A stretch of 62,386 nucleotides of DNA from Epibacterium ulvae (GTDB lineage: Bacteria > Pseudomonadota > Alphaproteobacteria > Rhodobacterales > Rhodobacteraceae): the NCBI RefSeq assembly GCF_018678075.1, contig NZ_JAHHIR010000040.1, positions 1-62,386 of the forward strand. Direction: 5' to 3'. Under the pieces are notes generated by a model. That model was not told the DNA's origin, ran no database searches, and was given only the letters and a program-made list of their open reading frames with translations. How positions within the stretch are numbered: position 1 is the stretch's first letter; each line of letters starts with the position of its first letter. The position numbers were made by a program, and so were the translations under genes. Positions 1-62,386 of the stretch are shown one piece after another.

Positions 1-22
1 GCTATGGAGGCGATGGAGCGGA
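1..22 (+). mobile_element. Scrap of an IS5-type insertion sequence at the window edge
   Basis: These 22 bases are the exact reverse complement of 62304-62325, which lies inside the 3' part of an IS5-family transposase gene. After base 22 the two sequences diverge at once, so the IS identity stops sharply here. Either a broken IS copy lies at this edge or the assembly ended inside an IS repeat. Too little is present to name the element. Confidence 0.5.
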
Positions 23-166
23 CACGCGTACAGCGGAAGTTCGAGTCGGATGCAAATGTTGGTCTTAATGTCTCTACCTGGATTTTATTTTGAGCGGTCG
101 CGCGAACTCTTCTTCCCTGTCTCGTTCACCGTTTGCTCAAACTTCATACTCCGAGCACAAACGAAG

Positions 167-868
167 ACTACCGGCGGCGGGCGGGAAGTCACCGCGCTGG
201 CCGGTGAGGTGCTGCATGTGGTGATTGGTGCCGATCTGGGCCAGCCCTACTTCGGGGCATCGCCCCTGCGACGTGCCAGTCTGACCGCTGACATGCTGGT
301 TGCCTTGGAAACCGCTCTAACCGAAGCTTATGACAGTATGCCGCTTGGGTCTCAGATTGTGCCATTTCCAGAGGCGGCAGATACCGACATGGATGCTCTG
401 GCGCGTGGGTTCCGTGGTAAGCGTGGCCGGGTTCTATTGCGCGAAAGCGTGGCGATCACGGCGGCAGGTGGACCAGCACCGGCGCAGGATTGGAAGGCGT
501 CGGACGTGACCCCGGATATGCAGAAGAGCATGTCACTGGAAACACTCGAAAGCGCTCGGCAATCTATCAGCAACGCTTATGGGGTTCTGCCCGCCCTTGC
601 CAATGCCAGCACTACCGGTCCGATGGTGAGGGAAGCACAACGTCACCTAACGCAATGGACCTAGCAGCCGATCTGCACCTTGCTGGCAGAGGAAGCCCAA
701 AACAAGCTGGGCAACCCCGTGACCATTGACGTTATGCGCCCCCTGCAAGCCTTTGACGCTGGCGGACGTGCGCGCGCTGCGGCTGGCATTATTCAAGCGC
801 TGGCAATGGCGAAAGAAGCGGGCGTAGACCCGTCGCAAGCATTGGCGCTGGTTGATTGGGATGGGTGA
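167..868 (+). pseudogene. Phage portal protein remnant, interrupted by an in-frame amber codon
   Basis: One reading frame carries portal-like sequence (GEVLHVVIGADLGQPYFGAS early, QAFDAGGRARAAAGIIQALA late). Portal proteins form the DNA entry ring of tailed phage heads. The frame is broken by TAG at 662-664 and then continues unchanged to the stop at 866-868, with the motif MLAEEAQNKLG directly after it. One base change from a TTG leucine codon would create this TAG. The same frame is open upstream to about position 50, but residues before about 167 do not look like portal sequence, so the N-terminal half is probably missing. No other head or tail genes lie nearby. This looks like a dead prophage scrap beside an IS boundary. 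Confidence 0.7.
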
Positions 869-883
869 AGTTTAAAGTTGTCC

Positions 884-1123
884 CTAGCCGAACAAGCCCT
901 TTTTCTTGGTTTCGGGGGTGTGGGGCGTTAGGGCCATCGCACCTCTTTCGTCCTGACCATTGTTCTTCAATATGCTGAAGTTTGTCAGGCTGTTACCTTT
1001 GCGAAGCAAGATGTTGAAGTGTTGTGCACCCATTGCGAGCATGTTGACCGTGTAGCCCGTTATTTCCCAGCCATCGGCCAACATGTCGCCCAATTCGTCT
1101 TTAGGTTCTTCTGTCATGAACAT
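884..1123 (-). CDS. Small conserved-looking protein of unknown function
   Basis: 79 residues with no signal peptide or membrane segment. The middle reads ADGWEITGY...HFNILLRK, the pattern of small single-domain proteins that carry a 'DGWE' strand motif. The C-terminus ends in a lysine-rich tail (ETKKKGLFG). Two starts are possible, ATG at 1123 and ATG at 1117; neither has a strong Shine-Dalgarno sequence. It lies 27 bases downstream of the lipoprotein gene on the same strand, so the two may be co-transcribed. Function is not recognised. Confidence 0.55.
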   Translation of the reverse strand: MFMTEEPKDELGDMLADGWEITGYTVNMLAMGAQHFNILLRKGNSLTNFSILKNNGQDERGAMALTPHTPETKKKGLFG

Positions 1124-1150
1124 TCTACTTTCGGGTGGTTTGCATGGCCA

Positions 1151-1501
1151 TTACCAAGGCTCGCAGCCGCTGAAGAAATCTTGCTTTATGAAGGTTCCAT
1201 TTTCCATGACGCCCCCGAAGAACTGATAGCCAACGTATCCGCCCATCCGGTTTTTGCCGTTTACTTCCCCGCATACGCGGCGTTCGCGCGCGCCATTTTC
1301 CAGCTTTACGTCAGCCGCACGAACATTGCGAAACCGTGCGCCTTCCGGGTCAAAAAAGTCTCTTACTACGGTTTGTTTGATCTGGGCTACTTGTCGGCTA
1401 GAGAGGGGCACAGGCTTGCTTTCCGTGATGGGGGTCAGCTGCATACATGCCGACAGGATCGCGCCGCATACAATAAGTGCACCTGCCTGAATGATCTTCA
1501 T
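1151..1501 (-). CDS. Small secreted lipoprotein of unknown function
   Basis: 116 residues starting MKIIQAGALIVCGAILSACMQ, a type II signal peptide with lipobox LSAC, so it should be anchored at the outer membrane after Lgt and Lsp processing. The mature part has a DPEGARFRNV motif and VCGEVNGKNRMGGYVGYQ, a pattern seen in short periplasmic lipoproteins of unknown role, with two further cysteines that could pair. The start at 1501 is chosen over an in-frame upstream start at 1564 because the signal peptide begins there and a GGAG ribosome site precedes it. Its partner may be the small gene downstream at 884. Confidence 0.65.
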   Translation of the reverse strand: MKIIQAGALIVCGAILSACMQLTPITESKPVPLSSRQVAQIKQTVVRDFFDPEGARFRNVRAADVKLENGARERRVCGEVNGKNRMGGYVGYQFFGGVMENGTFIKQDFFSGCEPW

Positions 1502-1671
1502 GAAATGGCTCCAAGTAAACTTTGTATCTGATGGGACCATGCCTCCTAGATACGCTGTTCGCAAGGTCCAGTTGTTTAATTTGGATGCAACTGTACCTAA
1601 GGCTTGTTCCCCTTGCGTTCCCCTAAAGAAAAAGGGCCTAGAGGATCAAACCTCTAAGCCCTTGAAATCTA

Positions 1672-1746
1672 TGGCTCCGGCGGTAGGGATCGAACCTACG
1701 ACAAATTGATTAACAGTCAACTGCTCTACCGCTGAGCTACGCCGGA
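1672..1746 (-). tRNA. tRNA-Asn (GTT), copy 1
   Basis: 75 nucleotides including encoded CCA. The acceptor stem TCCGGCG pairs with CGCCGGA, the T-loop GGTTCGATCCC is standard, and the anticodon loop CTGTTAA gives GTT for asparagine. It is identical to the copy at 1983-2057. Confidence 0.95.
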
Positions 1747-1982
1747 ATGTGAGGCGTCGTATAAGATTATCAGCTTTTCTCGTCCAGAGGAAAAACGCTC
1801 CCGACGCAAAAAATTTTGCAATGTCAGCAGGACAGGCCAAGCCCCATGTGGTTGGCTAGTCAAAGGCGTTGCATTTCGACCGTCCGGTCAATTGTTTCGC
1901 ACGCGAAACATTTGATCAATTGGTCAAATTTCCAAGGTGTTGGAAACGCGAAGTCTCGCCAAATTCTGCTGATTTTGGGAAA

Positions 1983-2057
1983 TGGCTCCGGCGGTAGGGA
2001 TCGAACCTACGACAAATTGATTAACAGTCAACTGCTCTACCGCTGAGCTACGCCGGA
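1983..2057 (-). tRNA. tRNA-Asn (GTT), copy 2
   Basis: Second 75-nucleotide tRNA-Asn, identical over the gene to 1672-1746 and on the same strand. The spacers around the two copies differ, so only the tRNA unit is duplicated. The 236 bases between them hold no convincing gene. Confidence 0.95.
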
Positions 2058-2126
2058 ACGGTCTGTGCGATATAGCGCTGCCGTTTGCGGAGGTCTAGAG
2101 GGTTCGTGAGAAAAAATTCGAAAATT

Positions 2127-3041
2127 TTAGCGAGCCAGACGGAAAATCTCGGAAATTCCCAAGGGACCTGCGCAGGAGACTTTGTTTTTCTGATGTAAAT
2201 CAACGAGGTGGGCAAACACGTTACGCTCTGCTGCGGCCAACAGGGCAGGGGGCGTCTCCACATAGATTGCGCGCGCAAGCTGCGCTGCCGATGCGCCGCT
2301 GTGGGTCAGTTGTTCGAGGATCGATGCCTCCCGTGCGCGGCGATGTGACACCAGCCATTCCAGCCGTTCTTGCGGCGCCCACACGGGTTCCCCATGCCCC
2401 GGAAGGAACACATCCCACGTGCGGCTTTGTAGCCGGGTACAGGACGCCATGAAATCCGTGAGATCCCCATCCGGCGGAGAGACCAGCGAACTGGACCAGC
2501 CCATCACGTGATCGCCGGTAAAACAACACCCACCCAACGCCAGGCTGATGTGGTTGCCCAGATGACCAGGGGTGTGGATCACCTCAAGCTGCCAATCAGA
2601 GCCGGTCAGGATCTCACCATCGGCAAGGGTGTGGTCGAGCGTGAAGTCACGATCAATCCCTTCTCCGCCGCCTGCCAGCCCCATCGCTGCGATCTGCGCC
2701 ATGATTGCACTGCGTCCTACGGTGGAGGTCCCGTGGGCATACACCGGCGCGTCTGTGTGCTGGCTGAGGTCTGCCGCAAGCGGGCTGTGGTCCAGATGGC
2801 TGTGGGTGACGATGATATGAGAGATATGCTGATCTGGTCCAACACAGGCCAACAACGCGCGCAGATGGTTTGCGTTTTTGGGTCCGGGGTCGATAACGGC
2901 CAGATCGGTGTGGCCCACGATATAGGTATTGGTCCCGTGGTATGTCATGGGCGATGGGTTGGGGCACAGCAGGCGGCGGATATTTTTACCAACCTCAACC
3001 GGGGTGCCATAGATCGGGGAGACCTCAGTTTCCGCTTTCAT
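2127..3041 (-). CDS. Metallo-beta-lactamase-fold hydrolase, LACTB2-like
   Basis: 304 residues of the MBL superfamily. The zinc-binding signature THSHLDH is present, followed by HTPGHLGNH, the phosphate-site-like FTGDHVMGWSSS and LPGHGEPV, in the order seen in LACTB2-type enzymes. A C-terminal winged-helix-like tail (ARAIYVETPPALLAAAERNVFAHL) is typical of this subgroup. There is no signal peptide, so it is cytoplasmic. The substrate is not known; relatives hydrolyse nucleic acids or thioesters. The start at 3041 follows AGGAG at good spacing; upstream in-frame ATGs at 3083 and 3065 are less likely. It is divergent from the histidine kinase at 3123. Confidence 0.85.
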   Translation of the reverse strand: MKAETEVSPIYGTPVEVGKNIRRLLCPNPSPMTYHGTNTYIVGHTDLAVIDPGPKNANHLRALLACVGPDQHISHIIVTHSHLDHSPLAADLSQHTDAPVYAHGTSTVGRSAIMAQIAAMGLAGGGEGIDRDFTLDHTLADGEILTGSDWQLEVIHTPGHLGNHISLALGGCCFTGDHVMGWSSSLVSPPDGDLTDFMASCTRLQSRTWDVFLPGHGEPVWAPQERLEWLVSHRRAREASILEQLTHSGASAAQLARAIYVETPPALLAAAERNVFAHLVDLHQKNKVSCAGPLGISEIFRLAR

Positions 3042-3122
3042 GCTGTCTTTGCTCCTAAATCCCATTATGATTGCCCTGATCAAATCAAAAAAACACAGAG
3101 CAGTTACGAATAGGGTTACCTG

Positions 3123-4442
3123 ATGGCACGCAACCGGCTCAAGTCATATGTCCCGCGCAGCCTGTATGGACGGGCTGCGCTGATCCTGTTGTTGCCTGTG
3201 GTGGTGCTGCAGCTGGTGGTTTCGGTCTCCTTTGTTGAGCGGGATCTGAAGGACGTAACAGGGCAGATGACAGACACGATCATGCGCGAAATCGCCTTGT
3301 TGGAGCAGGTGATCGCGGATGCCGATACGCCGGACGAGGCGATCCAAGACTTGGCTCCCTATTTGCGCCCGCTTCAGGTCGAGGCCACATTCCTGCCGTT
3401 GGATGCCCCGGCTGAGCGGGATATTCTGGATTGGACCGAATTTTCAGGCCGGGTGGTCCGTGACACCCTGCGCAGCAACCTGTCCCATGTGATCGCGGTA
3501 CAGATGCCCGACAGCAAAACCGCCAAGATCGTCATTGGCACCCACCTGGGTCCATTGCGGTTGGTGTTCGATCAGCGGCGCCTGACGGCTGCAGCACCGC
3601 ATCAGCTGATCCTGACTTTGGTGGCCTTTAGTTTGCTGATGACGGTGATTTCCTTAGTTTACATGCGCAATCAATTGCGCCCGATCAAGAAACTGGCCGA
3701 GGCCGCGCAGGCGTTTGGTCGTGGACGTAGTGTGCCCTATAACCCCCGTGGCGCATCCGAGGTGAAAGCCGCCGGCACCGCCTTTATGGATATGCGCGCG
3801 CGGATTGAGCGCCAGATCGAGCAGCGGACCTTGATGCTCTCGGGGGTCAGTCATGACCTGCGCACGCCGTTGACTCGTCTGCGACTGGGGCTGGCGATGA
3901 TAGATGAAGAAGACGCGGAACCAATGTTGCGGGATGTCGACGAAATGCAGACATTGCTGGATGCGTTTCTGGATTTCTCACGCGGGGCTGCCGAAGCGGC
4001 CCCAGAAGAGGTCGATGCCCATGCGTTGGCCGAAACCATCGTTGGCGATTGGCAGCGGCAGGGCAAGGATGTGATGCTGGGAGATATGGTGGGAACGGGC
4101 AAGGTCTTGCTGAAGTCCGGTGGTATGCGGCGGGCGATCGAAAACCTGATCTCAAACGCAGTGCGTTATGGCACGCGGGCGCGGGTCTCGGTTGCGGTGA
4201 CGGAAAATGCGCTGCGGGTCCGGGTCGAAGATGATGGCCCTGGTATTCCCGAAGAGATGTGGAACGAGGCCGTGCGCCCCTTTACCCGGTTGGATCCGTC
4301 ACGCAACCAAAACAAGGGCAGCGGAGTCGGTCTGGGTCTGGCCATCGTGGCAGATGTCGCGCGCGCCCATGGTGGTGTGCTGCGCCTGGGTGCCAGTGAG
4401 ACGTTGGGCGGGTTGCAGGCGGATCTGGTGATCGGGCGTTAA
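3123..4442 (+). CDS. EnvZ-type sensor histidine kinase (orphan)
   Basis: 439 residues. A membrane segment near 17-37 and another near 160-178 bracket a periplasmic sensor loop. HAMP-like sequence follows (RNQLRPIKKLAEAAQAFGRG). The phosphorylation site is H244 in SHDLRTPLTRLRL, followed by an N box (ENLISNAVRYG), G1 (DDGPGIP) and G2 (GVGLGLAI). This matches EnvZ/OmpB-class kinases, which phosphorylate OmpR-type regulators. No response regulator is adjacent: the upstream neighbour is a divergent hydrolase and downstream is a small convergent gene. The partner must be encoded elsewhere and the signal is unknown. Confidence 0.88.
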   Translation: MARNRLKSYVPRSLYGRAALILLLPVVVLQLVVSVSFVERDLKDVTGQMTDTIMREIALLEQVIADADTPDEAIQDLAPYLRPLQVEATFLPLDAPAERDILDWTEFSGRVVRDTLRSNLSHVIAVQMPDSKTAKIVIGTHLGPLRLVFDQRRLTAAAPHQLILTLVAFSLLMTVISLVYMRNQLRPIKKLAEAAQAFGRGRSVPYNPRGASEVKAAGTAFMDMRARIERQIEQRTLMLSGVSHDLRTPLTRLRLGLAMIDEEDAEPMLRDVDEMQTLLDAFLDFSRGAAEAAPEEVDAHALAETIVGDWQRQGKDVMLGDMVGTGKVLLKSGGMRRAIENLISNAVRYGTRARVSVAVTENALRVRVEDDGPGIPEEMWNEAVRPFTRLDPSRNQNKGSGVGLGLAIVADVARAHGGVLRLGASETLGGLQADLVIGR

Positions 4443-4445
4443 AGC

Positions 4446-4700
4446 CTATCGCAGGCTGCCATCCCTTTCCGAGGTGCAGTCGGACACCCAGCTTTCGATG
4501 TGCAACCGCGCAGCCCCGATGCTGTTGAACCATCCCGAAGGCGCAGGCAGGCTCAACAGCCAAAGCCGGGCGGTGTCTTCGCGCAATGGAGACGGCGCCG
4601 CGATATAGCGGTCAAGGCGCAACACAAGATCGGTTTCGCAATCCTCATGCAAGACAGCGGGAATGTTGGTTTTGGGACACATTACAATGGCTACAGGCAT
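4446..4700 (-). CDS. Small hypothetical protein, convergent with the sensor kinase
   Basis: 84 residues with balanced composition and the hydrophobic/charged alternation of a small folded protein (VLRLDRYIAAPSPLREDTARLWLLSL). It has no signal peptide or membrane span. ATG at 4700 is preceded by a GAGGGG-like ribosome site. Its stop lies 3 bases from the kinase stop on the other strand. Not recognised; a spurious frame is possible. Confidence 0.45.
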   Translation of the reverse strand: MPVAIVMCPKTNIPAVLHEDCETDLVLRLDRYIAAPSPLREDTARLWLLSLPAPSGWFNSIGAARLHIESWVSDCTSERDGSLR

Positions 4701-4870
4701 GATCGTGCCCCCTCAAGGCGTCTGTCATAAAGATAGGCGCCGATTGAGTGGCGAGGGCGTAGAATAAGGGAGACGGATTAAAAACAACCTTACGATGCGC
4801 GTGCAATCATCACTTCCATCAATGGGATGGGCAGGCAAGCGCTGTCGCTTAAACGCCCCCTGCTGTGCGC

Positions 4871-7237
4871 TTAACCGAACAGAAAATCATCCACGCCAAG
4901 GTCGAAGATACCGTTCACCAAGGCGGATCCAGTCTCCCAAGACACACGCTGACCGTTTGTTAGAGTGGCGATGTTCAGATCTGCGAAATCAACGCCCGTG
5001 ATTCTGATAATATCAAGACCCTGTTGGAAGTCGGTGATCGTGTCATCACCCATCGCCAGATTGGCATTGAAGGCAAAGACATCTGCTTGCGCCCCCCCGG
5101 TGAGCAGGTCGTTCCCGAGACCGCCGAACAATGTGTCCGAGCCAGAGCCCCCAACCAGCGTGTCATTGCCTTGTTCCCCAAACAGGATGTCGTTGTGCAG
5201 ACCGCCGTTCAGGAAATCTCTGCCGCTACCGCCCTCCAGGCGGTCACGGCCAAAGAAGCCAATTAACCGATCATCACCAAAACCGCCATCCAGCGTATCG
5301 CGCCCATAACCGCCTTTCAATGTGTCAAAACCACCGTTTCCATTTAGAACGTCGTGACCGTTGCCACCCCGTAAACTGTCGCCTGCTGCTCCTCCAAACA
5401 GGAAATCGTTGCCGCTGCCGCCAGTCAGCGTGTCTTGGTTTTGCATGCCCCGAAGACTGTCGTTGCCCGCACCGCCGAGCAATCTATCGTTGCCTTGATG
5501 CCCCACTAGGCGATCATCACCCAGCCCGCCATTCAGTGTGTCAGATCCATGTCCGCCGAACAGCGTATCCTCGCCTTCGTTGCCAAAGACCCGGTCGTTG
5601 CCGTTGCCGCCGCGCACTGCGTCGTCGCCGCGTTCTCCCCAAAGGCCGTCATTGCCGTTGTTTCCCGACAAGAAATCGTTCCCATCGCCGCCATAGGCGG
5701 AATCACTGCCGTTGCCGCCACGGACGTGGTCATTGTGTTGGCCACCAGACAGCGTGTCACTGCCTTCTTGTCCCAACAGCGTGTCAGCTCCGCTACCGCC
5801 TAGCACTGCATCGTGCCCGCCTTCTCCCATCAGCTGATCGTTACCCTGGTCGCCTATAATACTGTCATGGCCAAACCCGCCTGAGATGCGGTTATCCAGT
5901 TCATTGCCCATCACGGTATCGTCACCCGAGCCAAGGATGGCGTTTTCAATCATCGTGTCACGCGCGATGCCGACGTTTCCGAACAGGCCATCCACGTCTG
6001 AAAAACTCTGATCGTTGAGATCTAGCCGATTGTTCCGGAACAAAGTGTTCAGATTAATCGTATCGATGCCTCCGGCATCATAAATGGTAAAGGCGACAGC
6101 ACCGTTTGATCCGTTCTCAAGCAGATTGCCGAGGTAGCCGTCCAGATTGGTGCCGTCTCCCCAGATGGTATCGCCGCCGGTGGCGCTGCCTAGATCTGCA
6201 GCACCATAAAGATTCTGGATCGCCACGATATCGGCCATCATCGCAGAGACAACGGCAGCCTCGCTGGCGCTTGTCCGTGGGTTTTCGGATTGTGAAAGAT
6301 AGGACATGACAGAGAGCTGCCAACTGTCGTTGGCAAAGTTCGCATCTGCATAGGATGCGTTTCCGTTGTAATTGCCCTGGTGTCCCAGGCCCAATGCGTG
6401 GCCGATCTCGTGGATATAGGTCGCAAAGGAGTAGCTGGAGATGTCAGTGCCGTAAAAGGACAGCCATTCCGTGCTGACATTCACAGACGAAGACGTGAGG
6501 CGGCTTCCGAATGTGTCAGAGAAGGAATAAGCGCCACTTTCGGTGTCGGTAAAGTTGATGTCAGCGCCAAGGCCCACCTCGACAAACTCAATATCCGCCA
6601 CCAGCTCCCAGGCCTCAAATGCCCAACGTGCCAATTGCTGCCCGTCTGCGTTCAGATCGGTGATGTCGACCGTGATCTGATTGTTAAATGAGGTGTCAAA
6701 ACTGCGCCGACCGCGGAACGAGTCGTTCCAATATCCATCGGTCAGGTAGTCGGCCAAATCATCCAAAGTCCCCTCTGGCGTTGGCTCGGTCGTGCTGTAA
6801 TCAACTTCTACCGTATAAGTTCCCGAATAGACGTCCCTATATGAGCCGACGCTGATGTAATAGGTGCTGCTGGAGGTCGCGAAAAAAGTTGCCTCGGAGT
6901 CAAATACAGAGCCGCCATCGTCATCAAATGTCACAAGCGTACCATTGGCATCGTAGATACGAAGGTAACTGTCGCGTAACGTGCCGCCACCGCTGTAAAA
7001 CGCATCGATTGAGATGTCGTAGATGTTGCCTGCTTCCAGTGTCACCGCGACCCAGTCACGATCCCCGATATGGGCAAGAGACCCACTAAATGTATCGCCC
7101 ACCTGCATGGCGTAAGCCGTGAGACGATTTGCGGTCGCATCAAGGGTCTCACTAATGCGCATCGCCTCAGTCAGCGACGTCGATGAGCTATGACGGGAAG
7201 GATCGAAAGTGCACGTCAGCGCGCAAAGCTCACACAT
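4871..7237 (-). CDS. Secreted RTX metalloprotease, serralysin-like (M10)
   Basis: 788 residues. About residues 45-150 resemble a pre-peptidase C-terminal (PPC) beta-sandwich (GSLAHIGDRDWVAVTLEAG). A zincin catalytic domain follows, with HEIGHALGLGH at 276-286 (three zinc histidines and the catalytic glutamate) and Met-turn SVMSY near 310. From about 440 to 740 come many GGxGxDxLx nonapeptides, which bind calcium in a beta-roll; the last part resembles the peptidase M10 serralysin C-terminal domain. RTX proteins leave the cell through type I secretion using an uncleaved C-terminal signal, which fits the lack of an N-terminal signal peptide. No ABC exporter lies in the window. The start at 7237 has a weak AAGAG site; ATG at 7162 is an alternative. 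Confidence 0.88.
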   Translation of the reverse strand: MCELCALTCTFDPSRHSSSTSLTEAMRISETLDATANRLTAYAMQVGDTFSGSLAHIGDRDWVAVTLEAGNIYDISIDAFYSGGGTLRDSYLRIYDANGTLVTFDDDGGSVFDSEATFFATSSSTYYISVGSYRDVYSGTYTVEVDYSTTEPTPEGTLDDLADYLTDGYWNDSFRGRRSFDTSFNNQITVDITDLNADGQQLARWAFEAWELVADIEFVEVGLGADINFTDTESGAYSFSDTFGSRLTSSSVNVSTEWLSFYGTDISSYSFATYIHEIGHALGLGHQGNYNGNASYADANFANDSWQLSVMSYLSQSENPRTSASEAAVVSAMMADIVAIQNLYGAADLGSATGGDTIWGDGTNLDGYLGNLLENGSNGAVAFTIYDAGGIDTINLNTLFRNNRLDLNDQSFSDVDGLFGNVGIARDTMIENAILGSGDDTVMGNELDNRISGGFGHDSIIGDQGNDQLMGEGGHDAVLGGSGADTLLGQEGSDTLSGGQHNDHVRGGNGSDSAYGGDGNDFLSGNNGNDGLWGERGDDAVRGGNGNDRVFGNEGEDTLFGGHGSDTLNGGLGDDRLVGHQGNDRLLGGAGNDSLRGMQNQDTLTGGSGNDFLFGGAAGDSLRGGNGHDVLNGNGGFDTLKGGYGRDTLDGGFGDDRLIGFFGRDRLEGGSGRDFLNGGLHNDILFGEQGNDTLVGGSGSDTLFGGLGNDLLTGGAQADVFAFNANLAMGDDTITDFQQGLDIIRITGVDFADLNIATLTNGQRVSWETGSALVNGIFDLGVDDFLFG

Positions 7238-7469
7238 CTATTTATGCTCTTAGAAAAGGAATGAAAGACAAAAGTAGTCATCACGGAGGTGTGCCGAATT
7301 TGTTATATTTGTTCATATATGTAAAAATTTTGCGCAGATCAAGACTGATAAACAACCTTGGGGAGTGTCTTGTGCGCGCACTTCGCGGTGCAGACCTAGC
7401 ATGAAATTCATGGCTGTAGTTACGGCCCTTGGGGCCTCTGGGCAGCACGGATTTCAAAGTGCTGGAAAG

Positions 7470-7545
7470 TGGTAGGCCCGGCAGGATTCGAACCTGCAAC
7501 CAAAGCGTTATGAGCGCTCTGCTCTAACCGTTGAGCTACAGGCCC
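7470..7545 (-). tRNA. tRNA with CAT anticodon, probably tRNA-Ile2 (lysidine-modified)
   Basis: 76 nucleotides including CCA. The anticodon loop CTCATAA gives CAT. The D-arm and anticodon-arm pattern (GGTTAGAGCAGAGCGCTCATAACGC) resembles bacterial tRNA-Ile2, whose C34 becomes lysidine, more than elongator tRNA-Met. The 1-72 pair appears to be G-U. Elongator methionine cannot be excluded by eye. Confidence 0.85.
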
Positions 7546-7640
7546 ACCTTGATGTTTGGCTACGCCCTGTTGTGGGCAAGGTCAAGGGGCCGTGTGGTGT
7601 CAACCAGCTCTTGCGCGCGCGGTGTTGCGTGGACCGAGCT

Positions 7641-8230
7641 TTAGGCCGCAAATGGTGGGATGCCTAATTGGGCCAACAGGAGCGCGCCGCCGCAGAGGCT
7701 GGCCAAGAACACACCACCAGCAGCAATATACACAGGGTGGTGATGGCGCGGGTTTTGCTGAAGGCTGCGCGACGACGAGATCGGCCAAAAGCTCCAACGC
7801 AATGCGTGCCCAAGTGGGGTCATGATGCAGAATGCGGCGGGCAAAATGCCGGGTGGCGGCAAGCAACAAAAGATCCATCACCGCATTCATGACGAGAAGG
7901 GCAAAAAAAGAAACAGAAAAGCAATGCCGCGTCGATGTCACCGGCAACTCAAACAATCACGTCCACTGACCAACGGGCTGCCTTCGCCAGAAGGCCACGC
8001 CGTTCGTCAAGCTTAATATGCAATTGCGATAATCTAGAGTGGACGATGTCCACAAAAGTATCGGCATTTTTTAAGGTCCAGCCCGCCCAAGGATACCTGG
8101 CCGCTGATCACCCAGGTCAGAAGCGCGGCGAAGACTGGATAGATGAAGGCAATGACCAGGCAGCGTTCAAACGCCAGGAAAGAAAAAAAGGCGGTCGCCC
8201 CAAAAGCCGTCCGCCGCGCGGCGCAGCGTT
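7641..8230 (-). pseudogene. Decayed multi-span membrane protein gene
   Basis: No single frame covers this stretch, but three pieces on the minus strand look like transmembrane protein. About 8230-8040 contains FERCLVIAFIYPVFAALLTW and then meets a stop. 7956 to about 7770 contains FFALLVMNAVMDLLLLAATR in another frame. About 7770-7641 contains PVYIAAGGVFLASLCGGALL back in the first frame, ending LGIPPFAA. The pieces run in one direction with matching character, so a gene broken by frameshifts is the simplest reading. The original function is unknown, and the region could instead be low-quality sequence. Confidence 0.4.
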
Positions 8231-8231
8231 G

Positions 8232-8576
8232 TCAGGCCAATTTGATAGGATCTGGTGCGTTCAAAAGGTAAGCTAGGGTTTTGATCCGCGCCGATCTGCC
8301 GTTGGATCTGTCGTTGGATCTGCTTGTTGATATCGCGCTAGTTTTCGGGTTTGCGCAGCCCTTTGCACCATTTTTACCCTGTTGTAGCCCCGCAATGTCA
8401 AAGGTCTGACGGTAAAGCCACCGCTGAACCCGGAATGCAGTGATTAGAATGGCACAAATTACCCCTAAAGCGATGAGCGTATTGTCAAGGAAGGCAAATT
8501 CTTGACCAAAAGAGCGAACGCATTTGATCACGTCCGCAGTAGGTGCACAGCCCATCAGTTGCCAAAATAAATCCAC
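8232..8576 (-). CDS. Possible small single-span membrane protein
   Basis: 114-residue frame with one clear membrane helix (NTLIALGVICAILITAFRVQ) followed by a basic, low-complexity tail. It precedes the decayed membrane gene on the same strand and may be its leftover N-terminal part rather than a separate gene. No ribosome site is convincing. Not recognised. Confidence 0.3.
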   Translation of the reverse strand: MDLFWQLMGCAPTADVIKCVRSFGQEFAFLDNTLIALGVICAILITAFRVQRWLYRQTFDIAGLQQGKNGAKGCANPKTSAISTSRSNDRSNGRSARIKTLAYLLNAPDPIKLA

Positions 8577-8740
8577 GCCGCATCAATGCATTTGTTCTAA
8601 ATGACGATAGTTTTGCGCAAAAGGGGGGGGGGCTGCAAGGCAGGGATGCGTTTTGCATGTGGCTGCGCCCTATGGGGGTGTTTACAGGGCCGTGTGTTTT
8701 TTTGGCATGGGGCCGGGCGGTCAGGGCCGGCCCCAAGGGA

Positions 8741-9676
8741 TCAAGCGGTGATGAGTTCGAGCCGTTTTGCCGGGGCGTGGGCGTTGCCGCTGCGTTCTGC
8801 GACCAGTTCAAGGAAGCCGTCGATGATGGCGTGTTGGCATTTGTCCAGCCCGTTGCGGGAGGGGTAGACGGCGTAGACGTCTTTTTGCTCCAGCTCGACC
8901 TCGGGCAAGATCAGTTCAAGCGAGCCATCGGCCAGTTTGTCTTCCACCAGGAAGCGCACGATCTTGGCAAAGCCGACGCCGCTGTCCAGCGCTTGGGCCA
9001 CCACTTGGGGATCGCTGGCGGTGAAGCCGACATTCACCGGCGTGTCCGTCCACAGGCCGTTTTGACCGGTGCGGATTGCGGCGCTGGTGTTTTCCATATT
9101 GTAGCGGATGAATTTCAACCGTTTCAGATCCGCAAGGCTTTGCGGGCGGCCGTGTTTGTCCAGATAGTCCGGGGTGGCGACCAGAACAGTGTCGAGCTGG
9201 GCGATCTTGCGCCCGTAACCTTCGCTGTCGCCCATCTTGCCCGCGCGGATCGCCAGATCATAGCCTTCGCGCACCACGTCCACATAGCGGTCATCGGCGC
9301 CCATCGCGATATCGAGGTCGGGGAACTTCTGGCTCAGCTGCAGCAGCAAAGGCCCAAAGACGGTACGCCCCAGAACGGTGCCCACGCTGATGCGGTAGGA
9401 GCCAGACAGGTGATCGGACTGGGCGTCCAGATCGTTTTCCAGCGCCTCATAGGCCAACAAAAGCTGACGGGCATGCTGCGCTGTTGTCGCACCTGCACGT
9501 GTGGCATGGACACCGGAGGCAGTTCTGAGCAACAATTGGTGACCCAATGTGGTCTCCAACTGACGAATCTGCTGGCTGACAGCGGATTGCGATACGCCAA
9601 TACGTTGGGCGGCCCGGCTGAGGCTGCCTTCATCCAGGGCGGTAATCAGTGTTTTTAGCAGTCCAAGTCGGTCCAT
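8741..9676 (-). CDS. LysR-family transcriptional regulator
   Basis: 311 residues. The N-terminal winged helix-turn-helix is clear (EGSLSRAAQRIGVSQSAVSQ, residues about 15-35), followed by the linker helix and a periplasmic-binding-protein-like effector domain to about residue 300. It is divergent from the Tat-exported MBL hydrolase at 9805 across a 128-base gap, the usual arrangement for a LysR regulator controlling its divergent neighbour. The inducer is unknown. Confidence 0.9.
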   Translation of the reverse strand: MDRLGLLKTLITALDEGSLSRAAQRIGVSQSAVSQQIRQLETTLGHQLLLRTASGVHATRAGATTAQHARQLLLAYEALENDLDAQSDHLSGSYRISVGTVLGRTVFGPLLLQLSQKFPDLDIAMGADDRYVDVVREGYDLAIRAGKMGDSEGYGRKIAQLDTVLVATPDYLDKHGRPQSLADLKRLKFIRYNMENTSAAIRTGQNGLWTDTPVNVGFTASDPQVVAQALDSGVGFAKIVRFLVEDKLADGSLELILPEVELEQKDVYAVYPSRNGLDKCQHAIIDGFLELVAERSGNAHAPAKRLELITA

Positions 9677-9804
9677 GTGCGCTACCTATAAGCATCTCTA
9701 ATAGGGGGTCATCAGCGATATGGGGCTAGTTAAAAAAAATACAAACCCCTAATTTGCAATTGCAGCGGAAAAAACCACCGCAAAGCTTATTTTGGAGACA
9801 TATC
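9677..9804. promoter_or_regulatory. Divergent promoter region between LysR gene and MBL hydrolase
   Basis: 128 bases, AT-rich in the middle (a run of eight A at about 9732-9739). A perfect 10-base palindrome TGCAATTGCA lies at 9755-9764, 40 bases before the hydrolase start, and is the best visible candidate operator. No clear -35/-10 pair was assigned. Confidence 0.35.
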
Positions 9805-10773
9805 ATGGCGATCAATCGCAGACAGATTCTGGGCGCAACTCTCGCGGCACCCGTTGTAGTAACCGGCGGTCTGACCCAGGTTGCACATGCTCAAGCGGCT
9901 CCGGCCAAAACCGGCACCATCAACACATTCACCGTAGGCGACGCAAAAGTCACCGCGCTGCTGGACGGTCACATTGCGATTGCTTCGCAAATCATTTCCC
10001 CGTTCGACCAAGCAAAAGCTGATGAAGCCCTGGCAGACTCTCTGTTTGGTTTCGGCGAGCAAGGCATGCCAATCCCAGTGAGCGGCTACCTGATCGAAAA
10101 AGCCGGCAAATACACTCTGCTGGATGCGGGCGCAGCTGGCCTGTTTGGCCCCACCTTGGGTAACCTGGCCGCATCGCTGGCAGCCACCGGTGTCAAGCCT
10201 GAGCAGATCTCGACCATCCTGCTGACACACATGCACCCCGACCACACTGGCGGTCTGGTTGATGGTGACGGCAACGCGGTATTCCCGAACGCTGAGCTGG
10301 TTGTTTCCGCAACCGAGCACGGTTTCTGGTACGACGACGCGATCATGGCGTCTGTTCCTGAAGGCAACCGTCCGTTCTTTGAAATGGCGCGCAACACCAC
10401 CGCTCCTTATGCGGACCGCCTGAAAAAGTTCGACGGCGAAGTCGAAGTTGCAGCTGGCTTCACCTCGCTGCCGCTGCCAGGTCACACACCTGGTCACACC
10501 GGCTACATGCTGGACGGTGGCACCGAATCCCTGCTGCTGTGGGGCGACGTTATTCACCTGACCGGTCTGCAGTTCGCTCTGCCTGAGTGGACCATCGCGT
10601 TCGACACCGATCCTGCGCTGACCGTTGAAACCCGCAAAAAGATGCTGGACCGCGCGGCATCCGACAAAATGCTGGTCACCGGTGCACACATCGAATTCCC
10701 AGGTCTGGGTAAAGTCTACCGCAAAGGCGAGGCCTATGGCTTTGCTGCGGCACCTTGGCAGTTCGCTGTCTAA
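9805..10773 (+). CDS. Tat-exported metallo-beta-lactamase-fold hydrolase
   Basis: 322 residues. The N-terminus MAINRRQILGATLAAPVVV is a twin-arginine signal ending near AHAQA, so the folded, metal-loaded enzyme should reach the periplasm. The zinc motif is HMHPDHTGG, with later HTPGHTGY, WGDVIHLTG and a final histidine in GAHIEFPG. This arrangement resembles MBL lactonases (AHL-lactonase-like proteins), but the substrate cannot be read from sequence. The start at 9805 has GGAGA at 9794 and begins the signal peptide; the upstream in-frame start at 9754 is rejected. It is followed by a strong terminator, so it is monocistronic, and probably controlled by the divergent LysR protein. Confidence 0.88.
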   Translation: MAINRRQILGATLAAPVVVTGGLTQVAHAQAAPAKTGTINTFTVGDAKVTALLDGHIAIASQIISPFDQAKADEALADSLFGFGEQGMPIPVSGYLIEKAGKYTLLDAGAAGLFGPTLGNLAASLAATGVKPEQISTILLTHMHPDHTGGLVDGDGNAVFPNAELVVSATEHGFWYDDAIMASVPEGNRPFFEMARNTTAPYADRLKKFDGEVEVAAGFTSLPLPGHTPGHTGYMLDGGTESLLLWGDVIHLTGLQFALPEWTIAFDTDPALTVETRKKMLDRAASDKMLVTGAHIEFPGLGKVYRKGEAYGFAAAPWQFAV

Positions 10774-10800
10774 TAAAAACGACACACATGCATAAAACTT

Positions 10801-10831
10801 GCCCTGTCCGCATCTGCGGGCAGGGCTTTTT
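10801..10831 (+). terminator. Rho-independent terminator after the Tat MBL gene
   Basis: An 11-base stem GCCCTGTCCGC pairs with GCGGGCAGGGC (one G-U pair) around a 4-base loop and is followed by TTTTT. Confidence 0.9.
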
Positions 10832-10943
10832 GCATATGGGGGCACTGGCTTGGCTTTGAGGGGGTCATTTCGGCGACATTCGCGTGTTCCCTTTGGCTGC
10901 GGCTTGCGGTAAAGGCAGCGCATCCATTGCAAAGGAGCCAAAG

Positions 10944-11990
10944 ATGACCACTGGCAAAAACGGTCTGACATACGCAGACGCAGGTGTAGATATTGATGCG
11001 GGCAACGATCTGGTTGATCGGATCAAGCCGGCTGCGAAACGCACCAATCGCTCTGGCGTGATGAGCGGGCTTGGCGGCTTTGGCGCTTTGTTTGATCTAA
11101 AGGACGCAGGCTATAGCGATCCGGTTCTGGTTGCCGCCACCGATGGCGTGGGGACCAAGCTGCGGATTGCCATTGATACCGGTGTTGTGGACGGCGTGGG
11201 CATCGATCTGGTTGCCATGTGTGTCAACGATCTGGTCTGCCAAGGCGCAGAGCCGCTGTTCTTCCTGGACTATTTTGCAACCGGCAAGCTGGAAATGGAG
11301 ACCGCCGCGCGGATCATCGAAGGCATTGCCGAGGGCTGCGTACGTTCCAACTGTGCGCTGATCGGTGGCGAAACCGCCGAGATGCCGGGCATGTACCCCG
11401 AAGGTGATTTTGATCTGGCCGGGTTCTCGGTTGGCGCAATGGAACGCGGTACGGCACTGCCTGCGGGCGTCGAAGCCGGGGACGTTCTGCTGGGTCTGGC
11501 GTCCGATGGGGTGCATTCCAACGGCTATTCGCTGGTGCGCAAGCTGGTGGATGTTGCGGGTCTGACCTGGGGCGAGGATTGCCCCTTTGGTGAGGGCACC
11601 GTGGGTGAGGTTCTGCTGACGCCCACACGTCTGTATGTCAAACAATGTCTGGCAGCGGTGCGCGCAGGTGGCGTTCACGCGCTGGCGCATATCACCGGCG
11701 GTGGTCTGACCGAAAACCTGCCACGTGTTTTGCCCGAGGATCTGGGTGCAGATATCGATCTGAATAGCTGGGAGCTGCCTGCTGTGTTCAAATGGATGGC
11801 GCAGACCGGTGGTATTGCCGAATCTGAAATGCTGAAAACCTTCAACTGTGGTCAGGGCATGATCCTGTCCGTGGCCGCCGATCGCGTCGACGCAATTGTC
11901 GAGATCCTCGAAGGCGAAGGCGAGACCGTGACCCGCATCGGCACCGTGACCGAGGGGGCAGGCATCCGTTACACAGGCGCTCTGCTGTGA
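10944..11990 (+). CDS. purM: Phosphoribosylformylglycinamidine cyclo-ligase (AIR synthetase)
   Basis: 348 residues. Converts FGAM to AIR with ATP, step five of de novo purine synthesis. Characteristic motifs are present: [12 protein letters not shown] at the start, [63 protein letters not shown] and [15 protein letters not shown]. The start at 10944 has AAGGAG just upstream; an in-frame start at 10884 is rejected. The stop overlaps the GTG start of purN (GTGA), so the two are translationally coupled. No adjacent purine riboswitch or regulator was seen. Confidence 0.97.
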
Positions 11991-12589
11991 CCCCACATAA
12001 GAAGGTCGCTATTCTGATTTCGGGCGGCGGCTCCAATATGGTGTCGCTGGCCAAAAGCATGGTCGGCGACCATCCGGCGCGCCCCTGTCTGGTCCTGGCC
12101 AACAGCGTCGATGCCGGTGGGCTGGTCAAAGCCGCCGATATGGGGATTGAGACCGCTTACGTGGATCACCGCCCCTTCAAAGGTGACCGCGCGGCGTTTG
12201 AGGCGGAGCTGGTCAAACCGATCCTCGCCTCTGGTGCGGACATCGTCTGTCTGGCCGGGTTCATGCGGGTTTTAACGGCTGATTTTGTCGGTCAGTTCAA
12301 AGGGCGGATGCTGAACATCCACCCTTCGCTTTTGCCGAAATACACCGGGCTGCACACTCATGCGCGCGCGCTGGACGCGGGCGACCACGAACATGGCTGC
12401 ACCGTGCATGAGGTGACGCCGGTTCTGGACGATGGCCCCTTGTTGGGGCAGGCGCGGGTGCCGGTTGAGCCGGGCGACACCGCCGACGATCTGGCCGCGC
12501 GGGTGCTGGTGCAAGAGCATAAGCTTTACCCAGCCGTGCTGCGCCGCTTTGCGGCCGGAGACAAGACACCGGTGCTGCTGCCCTCCTAA
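11987..12589 (+). CDS. purN: Phosphoribosylglycinamide formyltransferase (GART)
   Basis: 200 residues. Transfers a formyl group from 10-formyl-THF to GAR, step three of purine synthesis. Motifs: [10 protein letters not shown] at the N-terminus, LAGFMRVLT, and [20 protein letters not shown] carrying the catalytic Asn-His pair, followed by [15 protein letters not shown]. It begins with GTG inside the purM stop codon. Its end overlaps the end of a small convergent gene by 4 bases. Confidence 0.97.
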
Positions 12590-12771
12590 GGCTGGGTGCT
12601 GGTTGAGGCCACGTTTCCGTGCCAATCCAGTTCGCCTTGTGTGGGCGTCGGCGCATCCAGCGCTGGCAGTCCAAGGGCGGCCAATAGCACGATGGCTGCT
12701 AAAAACGGTGCGAGATTTGGCAGACGCAGGTGCACCAATGGTGCGGTTGGGATGTGTTCTGTAATGGACAT
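12586..12771 (-). CDS. Small single-span membrane protein
   Basis: 61 residues with one membrane helix (LAPFLAAIVLLAALGLPAL). ATG at 12771 has AGGAGA eight bases upstream, a better ribosome site than most small frames here. It is tail-to-tail with purN, with a 4-base overlap of the stops. Function is not recognised. Confidence 0.5.
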   Translation of the reverse strand: MSITEHIPTAPLVHLRLPNLAPFLAAIVLLAALGLPALDAPTPTQGELDWHGNVASTSTQP

Positions 12772-12909
12772 GAGATCATCTCCTGTATCGGGTACAGGTT
12801 GAACTTAGGGATGATCTGGGCATTCTCAAAATTAATGTTTGATTGCACATCCATCACGTTTGGTGATTGATTGCGGTTGGCCCGGTTGGGATTGACCTGA
12901 TTGCGATTG

Positions 12910-12946
12910 ACCTGAGGCAGCCCGCTTGCGCAGGTCTGCCTCAGGT
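12910..12946. repeat. 11-base inverted repeat between convergent and tandem genes
   Basis: ACCTGAGGCAG at 12910-12920 and CTGCCTCAGGT at 12936-12946 are perfect inverted repeats with a 15-base loop. It lies just downstream of the SRPBCC gene and may act as its transcription terminator, although no T-run follows. The rest of 12772-12962 holds no gene. Confidence 0.5.
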
Positions 12947-12962
12947 CCGCAGGGGCGCTGTG

Positions 12963-13376
12963 TTATTCCGCGTGGGCCGAGGCGCGCATGCGGGCCAGGT
13001 GGTCGTCCCAGCCTTTGTCCAGCGCCAGGGTCAGGCCAAATGCGGGCACGCCCTGGGGCAGATCCTCATGAACCAGGGACAGATTGGTGCCGCCAGCCAC
13101 TTCGGTCAGGGTCCAGCGTACGGTGCTGGTCGCATCCCCCATCGGTTTGATCGTAAAGGTATATTCCAACTGGGTGAACGGTTTGGCGACCAGAACCTCA
13201 CCCCACATCAGACGATCACCGCTCTCGGTGCCAAACATCTCATATCCGCCTTCAACCAGCGGTGTTTTTGGTTTGTGAAACCAGATCGCGAGCTTGTCCG
13301 GGTCGGTCAGATAGGCCCAGACTTGGGCTGGCGTCGCTTTGAGGTAGATGGATTTCCGGATGACGGTGTCGGTCAT
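12963..13376 (-). CDS. SRPBCC / AHSA1-family protein
   Basis: 137 residues of the START/Bet v1-like fold (AHSA1 branch): KSIYLKATPAQVWAYLTDPD at the N-terminus, LEYTFTI...STVRWTLTEVAGGTNLSLVHE in the middle, and GWDDHLARM near the end. These proteins bind hydrophobic ligands or act as Hsp90-activator-like domains; the ligand is unknown. Its ATG overlaps the stop of the ArsR gene (ATGA), making a two-gene operon of the ArsR-plus-AHSA1 type common in proteobacteria. Confidence 0.87.
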   Translation of the reverse strand: MTDTVIRKSIYLKATPAQVWAYLTDPDKLAIWFHKPKTPLVEGGYEMFGTESGDRLMWGEVLVAKPFTQLEYTFTIKPMGDATSTVRWTLTEVAGGTNLSLVHEDLPQGVPAFGLTLALDKGWDDHLARMRASAHAE

Positions 13377-13693
13377 TGCATGTCCTTTTCGATTGCGGAT
13401 TTCAGCGTGTTGAGGCGCGTGTCCCAGAAGGCGTCGAAGAAATCGAACCAGCTGAGGAGCTGTTGCAGTCCGTCCGGGTTCAAGGCGTTCAGGCGCGTGC
13501 GCCCTTCCACCTGGACCGAGATCAGATTGCCGTCTTGCAAAACGGTGAGGTGCTTTTTCACCGCCGCGCGGGTCATGTCGAAATTGTCGGCCACCTCGGC
13601 AATGGTCAGGCTTTGATGGGCGAGCAATTGCAGGATGTTGCGCCGGGTCGGGTCGGCGAGCGCGCGAAACCCCATTTGTTCGGATGTGGTCAT
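13373..13693 (-). CDS. ArsR-family transcriptional regulator
   Basis: 106 residues, a winged helix-turn-helix (RALADPTRRNILQLLAHQSL, then IAEVADNFDMTRAAVKKHL as recognition region, and the wing SVQVEGRTRLNALN). The metal-binding ELCVCDL-type motif of metal sensors is absent, so this is the non-metal ArsR group usually paired with AHSA1 proteins. It is likely autoregulated through the dyad at 13761-13802 upstream of its start. Confidence 0.9.
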   Translation of the reverse strand: MTTSEQMGFRALADPTRRNILQLLAHQSLTIAEVADNFDMTRAAVKKHLTVLQDGNLISVQVEGRTRLNALNPDGLQQLLSWFDFFDAFWDTRLNTLKSAIEKDMQ

Positions 13694-13760
13694 GGGCGCA
13701 CCCGCAGAACGCTGATGGCGCGCCTTGTTGTACGGGGCTGGGTCACCTGTGTCTCCTTGT

Positions 13761-13802
13761 GATACCGTTTGGTATTATTTATATATGAAACCGAACGGTA
13801 TC
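13761..13802. promoter_or_regulatory. Candidate operator for the ArsR/SRPBCC operon
   Basis: GATACCGTTTGGT (13761-13773) and ACCGAACGGTATC (13790-13802) form an inverted repeat with one mismatch, separated by an AT-rich 17-base spacer containing TTTATATATGA. Each arm also contains a smaller palindrome (ATACC-N4-GGTAT and ACCG-N2-CGGT). The spacer could hold a -10 element. It lies 68 bases upstream of the ArsR start; the other 314 bases up to rnd hold no gene. Confidence 0.6.
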
Positions 13803-14007
13803 ATGTCAAGGGTGATTTCATCGACTGCATCGGGCAGACCCCGCGCCGGACGTCTATATTTTGAGAGTTTCGCAACTGGCAACGCTTTGTTTCCGGGCGT
13901 AAAGGTCCCGCAAATCGTGCCTGTGGAAGTCACCTGTTTGCATTGCGTGAGACAAGCGCGTATCACGGGCAGATACATTCAAAGAGTAACAAGAAAAGCC
14001 GCGATTT

Positions 14008-15165
14008 ATGAAAACTCTCTGCACCACCGAAGAATTGGAACAATTCTGCAAAGAGGCTGCCAGCCATTCCTATGTGACCGTGGATACAGAGTTTTTGCGC
14101 GAGCGTACCTATTACTCGAAACTCTGCCTGATCCAACTGGCCTTTGATGGCGACGGGGAGAACGACGCGGTTCTTGTGGACCCGTTGGTCGAGGGGCTGT
14201 CACTAGAGCCGCTCTATGATTTGTTCCGCGATGAAACGGTGGTCAAGGTCTTCCATGCGGCGCGGCAGGATCTTGAGATTTTCTGGGTGGATGCCAAGGT
14301 CTTTCCCAAACCGCTGTTTGACACCCAGGTGGCGGCGATGGTCTGCGGCTTTGGCGAGCAGGTCGGATATGAGACGCTGGTGCGCAAGATCGCCAAGGAA
14401 AACCTCGACAAAAGTTCGCGCTTTACCGATTGGGCGCGCCGTCCGCTGAGCGACGCACAAAAGACCTATGCGATTGGCGACGTGACCCATCTGCGGGTGA
14501 TCTATGAATTCCTGAGCACCGAGTTGGAGAAAAACGGCCGAGCGCATTGGCTGGAAGAAGAGCTGCGGGTGCTGACCAATTCGCAGACCTATGACATCCG
14601 CCCGCAAGACGCCTGGAAACGGGTGAAAACCCGCACCAATTCCGCGCGCTTCCTGGCGGTGGTGCGCGAGCTGGCAGCGTTTCGCGAAGACTACGCCCAG
14701 ACCAACAATGTGCCGCGCAACCGGGTCTTTAAGGACGACGTGATGGTGGAACTGGCGTCGACCAAGCCGAAGAACAACGGTGATCTAAGCAATTCGCGCC
14801 TGCTGCTGCGCGAAGCGCGCAAAGGCGCGATTGCCGAAGGGATCCTGGCAGCTGTGCAACGCGGGGTGAACTGCCCGGCGGATCAGATGCCAAAACCCGA
14901 TCGCAGCAAGGACAAGATGCAGGTAAACCCTGCGTTGGCTGATCTGCTGCGGGTGCTGTTGAAGGCCAAGACGGAAAACGCCGGTGTTGCCGCAAAACTG
15001 ATCGCGCCTAGTGCGGATCTGGATGCGATTGCCGCCGGCCTTCGCGATGTGCCGGCCCTGAGCGGTTGGCGCAACGAGGTCTTTGGCCTGGACGCGTTGC
15101 GCCTTTGTGCCGGGGAAATCGCGCTGGTGGCCCGTGGTCAAAACGTGGATGTGGTCGAGCTGTAA
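14008..15165 (+). CDS. rnd: Ribonuclease D
   Basis: 385 residues. A 3'-5' exoribonuclease for tRNA and structured RNA maturation. The DEDDy nuclease motifs are visible: VDTEFLRERTYYSKLCLIQ (Exo I), VFHAARQDLEIFW (Exo II) and YAIGDVTHLRVIYEFL (Exo III, with Y and D). Two HRDC-type regions follow (RFLAVVRELAAFREDYAQ and the C-terminal third). It stands alone on the plus strand with a possible weak terminator after it. Confidence 0.95.
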   Translation: MKTLCTTEELEQFCKEAASHSYVTVDTEFLRERTYYSKLCLIQLAFDGDGENDAVLVDPLVEGLSLEPLYDLFRDETVVKVFHAARQDLEIFWVDAKVFPKPLFDTQVAAMVCGFGEQVGYETLVRKIAKENLDKSSRFTDWARRPLSDAQKTYAIGDVTHLRVIYEFLSTELEKNGRAHWLEEELRVLTNSQTYDIRPQDAWKRVKTRTNSARFLAVVRELAAFREDYAQTNNVPRNRVFKDDVMVELASTKPKNNGDLSNSRLLLREARKGAIAEGILAAVQRGVNCPADQMPKPDRSKDKMQVNPALADLLRVLLKAKTENAGVAAKLIAPSADLDAIAAGLRDVPALSGWRNEVFGLDALRLCAGEIALVARGQNVDVVEL

Positions 15166-15187
15166 GCCCGACTGCGCGGGGGTTTTT
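15166..15187 (+). terminator. Possible terminator after rnd
   Basis: Short stem CCCG/CGGG (15167-15170 and 15177-15180) followed by GGTTTTT. The stem is short, so the call is tentative. Confidence 0.4.
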
Positions 15188-15204
15188 AAGCCTATAAAGA
15201 CTGA

Positions 15205-15525
15205 TCAGGAGGTGCGGTAAAACTTGCGTCGGGCTTCCTGTTCGATGTTCAGACGCAGTTCGAGATCGGCGAGCCTGCCCATCTCTGCTTTGCGCTGATC
15301 AGGGTCGGTTGTACCCGCCGAAACTTGGCGCTGCGCCGCGACCGCCTTTTTCAACTCAATCTCGCGCGGCAGCACTCCGGCCTGCGCCATGATGCCCATG
15401 CCAGCGCTGACAATATCGTCGCAGCCCTGCATCGCAAGCGGTTTGCCCTGTCCCGACAGATCGTCCAATTGGCCGTCGGCCTTGGCTTTCTGGATCTGAT
15501 GTTCTGCAAGATCGCGCCATCTCAT
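15205..15525 (-). CDS. DUF1992 (DnaJ C28-like) domain protein
   Basis: 106 residues. The family core is clear: AEHQIQKAKADGQLDDLSGQGKPL near the N-terminus, and a C-terminal helical tail rich in E, R and K. This domain also occurs in the mitochondrial protein DNAJC28; the bacterial role is unknown. Soluble, no signal. The gene is convergent with rnd and stands alone. Confidence 0.85.
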   Translation of the reverse strand: MRWRDLAEHQIQKAKADGQLDDLSGQGKPLAMQGCDDIVSAGMGIMAQAGVLPREIELKKAVAAQRQVSAGTTDPDQRKAEMGRLADLELRLNIEQEARRKFYRTS

Positions 15526-15632
15526 GGGCGAGCCTCCCCTGTGTTGCGGGACGATGTCACGCTACAGATCTGAACCGCACAAAGTCAATTGCGCGGGGTC
15601 AGCGTCAGACGGTGTCACATGGGCGGTGGCGT

Positions 15633-16145
15633 TCAGCGGCGGCGGGTTTCGCGGGCGTTTTCCGTAGCCAGAACCCGGATCAAACGTACGTCGCGCAGAT
15701 CGCCATTGGACAGGCTGTGGGCGGCGCGTACGGTGCGGCTGAACTCACTGCCGCGTTGGGTTGCGAATTCCGGATAGTTCACCACGAATTCCAGTTCCAG
15801 CACCCCGTCTTCGGCTTCTTCATTGGGGCGCAGAGCCACGTCAAAAGCACCCTGACGCGATGGCAGGCCAGTGGCATAGATGATGGCCCCGGTTGAGGTG
15901 CGCTCCACCCGCAGCTCGGTCACGGTGTCCAGCAGAACGCGGGTTTCCTCGGCCTCGGCCTTGCGGACCAGATCCACCTTCTCGTCGATTGGGATCAGCG
16001 GGTTGACGGTCTCGGCCTCGACCTCGAGGCGGACCTCGTCAGAGCGGCCAAACCAGTTGCGCGGATTGACCTTGCTGTCGCGGATCGCGCCACAACTGGA
16101 AAGGAGCATTGCTCCGGTCAAAAGAACTGCGATGGATTTCTGCAT
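15633..16145 (-). CDS. Conserved-type lipoprotein of unknown function
   Basis: 170 residues with type II signal peptide MQKSIAVLLTGAMLLSSCG (lipobox LSSC), so it should be lipidated and outer-membrane bound. The mature part is acidic at first (DEKVDLVRKAEAEETRVLLDTV) and then beta-rich (ELEFVVNYPEF). No domain recognised. Single gene, minus strand, between DUF1992 and the divergent SufE-like gene. Confidence 0.7.
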   Translation of the reverse strand: MQKSIAVLLTGAMLLSSCGAIRDSKVNPRNWFGRSDEVRLEVEAETVNPLIPIDEKVDLVRKAEAEETRVLLDTVTELRVERTSTGAIIYATGLPSRQGAFDVALRPNEEAEDGVLELEFVVNYPEFATQRGSEFSRTVRAAHSLSNGDLRDVRLIRVLATENARETRRR

Positions 16146-16297
16146 GACGCCCGCCCGTTTAAGTGCCTCGGCAATTGGTTACCCGATTGAAGCGCGGTTG
16201 AAAAGCGGTTGAAAACAGCGGGCAGGCCGCTTAGGTCCTGATCTGGCCCGGATGCACCACACCTACGCATCACTTTGACCCAGACGAGGAAGCCCCC

Positions 16298-16708
16298 ATG
16301 GCAAGCGCCGCCTTTGAAGAGATCGTGGAAGATTTTGAATTCCTGGACGACTGGGAGGACCGCTATCGCCATGTGATCGATCTGGGCAAGGCGATGGAGC
16401 CGCTGGATGACGCGTTGAAAGTGCCCGCCACCAAGGTCGACGGCTGCGCGAGCCAGGTTTGGCTGCATGCCACGATCGAAGGTGGCGTGTTGCAGTTTGA
16501 CGGGGAAAGCGATGCGATGATCGTGCGCGGCCTGATTGCCGTTCTGCGCAAGCTCTATAACGGTCTGCCGCTGGCGGATGTTCTGGCCGTGGATGCGCGC
16601 GCGGAACTGGGCCGCCTTGGGCTGAACGATCACCTGTCGGCGCAACGCTCCAACGGGTTGCGGGCGATGATCGAACGCGTGCGCGAGATTGCTGCGGCCA
16701 ACGCCTAA
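16298..16708 (+). CDS. SufE-family sulfur acceptor protein
   Basis: 136 residues, full SufE length. SufE takes persulfide sulfur from the SufS cysteine desulfurase and passes it to the Fe-S scaffold. The acceptor cysteine is C50 in KVDGCASQVWL, the family signature, and the C-terminal half (GLIAVLRKLYNGLPLADVL) also fits. No suf operon lies here, so this is a detached sufE or a paralogue. Confidence 0.92.
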   Translation: MASAAFEEIVEDFEFLDDWEDRYRHVIDLGKAMEPLDDALKVPATKVDGCASQVWLHATIEGGVLQFDGESDAMIVRGLIAVLRKLYNGLPLADVLAVDARAELGRLGLNDHLSAQRSNGLRAMIERVREIAAANA

Positions 16709-16822
16709 GCATGCGGGCTTGGCGATCTGCATATGGCACGTGTTGCGCAGGATCGGCCGGGCATATTGCCCTGTGATCGGCGGCTGGCTAGGGTTAGCAG
16801 AGATGCAACCCTGTGAGCCCTG

Positions 16823-17275
16823 ATGCAACACCCCAAGCCGCCATTTTCCGGAGCCTGCCTGTGTGGTGCGGCCCAGGTTCGCGTAACGGCCGAGCCCTTG
16901 TTGACCCTGGCCTGTCACTGTCGCGATTGTCAAAAGCTCAGCGCCAGTGCCTTTTCGCTGACAGTGATGGTCCCGCAGGACAGTTTTACCTGCAGCGGTG
17001 ATTTGATTGTGGGAGGACGCAAGTCAGACGGGCGGGTGCATTACTTCTGTGCGTCGTGCTTGAACTTTGTCTATTCGCAGATCGGCACTGGCAGCGGGCG
17101 GATCAACCTGCGCAGCTCCGTGTTGAAGGAGGCGGCTCTTTTTGCGCCCTTTGTCGAATTGATGACCGAGGAAAAGCAGCCCTGGGTCAGCCTGCCGGTG
17201 CAGCATAGTTTTGCCCGCTATCCCGAAAGCGCCGCGCAAGTGCAGGATCTGTTAGAGGCCTATCGCGACCGGTGA
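16823..17275 (+). CDS. GFA-family zinc protein (DUF636, formaldehyde-activating type)
   Basis: 150 residues of the glutathione-dependent formaldehyde-activating (Gfa) superfamily. Zinc ligands are visible: CLCG at about 12, CHCRDCQK at about 31-38, and CASC at about 76. Members bind structural zinc; most are not true S-hydroxymethylglutathione synthases, so the exact reaction is unassigned. Monocistronic, plus strand. Confidence 0.85.
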   Translation: MQHPKPPFSGACLCGAAQVRVTAEPLLTLACHCRDCQKLSASAFSLTVMVPQDSFTCSGDLIVGGRKSDGRVHYFCASCLNFVYSQIGTGSGRINLRSSVLKEAALFAPFVELMTEEKQPWVSLPVQHSFARYPESAAQVQDLLEAYRDR

Positions 17276-17297
17276 TGTGTGCGATGGGGTAGGGTGG

Positions 17298-18017
17298 TCA
17301 GCCTTGCGGCGCGGACCATGCGCGCATCTGGGTTTCCAGATCGCCATATCCGGTATGGCGGTGCTCAAAGGTCAGCCCCATCCGCGTGGCGCAGTCTTTG
17401 GCCTTGGTCACCAGCGCCGGGTCATCGATCTGGGACTGGTAGATCAGCGTGGCGTAATTGCCAAAAATCATCTCACGCAGTTCGGGGTTTTTATCGAGCC
17501 CCATGGGACGCCAGATAAAGGCATCAAACTGTTTGACCAGAAAATCCGTCAGATAAAAGGCGGTGATTTCGCCTGCGTCGCTATGTTTGGCAAAGGTCTC
17601 ATTGCCCTCAAAAAATGAATAGCAATGCGGGCCTTGCACCATCTCGACGCCAAGCTCGGCGCATTTGGCCGCCAGCTGCCCGCCGGTGCCACAATCGGCA
17701 TAGCCGATGAAGATCTGGTCATAGGTGGCGCGGTGTTTCAGCACCGCCGCTTCAACCGCGTCGGTGATCTGATCCGGGTAGAGATGCAGTTTTGCGGGCA
17801 GGCAGGTGAGATCCAGATGATCCATGCCGTTGGCCTGTTTGATTGCCAAAATTTCGCGGGCCAAGGCCCCGCAGGCAATCAGAAGAACACGCCCCTCTTT
17901 GCGGTCCGGTGCGGCAAGCCCGTGTTCCGCGAGGGAGCGTTCTTCGAGTGTGCGCCCGGTGGGAGGGCGCCAAGCGGCCCGCTCTGTCAAGCGGACGGCT
18001 CTGCCTTTTCGCGCCAA
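17298..18017 (-). CDS. DUF1638 protein, partner of the corrinoid protein
   Basis: 239 residues. DUF1638 features are a cysteine near the beginning of the domain (LIACGALAREI), LPAKLHLYPDQI, GYADCGTGG and GPHCYSFFEG, with several conserved cysteines. The function is unproven; this family repeatedly occurs beside methylamine-type corrinoid proteins, which suggests a helper role in corrinoid-dependent methyl transfer (inference). The frame opens with TTG at 18017, two bases after the corrinoid gene stop, so translation is probably coupled. A better start was not found upstream or nearby. Confidence 0.82.
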   Translation of the reverse strand: MARKGRAVRLTERAAWRPPTGRTLEERSLAEHGLAAPDRKEGRVLLIACGALAREILAIKQANGMDHLDLTCLPAKLHLYPDQITDAVEAAVLKHRATYDQIFIGYADCGTGGQLAAKCAELGVEMVQGPHCYSFFEGNETFAKHSDAGEITAFYLTDFLVKQFDAFIWRPMGLDKNPELREMIFGNYATLIYQSQIDDPALVTKAKDCATRMGLTFEHRHTGYGDLETQMRAWSAPQG

Positions 18018-18018
18018 A

Positions 18019-18720
18019 TCAGGCGCTCATCTGATTGTGCTTGCGCGCGACGTATTCCTTGGCGGTTTCCACCGCAACGGCCGCGTCACGGCAATAGGCG
18101 TCGGCGCCGATGGCTTTGCCGAACTCTTCGTTCAGCGGCGCACCACCGACCAGCACGATGTAGTCATCACGCTTGCCTTGTTCGACCAGCGTGTCGATCA
18201 CCACCTTCATATAAGGCATGGTGGTTGTGAGCAGCGCGGACATGCCAAGGATGTCTGCTTTGTGCTCTTCCAGGGCGTCGATGTAGTTTTCAACCGGGTT
18301 GTTGATGCCAAGGTCCACCACCTCAAAACCGGCACCCTCCATCATCATGCCAACCAGGTTTTTGCCAATGTCGTGGATGTCACCTTTGACGGTGCCGATC
18401 ACCATCGACCCCATGCGTGGTGCACCGGTTTCGGCCAGAAGCGGTTTCAGGATGCCCATGCCGCCCTTCATGGCGCCAGCCGCCAGCAGAACTTCGGGTA
18501 CAAAGAGGATACCGTCGCGGAAGTCAGCGCCCACGATGGTCATACCGCCCACCAGCGCTTCGGTCAGGATCTTGTAAGGGGCCCAGCCGCGTTCCAGCAG
18601 GATATTGACGCTTTCTTCGATCTCTTCCTTGAGACCGTCGTACAGGTCGTCAAACATTTGTTGGACCAGTTCCTCGTCATCCAGTTCCGAGAGGATGATG
18701 TCGTCTTCTTCTTCCGACAT
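18019..18720 (-). CDS. Cobalamin-binding methyl-carrier protein (MtbC-like corrinoid protein)
   Basis: 233 residues. An N-terminal helical cap (about 1-100, methionine-synthase B12-cap-like) is followed by a Rossmann B12 domain. The base-off/His-on signature is GTVKGDIHDIGKN with H116 as lower cobalt ligand, plus MSALLTTTMPYM and VLVGGAPLN for the nucleotide tail. Such proteins carry a methyl group between a substrate-specific methyltransferase and an acceptor enzyme. The next gene is DUF1638, and a betaine/homocysteine methyltransferase lies 3 kb away on the same strand, fitting transfer of methyl groups from methylated amines into methionine or folate. Confidence 0.92.
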   Translation of the reverse strand: MSEEEDDIILSELDDEELVQQMFDDLYDGLKEEIEESVNILLERGWAPYKILTEALVGGMTIVGADFRDGILFVPEVLLAAGAMKGGMGILKPLLAETGAPRMGSMVIGTVKGDIHDIGKNLVGMMMEGAGFEVVDLGINNPVENYIDALEEHKADILGMSALLTTTMPYMKVVIDTLVEQGKRDDYIVLVGGAPLNEEFGKAIGADAYCRDAAVAVETAKEYVARKHNQMSA

Positions 18721-18903
18721 AGGCGTCTTCCTTGCTGGGCGGGAGATTCCCGCGATGGCATGTCTTTGATCCCGTTTTCGTCAAATTGCCGCAGTTCGAC
18801 TGTCTAAATTACGACGCTGCCGTGATCCGAACCGACCTATACGTGGAAATCCAAGAAATAGAAAATGAGAAATCTGCATGGAAATCTTCAACATTTCGGG
18901 TTT

Positions 18904-18918
18904 GTTCTTTATTTGTTC
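18904..18918 (+). promoter_or_regulatory. LexA (SOS) box, GTTC-N7-GTTC
   Basis: GTTC TTTATTT GTTC matches the direct-repeat LexA site described for alphaproteobacteria such as Rhodobacter exactly. It ends 24 bases before the radical SAM start, a position where LexA binding would block transcription. The divergent corrinoid gene starts about 180 bases away and is less likely to be its target. Confidence 0.75.
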
Positions 18919-18942
18919 TCACGGGTGTGGCAAGTTCGAAGG

Positions 18943-20022
18943 ATGGACAGCGAACGCATATTACATGAACACCAGCACCGCGGTCGCGCCGCACTGAGCA
19001 ATGCGCCGGGGCGGTTTGATCTGGATCGTGCGGCGGTGGATGACGGATGGGCAACGGAGCCGCGCGCCGACACGGTTGAGACGCAGGTGCGCCAGGAAAC
19101 CGTGCGCACGGCGATCACCTATAACAAGTCGCCGGACCTGCCGTTTGACCGGTCGCTGAATCCCTATCGGGGCTGTGAACATGGCTGCATCTATTGTTTT
19201 GCCCGTCCTAGCCATGCCTATCTGGGCTATTCGCCGGGGCTGGATTTTGAGACCCGGCTGATTGCGCGCCCCAATGCGGCTGAGGTGCTGCGGATGGAGC
19301 TGGGAAAAGCGCGCTATAAAGTGGCGACATTGGCGATGGGGACCAATACGGATCCCTATCAGCCTTGCGAGACGGACTGGCAGATCACCCGCAAATGCCT
19401 GGAAGTGCTGCGCGACTTTAACCATCCAATCGCCATTGTCACCAAAGGGGCGTTGATCGAACGGGATTTGGATATCCTGGCGCCGATGGCCGAACAAGGG
19501 CTGGTACGGGTGGGGATTTCGCTGACCACGCTGGATCCCGATCTGGCGCGGCGGATGGAGCCGCGGGTGCCCACGCCTGCGCGGCGTCTGGCGACGATCA
19601 AACGGCTCAGCGATGCGGGGGTGCCGGTGCGAGTGATGGCCTCGCCCCTGGTGCCGGGTCTGTCAGATCATGAGGTTGAGGCGCTGTTGGCAGCGGGGCA
19701 GGCGGCGGGTGCGGACGCGGCCAGTTGGATCATGTTGCGTTTGCCGCGCGAAGTCTCGCCCCTGTGGCAACAATGGCTGGCAACGCATTACCCCGACCGC
19801 GCCGCCAAGGTGATGGCCCGCCTGCGGGAAATGCACGGAGGTCGTGATTATGATCCACGCTGGGGGCATCGGATGCGCGGGGAGGGGCATTACGCCGAGA
19901 TGATGGCGATGCGGTTCAAAACAGCCTGCAAACGGTTGGGACTGGTCGAAAAAACCACGCCCCTGCGTCGCGATCTGTTCGCGCGTCCCCCGCAGGCTGG
20001 GGATCAGTTGGCGTTGTTTTGA
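18943..20022 (+). CDS. PA0069-family radical SAM protein (spore-photoproduct-lyase-like)
   Basis: 359 residues. The 4Fe-4S cluster motif CX3CX2C is C78-C82-C85 (GCEHGCIYC), followed by SplB-type features: HAYLGYSPGLDFE, TNTDPYQP, TRKCLEVLRDFNHPI and an ISLTTLDPDLARRMEPRVPT stretch. The family is related to spore photoproduct lyase, which reverses UV thymine lesions by a radical mechanism; the exact substrate is not proven. A LexA box directly upstream supports a DNA-damage role. The start at 18943 gives the usual N-terminus; the open frame upstream overlaps the operator and is not used. Confidence 0.88.
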   Translation: MDSERILHEHQHRGRAALSNAPGRFDLDRAAVDDGWATEPRADTVETQVRQETVRTAITYNKSPDLPFDRSLNPYRGCEHGCIYCFARPSHAYLGYSPGLDFETRLIARPNAAEVLRMELGKARYKVATLAMGTNTDPYQPCETDWQITRKCLEVLRDFNHPIAIVTKGALIERDLDILAPMAEQGLVRVGISLTTLDPDLARRMEPRVPTPARRLATIKRLSDAGVPVRVMASPLVPGLSDHEVEALLAAGQAAGADAASWIMLRLPREVSPLWQQWLATHYPDRAAKVMARLREMHGGRDYDPRWGHRMRGEGHYAEMMAMRFKTACKRLGLVEKTTPLRRDLFARPPQAGDQLALF

Positions 20023-20258
20023 GGGTGTCAAACGAGGACCAATGCCAGGGTCCTGGACCTCAAGCGGGGGCAATCGGCGCTGGTAAAACGTCTGGGTGGC
20101 ACTGGGGCTGAACCACATAGGAGGCGGTAAATCTCGCCGACATGGTCTTTTGTCTTGTCTATTATTCGGCATCCCTTAAAGCGTCCCGTAGAGCACCCGC
20201 ATATTAAGCACTGCGATTCTCAGGTGGTCTGTCTTCATATTCAGTTTGGACAAACGTC

Positions 20259-21632
20259 ATGAATGGCATTTTTTCCCTCGGCTGGGAGGAATGGGTCTCT
20301 TTCCCAGATCTCGGCCTGGACGCGATCAAGGCAAAGGTTGATACCGGTGCAAAAACATCGTCGTTGCATGCTGCAGTAATCGAACCTTTTGGTTCGGTCG
20401 AAAAACCGATGGTGCGGTTCTTGATCCAGCCAGATCCGGATCGGCTTGACCTGGAAATTACCTGTGTTGCACCGATTGTTGACCGGCGCAGTGTAACCAG
20501 TTCCAACGGCGAAACCGAGTTGCGCTATGTGATCGAGACTAGCATCAAGATCGCAGACCGGAACTGGCCGGTTGAGGTCACGCTGACCAATCGGGAGAAT
20601 ATGGCCTATCGGATGCTGCTGGGGCGTACGGCGATTACTGACGAAATGGTCGTTGATCCCAACAGCTCCTTTTGTCAGCCGAAACTGTCGTTTGATCTGT
20701 ATGGGGAGCGCCTGGTTGCGGAGCCGGTTCAGCGCCCGTTGCGGATTGCCCTGTTGACGCGTGAACCCAATAACTATTCCAGCAAGCGGATCGTCGAAGC
20801 GGCACGGGCAAGGGGGCACCATATACAGGCAATTGATACAACCCGTTGTTATCTAAAGATGGGCGGTTTGGCTCCAGAGGTTCATTACGACGGATCTCCG
20901 CTGCCGCATTTTGATGTTGTCATCCCGCGGATCGGCGCGTCTACAACCGCCTATGGCATGGCCGTTTTGCGTCAGTTCGCCAGCACAGGAGCGTATTGCG
21001 TAAATTCCGCTGAGGCGATCGGCGCGTCCCGCGACAAACTGCTGGCGCACCAAATGATGGCGGCGGCGAAAATCGGAACTCCGGTGACCGCCTTTGCGCA
21101 TTCTCCTAAGGATACCAAACAGCTTGTCGAATTGGTGGGAGGTGCGCCTGCGGTTGTAAAGTTGTTGTCGTCAACCCAAGGGCGCGGTGTTGTCCTGGCC
21201 GAAACCAAAAAAGCTGCAGAGAGCCTTGTCGATGCGTTCAGAGGGTTGGATGCCAACTTCTTGATCCAAGAATTTGTATCTGAGGCGGCAGGAGCTGATA
21301 TTCGGTGCCTTGTGGTTGGCAATAAAGTTGTTGGCGCGATCAAACGGCAGGCCGCTGACGGTGAGTTCCGCTCCAATTTACACCGTGGGGGCAGCGCGCG
21401 CCGCGTTCGGATCTCAAAAGAGGTGCGGGAGGTTGCCAAACGTGCAACACGCGTGCTTGGGCTTTCGGTGGCTGGTGTCGATATCTTGGAAAGCAAATCC
21501 GGGCCTCAAGTGCTTGAAGTGAATTCCTCCCCGGGTTTTGAAGGCATCGAGAGAGCAACTCAAAAAGACATCGCTGGGGTGTTGATCGAGTTCATCGAAA
21601 CAAAGGTCCGCCCCCTTGCGAAGAAGCGATAA
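20259..21632 (+). CDS. RimK-type ATP-grasp ligase fused to an aspartyl/zinc-protease-like domain
   Basis: 457 residues in two parts. Residues about 1-140 form the RimB/'ATP-dependent zinc protease' retropepsin-like domain (LGLDAIKAKVDTGAKTSSLHA, then MAYRMLLGRTAI). Residues about 155-457 are a RimK ATP-grasp ligase (RPLRIALLTREP, VNSAEAIGASRDKLLAHQMM, KLLSSTQGRGVVLAET, FLIQEFVSEAAGADIRCLVV, VDILESKSGPQVLEVNSSPG). RimK adds glutamates to the C-terminus of ribosomal protein S6; the protease-like partner trims or opposes such tails in other bacteria. Here both activities are on one chain. Monocistronic, no rimA nearby. Confidence 0.88.
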   Translation: MNGIFSLGWEEWVSFPDLGLDAIKAKVDTGAKTSSLHAAVIEPFGSVEKPMVRFLIQPDPDRLDLEITCVAPIVDRRSVTSSNGETELRYVIETSIKIADRNWPVEVTLTNRENMAYRMLLGRTAITDEMVVDPNSSFCQPKLSFDLYGERLVAEPVQRPLRIALLTREPNNYSSKRIVEAARARGHHIQAIDTTRCYLKMGGLAPEVHYDGSPLPHFDVVIPRIGASTTAYGMAVLRQFASTGAYCVNSAEAIGASRDKLLAHQMMAAAKIGTPVTAFAHSPKDTKQLVELVGGAPAVVKLLSSTQGRGVVLAETKKAAESLVDAFRGLDANFLIQEFVSEAAGADIRCLVVGNKVVGAIKRQAADGEFRSNLHRGGSARRVRISKEVREVAKRATRVLGLSVAGVDILESKSGPQVLEVNSSPGFEGIERATQKDIAGVLIEFIETKVRPLAKKR

Positions 21633-21763
21633 CGCTGCATAGGAGGGGTGAAAACCACTTTGGAGCGCGGGCACGTACTAACTCTGTAAACACAAACTGA
21701 CGCTGCAGAAGAAAAGGGCCCATCGGGGCCATTCTTGCAATGCTTATTTGTGTTTTGATGCGT

Positions 21764-22789
21764 TTAGGCGCGGCGGCGGCTGCCGCGGCGTGAGCGGCGT
21801 TCGCTGGCGGTGCTGGCGCCCTCTTCGGTGCCATCATTGGCAGACGAGAACGGACCGAGGACTTCGACGATCTGTTCCAACGTTGGGCGATCTCCGCGTG
21901 GTCGGGTGTCGAGCGCTTCGCGCATCTTTTCCAGGTGCGCAGGCATGGTGCCACAGCAACCACCGATGATTTTGGCACCTGAATTGCGCGCGAGGACGGC
22001 ATATTCAGCCATCAATTCGGGCGTGCCATCATAGTGGATATGGCCGTCGACATATTTTGGAATGCCTGCGTTGCCTTTGGAGATAATGGGGCGTTCGCTG
22101 CCCTGTGCGCCAAAGCCGAGAACAGTGCGCAGAATATCCGACGCGCCGGTGCCGCAGTTGGCGCCATAAGCGAGGGGCGGGGTGTCAAACTCTTCCACCA
22201 GTTTTGCCATGTCAGCGGAAGTCACGCCCATCATGGTGCGCCCGGCGGTGTCAAAGCTCATGGTGCCACACCAGGGCATGTCGACCAGAGCAAAGGCTTC
22301 GGCGGCAGCGCGGAATTCTTCGGGGGCAGAGATCGTCTCAACCCAAAGAACATCTGCACCGCCTTCTTTGAGCGCATCCGCCTGTTCGTGGAACATCTCA
22401 ACCGCTAGGGCGTGGCTCAGCTCGCCGACGGGTTCCATGATTTCGCCAGTTGGTCCAACAGAGCCCGCGACCAGGATCTCACGCTCAGAACTGTCGGCAA
22501 TGTCGCGACCCAATTCGGCACCAACACGGTTCAACTCGCGGACGCGATTTTGCGCATCATGCAGTTTCAAACGGGACGCGGTGCCGCCGAATGTATTGGT
22601 CAAAAACAAATCGCTGCCCGCGTCTACCGAGCCCTTGTACAGGGCTTTGATTTTGGCTGGTTCATCCGTGTTCCACAATTCTGGCGCATCGCCGGATTGG
22701 AGACCCATGTTGAACAGGTTGGTCCCGGTGGCGCCATCGGCCAGCAGAACGTCCTTGGATTGCAGGGCTTTTGCGAATGTGTCGCTCAT
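21764..22789 (-). CDS. bmt: Betaine/homocysteine S-methyltransferase-type enzyme (Bmt)
   Basis: 341 residues of the homocysteine S-methyltransferase fold (BHMT/MetH N-terminal type). The barrel starts DVLLADGATGTNLFNMGL. Zinc cysteines are in AYGANCGTGASD and IIGGCCGTMPAHL, the expected C...CC set that activates homocysteine thiolate. VAGSVGPTGEIMEPVGELS is also typical. The last 20 residues are an Arg/Ser-rich tail (ERRSRRGSRRRA) beyond the family core. Together with the corrinoid protein at 18019 it may move methyl groups to homocysteine. It lies 70 bases downstream of the MprF-like gene. Confidence 0.88.
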   Translation of the reverse strand: MSDTFAKALQSKDVLLADGATGTNLFNMGLQSGDAPELWNTDEPAKIKALYKGSVDAGSDLFLTNTFGGTASRLKLHDAQNRVRELNRVGAELGRDIADSSEREILVAGSVGPTGEIMEPVGELSHALAVEMFHEQADALKEGGADVLWVETISAPEEFRAAAEAFALVDMPWCGTMSFDTAGRTMMGVTSADMAKLVEEFDTPPLAYGANCGTGASDILRTVLGFGAQGSERPIISKGNAGIPKYVDGHIHYDGTPELMAEYAVLARNSGAKIIGGCCGTMPAHLEKMREALDTRPRGDRPTLEQIVEVLGPFSSANDGTEEGASTASERRSRRGSRRRA

Positions 22790-22822
22790 TTAACTCGTTC
22801 CCATCAGCGCGTTGTGAAAGCG

Positions 22823-22857
22823 GGTCCTGTTTCTGGACCGCAGGGCGTTGCACCCTG
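22823..22857 (-). promoter_or_regulatory. Two hairpins between the MprF-like gene and bmt
   Basis: GGTCC/GGACC (22823-22827 and 22835-22839) and CAGGG/CCCTG (22841-22845 and 22853-22857, extending into a mismatched stem) sit back to back in the 70-base gap. They could end the upstream transcript or shape the bmt leader. No T-run follows, and the sequence does not match a SAM or SAH riboswitch I know. Confidence 0.35.
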
Positions 22858-22859
22858 TC

Positions 22860-24791
22860 TCATGCACGTCGCACAAAAACAAATGCATTTTGCTCATCTT
22901 CATTATGAATGCCCGTTTCCCAGTTACCTTGCGGTGTCTTACGCAGGTCGGATGGAGCCCAGGGCAGGGCGGGGTGTACCGGTAGCGGGCGGTGTACCAG
23001 CCGGACCAGTTCAGCCAGGCAAAGGGTGAGCTGTCCCCAGTTCGGCGCGGCGATATATTGGGCCTGCCATGTCGGGTCAAAACAGGCTTTGAACCGGCGC
23101 AAACCGCGCTCCACCCGATCGGCAAAGCGATGATCGGGCGCTGCGGCGAGGGACAGGCAGGGCACGTTTTCCTCGGCAGCGGCAGCAATGGCGGCGCGCA
23201 CCAGCGCATGGCCGGTACCATCCGGTGCATCCGGACCCATGCGGATCAGATCAAGGCACCATTCTTTTTCGGCAACGTGAAAGGTGGCAAAGCCGATAAT
23301 GGTGCTGTTCTGCCAGGCGAGGAAGACCTGTTGCCCCTCCACATAGCCGGGCTCAAAACGGCCCATCGTGGTGCCATGGGCGACGCCGTGCGCTTCGTGC
23401 CAGATCCGGTCGACACGGGCCAACTGCGTCATCGGCAGCGCGTTGGCGGCGTCACGGACTTCGATACCGGATTTCTCCGCATTGCGCAGTTTGCGCCGCA
23501 GTTGCCGTTTGGAAGAACCGCTTTCGGTGAACGTCATCGGATTGACCAGCGCATCCTGGGCGATCCGCAATGTACGCCAACCTGCCTTGCGCGCGGAGAC
23601 CGCCACACGGGGCGAGCATTTGTAAAAACAGACCAAAGCGTTGCGCGACCGGGCGTATTGCTGCAGCGGGGCAAACGTCTCATGCGCGTGGCCGATCACC
23701 GGGTCAAAAAACGCGATCGAGGTCTGCGGCGTGTCGAGCATGGCAAGCTGATTGAAGCCAAAGCTGCGCAGATGACCGCCGTTTTGGCGGATCACGGCGG
23801 TCTCCGACCGGGGGCGGGCATAGGCGATGGTATGGGGGCTGTCCTTGCGGGAACCGATCACGTCCAGCGGTTGGTATTGGCGTGTCTTGGGTCCCAGAAG
23901 GGTGGGCCAGAACAGCACCACGGCCGACACAACAGCGGGTGCAAGGTAGTAGACCAGACGGAAGGCAAACAGACCTGCCAGAATGGAAGTGGAGTCAAAG
24001 CTCGCCAGAAGTGAGACCATGGCCAGTTCCAGCGGACCAGTGCCGCCGGGCGATGAAGAGATAATCGCAAGCCCCAACGCTAGAAAATAGGCGGGCAGCA
24101 ATGTGGTCAATGTGATGCCGCTGTCGGGCGGCAGCAGGAGCCACAGCGCGGTGCCGGCGGCCGTTACATCGACAATGGCCCAAAGGCCAAGCGCGGCCAT
24201 TGCCGTCAGGGAGGGCCAGCGAAACTTGTGCTTGCCGAGCTTCAGCGTGGGAAAGAAAAACGTCGCCCCGCAGGCCAGGGCGCAGCCCGCCAACAGAGCC
24301 AGACCGGCGGGGATGGCATAGGGAAACGGCGACCAGGCGACCAGCGCCAGACCACAGATCGCGGCCAAGGCCCCCATGAACGTCAGCCCGGTCACTGCCG
24401 TCATCTGCGCGGCGTGCATGGGTGACAGGCCTGGAAGCAGGCGCCAGCGGGCAAAGGTGCCGGTGAAAATGCCAAAACCGGCGGTCTGGGAAAAGGCGAT
24501 GGAGAACATGCCGGCCAGCCGTGCACGCGTTCCATCCAGGCCCGTGTGCAGGTGGCGATGGGCGACGCCGTCATAACGTCCCAGCGACCAGAAACTAACC
24601 AGTGTTGCAAGGCCTGCGCCGACCCAATTGATTGTGGGGATTTGCGACATCTGTGACGTCAGCTCCCCCATGCTGGGTAGGCGCACGCTGTTGGACAGCA
24701 GCCATAAACAGAGAAAGGCAGATGCCACGGGTAACAATAGCCGCATCGCCCGCGACGCTAAATTTTGCGTCACCGTCTTTGAACTGGACAT
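22860..24791 (-). CDS. MprF-like protein (flippase domain plus aminoacyl-PG transferase domain)
   Basis: 643 residues. The first about 310 residues are hydrophobic with roughly eight membrane spans (UPF0104/LPG flippase type; ALGLAIISSSPGGTGPLELAM is the family signature). The rest is a cytosolic DUF2156 GNAT-type transferase domain (SSKRQLRRKLRNAEKSGIEV, GRFEPGYVEGQQVFLAW). MprF proteins attach an amino acid from aminoacyl-tRNA to phosphatidylglycerol and flip the lipid, reducing negative surface charge. This chain is shorter than the usual about 840-880 residues because it has fewer membrane spans. The amino acid specificity is not readable. Confidence 0.83.
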   Translation of the reverse strand: MSSSKTVTQNLASRAMRLLLPVASAFLCLWLLSNSVRLPSMGELTSQMSQIPTINWVGAGLATLVSFWSLGRYDGVAHRHLHTGLDGTRARLAGMFSIAFSQTAGFGIFTGTFARWRLLPGLSPMHAAQMTAVTGLTFMGALAAICGLALVAWSPFPYAIPAGLALLAGCALACGATFFFPTLKLGKHKFRWPSLTAMAALGLWAIVDVTAAGTALWLLLPPDSGITLTTLLPAYFLALGLAIISSSPGGTGPLELAMVSLLASFDSTSILAGLFAFRLVYYLAPAVVSAVVLFWPTLLGPKTRQYQPLDVIGSRKDSPHTIAYARPRSETAVIRQNGGHLRSFGFNQLAMLDTPQTSIAFFDPVIGHAHETFAPLQQYARSRNALVCFYKCSPRVAVSARKAGWRTLRIAQDALVNPMTFTESGSSKRQLRRKLRNAEKSGIEVRDAANALPMTQLARVDRIWHEAHGVAHGTTMGRFEPGYVEGQQVFLAWQNSTIIGFATFHVAEKEWCLDLIRMGPDAPDGTGHALVRAAIAAAAEENVPCLSLAAAPDHRFADRVERGLRRFKACFDPTWQAQYIAAPNWGQLTLCLAELVRLVHRPLPVHPALPWAPSDLRKTPQGNWETGIHNEDEQNAFVFVRRA

Positions 24792-24899
24792 ATTGACCCC
24801 TCATCGCCCACAAACTCCGCCTATAAATTAGCGGGCTTACGATTGCGGATCCGTTAACCCGGCTGTGCTATTCGGACCAAGAAAGACTCAAATAATACA

Positions 24900-24934
24900 C
24901 AAATCCCGCCACCGGATTGGGATGACGGGATTTG
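24900..24934 (-). terminator. Terminator between DUF1476 gene and the MprF-like gene
   Basis: CAAATCCCG (24900-24908) and CGGGATTTG (24926-24934) form a perfect 9-base stem. On the minus strand it follows the DUF1476 stop by 43 bases and is followed by TGTATTATTT. Confidence 0.6.
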
Positions 24935-24977
24935 GTGTTTTGTCGCTTGAAAGCTGGCTGAGCAGAGCGGACTGGCT

Positions 24978-25289
24978 TTAGGCTGACTGGATCTGTTGGC
25001 GCGCGACTGCGGTAAATTCGCTGAGCTTGGCTTCGATCACGTCGGCGCTGGCCTTGCCGTTCAGATCTGCGGTTGCCTTGGCAACGATGCAGTGCACATC
25101 GCGGGGCAAGACGCCGGCGATGGCGTAGGATGCGATCAGCTCATCGCTTGTGTCGCCGTCCAAAGTGAGCTGGTCAGCAACCCAATTGCCCAACATCTTG
25201 TTGCGGCGGGCTTCGGTTTTGAAATCCAAATTTGCGTCATGCACGAATTTGGCCTCAAAGGCTTTCTTGCGGTCTACGAATAATGTCAT
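24978..25289 (-). CDS. DUF1476 protein (ATP synthase inhibitor zeta-like), divergent copy
   Basis: 103 residues. DUF1476 pattern: an N-terminal helix with KKAFEAKFVHDANLDFKTEARRN, then a four-helix region (ASYAIAGVLPRDVHCIVAKA). In Paracoccus the zeta subunit of this family inhibits F1Fo-ATPase hydrolysis through its N-terminal segment. The start lacks the family's usual MTTFDDRE and reads MTLFVDRK. A good AGGTGA site precedes ATG at 25289. A second DUF1476 gene lies 215 bases upstream, separately transcribed by the spacing. Confidence 0.82.
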   Translation of the reverse strand: MTLFVDRKKAFEAKFVHDANLDFKTEARRNKMLGNWVADQLTLDGDTSDELIASYAIAGVLPRDVHCIVAKATADLNGKASADVIEAKLSEFTAVARQQIQSA

Positions 25290-25504
25290 TTGGTCACCTA
25301 TGATTTATCCCATTGGCGACAATCGGGGCGATCCCTGCGGTCATGTGATGCTTGGACTTTGTCACAATGCATCACGCCAGGGTCGGACTTCTGTCAGATC
25401 AACCGAATGTCTACGAAGATTAATAGAACAGGAAGATTGATGAAGACATTGGCGTTGGAAATTGGGGTTAACGCGCGGTTTACAAATTAGGGAGAGTTGC
25501 GCGG

Positions 25505-25834
25505 TTACGCCGGATTGAAATCAGGATCCGCTAAAATTTCCTCCATCGCGGTGTGTACTTCCTCGGTCATTTTTCGTTGTAATTCGGCGTCCGGAATGCG
25601 GCCGCGCAAATCTTGTCGGAGGCGACTTAAGAAGTCCGCGTGACCGGGTTCTTGCAAGTCGGCGAGTGCGACATTTTTCGCATATTTTTCAGCGTCTTCT
25701 CGACCCATGCCAAGGCTGCGCGCCACCCAAAGCGCCACCCGTCTGCAGGCCCGTGCGGTGGCGGCAAACTTCAGGTTTTCGTCATGTGTGAACTTGTTTT
25801 CAAAGGCGGCTTCGCGTTCGTCAAACGTGGTCAT
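25505..25834 (-). CDS. DUF1476 protein (ATP synthase inhibitor zeta-like), canonical start
   Basis: 109 residues starting MTTFDEREAAFENKFTHDENL, the usual zeta/DUF1476 N-terminus, which in Paracoccus is the inhibitory segment. The body diverges: CRRVALWVARSLGMGREDAEKY replaces the common RRNKLLGLWAA. With the gene at 24978 it forms a tandem pair of unequal paralogues. Which one acts on ATP synthase cannot be decided from sequence. Intergenic 25290-25504 holds no gene. Confidence 0.85.
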   Translation of the reverse strand: MTTFDEREAAFENKFTHDENLKFAATARACRRVALWVARSLGMGREDAEKYAKNVALADLQEPGHADFLSRLRQDLRGRIPDAELQRKMTEEVHTAMEEILADPDFNPA

Positions 25835-26044
25835 TCAGCTCCTCCCAAAGGGTAAAATACATCTGAAAACTGAGGGGTTTTTCGCTGCTCGCAAATGCAG
25901 CGCGGCCCTCAAAAAGCGGGGCGAGGCTCTTTATGAACCGCCCCATTCTGGTAATGTATTTTAAAATTTGCGGGTTTCTAGGGGCTTGGACGCGCAGTAA
26001 GAGGCCGCAGAGCCCACTGAACGACGCAGATTGGCCTGCAAATC

Positions 26045-26073
26045 TTGCGATAGGCGGGGGCTTGCACTATGAG
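26045..26073 (+). promoter_or_regulatory. Candidate purC promoter
   Basis: TTGCGA (26045-26050), a 17-base spacer and TATGAG (26068-26073) fit a sigma-70 promoter 52 bases before the purC start. The -35 box is part of a GCAAATC...TTGCGATAGGCG element seen at two other places in the window. The rest of the 290-base gap before purC holds no gene. Confidence 0.45.
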
Positions 26074-26124
26074 GGCCACACACCGGGAGGAGATTCCCGT
26101 AGTTTAACCTCCGAAAGGCTGTCC

Positions 26125-26886
26125 ATGGCGCGTCGCAAGAAAATCTATGAAGGTAAAGCAAAGACTTTGTACGAAGGCCCCGAGCCGGGTACGATCGTCC
26201 AGTACTTCAAGGATGATGCCACAGCCTTTAATGCCGAAAAGCATGACATTATCGAAGGCAAAGGTGTTCTGAACAACATCCTGAGCGAATTCTTCATGCT
26301 GGGCCTTGGCCAGATCGGCGTGCCGACCCATTTCCTGAAGCGTTTGAACATGCGTGAGCAGCTGGTGCGCAGCTGTGAGATTGTTCCGCTGGAAATCATC
26401 GTGCGCAATTATGCGGCCGGTACGCTTTCCAAACGTCTGGGCATCGACGAGGGCACGCAACTGCCGCGCCCGATTGTGGAATATTGCTACAAAGACGACG
26501 CTTTGGGCGATCCGCTGGTCAGCGAAGAGCATATAGCAGCCTTTGGCTGGGCCAGCCAACAGGACATGGACGATATCCTGAGCCTGGCGTTGCGGGTAAA
26601 TGATTTCTTGTCGGGTGTCTTCCTGGCCGTGGGCATTCGTCTGGTGGATTTCAAAATCGAGATTGGCCGCGTCTACGAAGGGGATTTCCAGCGACTGGTT
26701 GTTGCTGATGAAATCAGCCCGGACAGCTGCCGCCTGTGGGACATCAAGACCGGTGAGAAGCTGGACAAAGACGTGTTCCGTCGCGACCTGGGCAGCCTGA
26801 CAGATGCCTACAGTGAAGTGGCGCGCCGTCTGGGTGTAATGCCCAACAATCCGCCCACTCCCGGCAAGCCGACGCTGGTGAACTAA
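26125..26886 (+). CDS. purC: SAICAR synthase
   Basis: 253 residues, the normal length. Joins CAIR and aspartate with ATP. Motifs: [70 protein letters not shown] and [13 protein letters not shown]. The start at 26125 gives the standard [11 protein letters not shown]-terminus; the much longer open frame from 25933 is not used. A hairpin follows the stop, then purS, with purQ coupled to it. Confidence 0.97.
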
Positions 26887-26894
26887 TACCCAAG

Positions 26895-26936
26895 ACCCTG
26901 CCGCCCGGATGAGGCGGCGGGTTCTTACATTTTTCG
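26895..26936 (+). terminator. Hairpin between purC and purS
   Basis: ACCCTGCCGCC pairs with GGCGGCGGGT (one bulged T) and is followed by a T-rich stretch ending in TTTTT. It may attenuate rather than end transcription, since purS and purQ continue the same pathway 63 bases later. Confidence 0.55.
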
Positions 26937-26998
26937 AATGAGACCAATCGCCGGATCGACAGCTGATCGGGCGCGCTGAGAAGCCAAAGGAAAACGCG

Positions 26999-27229
26999 AT
27001 GAAAGCACGTGTGCATGTGATGCTGAAAAACGGGGTTCTGGATCCGCAGGGCGAGGCAGTTCGTCACGCGCTGGGGGCTATGGGTTTTGACAAGGTTGAA
27101 GGTGTGCGTCAGGGCAAGGTGATTGACCTGGATCTGGCCGAGGGCGCAACCGAGGCAGATGTGACCGAGATGTGCGAAAAGCTGCTCGCCAATACCGTGA
27201 TTGAATCTTACAGCATCGAGACGCTGTGA
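26999..27229 (+). CDS. purS: FGAM synthase subunit PurS
   Basis: 76 residues, full PurS length. Small subunit that joins PurQ and PurL in the three-part FGAM synthase of step four. Motifs: [31 protein letters not shown] and the C-terminal [21 protein letters not shown] precedes the ATG. Its TGA overlaps the purQ ATG by one base. purL is not in the window. Confidence 0.96.
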
Positions 27230-27897
27230 TGAAGGCGGCGGTTCTCGTATTCCCCGGCTCCAACTGTGACCGTGATCTGGCGGTGGCGTTTGAACAGGCC
27301 GGTTTTGACGTGTCCATGGTGTGGCACAAGGACAGCGTGCTGCCCGAAGGTGTTGATATCGTTGGTGTTCCTGGCGGGTTCTCATATGGGGACTACCTGC
27401 GCTGCGGCGCGATTGCTGCGCAGTCGCCGATCTGCCAGGCGCTGGCGGAACACACCAATCGCGGTGGCTATGCGCTGGGGGTCTGCAATGGCTTTCAGGT
27501 TCTGGCCGAGACCGGCATCCTGCCCGGCGCGCTGCTGCGCAATGCGGGTCTGAAGTATATCTGCAAAACCGTGGATCTGAAGGTTGCGACCTCGGACAGT
27601 GTCTTTACCCAAGGGTATAACGCAGGCGATGTGATCGGCATTCCGATTGCGCACCACGATGGCAATTACTTTGCCGATGACGCAACCATTGCGGCGCTGC
27701 ATGATCAGGACCGTGTTGCCTTTACCTATGGTGACAACCCAAACGGGTCGCGTGATGACATTGCGGGCATTCTGTCGGACAACCGTCGCGTGCTGGGCAT
27801 GATGCCACACCCGGAACGGGCTGCGGACGAAGGCCACGGTGGCACCGATGGCACGGCGATGTTCCGCGCACTTGCGGGAATGTTGGCTGAGGCCTGA
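27229..27897 (+). CDS. purQ: FGAM synthase glutaminase subunit PurQ
   Basis: 222 residues, class I glutamine amidotransferase. It releases ammonia from glutamine for PurL. The nucleophile cysteine is in [12 protein letters not shown]; the catalytic His and Glu are in [17 protein letters not shown] and [15 protein letters not shown] are PurQ signatures. ATG at 27229 is used; the frame also offers GTG at 27226, three bases earlier. Confidence 0.96.
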
Positions 27898-27933
27898 CTT
27901 GTGCTGAGACGGCGGCGGATCTAGAATCCGAAT

Positions 27934-29721
27934 ATGTCTGTCACGTCCAAAAGCACAGCGCCCAAGCGCGCCAGCCCAAAGCGGTCGCGCGCACGGATGC
28001 GTACCATCTCTTGGCGCGTGCGCCTTGTGCTGTTCCTGTTTGTTTTGGCCGGGGCAGCAACCATCTGGCAGACCAACCGCAGTCTAACCAACCGGTTCAC
28101 GGAAACCACCCGCAACCGGGCCGAGCTGCGGCTTGCGCTTTACTCCGGTAACCTGGTCAGCGAATTGCGCCGTCACGCGATTGTGCCACAGCTATTGGCG
28201 CGCGATCAGCTGCTGATTTCGGCGCTGCAATCCAGCGATTTCTCTTTGTCGACCCAGCGTTTGATCTCCTTTGTTGAGGAAATCGGCGCGGCTTCCATTT
28301 TTATGCTGGCCAAGGACGGGCGCACGGTGGCGGCGACCGATCGCAACCGGCTGGGTGAGCTTCATCGCAACGCGCCCTACTTCATCGACGCGGTGCGCTC
28401 CAACGCCACCGTGTTTTCGGTGATCCCCCGCGAAGTGGCCGGATACCGCTTTACCTATTCGCGCCGGATCGTGGACGCCTCGGGCGTATTGGGCGCAATT
28501 GTGGTTGAGGTTGATCTGCAAAAGTTCGAACGCGCCTGGGCGGGTATTTCGGATGCGGTGATGGTCAGCGACAGCACCGGCACCATTGTGCTGGCCACGG
28601 AATCGCGCTGGCGGGGCCTGTCCGAGACGGATGCGCTGCAACAACAGACCCCGGAAGGCGCCATCCAGCGCGCGATCCGCGCGACCACGGATTGGACGGC
28701 GCTGCCCCCCGATGCCTATTTGCAAGGTGAGGCGGTGATGCGTCTGGAAAGCCGGATCCCGTTTCGCGGCTGGCGGATGACCAGTTTCACCACCTATGCC
28801 TCCATTCGGGAGAAGGTGAATGCGGTTCTGGCGCTTGAAATCATGGGATTCGCGCTACTTTTGGCATTGGCGTTCTATGCGCTTAGCCGCAAGACCGCGT
28901 TGCGGATGGCCCTGTTCCAGCGGGAGTCGGCAGAGCTTCGCGTATTGAACAGCCGTCTACAGCGGGAAATTGCCGAGCGTGAACGCATGCAACAAAGCCT
29001 TGAAGTTGCCGAGCAAAGCCTTGCGCAAAGCTCAAAACTGGCCGCATTGGGGGAGATGTCGGCGGCTGTCAGCCATGAGTTGAACCAGCCTTTGGCGGCG
29101 ATGAAAACCTATCTGGCGGGCGCGCGTTTGCTGCTGAATAGAAACCGCCCCGACGAGGCGCTGGCGTCGTTTGGGCGGATCGATGATCTGATCGAACGGA
29201 TGGGTGCGATTACCCGTCAGCTAAAATCCTACGCGCGCAAGGGCGGGGATACGTTTAGCCCTGTAAACTTGGGGGATGCGCTGGCTTCCTCCCTGTCGAT
29301 GATGGAGCCGCAACTGCGCGAGAGGCATGTGAAAATCGGCCGGATCCTGCCCGAAGACGCGGTGTTTGTGATGGGGGATCAGATGCGCATCGAACAGGTG
29401 ATGGTGAACTTGTTGCGCAATGCCATTGATGCCACCAAATCGGTTGAAGACCCGGAGGTGGAAATCATCCTGGCCGCTGGTGAAACCGCAACCCTGTCGG
29501 TGCGCGACAATGGCACCGGGATCACCGACTACGACAACCTGTTTGAACCCTTCTACACCACCAAACAGGCGGGTGAGGGCGTTGGACTGGGGCTTGCTAT
29601 CTCTTCCGGGATCGTCAACGACCTTGGGGGTAGGCTTACGGCGCGCAATGGGGAAAACGGCGGCGCCGTGTTCGAGATGCAATTGCCGATCCTGCTCGAC
29701 GGGATTGAGGCCGCGGAATAG
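27934..29721 (+). CDS. DctB-type sensor histidine kinase
   Basis: 595 residues. An N-terminal membrane helix (about 30-45) and a second near 307-325 flank a long periplasmic double-PAS-like sensor (SAASIFMLAKDGRTVAATDRNR-like first PAS). A coiled-coil linker follows, then H381 in AVSHELNQPLAAMKTYLAGA, N box (NLLRNAIDAT), G1 (RDNGTGI) and G2 (GVGLGLAI). This is the DctB class, which senses C4-dicarboxylates in rhizobia; the ligand here is not proven because no dctPQM transporter is in the window. The partner regulator follows 27 bases later. Confidence 0.9.
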   Translation: MSVTSKSTAPKRASPKRSRARMRTISWRVRLVLFLFVLAGAATIWQTNRSLTNRFTETTRNRAELRLALYSGNLVSELRRHAIVPQLLARDQLLISALQSSDFSLSTQRLISFVEEIGAASIFMLAKDGRTVAATDRNRLGELHRNAPYFIDAVRSNATVFSVIPREVAGYRFTYSRRIVDASGVLGAIVVEVDLQKFERAWAGISDAVMVSDSTGTIVLATESRWRGLSETDALQQQTPEGAIQRAIRATTDWTALPPDAYLQGEAVMRLESRIPFRGWRMTSFTTYASIREKVNAVLALEIMGFALLLALAFYALSRKTALRMALFQRESAELRVLNSRLQREIAERERMQQSLEVAEQSLAQSSKLAALGEMSAAVSHELNQPLAAMKTYLAGARLLLNRNRPDEALASFGRIDDLIERMGAITRQLKSYARKGGDTFSPVNLGDALASSLSMMEPQLRERHVKIGRILPEDAVFVMGDQMRIEQVMVNLLRNAIDATKSVEDPEVEIILAAGETATLSVRDNGTGITDYDNLFEPFYTTKQAGEGVGLGLAISSGIVNDLGGRLTARNGENGGAVFEMQLPILLDGIEAAE

Positions 29722-29748
29722 CGGCACAGAAAAAGGAAAGGGCGCGTT

Positions 29749-31086
29749 ATGGCACAGGCCATGAAAATAGCGATCGTCGATGATGAAAAGGACATGCGCC
29801 AGTCGATCAGCCAATGGCTGGCTTTGTCGGGCTATGACACCGAGACCTTTGCCAGCGCCGAAGACGCGCTCAAGGAGCTGGGGCCGGATTATCCGGGCAT
29901 TGTGATTTCCGACATCAAAATGCCGGGCATGGATGGGATGCAATTCCTGAAAAAGCTGATGGGCAATGACAGCGCGCTGCCGGTTATCATGATCACTGGC
30001 CATGGCGATGTGCCGATGGCGGTAGAAGCCATGCGGGTCGGGGCGTTTGATTTCCTGGAAAAGCCCTTCAATCCGGATCGGATGTCGGAGCTGGCGAAAA
30101 AGGCCAGCAATGCGCGGCGTCTGACGCTCGATAACCGCGTCCTGCGTCGTGAGCTGTCCGATGGTGGGCAGATCATGAAGAAACTGATCGGCTCTAGCCC
30201 GGTGATGGATCGTCTGCGCGAAGACATCCTGGATCTGGGTCAGGCCGATGGTCACGTCCTGATCGACGGCGAGACGGGTACCGGCAAAACCCTGGTGGCC
30301 CACGCGCTGCATGCGGTGGGCAGTCGGGCCGGTAAGAAATTTGTGCTGATCTCCTGCGCTGCGTTTGAAGAAGACGCGCTGGCGAAACGCTTGTTTGGCC
30401 CGATGTTGCCCGAAGACAGTATGTTGCCCGCGATCGAAGAGGCACGTGGCGGCACCTTGGTGTTGGAAGACATCGACGCGCTGAGCGAGGCATTGCAGGC
30501 CAAACTGCTCAACGTAATCAACGAACAGGGCATCCCCGGCGAGACGCGGATTGTCGGGATCTCAAACCTGCAAGAAGCGGGCAAGACTTGCGAAGATATT
30601 CTGCGCCCTGATCTGTTCTACCGTCTGGCCGCGCTGCGCATCACCGTGCCGCCGCTGCGTCAACGGGGTGAGGATATTCTGACGCTGTTCACCCGGCTCA
30701 GCGAACAGTTCGCCGAGGAATACGGCTGTGAGACACCGCAGGTCACCGCCCAGGAAGCGGCGCAGCTGCTGCAGGCCCCGTGGCCCGGTAATGTGCGTCA
30801 GCTGATCAATATCGCCGAACGCGCTGTCCTGCAGGCGCGGCGGGGATCAGGCACCATCGCGTCCTTGTTGATGTCGGACCACGAAGAGATGCAGCCGGTG
30901 ATGACCACCGAAGGCAAACCGCTGAAAGAATATGTGGAAGCCTTTGAGCGGATGTTGATCGACAACACCATGCGCCGCCACAAGGGCTCGATCGCCAGTG
31001 TGATGGAAGAGCTGCGCCTGCCGCGCCGGACCCTGAATGAGAAGATGGCGAAATACGGTCTGCAACGGTCCGACTATCTGGGTTGA
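29749..31086 (+). CDS. DctD-like response regulator lacking the GAFTGA loop
   Basis: 445 residues. Receiver domain with phosphoacceptor D55 (VISDIKMPGMDG) and KPF. A sigma-54-type AAA+ domain follows with Walker A GETGTGKT at 174-181 and a Walker-B-like LVLEDIDALSE. The C-terminus is a Fis-type helix-turn-helix (HKGSIASVMEELRLPRRTLN). Between LFG and the GGT before Walker B the sequence reads PMLPEDSMLPAIEEAR, so the GAFTGA loop that contacts sigma-54 is absent. It probably activates or represses without sigma-54, like the NtrC variants of Rhodobacter. Cotranscribed with the kinase. Confidence 0.87.
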   Translation: MAQAMKIAIVDDEKDMRQSISQWLALSGYDTETFASAEDALKELGPDYPGIVISDIKMPGMDGMQFLKKLMGNDSALPVIMITGHGDVPMAVEAMRVGAFDFLEKPFNPDRMSELAKKASNARRLTLDNRVLRRELSDGGQIMKKLIGSSPVMDRLREDILDLGQADGHVLIDGETGTGKTLVAHALHAVGSRAGKKFVLISCAAFEEDALAKRLFGPMLPEDSMLPAIEEARGGTLVLEDIDALSEALQAKLLNVINEQGIPGETRIVGISNLQEAGKTCEDILRPDLFYRLAALRITVPPLRQRGEDILTLFTRLSEQFAEEYGCETPQVTAQEAAQLLQAPWPGNVRQLINIAERAVLQARRGSGTIASLLMSDHEEMQPVMTTEGKPLKEYVEAFERMLIDNTMRRHKGSIASVMEELRLPRRTLNEKMAKYGLQRSDYLG

Positions 31087-31107
31087 TTTTTGGGCAAACG
31101 ACGCCCG

Positions 31108-31147
31108 CGCGACATCCTCATGCCTGTGGGGGTGTCGTCTTTTTTTG
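31108..31147 (+). terminator. Terminator after the DctB/DctD-like operon
   Basis: GCGACATCC and GGGTGTCGT form a stem (31109-31117 and 31130-31138, with a G-U pair), followed by CTTTTTTT. Confidence 0.75.
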
Positions 31148-31683
31148 GTGAAAATGACGTAAAATGCCAAGGAATCTGCGCCTTTAGGCAAATTTGATTA
31201 GCGAATTCTTTAAAGTTTCGTGCAAATCGTGGGTTTCACTGAGACCTGTGAAGAATGCCCATTGTCATTACCTATCCACAGGTCGTATGTTGGTAAAACG
31301 AGGATGAGCCTCACTTGGGCTCCCTCAGAGATGAAATTCGCTGCTTCGGGCTTTTGTCCGGCCACAGCCGAGAAAGACCAAGCAGAGTGATAAGCTTCGC
31401 GGTTGCGAAGCGATTTAGCAACCTGATCCAGCGACGTTGGTACAGGCAATTAATGGCAGGGCCACATGTTGTGCACCTGTCGGAGAAGAAACGCGATGAC
31501 GCGCGCGCGAGCGAAGAGCATAGAGGCAGAGACGCTGGGGACCGAAACGGCCCAGACTGCGCTCTATTCTGCGCCGCAGATTATCGCCCAGACCAGACGC
31601 CCCCCCAGACATTTGCACCCCATTGATGATACACGTGATCATATACGGGGCCGCGTTGCGCGCGGGCGGCGCATCAAGGAAAC
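31148..31683 (+). other. Long leader region upstream of rne
   Basis: No convincing gene lies in these 536 bases; the short frames present have poor composition. RNase E genes often carry a long 5' untranslated region through which the enzyme limits its own mRNA, and this stretch could be such a leader. The boundary and promoter were not identified. Confidence 0.4.
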
Positions 31684-34600
31684 ATGGCAAAGAAGATGCT
31701 TATCGATGCCACCCACGCGGAAGAAACCCGCGTCGTGGTGGTCGACGGAAACAAGGTTGAGGAATTCGACTTTGAATCTGAAAACAAACGCCAGCTCGCT
31801 GGCAATATTTATCTGGCAAAAGTAACACGGGTTGAACCGTCGCTTCAGGCGGCCTTTGTTGATTATGGCGGAAACCGTCACGGCTTCCTGGCGTTCTCGG
31901 AAATCCACCCGGATTATTACCAGATCCCGGTTGCTGACCGCGAAGCGCTCATGGAAGAAGAGCGCGCCTATGCTGAAGCGCAGCGTCAAAAGGACGAGGA
32001 AGAGGACAATAAACCCTCTAAGTCGCGCCGCAAACGCAGCAGCAAATCCAAGGCCCAGAAAACCACCTCTGCTGATGTGGTCGAAACCAAAGACGTCACC
32101 GAGGAGCTGAAAGAGACAGCGCCCGCGACGGCCGAGATTTCGGGTATGGAGACCATTGATCTGACGGATGAGGTGGAAACCTCGGACGACCAGGTCGCGG
32201 ATCTGCCAGAGAATGACACAGAAGCAGACGCAGTTGCGGATGCACCGGTTGAAGAGGCAAGCGAGGCTGTAGACGCCGCACCTGCGGTTGAGGCTGATGC
32301 CCCAGCGGACGATGTAACTGCTGAGACTCCTGTTGAGGCTGAAGCGGTCTCTTCTGAAGACGCAGACAGCACATCGGATGCGCCAGCAGCCGACAGCGAA
32401 GCACCCGTTGCTGAAGACGCAGCCGCTGAAACACCTGCAGACGCGCCAGAAGCGGCCGCGACTGAAGGTGAAGACGCAACTGTAGCCTCTGACGAGGTTG
32501 AAACGCAGGCGGAAACCGCAAAAAGCGACGAGCCTGACGACGTAGAGACCACAAAAGACGATGCCGCGTCCAAGGATGACAGTATTGAATCCGTGGCCGA
32601 TGAAGACGACAGCGAAGACATTCGCCCGGCGCGCAAACCGCGTCCGCGTCGTTACAAGATCCAGGAAGTGATCAAGGTCCGTCAGGTTCTGCTGGTCCAA
32701 GTTGTTAAAGAAGAGCGCGGCAACAAGGGTGCCGCTCTGACCACATATCTGTCGCTGGCCGGTCGTTATTGCGTTCTGATGCCAAACACTGCGCGTGGTG
32801 GTGGTATCTCACGCAAGATCACCAATGCCGTCGACCGCAAGAAGCTGAAAGAAATCGCCACCGAAATGGACGTGCCATCCGGCGCGGGTCTGATCATTCG
32901 CACGGCTGGTGCCAAACGCACCAAGGCCGAGGTGAAGCGCGATTACGAATATCTGCAACGCCTGTGGGAACAGATCCGCGAGCTGACGCTGAAATCAATT
33001 GCTCCCGCGAAGATCTATGAAGAAGGCGATCTGATCAAACGCTCGATCCGCGACCTTTATAATCGTGAGATCGACGAGGTTCTGGTTGAAGGCGAACGCG
33101 GCTACCGCATTGCCAAGGACTTCATGAAAATGATCATGCCGTCCCACGCCAAAAACGTGCAGAACTACCAGGAAACCCTGCCGTTGTTCGCGCGCTTCCA
33201 GGTAGAGAGCTACCTGGGCGGCATGTTCAATCCGACCGTGCAGTTGAAATCCGGCGGCTATATCGTGATCGGCGTGACCGAAGCGCTGGTGGCGATTGAC
33301 GTGAACTCGGGCCGTGCGACCAAGGAATCCTCGATCGAGGAAACCGCGCTCAAGACTAACCTGGAGGCCGCCGAAGAGGTGGCGCGCCAGCTGCGTCTGC
33401 GTGACTTGGCCGGTCTGATCGTCATCGATTTCATCGACATGGACGAGCGCAAGAACAACACTGCCGTTGAAAAGCGGATGAAAGACAAACTGAAGACCGA
33501 TCGCGCCCGTATTCAGGTCGGTCGGATCTCTGGCTTTGGTCTGATGGAAATGTCCCGTCAGCGTCTGCGCCCCGGCATGATCGAGGCAACGACGCAGCCT
33601 TGTACGCATTGTCATGGCACCGGCCTGATCCGCTCGGACGACAGCTTGTCCCTGTCGATCCTGCGCCAGATCGAGGAAGAAGGCACCCGTGGGCGCTCCC
33701 GCGAGGTTCTGGTGAAATGTCCGGTGGATGTTGCCAACTTCCTGATGAACAACAAACGCGAGCATATCGCCCAGATCGAAGCGCGCTATGGCCTGTCCGT
33801 GCGCATCGAAGGGGACCCGCATCTGGTCAGCCCGGATTTCTCGATCGAGAAGTTCAAGACGGCGACGCGGTTCGTGCCGCCGGTGGAAGCGCCTGTCGTT
33901 TCGGTCGATACCAAGATCATGGAAGAAGTGGACGCTGATGACGAAGAAGACGTCGTCGAAGCTGAAGCTGAAGCTGAAGCTGAAGCTGAAACGGTAAGTT
34001 CTGAGACGTCGGAAGATGGCGAAGAGACAAAGCCCAAGCGTCGCCGCCGTCGTCGTCGTCGTCGGAAATCCTCCAGCTCTGAACAGGGCGAGGGCGAGGC
34101 AAACGGTGCGGACGATCAGAACGGCGAAAGCCAGGATGACAGCGCGTCTGAGGGCGAAGAAACCTCTGAGGGCGAGGCATCCGAGGATGCGCCGAAGGAA
34201 GAGAAGAAGTCCCGCAGCCGCAGTCGCAGCCGGTCCCGTCGTCGCAAGAAGGACACCACCACGGCCGAGGCCGCTGAGGGTGAAACCGGCGACAGCGCGG
34301 CATCTGAAGGCGAGACGGCAGAGGATGCTGGCGAGGCCCAGGTAGAGACGGACAGCCAAGACGCTTCTGGTGCATCCGAAACCGTCCCAGTTGAAACACC
34401 TGCTGATGCGGAAGCCGTAGACGCGCCCGTTGCTGAGGTTGAAACACCTGCTGAGGTCGAGGCGGTACAAGACGCGCCGACTGAAGAGACGCTGGCCGAA
34501 GAGGTCGCGGTTGCTGATGACGCGGACGAGGCTGTCGCTGAAACGGTCGAAGCCGAAGCAGAGCCTGAGCCCTCAGAGGCGGAGCCAGTTGCAGAAGCCG

Positions 34601-34731
34601 AGCCTGTTGAAGCAGTGGCGGAGGTTGCTCCGGCTGAGGTTGAAGAAGCACCCGTGTTAGAGGCTGTCGGCGAACCGGCCAAGCCAGATGGCCCCCCCAA
34701 GCCCAAGCGGCGTGGATGGTGGTCCAACTAA
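31684..34731 (+). CDS. rne: Ribonuclease E
   Basis: 1015 residues. Endonuclease that starts mRNA decay and matures rRNA and tRNA, scaffold of the degradosome. MAKKMLIDATHAEETRVVVV is the alphaproteobacterial N-terminus. The S1 domain is split: LQAAFVDYGGNRHGFLAFSE is followed by an acidic, Ala/Glu-rich insertion (about residues 100-320) before YKIQEVIKVRQVLLVQVVKE. The catalytic core has AIDVNSGRATKE with the metal-binding aspartate near 539, and the zinc-link QPCTHCHGTG with C640 and C643. The C-terminal part is disordered with two Arg-rich blocks and ends KPKRRGWWSN, a tail typical of the group. AAGGA precedes the start. Confidence 0.97.
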   Translation: MAKKMLIDATHAEETRVVVVDGNKVEEFDFESENKRQLAGNIYLAKVTRVEPSLQAAFVDYGGNRHGFLAFSEIHPDYYQIPVADREALMEEERAYAEAQRQKDEEEDNKPSKSRRKRSSKSKAQKTTSADVVETKDVTEELKETAPATAEISGMETIDLTDEVETSDDQVADLPENDTEADAVADAPVEEASEAVDAAPAVEADAPADDVTAETPVEAEAVSSEDADSTSDAPAADSEAPVAEDAAAETPADAPEAAATEGEDATVASDEVETQAETAKSDEPDDVETTKDDAASKDDSIESVADEDDSEDIRPARKPRPRRYKIQEVIKVRQVLLVQVVKEERGNKGAALTTYLSLAGRYCVLMPNTARGGGISRKITNAVDRKKLKEIATEMDVPSGAGLIIRTAGAKRTKAEVKRDYEYLQRLWEQIRELTLKSIAPAKIYEEGDLIKRSIRDLYNREIDEVLVEGERGYRIAKDFMKMIMPSHAKNVQNYQETLPLFARFQVESYLGGMFNPTVQLKSGGYIVIGVTEALVAIDVNSGRATKESSIEETALKTNLEAAEEVARQLRLRDLAGLIVIDFIDMDERKNNTAVEKRMKDKLKTDRARIQVGRISGFGLMEMSRQRLRPGMIEATTQPCTHCHGTGLIRSDDSLSLSILRQIEEEGTRGRSREVLVKCPVDVANFLMNNKREHIAQIEARYGLSVRIEGDPHLVSPDFSIEKFKTATRFVPPVEAPVVSVDTKIMEEVDADDEEDVVEAEAEAEAEAETVSSETSEDGEETKPKRRRRRRRRRKSSSSEQGEGEANGADDQNGESQDDSASEGEETSEGEASEDAPKEEKKSRSRSRSRSRRRKKDTTTAEAAEGETGDSAASEGETAEDAGEAQVETDSQDASGASETVPVETPADAEAVDAPVAEVETPAEVEAVQDAPTEETLAEEVAVADDADEAVAETVEAEAEPEPSEAEPVAEAEPVEAVAEVAPAEVEEAPVLEAVGEPAKPDGPPKPKRRGWWSN
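33961..33990 (+). repeat. GCTGAA x5 tandem repeat inside rne
   Basis: Five perfect copies of GCTGAA encode Ala-Glu repeats in the disordered region just after the RNase E core. Copy number could vary by slippage without breaking the frame. Confidence 0.85.
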
Positions 34732-34740
34732 TAAGAGAAA

Positions 34741-34767
34741 GGCGAGCCAGCGTGGCTCGCCTTTTTT
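34741..34767 (+). terminator. Rho-independent terminator after rne
   Basis: GGCGAGCCA and TGGCTCGCC form a perfect 9-base stem with a 3-base loop, followed by TTTTTT. Confidence 0.95.
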
Positions 34768-34785
34768 CGTTTTAGAGACCAGAAT

Positions 34786-35019
34786 TTAGCTGGATTTGCG
34801 CAGGCGATAGACCTGATGATCCGCGCCCTCATCGACACCAAGGAATTCGTGTCCGGCCTCGGCGCAGAAATGGGGCACATCGACAATGGCCGCCGGATCA
34901 TCCGCCAGCAGTGTCAGAACCGTGCCGGGTGCCAGTGATTTCAGCCGTTTGCGCGCCTTGAGCACGGGCAGGGGGCACAACAGCCCGATGGCGTCCAAAA
35001 TGTTGTTTTCATCCGTCAT
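34786..35019 (-). CDS. TusA-family sulfurtransferase
   Basis: 77 residues, full TusA length. The active cysteine is C15 in LDAIGLLCPLPVLKARK, the family CPxP motif. TusA-type proteins pass persulfide sulfur for tRNA thiolation or molybdenum cofactor. A second cysteine in PHFCAEAGHE fits the family. It is convergent with rne and divergent from ccdA, and may link functionally to thiol handling. Confidence 0.92.
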   Translation of the reverse strand: MTDENNILDAIGLLCPLPVLKARKRLKSLAPGTVLTLLADDPAAIVDVPHFCAEAGHEFLGVDEGADHQVYRLRKSS

Positions 35020-35112
35020 AACCTGCAGTTAATCACGATGTTTCAGCCTGTCCACAAGGATGTGACGTCCTGTGCAGGTGACCTTTTGAAATTCGGTGGT
35101 TAAGTGTAGCGC

Positions 35113-35865
35113 ATGTTTGGAATTGATATCATCGATGCGGGTCTCTTGCCCGCCATGCTGGTGGCGCTGTTTGGCGGCCTTATCAGCTTCTTGTCGCCCT
35201 GTGTGCTGCCGATTGTGCCGCCTTATCTGGCCTATATGAGCGGCGTGTCTATCAACGAGATGCAAGGCACCACCGCCGCGCGGCGCAAGGCAATTATTGC
35301 CGCGCTGTTCTTTGTGCTTGGCCTGTCGACGGTGTTCATTCTGCTGGGCTTTACCGCATCTGCCTTTGGTGCGTTTGTGTTGCAGAACCAACAGCTGTTT
35401 GCGCAGGTTTCGGGCGTGATCGTGATCGTCTTTGGTCTGCACTTCCTGTCGATCTTCCGCATTCCGCTGTTGGATCGTGAAGCGCGGATGGATGCGGGGC
35501 AATCCGGGGGCTCGGCGCTTGGCGCTTATGTGTTGGGGCTGGCCTTTGCCTTTGGCTGGACGCCTTGCATCGGCCCGCAATTGGGCGCAATCCTGTCACT
35601 TGCCGCGTCAGAAGGGTCTGTGTCGCGCGGCACGGTCTTGCTGGGTGTTTATGCAATGGGCCTTGGCGTGCCGTTCCTGTTGGCAGCGATTTTCCTCACC
35701 AAATCTATGGTGTTGATGAACAAGCTGAAACGCCACATGGGCATGATCGAAAAGGTGATGGGCGGCTTGCTGCTGTTTGTCGGTTTCATGCTGGTCACTG
35801 GCCTGTTTGCAACCTTCAGCTGGTGGCTGTTGGAGACCTTCCCGGCGCTCGCCGTTCTGGGCTGA
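35113..35865 (+). CDS. ccdA: Cytochrome c biogenesis protein CcdA
   Basis: 250 residues with about six membrane spans. CcdA moves reducing power across the inner membrane through two cysteines to periplasmic thioredoxins and apocytochromes. Signatures are GGLISFLSPCVLPIVPPYLA in span one and FGWTPCIGPQLGAILSLAA in span four. The length is that of the short CcdA form without fused thioredoxin domains. It is monocistronic, with a hairpin after it. Confidence 0.94.
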   Translation: MFGIDIIDAGLLPAMLVALFGGLISFLSPCVLPIVPPYLAYMSGVSINEMQGTTAARRKAIIAALFFVLGLSTVFILLGFTASAFGAFVLQNQQLFAQVSGVIVIVFGLHFLSIFRIPLLDREARMDAGQSGGSALGAYVLGLAFAFGWTPCIGPQLGAILSLAASEGSVSRGTVLLGVYAMGLGVPFLLAAIFLTKSMVLMNKLKRHMGMIEKVMGGLLLFVGFMLVTGLFATFSWWLLETFPALAVLG

Positions 35866-35891
35866 TCCGCAAGACACCGTAAAACCAATGG

Positions 35892-35911
35892 AGGCCCCCG
35901 CGTGGGGCCTT
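35892..35911 (+). terminator. Hairpin after ccdA
   Basis: AGGCCCC and GGGGCCT form a perfect 7-base stem around a short loop. Only a short T-containing tail (TACTCTT) follows, so termination may be partial. Confidence 0.5.
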
Positions 35912-35933
35912 ACTCTTGCCAGATTGGCGCATT

Positions 35934-37232
35934 ATGATCGCTGGGATTGATCAATTTACCAGTGGGCAGAGCGTGACCGGACAGGCAACTGCGGATCCTT
36001 CCAGTAAAATCGTGCGCAGACGGCGGGTGTTTTACATCCCCGGCTATGACCCGATTCATCCCCGCCGCTATCGGGAGCTCTACCGCAAGGAAGGCAGCGC
36101 CCAGGCCGAGATTTCGGGCTACACCCTGTCGCTAAAGCCCGGCACGACCGAGGGCGCGTTTGGCTGGCATGTCTCCTCGCAGATTGCGGATGATCGGGTT
36201 GAGACCGACATGGAGGTCATGGTCTGGTCCGACATTGTGCGCGACAGTATGGATGCCAGTATCGTGGGCACCTATCTGCAGCTGATCCGCACGGCGTGGA
36301 TCTACATTACCTCTGGTGCGCTCAGCCGGTTGATGTTGCTGCGCAAAGGGCCGGTGATTGCAGCGCTTTATCCGGTGTTGATGCTGCTCGTGCAGGCCGT
36401 TCTAGCGCTGGGACTGGCGGTCTTGGTGCATGAAGCGATTGGTGCGCTGTGGGCGCAGGTTGCACCAGTGGGGCTGCTTGCCAATGTTCTGGGCTGGTGT
36501 GCGGGTGGATTTGTTGGCGCGCGGCTGCTGCATTGGTTCAAGAGGCTGGATAACAAATTCTTTGCCTATTACTTGATGCATGACTACGCCTATTCCGCCG
36601 CCTCCCAAGGCGAGAACCCGCCCGAGTTGGAGGCGCGGATGGCGGAGTTCAAAACCCGCATTCGATTGGCGCTGGAGAATCCCGAGTTGGATGAGGTTCT
36701 GGTGGTTGGTCATTCCTCCGGCGCGCATGTGGGCGTGAGCGTTCTCGCCGATCTGTTGCGCCAAGGGGTGCCCGATGATGCGCCGGTTCTGTCTTTCCTG
36801 AGCCTGGGGCAGGTGGTGCCGATGGTGTCTTTCCTGCCGCGTGCCGCACGGTTGCGTCGGGATTTGCAATATCTGTCGCTCCAGGAACAGGTGGCCTGGG
36901 TGGATGTCACTGCTCCCGGCGATGGCTGCGCCTTTGCCTTGTGTGATCCGGTTGCGGTGAGTGGGGTTGCCACCGGGCAGAAACGCTGGCCGCTGGTCAT
37001 TTCGGCGGCCTTTACCCAAACGCTGAGCCCGGCGCGTTGGTCCGAGCTGCGCTGGCGGTTTTTCCGGCTGCATTTTCAATATCTTTGTGCCTTTGACCGG
37101 CCGGGCGATTATGATTACTTCCAGATCACCGCAGGCCCCCAGACGTTGGGCGCACGCTACAAAGATCGCAAGGCCTCTCCTGCGCGGATTGATGTGGAGG
37201 TGTCAAAATACACCTCAATGGCGTTGGAATGA
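35934..37232 (+). CDS. Membrane-associated alpha/beta-hydrolase-like protein coupled to a P450
   Basis: 432 residues. Two membrane helices (about 130-180: PVIAALYPVLMLLVQAVLAL and LLANVLGWCAGGFVGARLL) lie in the middle, followed by a cytosolic part with VLVVGHSSGAHVGVSVLADL, a GxSxG nucleophile-elbow motif, in the hydrolase manner. VFYIPGYDPIHPRRYRELY near the N-terminus suggests an N-terminal core strand (IPGYDP oxyanion-type loop). No named family comes to mind; a lipid or ester hydrolase is an inference. ATG at 35934 is used; TTG at 35916 is an alternative. Its stop overlaps the P450 start (ATGA), so the two proteins are made together. Confidence 0.68.
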   Translation: MIAGIDQFTSGQSVTGQATADPSSKIVRRRRVFYIPGYDPIHPRRYRELYRKEGSAQAEISGYTLSLKPGTTEGAFGWHVSSQIADDRVETDMEVMVWSDIVRDSMDASIVGTYLQLIRTAWIYITSGALSRLMLLRKGPVIAALYPVLMLLVQAVLALGLAVLVHEAIGALWAQVAPVGLLANVLGWCAGGFVGARLLHWFKRLDNKFFAYYLMHDYAYSAASQGENPPELEARMAEFKTRIRLALENPELDEVLVVGHSSGAHVGVSVLADLLRQGVPDDAPVLSFLSLGQVVPMVSFLPRAARLRRDLQYLSLQEQVAWVDVTAPGDGCAFALCDPVAVSGVATGQKRWPLVISAAFTQTLSPARWSELRWRFFRLHFQYLCAFDRPGDYDYFQITAGPQTLGARYKDRKASPARIDVEVSKYTSMALE

Positions 37233-38623
37233 CGGCTGACTTACCCCTGCCGCCGAAACCTCCAGCACGGCCAAAACGGGTGTCGCTGTGGCGCTATGCC
37301 AAACTCTTTCGCCAGGACATCCTGTCGGCGCAGCCCGCACGGCTGTATCGGGCATGGATGGCTGAGTTTCGCACGCCGTTCTTCCGCTCCTATCTGATGA
37401 ACCAGCCTGATCTGGTGGACACGGTGCTGCGCCAACGGCCCGATGACTTCCCCAAATCCGACCGCATTGCCGAAGGTCTGCGTCCGCTGTTGGGGCAGTC
37501 GGTTTTTGTCACCAATGGGGATCTGTGGAAACGGCAACGGCGCATCATTGATCCGGCCTTTGAGGGCGGGCGTCTGCGCGAGACATTTGCGGCGATGTTT
37601 GCCGCCGGTGAAGCAGGCCTTGCGCGTCTGAAACACCAAGGCGACTTGGTTGAGATCGAGGAGGTCACGTCGCATCTGGCGGCGGACGTGATCTTTCGCA
37701 CCCTGTTTTCGATCCCGATCGAGCATGAGACGGCATCAGCCGTGTTCCACCGGTTTCGCGACTATCAACGCAGCCAGCCGATTATGAATGTGGCGGCCTT
37801 TGTGCCGATGCCGCGCTGGATGCCACGGTTCTTTCGCCGGGGCACCCGCGCCAATGCGGCTGAGATCCGGCGGCTGATCGCCTCACTCACCCATAAGCGA
37901 CAGGATGAGATTGCCGTAGGCACCGCGCCCGATGATCTGGCGACCAAGATCATGACCACCCGCGATCCCGAAACCGGCGATCTGTTTGATGCGGATGAGA
38001 TGGTGGATCAGGTGGCGATCTTTTTCCTGGCGGGGCATGAAACCAGCGCCTCGGCCTTGGCGTGGGCGCTGTATCTGATGGCGCTTTATCCGCAGTGGCA
38101 GGAAAAGGTCGCGACAGAGGCGCAGGCCATCACGGGGCCGGATTTTTCTGTGATCTCCAAACTGCGCCTGTCGCGCGATGTCTTCCGCGAGACGCTGCGG
38201 CTTTATCCGCCGGTGCCGATGATGGTGCGCGAGACGGCCTGCCCAGAGCAGTTCCGCGACCGGGATGTGGCCAAGGGATCGCAAGTTGTCCTCAGCCCCT
38301 GGCATCTGCATCGCCATGAACGGTTGTGGGACAATCCGGACGGGTTTGATCCAACCCGCTGGCAGAGCGAGAATGGGAAGACCTGCCAGCGCGAGGCTTA
38401 TATTCCCTTCTCTGCCGGATCGCGGGTCTGTACGGGGGCCGGGTTTGCCATGGTCGAAGGAGTGTTGCTGTTGTCGATGATCCTGCGCGATTTCCGGGTG
38501 GAATATGCAGACGACACACCGCCGGTACCGGTGGCGCATCTGACGGTGCGGTCAAAGGATGGGATCAAACTGCGGCTGTTTCCACGCGCGCCTGCAGACG
38601 GCGCAACACATACAGACGAATAG
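37229..38623 (+). CDS. Cytochrome P450
   Basis: 464 residues. The heme-thiolate cysteine is C401 in FSAGSRVCTGAGFA (FxxGxRxCxG). The I-helix oxygen motif is AGHETSASA, and the ExxR pair is ETLRLYPPVP. It resembles CYP4/CYP102-like bacterial P450s with a membrane-free N-terminus (LPLPPKPPARPKRVSLWRY). No ferredoxin or reductase lies nearby. Coupling to the upstream hydrolase-like protein suggests one pathway acting on a hydrophobic substrate such as a fatty acid or carotenoid (inference). Confidence 0.92.
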   Translation: MTADLPLPPKPPARPKRVSLWRYAKLFRQDILSAQPARLYRAWMAEFRTPFFRSYLMNQPDLVDTVLRQRPDDFPKSDRIAEGLRPLLGQSVFVTNGDLWKRQRRIIDPAFEGGRLRETFAAMFAAGEAGLARLKHQGDLVEIEEVTSHLAADVIFRTLFSIPIEHETASAVFHRFRDYQRSQPIMNVAAFVPMPRWMPRFFRRGTRANAAEIRRLIASLTHKRQDEIAVGTAPDDLATKIMTTRDPETGDLFDADEMVDQVAIFFLAGHETSASALAWALYLMALYPQWQEKVATEAQAITGPDFSVISKLRLSRDVFRETLRLYPPVPMMVRETACPEQFRDRDVAKGSQVVLSPWHLHRHERLWDNPDGFDPTRWQSENGKTCQREAYIPFSAGSRVCTGAGFAMVEGVLLLSMILRDFRVEYADDTPPVPVAHLTVRSKDGIKLRLFPRAPADGATHTDE

Positions 38624-38801
38624 CCGAGGCCAGCCCGCAATCTGTGCCACGGGTTTCATCGATCTCTGCGGCCAGCTCGTTTATCGGTCGGCCTTCTTGT
38701 GCAGCGATTTGGCGAAAGGCCGTCCAGAACTCATCCTCAAGCGAGACCGAGGTGCGGTGGCCGCGCAGGGTAAGAGAGTGTTTTTTGGGGCGCAGGCTCA
38801 T
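38565..38801 (-). CDS. Ribbon-helix-helix domain protein
   Basis: 78 residues. KKHSLTLRGHRTSVSLEDEFWTAF is the beta strand plus first helix of an RHH_4-type fold, followed by INELAAEIDE and a basic C-terminus. Probably DNA-binding; the target is unknown. Its 3' end overlaps the P450 3' end on the other strand, and its ATG overlaps the stop of the DUF4169 gene (ATGA). The two form a small unit. Confidence 0.82.
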   Translation of the reverse strand: MSLRPKKHSLTLRGHRTSVSLEDEFWTAFRQIAAQEGRPINELAAEIDETRGTDCGLASAIRLYVLRRLQARVETAAV

Positions 38802-38977
38802 GTGTCGTCGGTTTTGTGATTGTCCAGATCGCGGCGCAGTTTCTCGATCTTGGCCGTTTCCAAAGATTTCTCGGATTTGGTGCGGCCAAATTTAGCGGCA
38901 TTTGCATTGGCCTGCGTCTTTTTGTCGGCGCGGGCACGGGTTTTGCGGAAGCGGTTCAGGTTCACGATCTCAGCCAT
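38798..38977 (-). CDS. DUF4169 family protein
   Basis: 59 residues, MAEIVNLNRFRKTRARADKK start, then KFGRTKSEKSLETAKIEKLRRDLDNHK. This is the DUF4169 pattern, a short, strongly basic, helical protein of unknown role. The start at 38977 is preferred over an in-frame one at 39007 because it gives the family N-terminus. Coupled to the ribbon-helix-helix gene. Confidence 0.82.
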   Translation of the reverse strand: MAEIVNLNRFRKTRARADKKTQANANAAKFGRTKSEKSLETAKIEKLRRDLDNHKTDDT

Positions 38978-39017
38978 ATCCGCAGCATAGCCGGCAGACG
39001 TTTGCAAAATCCAGCAC

Positions 39018-39362
39018 TTAGGCGGTAAAGAATAAGCTTCGTAACAAGCCCGGAAGTAAGCGACGCCCCTGCTGTGTCAAAGAATACGCTACCATTATGG
39101 ATTTCAGTGGTTCTTGAACTTGGTCGTCACGAGTTCTCATGAAGCCGACATTGGATAGATGCGCCCAGAACCAGTCATTTGCGGACCCTTTGGGTGTCAT
39201 GGCGGCTACGTCTTCATTTCCCGTACTCTGCAACATTGCAACAAGAGCGGATTTATCACCGTTAGATAAGTTGTCAGCCAACTCTTTTAAGCGTCCCCCC
39301 CATCCCTTGTCCTGTCGCGCGGCCTCGATGAGGCCGCGCTTTGGTTCATTTGCAGTGGTCAT
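39018..39362 (-). CDS. Hypothetical protein coupled to fumC
   Basis: 114 residues, soluble. The C-terminal part (SIMVAYSLTQQGRRLLPGLL) resembles the end of a winged-helix regulator. Its ATG overlaps the fumC stop (TGATG), so translation is probably coupled to fumarase. The N-terminal half (ARQDKGWGGRLKELADNLS) is not recognised. Whether it is a regulator is inference. Confidence 0.55.
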   Translation of the reverse strand: MTTANEPKRGLIEAARQDKGWGGRLKELADNLSNGDKSALVAMLQSTGNEDVAAMTPKGSANDWFWAHLSNVGFMRTRDDQVQEPLKSIMVAYSLTQQGRRLLPGLLRSLFFTA

Positions 39363-40756
39363 CAGGCTTTAGGGCCGATCATTTGTTCGGGGCGGACCAC
39401 AGCGTCAAAGGTCTCGTCATCGACAAAGCCAAGCGCGATGGCTTCTTCTTTGAGGGTGGTGCCGTTCTTATGCGCGGTCTTGGCAACTTTGGTCGCGTTG
39501 TCGTAGCCGATGGTTGGCGCCAATGCGGTGACCAGCATCAGCGATTCTTTCATCAGCTTGTCGATGCGCGGCTCGTTCGCCTGGATGCCGTTGAGCATAC
39601 GGGTCGTAAAGCTGTCCGCCACATCCCCCAACAGCTGCATGGATTGCAGCAGGTTGTAGGACATCATCGGGTTGTAGACGTTCAGCTCGAAATGGCCCTG
39701 GCTGCCCGCAAATGTCATCGCGGCGTTGTTGCCCATGACGTGTGCGGCAACTTGGGTCATGGCTTCGGCTTGGGTCGGGTTGACCTTGCCCGGCATGATG
39801 GATGAACCAGGCTCGTTCTCGGGCAGGATCAGCTCACCCAGACCGGAGCGTGGACCGGAGCCCAGGAAGCGGATGTCGTTGGCGATTTTATACATCGAAC
39901 CCGCAACAGTCGCCAATGCGCCGGACATGAAGACCATCGCGTCATGCGCTGCCAGTGCTTCGAATTTATTCGGCGCGGTGACAAAAGGCAGGCCGGTGAT
40001 TTCGGCCATATTGGCGGCAACGGTTTCGCTCCAACCGGGGGCGGTGTTCAGACCGGTGCCAACGGCGGTGCCGCCTTGGGCCAGTTCGTAAATGCCGGGC
40101 AGGGCTGCGTTGATACGCGCGATGCCCTGGCGGATCTGGTGGGCGTAGCCGCCAAATTCCTGACCCAATGTCAGAGGGGTCGCATCCTGAGTGTGGGTGC
40201 GGCCGATCTTGATGATGTCTTTGAATTCTTCCGACTTTGCTTCCAGACCTTCGGCCAGTTTGGTCAGGCCGGGCAGCAGGACGTCGCGCACGGTCATGGC
40301 CGCCGCGATATGCATCGCGGTTGGGAATGTGTCGTTAGAGGACTGACCCATGTTGCAGTGGTCGTTCGGGTGAACCGGGTCTTTGGAGCCGATCACGCCG
40401 CCGAGGATTTCAATCGCACGGTTGGCGATAACCTCGTTTGAGTTCATGTTGGACTGGGTGCCGGACCCGGTCTGCCAGACAACCAGCGGGAAGTTGTCGT
40501 CGAATTTGCCCTCAAAGACTTCGCCAGCAGCCTGGATCACAGCATCGGCGATCTTGGCGTCCATCTTGCCGTTGGCTTTGTTGGCCATGGCGCAGCCTTT
40601 TTTGATCACACCCAGCGCGCGCACGATGGCGACGGGCTGTTTTTCCCAGCCAATGGGGAAGTTCATGATCGAGCGCTGTGTCTGTGCGCCCCAATATTTG
40701 TCTGAAGGAACTTCAAGCGGACCAAAGCTGTCTGTTTCGGTGCGGGTTTCGGACAT
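39362..40756 (-). CDS. fumC: Class II fumarate hydratase
   Basis: 464 residues, usual length. Interconverts fumarate and malate in the TCA cycle; a homotetramer without Fe-S cluster. Signatures: [55 protein letters not shown] and the fumarase/aspartase loop [16 protein letters not shown] with the catalytic serine. ATG at 40756 is used; the frame opens further upstream at 40819. A promoter-like TTGCGA-N17-TATGTC lies upstream on this strand (40891-40919). Confidence 0.97.
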
Positions 40757-40953
40757 GGTCTCTCTCTCCGTCTGGTAAACCGTCCCAGAGGCTTTAGCGC
40801 AGGGGGCGGCACTGTTCAATTGGCTAGCGATGAATTGACGAGGCGCTAGCGCTCACAATGACACGGAAACCTTTTCAAAACGGGTTCTGAGACATACATA
40901 CCCTATGTAAGCATCGCAAATTTCTTGCGATCTGCGCAAAATGGGCACATCTG

Positions 40954-41574
40954 ATGGAACCGAACGTTCAAGTAGCTGCAATCGATGATGCGTCGTTGAC
41001 CAGAAGACGGATGGTTCTGGCAGGGCTCGTGGCGATGTGTGTGGCCTGTCTGTTGTTGCTGGCCCCTGGTCAGGCGCTGGCGCAGAAATATGGTGCCAAG
41101 GCCGCGCCAGAGCTTGTGCGGTTCTTTGGGACCTATACCGGCTCGGCGCAGGTCACCCGCGCGAATGGTGAGGTTGAAGACCGCGATATGCAGGTTGAGA
41201 TCCGCGAAGCCGGTGAGGGGTTCTGGGTCAAATGGACCACCAAGCGGATGAAGGCGGACGGACAGGTCTCTGCCAAAAGCTATGACATCTTTTTTGAACC
41301 CGGCGGGCGCGGTGATCTGTATTCAGCCGCGATGCGTCAGAACGTGTTTGGCCATGCGGTGCCGCTGGATCCGTTAAAAGGCGAACCCTATGTCTGGGCG
41401 CGTCTAGACAAGGACACGCTGACGGTGTTTTCGCTGTTTATCGATGCCAATGGTGACTACGAGATGCAGCAATATGACCGCACATTGGTTGAGGGCGGGA
41501 TTGATCTGCATTTCTCCTCCCATCGCAACGGATTTCCCCGGCTTGAGGCACGCAGCTTTTTGGCGCGGGATTGA
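40954..41574 (+). CDS. Exported protein of unknown function
   Basis: 206 residues. The N-terminus contains RRRMVLAGLVAMCVACLLLL followed by AQA/ALAQ, a signal peptide with an Arg-Arg pair that could be Sec or Tat. The mature part is beta-rich (GTYTGSAQVTRANGEVEDRD, WVKWTTKRMKADGQVS), like small periplasmic lipocalin-type proteins. Not recognised. Convergent with sspB through a bidirectional terminator. Confidence 0.68.
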   Translation: MEPNVQVAAIDDASLTRRRMVLAGLVAMCVACLLLLAPGQALAQKYGAKAAPELVRFFGTYTGSAQVTRANGEVEDRDMQVEIREAGEGFWVKWTTKRMKADGQVSAKSYDIFFEPGGRGDLYSAAMRQNVFGHAVPLDPLKGEPYVWARLDKDTLTVFSLFIDANGDYEMQQYDRTLVEGGIDLHFSSHRNGFPRLEARSFLARD

Positions 41575-41614
41575 TCGCCAAGCCCTGTCCAAGGCATGAA
41601 TTGTTCCAGACATG

Positions 41615-41645
41615 AAAAAGGGGCGCGCAACGCACACCCCTTTGA
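41615..41645. terminator. Bidirectional terminator between convergent genes
   Basis: AAAGGGG and CCCCTTT (41617-41623 and 41637-41643) form a perfect stem with A/T runs on both sides, serving the exported-protein gene and sspB. Confidence 0.75.
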
Positions 41646-41665
41646 TAGCTTAGCTTTGATCGCGA

Positions 41666-42151
41666 TTACTTGCGGAAACTGTCGAGCGAGACCACATCTG
41701 CATCCTTGGCAGGGGCGTCTGCTTCAGGCTCTTCGCTGACTTCAACCTCGTCCTCTTCGGTGACCTCGTAAAGGGCTGGCCCGTCTTCTTCGTCGTCCTC
41801 AGCGCTTTCAAAACGCAGGCCAAATTCGACAGACGGATCCACAAAGGTGCGCATCGCATCAAATGGAATATACAGCGGTTCCGGATTGTCGCCAAAGTTC
41901 AGCGTGATCGAGAAGCCCGCATCATCCACCACCAGATTTTCGAACCAATGTTGCACAACAATGGTCATCTCACCGGGATAGCGGTCCGAGAGCCACTGTG
42001 CGATTTGAACATCGGGTTGGTTGGTATCAAACGTTATGAAAAAGTGATGGTTGCCCGGCAGACCATTTTCGCCCACGTCTTCGAGGACGGTTTTGATCAG
42101 GCTGCGCATGGCGGCATGCATCAGATTTCCATAATCGATTTCGCCGGTCAT
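41666..42151 (-). CDS. sspB: ClpXP adaptor SspB
   Basis: 161 residues. SspB tethers ssrA-tagged proteins to ClpX for degradation. YGNLMHAAMRSLIKTVLEDV, NHHFFITFDTNQPDVQ and PGEMTIVVQHWFENLVV belong to the substrate-binding fold of the alphaproteobacterial type. A long acidic linker leads to a short C-terminal ClpX-binding peptide (DVVSLDSFRK). The gene for the tag itself, ssrA, lies 3 kb away. Confidence 0.93.
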   Translation of the reverse strand: MTGEIDYGNLMHAAMRSLIKTVLEDVGENGLPGNHHFFITFDTNQPDVQIAQWLSDRYPGEMTIVVQHWFENLVVDDAGFSITLNFGDNPEPLYIPFDAMRTFVDPSVEFGLRFESAEDDEEDGPALYEVTEEDEVEVSEEPEADAPAKDADVVSLDSFRK

Positions 42152-42246
42152 AGAGTGTTCCCTTGCTCTTTTTCACAAGCATAGCCGAAATTTGTGGAAA
42201 CTAAAGAGATTGCGCAGCGATGCAGCATTTTTTTCCACAGGGCATT

Positions 42247-43533
42247 TTATGTAAAGAGTGGAAGCCTTTGCAGCACAATCGCCAGCCCCGCCATGAGGGG
42301 GAGGAGCAGAAACAGATTGCCGCGCAGCAGCTTGTGAAACAGGGGCGCCAGCAGAACCAGAACCAATGACAAGAGGTTCATGCTGGCCCATTCGGGCAGG
42401 CTGAACTGCAACAGGCCGCGTTCCATTCGGATGACGATGTCAAACAGGATGGAAATGGCAAACCACAGCGACAGGTTGAGAATGACGCCCACCACCGTGG
42501 CTGTGATCGCCTTGAGCGCTGCATTGAGACGCGGAATGGAGGTCAGCCGTTCCACAAAAGGCGCGGCGGCAAAGATCCACAGAAAACACGGCACAAAGGT
42601 TGCCCAAAGTGCGGTGATCCCGGCGGCAATGGCCAGGGAGGCTCCGCCGATTTGCGCGCCGGTCAACATGGCTACAAACTGCGTGACCAGGATCAGCGGA
42701 CCGGGTGTGGTCTCCGCCAGTCCCAGCGCATCCACCATCTGCCCCGAGGAGATCCAGCCGTGATCTTGGACCACGGTTTGGGTCATATAGGACAAAACCG
42801 CATAAGCGCCGCCAAAGGTCACAACCGCCAATTTGGCAAAGAACCAGCCGATCGTGGCCAGAACAGGTGCGCCCCAGATGGACAGGGCCACCAGTGGCAC
42901 CAACCACAGCGCGGCCCAAAGCCCGGTTTGCGTCATATGTTGCGCTAATGAGGTTGTGGCGGGCGCAGGGGCGGGCGGCGTGGCGGTTTGTCCATTGATG
43001 GCAAACCACGCCGGAAAGGCCGCGCCGACAACCGCGCTGGCCGCAATGACAGCCGGAAACGGCAGATCAAGGAAGAACAACGCAACAAAGCCAAACAGCG
43101 AAAACACCCCATCCAAGGGGCGATGCAGCGCCTTTTGGCTCAACTTCCACAGCGCCTTGAACACGATGGTGATCACGGCCGCCTTAATGCCAACAAACCC
43201 TGCGCTCACAAGGGGTTGGTTGCCAAAGGTCACGTAAAGCCACAAGAGCGCAGCAATCACAAAAGCGCCCGGTACAACAAAAAGCGCACCGGCCAGCAAC
43301 CCACCAAGGGTGCCGCGCAGTCGCCACCCGGTATAGGTCGCCAGCTGCATGGCTTCGGGCCCCGGCAGCAGCATGCAAAAGCTGAGACCGCGCAGGAACT
43401 GCTCTTCCTTTAGCCAGGGGCGTTTTTCCACCAGCTCTTGATGCATCAATGCGATCTGCGCGGCAGGGCCGCCAAACGACAACAGGCCGATCCGGCCAAA
43501 GACCCGGAACAACTCCGAAAAATGAGGGGACAT
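42247..43533 (-). CDS. chrA: Chromate efflux transporter ChrA
   Basis: 428 residues with two homologous CHR membrane domains. FGGPAAQIALMHQELVEKRPW and LLPGPEAMQLATYTGWRL mark the first half, and FGGAYAVLSYMTQTVV with GLAETTPGPLILVTQFV the second. This is the long bidomain form that exports chromate. It follows a ChrB-like gene by 15 bases, forming a resistance operon. GGAG precedes ATG at 43533. Confidence 0.93.
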   Translation of the reverse strand: MSPHFSELFRVFGRIGLLSFGGPAAQIALMHQELVEKRPWLKEEQFLRGLSFCMLLPGPEAMQLATYTGWRLRGTLGGLLAGALFVVPGAFVIAALLWLYVTFGNQPLVSAGFVGIKAAVITIVFKALWKLSQKALHRPLDGVFSLFGFVALFFLDLPFPAVIAASAVVGAAFPAWFAINGQTATPPAPAPATTSLAQHMTQTGLWAALWLVPLVALSIWGAPVLATIGWFFAKLAVVTFGGAYAVLSYMTQTVVQDHGWISSGQMVDALGLAETTPGPLILVTQFVAMLTGAQIGGASLAIAAGITALWATFVPCFLWIFAAAPFVERLTSIPRLNAALKAITATVVGVILNLSLWFAISILFDIVIRMERGLLQFSLPEWASMNLLSLVLVLLAPLFHKLLRGNLFLLLPLMAGLAIVLQRLPLFT

Positions 43534-43548
43534 GTTGAACTCCAGTCC

Positions 43549-44361
43549 TTAGCCGCGTGTCGTGGGCCAGTCATGGCCTTCATCAAACCCATCCCGCGCC
43601 CAACGATAAAGCGCGTCATACATCTCAAACCCGGCCAGCATTTGCTGCTGGTCGTCCTTGAACCGTCGCGACAGGCCAACGGACAAGGCCAAAAGCCCGG
43701 CCGCCTGTGGGGCAAGATCATGGCGGTTGGTGTCTGCCGCGCGCACGATCTGTGCCAAACGATCCATCGCATGGGTGGTCAGGCCAAATTCGCCGACCAT
43801 TGTGTCAAACGTGCAAAACTCACCGCGGTGGCTCCAAAAAACATCCTCAACATCAAAAGGCGTGGCCGAAAACCGGTCTGCAACAGTCTTGACCTCGGAT
43901 GGGGACACAAAGAGGAAGCGCGCCTGCGGATCCACAAAACGGCGGATCAGCCAGGGGCAGGCGATGCGGTCGATCTTGGGACGATGACGGGTGACCCAGA
44001 CTGTGGCGCCGTCTTGTTTGGGCGGAATGGCTGCCAAGGGCACACGCGGCGCACCATCGGTCGCGGCCCAGCCCAGGTTGCCGCCTTGTAAGTATTCGGC
44101 CGCAACACCTTCACTGGCGAGCCACGCGGCGACGCCCTGGCTCAGCTTTTTGCCCTTTTGGCAGACAATAACGGCAGGCCGTCCGAACAGGAGGGTGATC
44201 AGGCCCTGCATATCCGTGTGTACGTGTGGCAGTGCGCCGGGGATAAGAAAGGGGTCTTCGGCGACGTCTTCGGGCAGGGTGACATCCACAATCACCGGAC
44301 ACTCAGGCGTGCCGATCAGTCGCATCAATTGCTTTGGGGTCATTTCATTTGGCGCAGGCAT
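43549..44361 (-). CDS. ChrB-like chromate resistance protein with N-terminal rhodanese domain
   Basis: 270 residues. Residues about 1-110 are rhodanese-like (CPVIVDVTLPEDVAEDP, VIVCQKGKKLSQGVAAWLAS, with the active-loop cysteine in VCQKGKK). The rest is the ChrB C-terminal domain: VTRHRPKIDRIACPWLIRRF, HAMDRLAQIVRAADTNRH. ChrB senses chromate and controls chrA in other bacteria; this variant lacks the usual N-terminal regulator half, so its role may be reductive or sensory. AGAGGA precedes ATG at 44361. Confidence 0.87.
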   Translation of the reverse strand: MPAPNEMTPKQLMRLIGTPECPVIVDVTLPEDVAEDPFLIPGALPHVHTDMQGLITLLFGRPAVIVCQKGKKLSQGVAAWLASEGVAAEYLQGGNLGWAATDGAPRVPLAAIPPKQDGATVWVTRHRPKIDRIACPWLIRRFVDPQARFLFVSPSEVKTVADRFSATPFDVEDVFWSHRGEFCTFDTMVGEFGLTTHAMDRLAQIVRAADTNRHDLAPQAAGLLALSVGLSRRFKDDQQQMLAGFEMYDALYRWARDGFDEGHDWPTTRG

Positions 44362-44487
44362 GCTACATCCTCTGATATCTTTGGGTTTCAGCGGATGCGA
44401 CTTTGGCTGGCGCCTCACGGGGCGATCGCACAGGCCCCATGAGACAGACAATTTGCAATTGTCTCGGTAATGTCAAGTGGTGTGGTG

Positions 44488-44957
44488 TCAGGTTGTCTCA
44501 GCCAAAAAGCGTTCGCCAGAGAAGAGAAGTTCGTGTGATTGTTCAGGCAATTGCTGCATTTGCTCGAACAGGTTCAAGTAATTGACCGTGTCGTAGCATT
44601 CGACAATTTTGTCTTCCTCAAAGCACACACAGGCAACTGACCGATGAAATTGATGGGAAAGCCACCAACCGCAGCGGTCGCGGTGCATCGATACAGCATT
44701 TGAACCCATTTGCCCGTTTCCGTCACGACCAGGGGTTCAATCCGCATGTTCTTCATGATCGCCGCAATAACGGGGACAAATTCGCGGAAATCATCCGGGC
44801 CAAGCGACGTGTCCTGTAGCACACCGTCGACCTTGAAATCGCTGGCAAAATAGGTGTCGATTGCAACCAAATCATGTTCGACCCAAATTGCGTTTGTGCT
44901 GTCAATCAGCAGCTGTGCCTGGCGTGAATGAGCCTGGATGCTTGGAGCGGTCGACAT
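44488..44957 (-). pseudogene. SnoaL/NTF2-like protein with a frameshift
   Basis: The frame from 44957 gives the first three quarters of a SnoaL-like fold (LIDSTNAIWVEHDLVAIDTY, KVDGVLQDTSLGPDDF). Near 44630 the reading shifts to another frame, where FEEDKIVECYDTVNYLNLFEQ, the usual C-terminal strand, continues to 44488. A one-base error or mutation in the CTTCCTC stretch would explain it. The family contains cyclases and isomerases, and many members of unknown role. If the shift is a sequencing error, the gene is intact. Confidence 0.7.
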
Positions 44958-45137
44958 TCAAAATGGTCCTTCGCTTCAATCTGTGCAGGTGTTTACCATC
45001 ATAGACAACACTATGTGATTAACTGTAACAAGTTTCAATCACACACGAAAAAAATGTATCCTGCCAACGCTTTAGGAAAAGCGGATGCGCAAAAAGTGAC
45101 CTTAGAAATCAGCGTGTTTGGAACGGAAAAAGTAAGT

Positions 45138-45480
45138 GCAGGTTTCTGTTGCCAGGTACCTGCGAACCCCGCCTTACGCGGCTAGGCGCAAGGGCTTAAT
45201 TTCGGTTTTCCGAACTGCTTACGCAGCCAGGGCTACCGGAGCACGATTGTCATTTGCAATTGTACAAGTTTCGCCGATAACGGTGGCAGACAGCCGAAAC
45301 AAAGCTAACCCCTTTAGACGTCCGTCGATCCTATTTCGACCCCATGATCCCCAAATGAAGGATGTTTGGTGGAGTCGCCGGGTACCGCCCCCGGGTCCGA
45401 TCCGTTTATTACGAGCGCGTTTATGTTCATAGTTCCCGAAGGAACATTGCGAATATACGCCCGACGGGGCCGAAGTTAAA
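45138..45480 (-). ncRNA. ssrA: Transfer-messenger RNA, two-piece permuted form
   Basis: The gene is circularly permuted, as in alphaproteobacteria. On the minus strand the acceptor piece comes first (about 45480-45367) and ends GGCGACTCCACCA. A 23-base spacer follows, then the coding piece (45343-45138) starting GGGGTCG. GGGGTCG pairs with CGACTCC to make the 7-base acceptor stem with one G-U. The tag frame at 45257-45219 encodes ANDNRAPVALAA and a stop. tmRNA frees stalled ribosomes and tags proteins for ClpXP; its adaptor gene sspB is at 41666. Outer ends are estimated. Confidence 0.95.
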
Positions 45481-45623
45481 GGGGCAAAATACTGAAAACA
45501 GTATGCTCTTTGGTATCTTGCAGGTCGGGTTTTGCAAAAATCCCAAAGTATAGCCGCAAATCTCTTGCGATAGGCGCGACTTTGCGGAAGCTTTGAGCCA
45601 ACACGCAGCAGGAGCTTTTGGAT

Positions 45624-46850
45624 ATGGTCGAACTTGACGCAGCTTTTGTCAGATCGCAGTTTCCCGCCTTTGATGAACCAAGCCTCGCAGGGCAGGCGTT
45701 CTTTGAAAATGCCGGGGGATCATACACATGCGCTCCGGTGATCACGCGGCTTTCGCGGTTTTATCATGCGCGCAAGGTGCAGCCCTTTGGACCCTATGAA
45801 ACCTCACGGCTTGCCGGAGAAGAGATGGATGAGGCGCGCCGCCGTCTGGCCGCGTGGATGGGGGTGCAATCGGATGAGGTGAGCTTTGGCCCATCCACCA
45901 CCCAGAACACCTATGTGCTGGCGCAGGCGTTTCGTCGGTTCATGCAGCCCGGCAATGCGATCATTGTCACGGATCAGGATCATGAGGCCAACAGCGGGCC
46001 CTGGCGTCGGCTGGCTGATGAGGGGTTTGAAATCCGCGAATGGAAGATGAACCCGGAGACAGGCGCGTTGGAGCTGGACCAATTGGAAGAGCTGCTAGAT
46101 GAAAACGTCCGGCTGGTGTGTTTTCCCCATTGTTCCAATGTCGTGGGGCAGATCAACCCGGTCTCTGACATCACTGCGATTGCCCATGCGGCCGGGGCGT
46201 TTGTCTGTGTGGACGGGGTTTCCTATGCGCCCCATGGCCTGCCCAATGTCGAAGAACTGGGGCCGGATATCTATCTGTTCTCGGCCTATAAAACCTATGG
46301 CCCACATCAGGGTATTATGGTCATACGGCGGGGGCTGGCGGATTTGCTACCCAATCAGGGGCATGATTTTAATGCAGATGTGCGCTACAAACGGTTCACA
46401 CCGGCAGGGCCAGATCATGCGCAGGTGGCGGCCTGTGCGGGTATGATTGACTATTTTGAAGCGCTCGCTGCCCATCACGGTGCCGCAGATCTGCCAACCC
46501 AGACGCAGGCCGCGCGGGTGCATGATTTGATGCGCGGCCATGAGATTGCACTGATGAAACCACTTTTGTCTTTCTTGAAGGACAAGAACCACATTCATCT
46601 GCTGGGGCCCGATCAGCCGGATCAGCGTGCACCAACCCTGGCATTGGCGCTAGAGACCAACCCGGCTGAGGCTGCCATGGCGCTGGGACAACGCAGGATT
46701 ATGGCCGGGGCTGGGGATTTCTACGCGGTGCGGGCTTTAAATGCGCAAGGCATTGATCCAACACGGGGTGTTCTGCGTATAAGCTTTGTTCATTACACGT
46801 CCCCGGCTGAGATTGATCAACTTCTCAACGCGTTGGAGGATGTCTTGTAG
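45624..46850 (+). CDS. Class V aminotransferase (SufS/isopenicillin epimerase-like)
   Basis: 408 residues. PLP enzyme of the cysteine desulfurase fold: FENAGGSYTCAPVI at the start, FGPSTTQNTYVLAQAF, DQDHEANSGPWRRLA, FVCVDGVSYAPHGLPNV with the PLP-contacting aspartate, and the Schiff-base lysine in LFSAYKTYGPHQG. The desulfurase active-site cysteine loop is not evident, so a role other than SufS is likely. ATG at 45624 has AGGAG at proper spacing. It precedes the photolyase gene by 18 bases and may share its transcript. Confidence 0.88.
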   Translation: MVELDAAFVRSQFPAFDEPSLAGQAFFENAGGSYTCAPVITRLSRFYHARKVQPFGPYETSRLAGEEMDEARRRLAAWMGVQSDEVSFGPSTTQNTYVLAQAFRRFMQPGNAIIVTDQDHEANSGPWRRLADEGFEIREWKMNPETGALELDQLEELLDENVRLVCFPHCSNVVGQINPVSDITAIAHAAGAFVCVDGVSYAPHGLPNVEELGPDIYLFSAYKTYGPHQGIMVIRRGLADLLPNQGHDFNADVRYKRFTPAGPDHAQVAACAGMIDYFEALAAHHGAADLPTQTQAARVHDLMRGHEIALMKPLLSFLKDKNHIHLLGPDQPDQRAPTLALALETNPAEAAMALGQRRIMAGAGDFYAVRALNAQGIDPTRGVLRISFVHYTSPAEIDQLLNALEDVL

Positions 46851-46868
46851 ATAAAGAAGGGCCAGGGA

Positions 46869-48287
46869 TTGAAGACGAAACCCATTGTCATTTGGTGGAT
46901 AAGGCGCGATTTGCGGCTTGCCGACAATCCGGTGCTTGATGCGATTGCGGCCCAAGGGGGGGCGGTTGTTCCCGTCTACATCAGTGATCCCATCGACGCG
47001 GCCCTTGGCGCGGCCCCTCAGTTTCGGTTGGGCCTGGGTCTTGCGCATCTTCAGAACTCTCTGGCGGCACGCAGTTTGCGGCTGATTGTCCGGCGCGGGG
47101 CCGCGCTACAGGTCTTGCGTGATGTTGTGCAAGACTGCGGTGCCTCGGCGGTCTATTGGTCGCGTCTTTATGATCCACAAGCCATTGCGCGCGACATTGA
47201 GATTAAGACTTCTCTAAAAAACCAAGGGGTTGAGGCGCGTTCCTTTGGTGGGCGATTGCTGTTTGAACCCTGGAGTGTTGAGAAAAAGACTGGCGGGTTC
47301 TTTCAGGTCTACACCCCGTTCTGGCGCGCGGTCGCAACGCGCCCCGTCTCTCCACCAACGCGAGAGCCTGCGCGTCTGCAGGGACCACAGACTTGGCCCA
47401 CAAGCGATACGGTTGAGAGTTTGGGATACGCCAAACGCATGCAACGGGCCGCGGGTGTCGTGGCGGCCCAATGTCGGGTTGGTGAGCAGGCCGCGTTTGC
47501 GCGCGCAGAAGAATTTGTTCACAATGACTTACCCCATTATGCTGAGCTGCGGGATGTGCCGTCGTCGGATGTGACCTCGGGCCTGTCAGAGAACCTTGCC
47601 TGGGGGGAGATTGCTCCGCGCCAGATCTGGGCGGCATGCGACGCGGCGGCACCAAACACTGCCGTAGAAAAGTTCCGCAAGGAATTGGTCTGGCGGGAAT
47701 TTTCCTACCACCTGATGTATCACACGCCGCATATTCTGGATCGCAATTGGCGCAGCGGCTGGGAGGGGTTTGCCTGGAGCGAAACCCAAACCGAGGCGCT
47801 CAGCGCGTGGCAACAGGGGCGCACCGGGATTGATCTGATCGATGCGGGTATGCGCGAGCTGTATGTGACCGGAAAAATGCACAATCGGGTGCGGATGGTT
47901 GCCGCAAGTTTTCTGTGCAAGCACCTGATGGTGCACTGGAAAATGGGGATGCAGTGGTTTCAGGATTGTCTGGTCGACTGGGACCCAGCGGCCAATGCGA
48001 TGGGCTGGCAATGGGTTGCGGGCTGCGGCCCGGATGCCGCGCCGTTTTTCCGCATCTTCAATCCCGACGGGCAGCGGCAGAAATTTGACCCCGACGGTGC
48101 CTATTGTCGCAAATGGATCGCCGAGGGGCAGCGCGACCCACCTGACACTGCGCGGGCGTTTTTTGCGGCCTGTCCCAAAAGCTGGACCATAACCGCCGAG
48201 ACCCCTCGACCACCCCCGATTGTGGAATTGGCAAAGGGGCGCGCACGGGCGCTTGCCGCCTATGAGACGTTACGGAAAACCGGCTAG
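46869..48287 (+). CDS. phrB: DNA photolyase / cryptochrome family
   Basis: 472 residues. N-terminal antenna domain (IVIWWIRRDLRLADNPVL), C-terminal FAD domain (FRKELVWREFSYHLMYH, GIDLIDAGMRELYVTGKMHNRVRMVAASFL, LVDWDPAANAMGWQWVAGCGPDAAPFFRIFNP). These are class I CPD photolyase signatures, including the tryptophan chain region. It repairs UV cyclobutane dimers with light. The start codon is TTG at 46869. A class V aminotransferase lies just upstream. Confidence 0.93.
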   Translation: MKTKPIVIWWIRRDLRLADNPVLDAIAAQGGAVVPVYISDPIDAALGAAPQFRLGLGLAHLQNSLAARSLRLIVRRGAALQVLRDVVQDCGASAVYWSRLYDPQAIARDIEIKTSLKNQGVEARSFGGRLLFEPWSVEKKTGGFFQVYTPFWRAVATRPVSPPTREPARLQGPQTWPTSDTVESLGYAKRMQRAAGVVAAQCRVGEQAAFARAEEFVHNDLPHYAELRDVPSSDVTSGLSENLAWGEIAPRQIWAACDAAAPNTAVEKFRKELVWREFSYHLMYHTPHILDRNWRSGWEGFAWSETQTEALSAWQQGRTGIDLIDAGMRELYVTGKMHNRVRMVAASFLCKHLMVHWKMGMQWFQDCLVDWDPAANAMGWQWVAGCGPDAAPFFRIFNPDGQRQKFDPDGAYCRKWIAEGQRDPPDTARAFFAACPKSWTITAETPRPPPIVELAKGRARALAAYETLRKTG

Positions 48288-48372
48288 GACACAGCGATGA
48301 CAGAGAATTCTTGTCATGAAACTGTTTCTTTTCTAGCCTGATTATTAACAACCACTTGCGACGGGGAAGCGA

Positions 48373-49581
48373 ATGATATTCACGACCACCGATGGCCAAA
48401 AGAACCTGCCGCGTTATTTTTCGCAGATCTTTCAGGCGCTCTGCCAGATGGATGCAGGGCAGTTGGACATCTATTTACCGGACGGGCGGGTGTTTCGCGC
48501 CAAGGGCCGCAACCCCGGTCCGGCTGCGGATTTGCATATCCACAATCTCGACAGTTTTGCACGGCTGATCCGCGAAGGGGACCTTGGGTTTTCCGACGCC
48601 TATCTTGAGGGATGGTGGAGCACCAGCGATCTTCAGGCCTTTATGGATCTGGTACATATGGGCGCCGATACCGTCTATGATGGTTTTCCGGGGCAAGCGC
48701 TGGCGCGGGCCTATGAACGGTTTCGGTTCTGGCTGCATCGCAACCATCGCACACAGGCGCGCAAGAATATCTCCTACCATTATGACCTGGGCAATGACTT
48801 CTACAGCCTGTGGTTGGATGAGACGATGACCTATTCCAGTGCGAAATTTGACACTGGACAAGAGAGCCTGGAGCGGGCGCAGACCGCCAAATACGCATCG
48901 ATGGTGGATCAGATGGGGGTGAAGCCTGGCGATCACGTGCTGGAGATCGGCTGTGGTTGGGGCGGCTTTGCCGAATATGCCGCCAAGGAACGCGGGCTTC
49001 GGGTGACTGGGCTGACGATCAGTGAAGAACAGTTGAAATTTGCCCGCAACCGGATTGAACAGGCTGGGCTGGTCGATCAAGTCGATTTGCGGATGCAGGA
49101 TTATCGAGACTGTGAGGGACGTTTCGATGGCATCGCCTCTATCGAGATGTTCGAGGCGGTGGGGCAAAAATACTGGCCTGCCTATTTCGACACGATCCGG
49201 GACCGGTTGAAACCAGACGGGCGGGCCACCTTGCAGATCATCACTGTCGCTGACCGCCGGTGGGAGATCTATCAGCGCGGTATTGATTTCATCCAGAAAC
49301 ATATCTTTCCCGGTGGCATGTTGCCCAGCCCGGGTGTGTTGCGCCAACAGGTCGAAGGCGCGGGTTTGAATGTGGTGCAGTCGATTGAATTTGGCCCGAG
49401 CTACGATCAAACCCTGCGGCGCTGGCACAATACATTTAACGATCGCTGGGATCAGATCCAGTCACTGGGTTTTGATGACCGGTTCCGCAAGATGTGGAAT
49501 TTCTACCTGACCTCTTGTGCGGCGGCGTTTAAAACAGGTACCTGTGATGTCACGCAAATCACCATCGCCCACCGCACGTAG
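48373..49581 (+). CDS. Cyclopropane-fatty-acyl-phospholipid synthase family methyltransferase
   Basis: 402 residues. AdoMet motif VLEIGCGWGGFAEYAA; downstream GLTISEEQLKFARNRIEQAG and FDGIASIEMFEAVGQKYWP are CFA-synthase signatures, and YHYDLGNDFYSLWLDETMTYSSAKF precedes them. Members methylate double bonds of membrane lipid acyl chains; the exact product could be cyclopropane or methyl-branched lipids. No signal or membrane span, so it acts on the membrane surface. TrgA starts 10 bases after its stop. Confidence 0.9.
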   Translation: MIFTTTDGQKNLPRYFSQIFQALCQMDAGQLDIYLPDGRVFRAKGRNPGPAADLHIHNLDSFARLIREGDLGFSDAYLEGWWSTSDLQAFMDLVHMGADTVYDGFPGQALARAYERFRFWLHRNHRTQARKNISYHYDLGNDFYSLWLDETMTYSSAKFDTGQESLERAQTAKYASMVDQMGVKPGDHVLEIGCGWGGFAEYAAKERGLRVTGLTISEEQLKFARNRIEQAGLVDQVDLRMQDYRDCEGRFDGIASIEMFEAVGQKYWPAYFDTIRDRLKPDGRATLQIITVADRRWEIYQRGIDFIQKHIFPGGMLPSPGVLRQQVEGAGLNVVQSIEFGPSYDQTLRRWHNTFNDRWDQIQSLGFDDRFRKMWNFYLTSCAAAFKTGTCDVTQITIAHRT

Positions 49582-49591
49582 GACTGACTGA

Positions 49592-50032
49592 ATGCCCACA
49601 TCCGCTCGATTAGCCGCTGCGCTGTTCCTGTCAGTTCTTGCCTTTGGCGTGTCGATCCAGGTTATGCCTCTGTTTCCGGAAGGTATGGATTTCGGCTATT
49701 TCGTGCATTTCAACGTTATGTTGGGTTCGCTGGTTGGCTGGGTCTATATGGGCAGCCGCGTCGGGCGGGGATTTGTGTCGTCGATAAATAATGGCTTAAC
49801 GGGCATGGGTCTGCTGGTTATTGCGGCATTGTTGGCCCAGGGTGCCTGGGAAATGTTCCGTTTGGCTAATCGTTTACGCTATGACGGGCCTTTTGAAGCC
49901 TTGAGCGCAATATTCACGATTGCTTTGGACTATTTCTTTGTTATCGCAGTGCCACATGTCTGGGCGACCTTGATCATCGGCGGCTGTTTGGTTGGGATGA
50001 TCACAGAGCGCGCTTGGAGACGCTGGCACTAA
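49592..50032 (+). CDS. trgA: TrgA, tellurite resistance-associated membrane protein
   Basis: 146 residues with four membrane helices (ARLAAALFLSVLAFGVSIQ, FNVMLGSLVGWVYMGSRVG, GLTGMGLLVIAALLAQGAW, FFVIAVPHVWATLIIGG). The length, topology and place directly before a trgB-type gene and cysK match the trgAB-cysK locus that adds to high-level tellurite resistance in Rhodobacter sphaeroides. The biochemical role is unknown. Confidence 0.88.
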   Translation: MPTSARLAAALFLSVLAFGVSIQVMPLFPEGMDFGYFVHFNVMLGSLVGWVYMGSRVGRGFVSSINNGLTGMGLLVIAALLAQGAWEMFRLANRLRYDGPFEALSAIFTIALDYFFVIAVPHVWATLIIGGCLVGMITERAWRRWH

Positions 50033-50056
50033 CTCTGAGATAGAGGCCCGGATTAA

Positions 50057-51181
50057 GTGATCGATTTGTTTTTCTACGGCACGTTGCGATACCTGCCGGT
50101 TCTTGAGTGCGTATTGGGACGCGCGACTTCGCAGTTGAATACAACTGTTGCTTATCTTGATGATCACGAGGTGCGTGATGTGGCGGGGCATCATTTCCCG
50201 ACCATTTGTCATGCGCCGAGCGCCCGTACCGAAGGGTTGCTGGTGCGCGATTTGGATGCGGATGATCTGGAATCCCTGGCCCATTACGAGGCGGGGTTCT
50301 CCTGCGATATCGATGCTTGTCAGGTGACCACGGCGGATGGGACTTTGTGTGAAGCGCAGATCTTTTCCCCCGAGTCGGACGCCTGGGCGACTGGGGATGT
50401 TTGGGACTTTGAGAAGTGGCAGGAAGCCTGGGGGGCGTTGAGCCTGCGCTCGACCCAGGAAGTCATGGCCTGGAAAGGGCGGCGCACGCCTCAACAGATG
50501 GCGGCAAGTCTCCATTCGATCCGCAATCGCGCATCGGCCTGGGTGGCGCTGCAACAGGAAGAGGAACACCCCGATCATCCGCTGGACCGTGATGTCGTGG
50601 TGCATGCCCACAAGCGGGAATACATCAACTACTTTGCAATGGATGAAATGGACCTGCAGTATCGCCGGTTTGATGGCACCATGAGCGAAGTGATCAACCG
50701 CGGCTCCTTTTTGGTAGGGCGCGCGGCGGCCGTGTTGCCGTATGATCCCTGGCGCGATGAGGTCTTGTTGATCCAGCAGTTTCGCGCGTCGATCTTTATT
50801 GCCGGGGACAAGCAGCCCTGGCTGTGGGAGGCGGTTGCAGGCGTGATTGATCCTGGCGAATCTCCTGAAAACGCCGCAATGCGCGAGGCCGAAGAAGAGG
50901 CCGGTATCGACATCAAACAGCTGGAACCGGTCGCACGCACGTTTCCGTCCTCTGGATCCATGGGCGAGGTTGTGCACCATTTCGTCGGAGTTGGCAGCTT
51001 TGAACAGGTGACATCAGGCGGAGGATTGGCCTCGGAAGGGGAAGATATCCGCCACCGTGTTCTGAGTTTTGACAGCTTCATGGAAGGAATTGACGCAGGC
51101 AAATACCGTGACGGGCCTTTGGTGACCTGCGCGCTGTGGTTGTCGCGCCACCGGGAGCGCCTGCGTGGCATGGTAAAATGA
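50057..51181 (+). CDS. trgB: TrgB, GGCT-like domain fused to a NUDIX hydrolase
   Basis: 374 residues. Residues about 1-115 are gamma-glutamylcyclotransferase-like (IDLFFYGTLRYLPVLECVLG). Residues about 170-360 are a NUDIX hydrolase with the box GVIDPGESPENAAMREAEEEAGID, of the ADP-ribose pyrophosphatase type. It follows trgA with a 24-base gap and precedes cysK. NUDIX activity on a nucleoside diphosphate derivative is likely; its part in tellurite resistance is genetic evidence from R. sphaeroides, not mechanism. Confidence 0.93.
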   Translation: MIDLFFYGTLRYLPVLECVLGRATSQLNTTVAYLDDHEVRDVAGHHFPTICHAPSARTEGLLVRDLDADDLESLAHYEAGFSCDIDACQVTTADGTLCEAQIFSPESDAWATGDVWDFEKWQEAWGALSLRSTQEVMAWKGRRTPQQMAASLHSIRNRASAWVALQQEEEHPDHPLDRDVVVHAHKREYINYFAMDEMDLQYRRFDGTMSEVINRGSFLVGRAAAVLPYDPWRDEVLLIQQFRASIFIAGDKQPWLWEAVAGVIDPGESPENAAMREAEEEAGIDIKQLEPVARTFPSSGSMGEVVHHFVGVGSFEQVTSGGGLASEGEDIRHRVLSFDSFMEGIDAGKYRDGPLVTCALWLSRHRERLRGMVK

Positions 51182-51260
51182 CCCTTTGCATTGGGGTTCG
51201 CGCCTTGTGAACCCCGGATCGCTTCGCTACATCATTGGGGGAATGATCGAAAGGGATACC

Positions 51261-52295
51261 ATGCGCATTGCACGCGACTTGGCCGATGCCATTGGCCACA
51301 CACCGTTAATCCGTTTGAACCGCGTCAGTGATGAGACCGGCTGTGAGATCCTGGGCAAGGCGGAGTTCATGAACCCCGGCCAATCCGTCAAGGACCGCGC
51401 CGCCTTGTTCATTATCAAAGATGCAATCGCGCGCGGTGAGTTGAAGTCGGGCGGCACCATTGTCGAAGGCACGGCTGGTAACACCGGTATTGGCCTGGCG
51501 CTTGTGGGCGCATCGATGGGGTTCAAGACCGTTATCGTTATCCCCGAGACCCAGTCGCAAGAGAAAAAAGACATGTTGCGTCTGGCCGGTGCCCAGTTGG
51601 TTCAGGTGCCTGCAGCGCCCTATAAGAACCCCAACAATTATGTCCGCTATTCGCAGCGTCTGGCCGAACAGCTGGCCAAGACGGAACCCAATGGCGCGAT
51701 CTGGGCCAACCAGTTTGATAATGTGGCCAACCGCCAGGCCCATGTGGAAACCACTGCGCCCGAAATCTGGGAACAGACCGGTGGCAAGGTGGATGGCTTC
51801 ACCTGTGCTGTTGGTTCGGGCGGGACATTGGCTGGTATTGCCGATGTACTACAGCCCAAAGGGGTCAAGATCGCCCTGGCAGATCCGCTGGGTGCGGCGC
51901 TTTATTCCTTCTACACCACGGGTGAGCTGGCTTCAGAAGGTTCCTCCATCACCGAAGGCATCGGGCAGGGGCGGATCACCAAGAACCTCGAAGGGTTCAC
52001 GCCTGATTTCTCCTACCAGATTCCAGACAGCGAAGCGCTGCCTTATGTGTTTGATCTGCTGCACGACGAAGGTCTGGTGTTGGGCGGGTCGTCCGGCATC
52101 AATATCGCCGGCGCCGTGCGCATGGCCAAGGACATGGGCCCCGGCCACACCATCGTGACGGTTCTGTGTGACTATGGCACGCGGTATCAGTCGAAACTGT
52201 TCAACCCTGACTTCCTGCGCGAAAAAGGGCTGCCGGTGCCGGATTGGATGACCCACGCACCCGCCTCCATTCCTGGTGTGTTCGAAGACGTATGA
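51261..52295 (+). CDS. cysK: Cysteine synthase A
   Basis: 344 residues. PLP enzyme that makes cysteine from O-acetylserine and sulfide. The PLP lysine is in MNPGQSVKDRAALF; EGTAGNTGIGLAL binds the substrate carboxylate; CAVGSGGTLAGI binds the PLP phosphate; LVLGGSSGINIAGAVRMA is near the C-terminus. ATG at 51261 after AAGGG is preferred; 51243 is possible. Its TGA overlaps the channel gene start (ATGA). Confidence 0.94.
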   Translation: MRIARDLADAIGHTPLIRLNRVSDETGCEILGKAEFMNPGQSVKDRAALFIIKDAIARGELKSGGTIVEGTAGNTGIGLALVGASMGFKTVIVIPETQSQEKKDMLRLAGAQLVQVPAAPYKNPNNYVRYSQRLAEQLAKTEPNGAIWANQFDNVANRQAHVETTAPEIWEQTGGKVDGFTCAVGSGGTLAGIADVLQPKGVKIALADPLGAALYSFYTTGELASEGSSITEGIGQGRITKNLEGFTPDFSYQIPDSEALPYVFDLLHDEGLVLGGSSGINIAGAVRMAKDMGPGHTIVTVLCDYGTRYQSKLFNPDFLREKGLPVPDWMTHAPASIPGVFEDV

Positions 52296-54661
52296 GCGTT
52301 GGATTGACCCAGATGTTGAATTTTTTCCTGAGGCTGGTCGTTTTGATCAGCCTCTGTGTTTCTGTACAGACGCAAATGGCATCGGCGCAGGCAAGCGACG
52401 CCGCCAAAGAATATTATCAGTCCTGGCTGAGCACCGCTGACCGCGCCGAAGAGGTGATTGACGCAAACCGCGCCTCAACCGCGTCTTTGGAAGAGCTGCG
52501 TCAGGATCTGGTCAGCTACCGCGACACGTTTCGCGACGAACAGTCCCAAAATGGTGAGCGGATCACAACCCTGCAGGCGCAGTTGGATGCGTTGGGCGCG
52601 GCTCCGGGCGAAGGCGAGGATGAGCCCGAAGATCTGGCAAAACTGCGCGCCCGTCTCAGCGAACAGCTGTTGGAGTTGCGGGTGCCGCGGATCGTGTCCG
52701 ACGAAGCCTTTCGCCGCGCCGACGGTTTGATTGGTGAGATCGACAATATCATCCGCGAGCGGCGCACAACGGTGCTGCTGGAACGCGGTGCGACGCCGTT
52801 GAACCCGGACAATTGGTCCGAAGCTCTGCGCAGCTTGTCCTCTGCCAGCACGGCCATGTGGAATGAAACGGTCAGCCAGGTCAGCCACCAGACCACCATC
52901 AGTCAGATCAAACGCAATTGGCCAAGCCTTGCGCTGTTGGTGGGGATTGGCGGGTTGTTGCTGTTGCGCGGCCGGGCGATTTCGCGAAGAACCGCCGCAT
53001 ACCTGCGCAAACGCGATCTGCAAAGCAGCGCGATTTGGGAATTCGGCGTCTCACTGTTGCAGGTGGCTTTGCCGTATTTTGGCGTGGTGCTGATTGTGAC
53101 CGCCATCCGAACGGCGGACCTGCTTGGGGTGCGCGGACATCTGTTGCTCAACAATGTGGCCGGATGGGCGCTGATCCTGCTGGCCTTTCATTGGTTGGGT
53201 GGGCGTCTGTTTATTCGCCGCGCCGAAAACCCGCTGTTGCCGGTGGATCCCAAAAACGCATTGGCCACATGGTTGGTGATAGATCTTTTGGCGGTCATTC
53301 TGGTGGCCAAAGACGTGCTGAGCACTCTGGAAGATTTCATCTTCTTTACCGAAGGCGCGCTGGCCGTGGCCCGCTTCCCGTTGATCCTGGCGGCGGCCCT
53401 GTTGTTGTTGCGCCTGCACCGGATCGGCAAACAACAACGCGCCGATGCCGAAGGGGAAGACAGCGACGATGGCGCCTTGGCTGTTGGAGTAAACGGTATC
53501 ATCCACACCGTGCGCCGGATTGCCTATCTGCTGGGGTTCATCTCGCCGATTTTGGCGGCGGTGGGCTATATCAATGCGGCCGAAGCGCTGATTTACCCGT
53601 CGATCCTGACCCTGGCTCTCATTGCGACCCTGCTGGTGCTGCAACGCTTCCTGGTGGATGTTTACGGCTACCTCAGCAAGACCGCGCGGGAAGAGGCGGC
53701 GGACAGTCTGGTCGCCGTCTTGCTGGGCTTTGTGCTTACCCTCATCAGCGCGCCGTTCTTTGCCCTGATCTGGGGCGTGCGCCAGGCGGATCTGTTTGAG
53801 CTGTTGAACAAGATGCGCAACGGGTTTCAGGTCGGGGACGTGTCGATCTCGCCCACGGCGTTCCTCAGCTTTGCGGTGATCTTTGCCATGGGCTATATGG
53901 TGACCCGCATTGTCCAAAGCAGCCTGCGGACATCCCTGTTGCCAAAAACCAAACTGGACCCCGGCGGGCAGAACGCCATTGTCTCGGGCACCGGTTATGT
54001 GGGGATTTTTCTGGCCGCGATCATCGCGATCTCTGCCGCGGGCCTTGATCTGTCATCGCTCGCCATTGTTGCGGGGGCTTTGTCGGTTGGGATTGGTTTT
54101 GGTCTGCAGACCATCGTGTCCAATTTTGTCTCGGGCATCATCTTGCTGATTGAACGCCCGGTCTCCAAAGGGGACTGGATCGAAGTGGGCGGTATGATGG
54201 GTTATGTGCGCGACATCTCGGTCCGCTCCACCCGGATCGAGACGTTTGACCGGACGGATGTGATTGTGCCGAACTCGGATCTGATCACCGGAACCGTCAC
54301 CAACTTTACCCGTGGCAATACGGTCGGCCGGGTGATCGTGTCGGTTGGTGTGGCCTATGGCACCGACCCGCGCAAGGTTGAGGCGATCTTGTCTGAGATT
54401 GCAAACGCCCACCCCATGGTCCTGGCCAAGCCCGCCCCAAGCGTGGTGTTCCAGGGCTTTGGTGCCGACAGTCTGGATTTCGAAATCCGCGCGATCCTGC
54501 GGGACGTGAACTGGAAGCTGGGTGTGAAATCCGACATGAACTACGCCATCGAAGAACGCTTCCGCGCCGAAGGGATCGAAATCCCATTTGCCCAACGCGA
54601 CCTGTGGATCCGCAATCCAGAGGCGCTGCGTGGGGATCCGGATCCGGACGCGCAGACATAA
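52292..54661 (+). CDS. Large MscS-family mechanosensitive channel with DUF3772 domain
   Basis: 789 residues. Signal peptide (LVVLISLCVSVQTQMASAQA), then a periplasmic coiled DUF3772 region (about 25-190). Multiple membrane helices follow from about 210, then the MscS pore and beta domain: AIVAGALSVGIGFGLQTIVSNFVSGIILLIERPVSKGDWIEVG, a very close match to the MscS signature, and FDRTDVIVPNSDLITGTVTNFTR. Such channels open on hypo-osmotic stress. Coupled to cysK by ATGA. It ends shortly before tRNA-Ser. Confidence 0.9.
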   Translation: MSVGLTQMLNFFLRLVVLISLCVSVQTQMASAQASDAAKEYYQSWLSTADRAEEVIDANRASTASLEELRQDLVSYRDTFRDEQSQNGERITTLQAQLDALGAAPGEGEDEPEDLAKLRARLSEQLLELRVPRIVSDEAFRRADGLIGEIDNIIRERRTTVLLERGATPLNPDNWSEALRSLSSASTAMWNETVSQVSHQTTISQIKRNWPSLALLVGIGGLLLLRGRAISRRTAAYLRKRDLQSSAIWEFGVSLLQVALPYFGVVLIVTAIRTADLLGVRGHLLLNNVAGWALILLAFHWLGGRLFIRRAENPLLPVDPKNALATWLVIDLLAVILVAKDVLSTLEDFIFFTEGALAVARFPLILAAALLLLRLHRIGKQQRADAEGEDSDDGALAVGVNGIIHTVRRIAYLLGFISPILAAVGYINAAEALIYPSILTLALIATLLVLQRFLVDVYGYLSKTAREEAADSLVAVLLGFVLTLISAPFFALIWGVRQADLFELLNKMRNGFQVGDVSISPTAFLSFAVIFAMGYMVTRIVQSSLRTSLLPKTKLDPGGQNAIVSGTGYVGIFLAAIIAISAAGLDLSSLAIVAGALSVGIGFGLQTIVSNFVSGIILLIERPVSKGDWIEVGGMMGYVRDISVRSTRIETFDRTDVIVPNSDLITGTVTNFTRGNTVGRVIVSVGVAYGTDPRKVEAILSEIANAHPMVLAKPAPSVVFQGFGADSLDFEIRAILRDVNWKLGVKSDMNYAIEERFRAEGIEIPFAQRDLWIRNPEALRGDPDPDAQT

Positions 54662-54790
54662 AATTCCAACCAAATGAGGGCCCGATGCAGATGTGTCGGG
54701 CCGTTTCTATATCCTTGGTTCAGACCTCAAAAAAAACAGTCACATTTCGGCGAAAAAATCCTGTTTTGGCTCTTGCAATCCCTTCTGTAA

Positions 54791-56485
54791 TCAAAGATAT
54801 ATCCGCCTCACGGAGAGGTGGCCGAGTGGTCGAAGGCGCACGCCTGGAAAGTGTGTAGGCGGGAGACCGTCTCCAGGGTTCGAATCCCTGTCTCTCCGCC
54901 ACTTACGAACAAAAGTGGGAACTGTGGAAGCGATTGCTTCGCCGCTCACTATGGCTCGCTCTAATTGTGACCAGCGACCCAGTATCGTAATTTGATCAAC
55001 ATCTACTTTGATCTCGTCAATGATCGCCCGAAGGAATCCCCGCTTTCCTGCTATTGATGGCTGCGCAAGGGCCTCTTGGATCCCGGAAACAAGCGCTGAG
55101 ACCTTTTGGTGGCTGACGCGAGCTTCAGGTGCGAGTTCAGCGGCAACCTGATCCCGTTCCTTTTGGGCGCGCAGGTGATGCTCCTTCGCTGACAGGAATC
55201 TTTGCTTGAAGTCTTCTTCGGCAAGGTCAACCAGCCCATGCCGGATCATGTCATATAAGGCGTCGAGGCTCTTCTTGGCCGCTTGTACTTCGGCGTCACG
55301 AGTTGCCAGCCGCTCCACTTGATCCCCTTCGGCTTTCTCTTGGCGTGTGCGCAATGGGTCGAGAAGTGCGTTCGCCTTCTCGGAGGTAAGCAGATCTGCT
55401 CGAACATGCTGAAGAACCAGCTCGTCAAGTGCGCCCATGGGTACACGGTGACCTTGGCAACCTGACTTACCCGTACGCATATGATTGGAACAGGAGTAGT
55501 AGCGATAGCGACCACCCTTTCCTGTTTGCGTGGTCATCCCATTGCCGCAATGCGGACACGTAACGAGACCCGTTAGTAGGACATCGCCGGTCACGACTCT
55601 CGGTGGGGTCTTCTTCGGGTTCCTGGCATCAAGGAAATCGCGCAACTGCAGGAATTCATCTTCGGAAACGATGGCCGGCACTCGGAGCGGGATTTCCACA
55701 CCTCCATTTTCTCCGCTGCGGAACGTAAACTCGCCAGTATATGTCAGATCGGTAAGGTGGCGATGAACACCGCTCACGCCCCATTTATTGCCTCTTCTCG
55801 TGCGATACCCTCTCTCATTGAGCCAGCATGCGATTGCCTTGATGCCCATGGGGCCGGAAGACCCGTCACCCTTGAGAGCAAGATCGAACATGCGACGCAC
55901 CACGCTTGCATCGCGTTCATCAAGCACCAAACCTTTTTTCCGGGTCTTTCCGCGCCGTTCGACTTCCACAACTTTGTACCCGAAGGGCGTGTTGCCGCCG
56001 TTCCAGAAACCCTGCAGGGCGTTTTCGTGGAGGCTGCGCCTGACATGTTTTGCTGTCTCCAGTGATTGATATTCATCGAAAATAGCCAGGATGCGCCGCA
56101 TCAAATTGCCTTCAGGGCTTTCATCGGTTTGCTGAGTCAGGCTGACCACACGAACACCTCGCTTGGCCAACGATCTGATGTAGAGTTCGCCGACGACCTG
56201 ATCCCGGAAAAAACGGCTATAGGAATGAACGACAATAAGTTCACACTCAAGTCCGCCATAAAGGATGGCATCGACCATGGCTTGAAAGCCTGGCCGCTTG
56301 TCGGTTGTGCCACTCTTGACGTCTTTGAACTCACCGACGATGCTGTAAGCGCTATGCTTGCAATATGCCTTGAGCTGTTTGCGCTGATCTGGAATGGAAA
56401 GATCTTTTTGGGCCTGCTTGCCTGTCGAAACTCTCAGATAAATAACGGCGCGGCTGCCTGGTGAGGCGACAAACTGCTTTTGCAC
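54791..56485 (-). CDS. Large serine recombinase 1, at the tRNA-Ser junction
   Basis: 564 residues. The catalytic resolvase domain starts [22 protein letters not shown], with the nucleophile serine in RVS and [11 protein letters not shown]. The recombinase domain ([19 protein letters not shown]) is followed by a zinc ribbon (CPHCGNGM...YSCSNH...GCQGH) and a coiled coil. GTG at 56485 after GGAAGG is the chosen start; the frame opens further up only with TTG. The last about 35 codons cross tRNA-Ser in antisense, so the natural end of the protein was probably near VPTFVRKWR and the readthrough arose from integration. Presumed integrase of the island. Confidence 0.85.
54812..54901 (+). tRNA. tRNA-Ser (GGA)
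   Basis: 90 nucleotides with the long variable arm of a class II tRNA. The acceptor stem GGAGAGG pairs with TCTCTCC, CCA is encoded, and the anticodon loop CTGGAAA gives GGA. The 3' half is the apparent integration target of the mobile island that follows: the first recombinase gene reads through this tRNA on the opposite strand. Confidence 0.96.
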
Positions 56486-56922
56486 GGTAATACCCTTCCA
56501 TGGAATCGCGTTCGAGGCGAAAAATGTGTGCTGGATCGGCTCCAACAATAGCCAGTGTACGAATCAAGGTTCAAGCGAATGTTCGCGTTTGTTCCCATTG
56601 AGCCCTTAGCGCTGGATGCATTTTCTTGGTGCATTTCAATTTGAACGCACCAAGAAAAAGCTCCAGGCTCAGTGCTCCAACGCGCGCGTGCGTTGGCCGA
56701 AATCACGAAATCCGAAGAGCAAAAATCTAAAAAAAACAGCTTGTTGTGGGGCTTGAATGGCTTGTAGCCTGAGGCCAACTAACTGGCGCACAACGGCGAT
56801 GCCAATGTGTCCATCTCTTGAGCAGGATTCTTCCTGCACTGGGGCCTGCCGATCGGTCGGTCTCATTAGTCAACAGCGAACCGGCTTCGGCTGGAACGCC
56901 AAAGCTATGGAGATGAGACACA
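56486..56922. promoter_or_regulatory. Divergent control region of recombinases 1 and 2, with inverted repeats
   Basis: No gene lies in this 437-base gap. A perfect 12-base inverted repeat, TTTTCTTGGTGC (56621-56632) and GCACCAAGAAAA (56647-56658), and a 7-base one, CCAACGC (56677-56683) and GCGTTGG (56690-56696), lie in the middle. Neither is followed by a T-run in the direction needed for a terminator. They may be recombinase or regulator binding sites. Confidence 0.5.
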
Positions 56923-57135
56923 ATGTCTGAATACACACATGATCTGCCGAAAGACGCGCTTTCGGCGGGCGCGAGGATACAGAAAAGCCGTTTCAGGGAA
57001 ACGTCCCGGTTTTTTGTCGTGAATGAACTCAAGTCGGTTCGGTTCGTGACAGAAGAGGAGATCCGTGCGCTCGAAACCTTTTACCAAAAGGATATGAGTG
57101 ATCTGCTGAATGACAAGAAGGGGGGGCGTAAATGA
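56923..57135 (+). CDS. Small protein coupled to recombinase 2
   Basis: 70 residues, charged, no membrane span (TSRFFVVNELKSVRFVTEEEIRALETFYQKDM). The stop overlaps the next ATG (ATGA), so it is translationally coupled to the recombinase. Small genes placed so are often recombination directionality factors or excision accessory proteins, which is an inference here. It is not recognised by sequence. Confidence 0.6.
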   Translation: MSEYTHDLPKDALSAGARIQKSRFRETSRFFVVNELKSVRFVTEEEIRALETFYQKDMSDLLNDKKGGRK

Positions 57136-58240
57136 GTCATCCCTTCGGCCAAGACTTCCCTGGTACCCAGCTTAACGCGATCCTTTACGCCAGAGTGTCA
57201 TCAGCCGAGCAGGCTAAATCGGATCTATCCATTCCTGATCAGATGGAGAGCATGCGAAAACACTGTCGACAGGCGGGGATCGCTGTCGCGCATGAATTCT
57301 CTGATGCCCGTTCTGGACGTTCATTGGACGGGCGTTCTCTGGGTGAGATATTGGACATAATCAAGTCCGGTACTGTGACGATCAATCTGCTGATTGTGCA
57401 TTCCTTCAGTCGTTTGGCGCGGGAATCCTACGAAGCTGAATGGCTTTGGAGAGAGCTGGAAAAACTCGGTGTGCAGATCGTCAGCATCACGCAGCCCATC
57501 GAAGATTCACCTACAGGTGGCCTGCTTCGCCAAATGATCAATGTGTTCGATGAGTATACATCGAACGAAATCGCCAAGCATGTCACGAGAACCATGAAGT
57601 TCAACGCCGAGCACGGCTTCTGGAATGGGGGTTTACCGCCCTTTGGCTACGTCGCGGCTGTCGCCGGTATGCGGGGGAAGAAGGTAAAGAAAAAACTGGC
57701 GGTAGACCCTAACGAAGCTGAGGACGTGCGGCTGATCTTCACATTATATCTCGACGGTGACGGCAAAACCGGCCCCATGGGCGTGAAGAAAGTAGCGCAA
57801 TGGATGAACTCTCATGGTCATTCTCGGAGAGGGAGGAACTGGACCACGGGTCAACTTCACCGGCTTCTGACCGATGCAGTATATGTAGGGGATTACCTCT
57901 TTGGGAAGAAGAAGCCAAAGGATTCACAGGTCATCGTGAAGGTGCCAGCGATTATAGATGCTCCTACCTTCGACAAGGTCCAGGCGCGACTGCGCGAACA
58001 CCATCCAATCCTTAAGGCCCCCCGACAAGTCAGTAGCCCGGTCCTGCTCACCGGCACAGCCCGCTGTGGCCACTGCGGGGGCGGCATGGTTTTGGCGACT
58101 GGAAAGAGTAACCGGTATCGATACTACACCTGCAGCAATCACAAGCGTAAAGGCAAATCTGTGTGCCAAGGGCAAAATGTACCGATGGAGGAGCTCGACA
58201 AAATCGTGACTGATACGCTGATCCTGGCACTCGATGATAC
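57132..58240 (+). pseudogene. Large serine recombinase 2, C-terminally truncated
   Basis: About 370 residues of real recombinase: the catalytic domain ILYARVSSAEQAKSDLSIPDQ, the recombinase domain ENAEHGFWNGG-type motif (FNAEHGFWNGGLPPFGYV), and a zinc ribbon (CGHCGGGM...YTCSNH...VCQGQ). It is a paralogue of recombinase 1. Similarity stops after LDKIVTDTLILALDDTERS; about 150 C-terminal residues with the coiled coil are missing. The frame stays open to 58670, but those residues come from the wrong frame of the next gene. The join with the GHKL gene at about 58240 marks a deletion or recombination. Confidence 0.82.
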
Positions 58241-60241
58241 CGAGCGAAGCCAAGCTGTGCTCTGCAGCCTGTATTTGAAGCTGTCAGCAATGGGATGCAC
58301 GCGATTTTCGATATCTGGGGAAAACAAGCCCATGAAAAGGGGCAAATCATTGTCGAGTTCAGCCAGACGAAGAATAGTAACGAGTACACAGTTACCGTGG
58401 CCGACAATGGTGTGGGCTTGGATGCCAAACGATTCCAGGCATTTTGTACGACCGACACCGATTATAAGATCGAGCGAGGTGGCAAGGGGGTTGGTCGACT
58501 TCTGTGGCTTGATGCCTTTTCGAATATCCATGTGGAGAGCATTTTCCGAGAGAATGAAAAGCTCTTCAAGAGATCCTTCGATTTCGGATTTGGTGGTGAG
58601 GATCCGATATACAACGAGAACTTGGTTGAAGTTTCTGGTGTGGCTGACACAGGTACGGTCGTTACTTTGAAGGGCTTGCGTAGCAACTCATATGCGACAT
58701 CAATGCCGCACCAGTATGCGGCCACAATCAAGCACTTCGGCTCACACTTTCTTGCCGACTTCCTCTTGGGGAAGGCTCCTGCGATGTCCGTTACATTCGA
58801 GGGAAAAACAGCTGAGTTCCCGGGCACGGTGGAAGATATGCTGGTTGAGAAACGACCGAGTGTAACGCTGGCGTCAGAGAAATTTGGTGAGCTGACGATT
58901 GATGGATACATCATGAAACCCGACGCAAGCGCTGATCTTGATGGTAGTCATCAGATGCATTTGGTTTCCTCTGGACGTACGGTTCAGACAAGAAAAATCG
59001 ATGGATTGATTGGGGTAAGAAGGGTGGGTGACGCTCACGATAGCGTTTTGCATGTCTGCGTTTCCGGCACTTTTCTTGATGAGCGTGTCAACCAGGAGAG
59101 AACTCAGTTCAACTTTTCCGAGAAGGTGGCCGAGGATCTGACTAAAGAGTGTGTCCAAAAGGCCAAGGAAGAAATTATCGAGCAAGAAGTTTCGAGCTAT
59201 GAGACATATCGGCTGGGCCAACTCGAAGATTTTGTCGACCACTATCCAAGTTTTGGATTTGAGGCCCCTCAAGCTCTACTCGGCAAAACACCAGTCAACG
59301 CTGACACGCATGAAGCGTTTGCTAAATCTCTGATACCACACAAAATTCGCGCTGATAAGAACCGCCGTGAACTTGTGCAATCCGTGTTGGACAAGCTGAC
59401 CTCAGATGATGAGGTGAAGCCCGATTTGGCCGAGGAGATTCGGCTTGCTGCGGAGGAGGCAACGCGAGATGAAAACCGGCAGCTCATGGAATATGTCCTT
59501 CGGCGGAAATTCATCATCGAGATCCTTCACGCTCTTTTGGGTAAGGTCAGAATTTTGAACGGAAAGTTTGAAACACACCTGGAGGACACATTTCATCAGT
59601 TGATTTGCCCAATGCGAGTGGTTGGAGGAGATCCTGCGAGGACGGAACCGGTCTCGCATGATCTTTGGTTGTTGGATGAACGACTTGCTCCGGCAAAATA
59701 CTTCGCTTCTGATGCTCAAATTAGAGATTTCATGGATGATGACGGAAAGGACCGCGTCGATCTCATGATCTGGGACAAAGTCCACGGACTCGGTTTGGGT
59801 TCGGAAGACCGGTTGGAGCGGGTCATGCTGGTGGAGTTCAAGAAACCAGAAAGATCTTCATACAAAGATGGCTATGTCATCGGTCGGCAGATGAACAAAT
59901 ACATGGGTCAGCTCAAAGAAGGAAAAATCCGCTCATACAACGGCGAACTAATCGAGCTTTCCAAGGATGTAGTCTTCCATTGCTATATCATTGCCGACCT
60001 CGTGGGGGACATAAAGACCGACACACAGGGATGGAATGACTCGCCAAGTGGGAGAGGCAAGTTCACCTATCTTGGTGGTGAATTCCGCGGGACAATGGAG
60101 GTCATTGAGTGGAAGGAACTCGTTAGAGATGCAAAGGTTCGAAATCAGAATTTCCTTGAAGCTGCGAGCCTTTCATTCGCCAACAAAGGAGATCCCATCT
60201 TTCCTAACCGAGAGAGTGCCGCCTCAGAAGCTGCTGAGTAA
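58241..60241 (+). pseudogene. GHKL ATPase fused to a PD-(D/E)XK-like nuclease domain, 5'-truncated
   Basis: The intact frame from ATG 58295 encodes 648 residues. Residues 37-41 are DNGVG and 62-67 GGKGVG, the G1 and G2 boxes of GHKL (Hsp90/MutL/MORC) ATPases. Just before the ATG the same frame reads FEAVSNG, the N box with its magnesium-binding asparagine; a stop lies at 58235, so the N-terminal start is lost. The C-terminus has VDLMIWD (near 488) and LVEFKKP (near 511-517), spaced like a PD-(D/E)XK nuclease active site. Such GHKL-nuclease pairs are known from restriction-like defence. Without the N box the protein is probably dead here. Confidence 0.72.
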
Positions 60242-60299
60242 ATCGAAGGTTCGCCCATCCATAAAATCCTGTGGAAACCTATGCACCAAGTGAAGATAG

Positions 60300-60583
60300 C
60301 TACCTTTTTCCGTTAGAACGACCATGGACCACCCACAAGAACGCCTTGTCGACTGCATTTGAGGCTTGCTTATGGTTTACGCCTGTTTTGGTTTTTACAA
60401 GTTCAACAATTTTGCTCCTGGGAAAGGTCTCCTCGTCTTTGCACTGGCCAGAGGCAAATGATTGCACAAGCTTCTCAGCCAACCGCCGCTGTGGCGAGAG
60501 AGAGTTCAGTCTCGGGTCGGACCAGCTGAAAGGCCCTTTAATAACAATGGTATACCAGTTCGCACTTTTATCCCATTCGGCCC
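60300..60583 (-). pseudogene. C-terminal fragment of an interrupted gene
   Basis: The frame reads EWDKSANWYTIVIKGPFSWS...QRRLAEKLVQSFASGQ...FPRSKIVELVKTKTGVNHKQAS...GKR. It is open from a stop at 60586 and has no start that fits: it begins directly at the end of recombinase 3, whose last codons overlap it in another frame. It looks like the 3' end of a gene cut by recombinase 3 integration. The lost part and function are unknown. Confidence 0.6.
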
Positions 60584-62061
60584 GCCATTATCTTACTTTG
60601 GCAAGAAAACCCCTCTAACATCTTGAATGGCAAGGTGGTTTTTGGTGTTCGAAGTCCTTCATTTCGCGCATAGGTAATTTGTTCTGCAAAGGCCAGTCTT
60701 AGGACGGTGCGTTGAGCGATCAGATTGCCACTTTTCCAGATTTTCCAAGGGTTTGACAGGAATTGCAGGGCGTGTTCGAACATTTGCTCGAAGGTGTGCA
60801 TTGGCTTTCCTTGGTTTTGCAGTTTTTCGTCTAAAATCAGCTTCTCACGCTCCATCTTTTCGATGCGCTTCTCGTAGGCGGTAATCAGGGTTGGGCTATC
60901 CGCGTCCACAACACGATCCAAGAGGCCTTCGATTTGCCTATCCAACCTGTTGCGCTCCGTGCGGATCAGGCGCTTGTCAGCCTCCATTTGTCCTGCACGT
61001 TGTCCCCAAGCGTCTTTGAACATCTTTGACGCCATGGCAAACATGCCCTCGGATGGTTTGAGGCTTTGCATCAATTCGTCAAACTCACCTTCGAGCACAT
61101 CACGACGGATCGATTTGCGATAGCTTGGGCATCCTTTGGCGTGGCAGAGGTAATACGGATGTTTCTTTCCCGATTTGCTGGTGGACCAGCAGGCCGTCAG
61201 AGGCGTGTTGCAATCATCGCAGCACACGAACCCCCGTAGAGGGAAATCCGCGTTGATATCCTTGCGAGCGGGCGCTCTGGCCCCGTCCTTGATCCGTTGT
61301 TGGATCAATTCATGGGTCTCCAATGAGATCAGACCTTCATGATGGCCTTTGCGAAGTGACACATCCCACTCAGGAATTTCGATGTAACCCGCAAAATGCG
61401 TGCGGGTCATCAGGCGGATAATCCGTTCAAAACGGATCGTACCATCGGCGAAGTCTTTCGGGAACGCAGGTTTGGATTCCAGAAACCGCTTCACTTCGGC
61501 CTGTGTTTCAAAATGCCCAAAGGCAAAGCCTTCCAAGGCCTCTTGGATGATGGACGCCAAAGGTTCATCCCGCACCAGCATATTGCCATGCCCCGCAACG
61601 CGCTCGTATTTATAGCCAATCGGCGCACGGAACACCCAATACCCATTAAGCGCACGCCCCCGCATACGGTTCTTCGTTTGCTCTCCGTTTTTCTGACGTT
61701 GGTGTTGGGACACAGATGCCAGCAGGTTCTCCACCAGAATGCTGTCACTGTCCTCGCCAAACTCAATTGATGGGCTTTCCAGCTTGCCACCCGCTTCGGC
61801 CAGCAGCGCGCGTAGTTGCCAATGCCCAACCACATCCCGTGCAAAGCGGTTGATGTCGTCGATGATGACAACGCAGGTTTCCTTTTGCGCTTTCAAATAC
61901 GCCAGCAGCGCAATCATGGCAGGACGATCCGCATCACCACCTGATTTGTTGTCATTGAAGACCTCAAGCACCTCATAGCCCTTATACCGCGCATATTCGC
62001 GACAACGGCTTTCTTGCGACGCCAGCCCGTCACCCTTCTTCAATTGAGCGACGCTCGAAAC
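60568..62061 (-). pseudogene. Large serine recombinase 3, N-terminus replaced by IS sequence
   Basis: About 498 recombinase residues: HVSSVAQLKKGDGLASQESR at the beginning, VVIIDDINRFARDVVGHWQLRALL, ESPSIEFGEDSDSILVENLLASVSQHQR, an FVCCDDCNTPLTACWS...CHAKGC zinc region and a C-terminal coiled coil. The strand leading to the catalytic serine, usually (A)YxR before VSS, is missing; unrelated residues from the neighbouring IS precede it, although the frame stays open to 62322. The catalytic serine itself remains. Loss of that strand and arginine should abolish activity. Confidence 0.8.
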
Positions 62062-62135
62062 ATGAGGTAATCGCGGCAGCGCTGATCGGATGGATGGTGC
62101 AAGCTGCGGGGATAGTAGCCTTGAAGGAGATACCC

Positions 62136-62386
62136 CTATCCTTCGGGCTCCGTGATGGGTATACCAAGAGTGGTGTACTGGTTGAGGACTGCAACACGGA
62201 TTTGGATCTCCGCGACCTGCCGGTCGAAGTCCCGCGCCATGAGGCCTTGGCCCATCAGCTTCAAGCAATGCATCTTCGTTTCGACGCGGCTTCTGCGGTG
62301 GTATCCGCTCCATCGCCTCCATAGCGCACGGCCCAGGTATCTCGAAGCATTGACCGCTTCGTTTCTGGCGATCGCGCCGGCGCTCG
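62136..62386 (-). mobile_element. IS5-family transposase, C-terminal part (continues beyond the window)
   Basis: On the minus strand the frame ends WRRWSGYHRRSRVETKMHCL followed by MGQGLMARDFDRQVAEIQIR and LGIPITEPEG plus stop at 62136. This is the conserved C-terminus of an IS5-group DDE transposase. The IS end lies between 62062 and 62135 and cut recombinase 3. The rest of the element lies beyond the window edge, or the assembly stops here. Confidence 0.85.

Follow-up and report, generated by a model that had tools for sequence, protein, structure and literature searches.

A 5'-truncated GHKL ATPase–nuclease gene, probably of a paraMORC3-type defence family, on a small tRNA-Ser element

The window analysed here spans 62,386 nucleotides and is one whole contig, NZ_JAHHIR010000040.1, of a draft assembly with 107 contigs. 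ARAGORN identified a tRNA-Ser (GGA) gene on the forward strand (54812–54901). We compared this region with three genomes of the same genus, G980, G991 and G981. In each, the tRNA-Ser 3' end joins directly to DNA matching the window from 60588 onward (blast); the tRNA-side match in G981 covers only 33 bases. This empty-site comparison identifies the tRNA gene as the target of an inserted mobile element of about 5.7 kb (54902–60587). The last six bases of the tRNA, CCGCCA (54896–54901), are repeated at the right border (60582–60587). The hexamer occurs at both borders in the window and once in the 801 bases examined from each empty-site genome. Hence, the locus has the marks of a tRNA-targeting integrative element; the borders carry a tRNA 3'-end repeat and the insert is absent in relatives. 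The preliminary description had placed the gene studied here on a tRNA-Ser island, and the three empty sites bear this out.

Two large serine recombinases, 43% identical and divergent, are encoded in the element. Recombinase B (54791–56548, reverse strand) matches the Pfam models Resolvase, Recombinase and Zn_ribbon_recom. Its frame leaves the element through the tRNA-Ser gene (54791–54901, reverse strand). Hence, the tRNA gene and its flank contribute the final 37 codons, counting the stop. When five other recombinase loci were scanned, a tRNA-Ser gene was found near the recombinase in three (L083, L084 and L086), a tRNA-Arg gene in L081 and no tRNA gene in L082. Recombinase A (57132–58262, forward strand; alignment and blastn) retains 377 codons and lacks its 3' end. 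Its counterpart in the genome G990, which holds a sister element, is 524 residues long. In the window, the recombinase A frame continues to 58670 in foreign DNA. The ORF listing also gives a 70-residue frame without a Pfam match (56923–57135, forward strand), which overlaps the recombinase A start.

At the right end lies a small open frame (60300–60587, reverse strand). Its homologue in G990 (46% identity over 83 residues) is downstream of a restriction–modification cargo. The right border cuts this conserved frame, and the G990 homologue is about 45 residues longer on that side. We considered a 60-bp match (60528–60587) as a right end shared with G990 and rejected it. Since the small frame in G990 continues past that point, only the neighbourhood is common to both and not the border. 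A third serine recombinase gene occupies 60568–62320 (reverse strand). DNA matching this gene lies directly behind tRNA-Ser in the empty-site genomes; hence, it seems older than the insert. In our reading, a transposase-like sequence at the contig end seems to break into its 5' end near 62100. Elsewhere in the window is a tmRNA gene (tool mark tmRNA*; 45128–45462, reverse strand) with the tag peptide ANDNRAPVALAA.

The gene under study (58259–60241, forward strand) encodes a GHKL ATPase joined to a nuclease and retains 660 of about 683 codons. The ORF listing gives 667 codons for its open frame, which starts at 58238 and ends with the stop at 60239–60241. However, native sequence begins at about 58259, and the codons ahead of that are recombinase DNA (blastn and three-way comparison). 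An earlier start, at 58241, is therefore not upheld. Relatives 69–77% identical over nearly the whole length were found in four genome contigs (tblastn). As further relatives occur in plasmid records and viral contigs, the frame is not a chance one. Close full-length relatives (L011–L014) begin 23 codons earlier with M-x-QLxGDV, in L012 at a TTG. Hence, the window copy is missing its first ~23 residues. That the gene is truncated, as first proposed, is confirmed by these relatives and by the junction with recombinase A.

We infer that the window copy is dead. Its first in-frame ATG (58295) directly follows the N box, so a start there would cost the protein both N-box residues, E and N. Upstream of it, as far back as the stop at 58235, the frame has no ATG, GTG or TTG; the only candidate is a CTG at 58262. 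Alternatively, translation from a non-ATG codon ahead of the N box, or a frameshift connecting the gene to recombinase A, could yield a working protein, slightly shortened or chimeric. The 660 codons without a stop and the intact motifs are what a living gene would have. Divergence from L012 likewise has a purifying pattern (pN 0.16; pS 0.88, saturated), but probably arose for the most part before the break. Given the start codons available, and a recombinase frame out of phase with the ATPase frame, we consider a living gene quite improbable.

The junction itself maps to 58259–58262. Identity with G990 recombinase A ends at 58262, and homology to the ATPase gene starts at about 58259. At this point recombinase A has lost its final ~147 residues and the ATPase its first ~23. 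The simplest reading is that one deletion joined the two genes. No repeat is evident at the junction; the few bases shared in the three-way comparison are no proof of mechanism. An assembly artefact, with both genes intact at the real locus, would also account for two genes broken at one point in a draft of many contigs, this one taken whole. However, within its own genome the segment 57900–58700 matches nothing but itself, the bases shared at the junction are few and the element borders are clean on both sides. We regard such an artefact as very improbable.

Conservation was assessed in an alignment of 47 rows. The N-box E (58277–58279) and N (58289–58291) lie just upstream of the first ATG, as the preliminary description said, and occur in 46 of 47 rows, with a gap at that place in the other. 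The GHKL G1 (DNGVG, 58403–58417) and G2 (GGKGVG) boxes, reported earlier, are indeed found (58403–58495), with D49, G51, G53, G77 and G79 in all 47 rows. Fold comparison and alignment then place a transducer (S5) region with conserved basic residues at 58976–59101. Here R240 (46 of 47 rows) and R281 (47 of 47) are candidates for the phosphate-contacting residue. The C-terminal domain (59435–60238), modelled alone, is a Shedu-like PD-(D/E)XK nuclease by profile and structure model. Structure prediction had been proposed as the check, and a non-nuclease fold was not seen. The nuclease motifs (59582–59902) run E (59582), D (59759), E-x-K (59834–59842), Q (59888) and Y (59900). The E, D, E and K are in all 47 rows; Q and Y are in 46. 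The early report of a D (59759–59761) and an E-x-K whose E lies 25 residues on was accurate; it had left out the first nuclease residue, an E at 59582–59584 in 47 of 47 rows. From the N-box E to the nuclease K we count 521 residues in the window and 501–558 across 46 measurable rows. Motifs, profile comparison and structure models thus agree in supporting the original claim of a GHKL ATPase and a PD-(D/E)XK-like nuclease on a single chain.

Standard libraries yielded little. For P0001, Pfam gave only HATPase_c (E 2.9e-5, below cut-off), and PADLOC gave no convincing match. NCBIfam gave weak ATPase matches and PHROGs only phrog_6203, whose function is unassigned. A PDB sequence search with P0001 found no match, and a PDB search with profile A1 found matches to the ATPase region only. 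With a Vibrio relative as query, blastn found no match in E. coli genomes. An SduA_C search of the window's own genome found none either, and the same search gave none for the control.

Counting the window's own genome each time, we found the gene in 7 of the 385 genomes searched at class level (E 1e-5), in 8 of 248 at family level (E 1e-20) and, with a profile, in 11 of 398 at phylum level (E 1e-10). Among 72,556 plasmid records 53 match, 50 with at least 80% of the query in one place, and a profile search gave 48 loci in viral contigs. A single one of 50,697 phage records matches; there the gene adjoins an integrase gene. This phage member (L025, 2485–4509) is annotated N-acetylmuramoyl-L-alanine amidase, a name that looks wrong. 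By eye, another member (L039, 9881–11923) sits among consecutive same-strand genes of phage structural type. The loci read come from hosts that include Alpha-, Beta- and Gammaproteobacteria, Bacteroidota, Actinomycetota and Nitrospirota. ATP-driven immune nucleases have received little study, and these loci extend the class to plasmids, prophages and islands in at least four bacterial phyla.

The neighbourhoods of relatives bear on function. Relatives with a complete N box had been expected beside phage-defence genes. This holds for two of the four closest. L013 lies 1.5 kb from DruA, followed by DruD and DruE (Druantia), and L012 lies 2.8 kb from PtuA and PtuB (Septu). By contrast, L014 follows phage tail genes (by eye) and a DNA methylase, in our reading at a prophage end, and L011 appears to lie between ordinary, housekeeping-like genes. 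Hence, given Druantia and Septu, relatives are not confined to housekeeping contexts.

We also read 19 plasmid loci, out of 53 records in one search and 60 in another. Ten of these plasmids also supplied the controls, each a stretch of equal size from the far side; one of the ten was moved so as to stay within its record. Strict defence annotations were restriction, DNA methylase, Shedu, SAVED/CBASS, Abi, TIR, ABC-3C and SIR2. Left out at the targets were VapBC-type pairs, patatin, kinase/phosphatase, HNH, HEPN and unnamed AAA genes. In the controls, the count took in an orphan cytosine methylase pair (L137) but neither a caspase-family protein (L134) nor a PemK/MazF toxin (L140). Strict annotations lie within about 8 kb at 9 of 19 plasmid loci (L018–L023, L028, L031 and L129; L019 and L020 share one neighbourhood) versus one of ten controls (Fisher p 0.098), counted by eye, not blind, from an incomplete gene table. 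None was found within that distance at L016, L017, L024, L026, L027, L029, L030 and L130–L132; L029 has almost no downstream flank because its record ends there. On the same ten plasmids, the figures are 6 of 10 at the gene and 1 of 10 on the far side (Fisher p 0.057). This context is supportive of a defence role, short of proof.

The same recombinases carry other cargo elsewhere. In G990, sequence 96% identical to window 54811–58262 lies at another tRNA-Ser (TGA). Behind recombinase A are type I HsdM, HsdS and an HsdR-like protein, with PDC-S32- and PDC-S14-like genes. Because G990 has type I restriction–modification there, the two genomes have unrelated defence cargos behind the same recombinase pair. 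Hence, within one genus, the same slot of a small tRNA-Ser element has held a different, unrelated defence system in each of two species. These data also bear on whether the family, being MutL- or gyrase-like, might serve DNA repair or DNA topology and not defence. The patchy presence in the family and phylum, the plasmid, viral-contig and island carriers, the Shedu-like nuclease and the restriction–modification genes behind the same recombinases all argue against this, and we consider it most improbable.

Our preferred reading, to which we assign a probability of roughly 0.84, is as follows. The window gene is a 5'-truncated, probably inactive paraMORC3-type defence protein (GHKL, S5 and Shedu-like nuclease) carried as cargo by the 5.7-kb element. 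Intact members are most likely ATP-driven dimeric DNA clamps with a licensed nuclease, acting by direct restriction. Established in this work are domain make-up, catalytic-residue conservation, context, truncation, element borders and the type I restriction–modification system with the same recombinase pair elsewhere. Intact members would dimerise via the ATPase, and ATP binding would close the N-terminal clamp on invading DNA. Closure may then license the C-terminal nuclease to cut, so that phage would be restricted directly; the trigger and the choice of target are likewise conjectural. The intact relatives, of about 683 residues with complete motifs, form a set for testing GHKL clamp control of a Shedu-like nuclease.

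More tentatively, and at somewhat less than even odds, the element may belong to a family of compact defence ferries. These would combine two serine recombinases, tRNA-Ser 3' ends as targets and an exchangeable cargo slot behind recombinase A. In its intact form, the cargo would act as an ATP clamp of the MutL type, sensing DNA topology or DNA ends and licensing a Shedu nuclease. If true, MORC and Shedu would meet in a single protein chain.

The class to which we assign the gene is an older one. ParaMORC3 was described in 2008 by Iyer, Abhiman and Aravind (PMC2292703). According to the part of that paper available to us, paraMORC3 proteins share with the window branch the GHKL motifs, an S5 domain and a C-terminal restriction-endonuclease fold with E-D-ExK. 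Each feature is found here; the N box, G1, G2 and fold identify the GHKL domain, the S5 domain follows it with a basic residue, and the nuclease fold is C-terminal. The same text describes a standalone subset, patchy in proteobacteria and Bacteroidetes, and the window type is alike in this. Unlike paraMORC3, the window copy lacks its start, and the likeness is one of domains and motifs.

In the literature that we searched on GHKL/HATPase with Shedu, paraMORC3 and phage defence, we recognised one functional study of such a protein (PMC12137116, 2025). In the portion of that study available to us, VcSduA of V. cholerae is Shedu type I-D, with an N-terminal GHKL and a C-terminal PD-(D/E)XK domain. 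It protects against T1-like phages and vibriophage X29, and protection is lost with E27A (ATPase) and K557A (nuclease). Growth curves fit direct restriction. By residue numbering alone, L052 and L056 (2 of 47 rows) also carry these residues at 27 and 557, and the spacing of 530 falls inside the 501–558 seen here. We infer that the window branch is kin to VcSduA, and by analogy it may have anti-phage activity. In superinfection exclusion, the protein would guard its carrier element from rival plasmids or prophages, and not the cell from lytic phages. Such a role would suit the plasmid and viral-contig members and the phage genome with its adjoining integrase gene. It is compatible with direct restriction by an ATP-driven clamp. 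Set against the phages blocked by VcSduA, we think it unlikely.

The anti-phage system was thus not new, and the view of it as poorly described is dated, since paraMORC3 dates from 2008 and phage blocking by VcSduA, which has the same build, was demonstrated in 2025. The nuclease of VcSduA is called DUF4263 in that study. Members here fall below the cut-off of Pfam SduA_C (PF14082); of 23, one was listed at E 0.15 and the others gave none at E 1. Hence, as Pfam's own model does not make it SduA_C, we file the gene as paraMORC3-type with a Shedu-like nuclease. Homology to the Shedu nuclease superfamily is seen by profile and structure. The fold resembles that of Shedu SduA (8ps4, 8ps5, 8ti8 and 8ti9), and the SduA_C motif order is alike by profile. 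Unlike the window type, the titles of these structures name no GHKL ATPase. L105 and L106, detected with SduA_C, do combine GHKL and an SduA_C Shedu nuclease on one chain, as in the window type. However, their E-to-K spacing is 477–478 versus 501–558 here and, going by numbering alone, 530 in VcSduA; relative to the window copy, this spacing is less by about 44 residues. They are also missed by the A2 profile. We therefore rejected them as the same family and treat them as a second GHKL-SduA_C lineage. We conclude that this kind of protein is already known; our additions are the branch, its carriers and the exchange of cargo.
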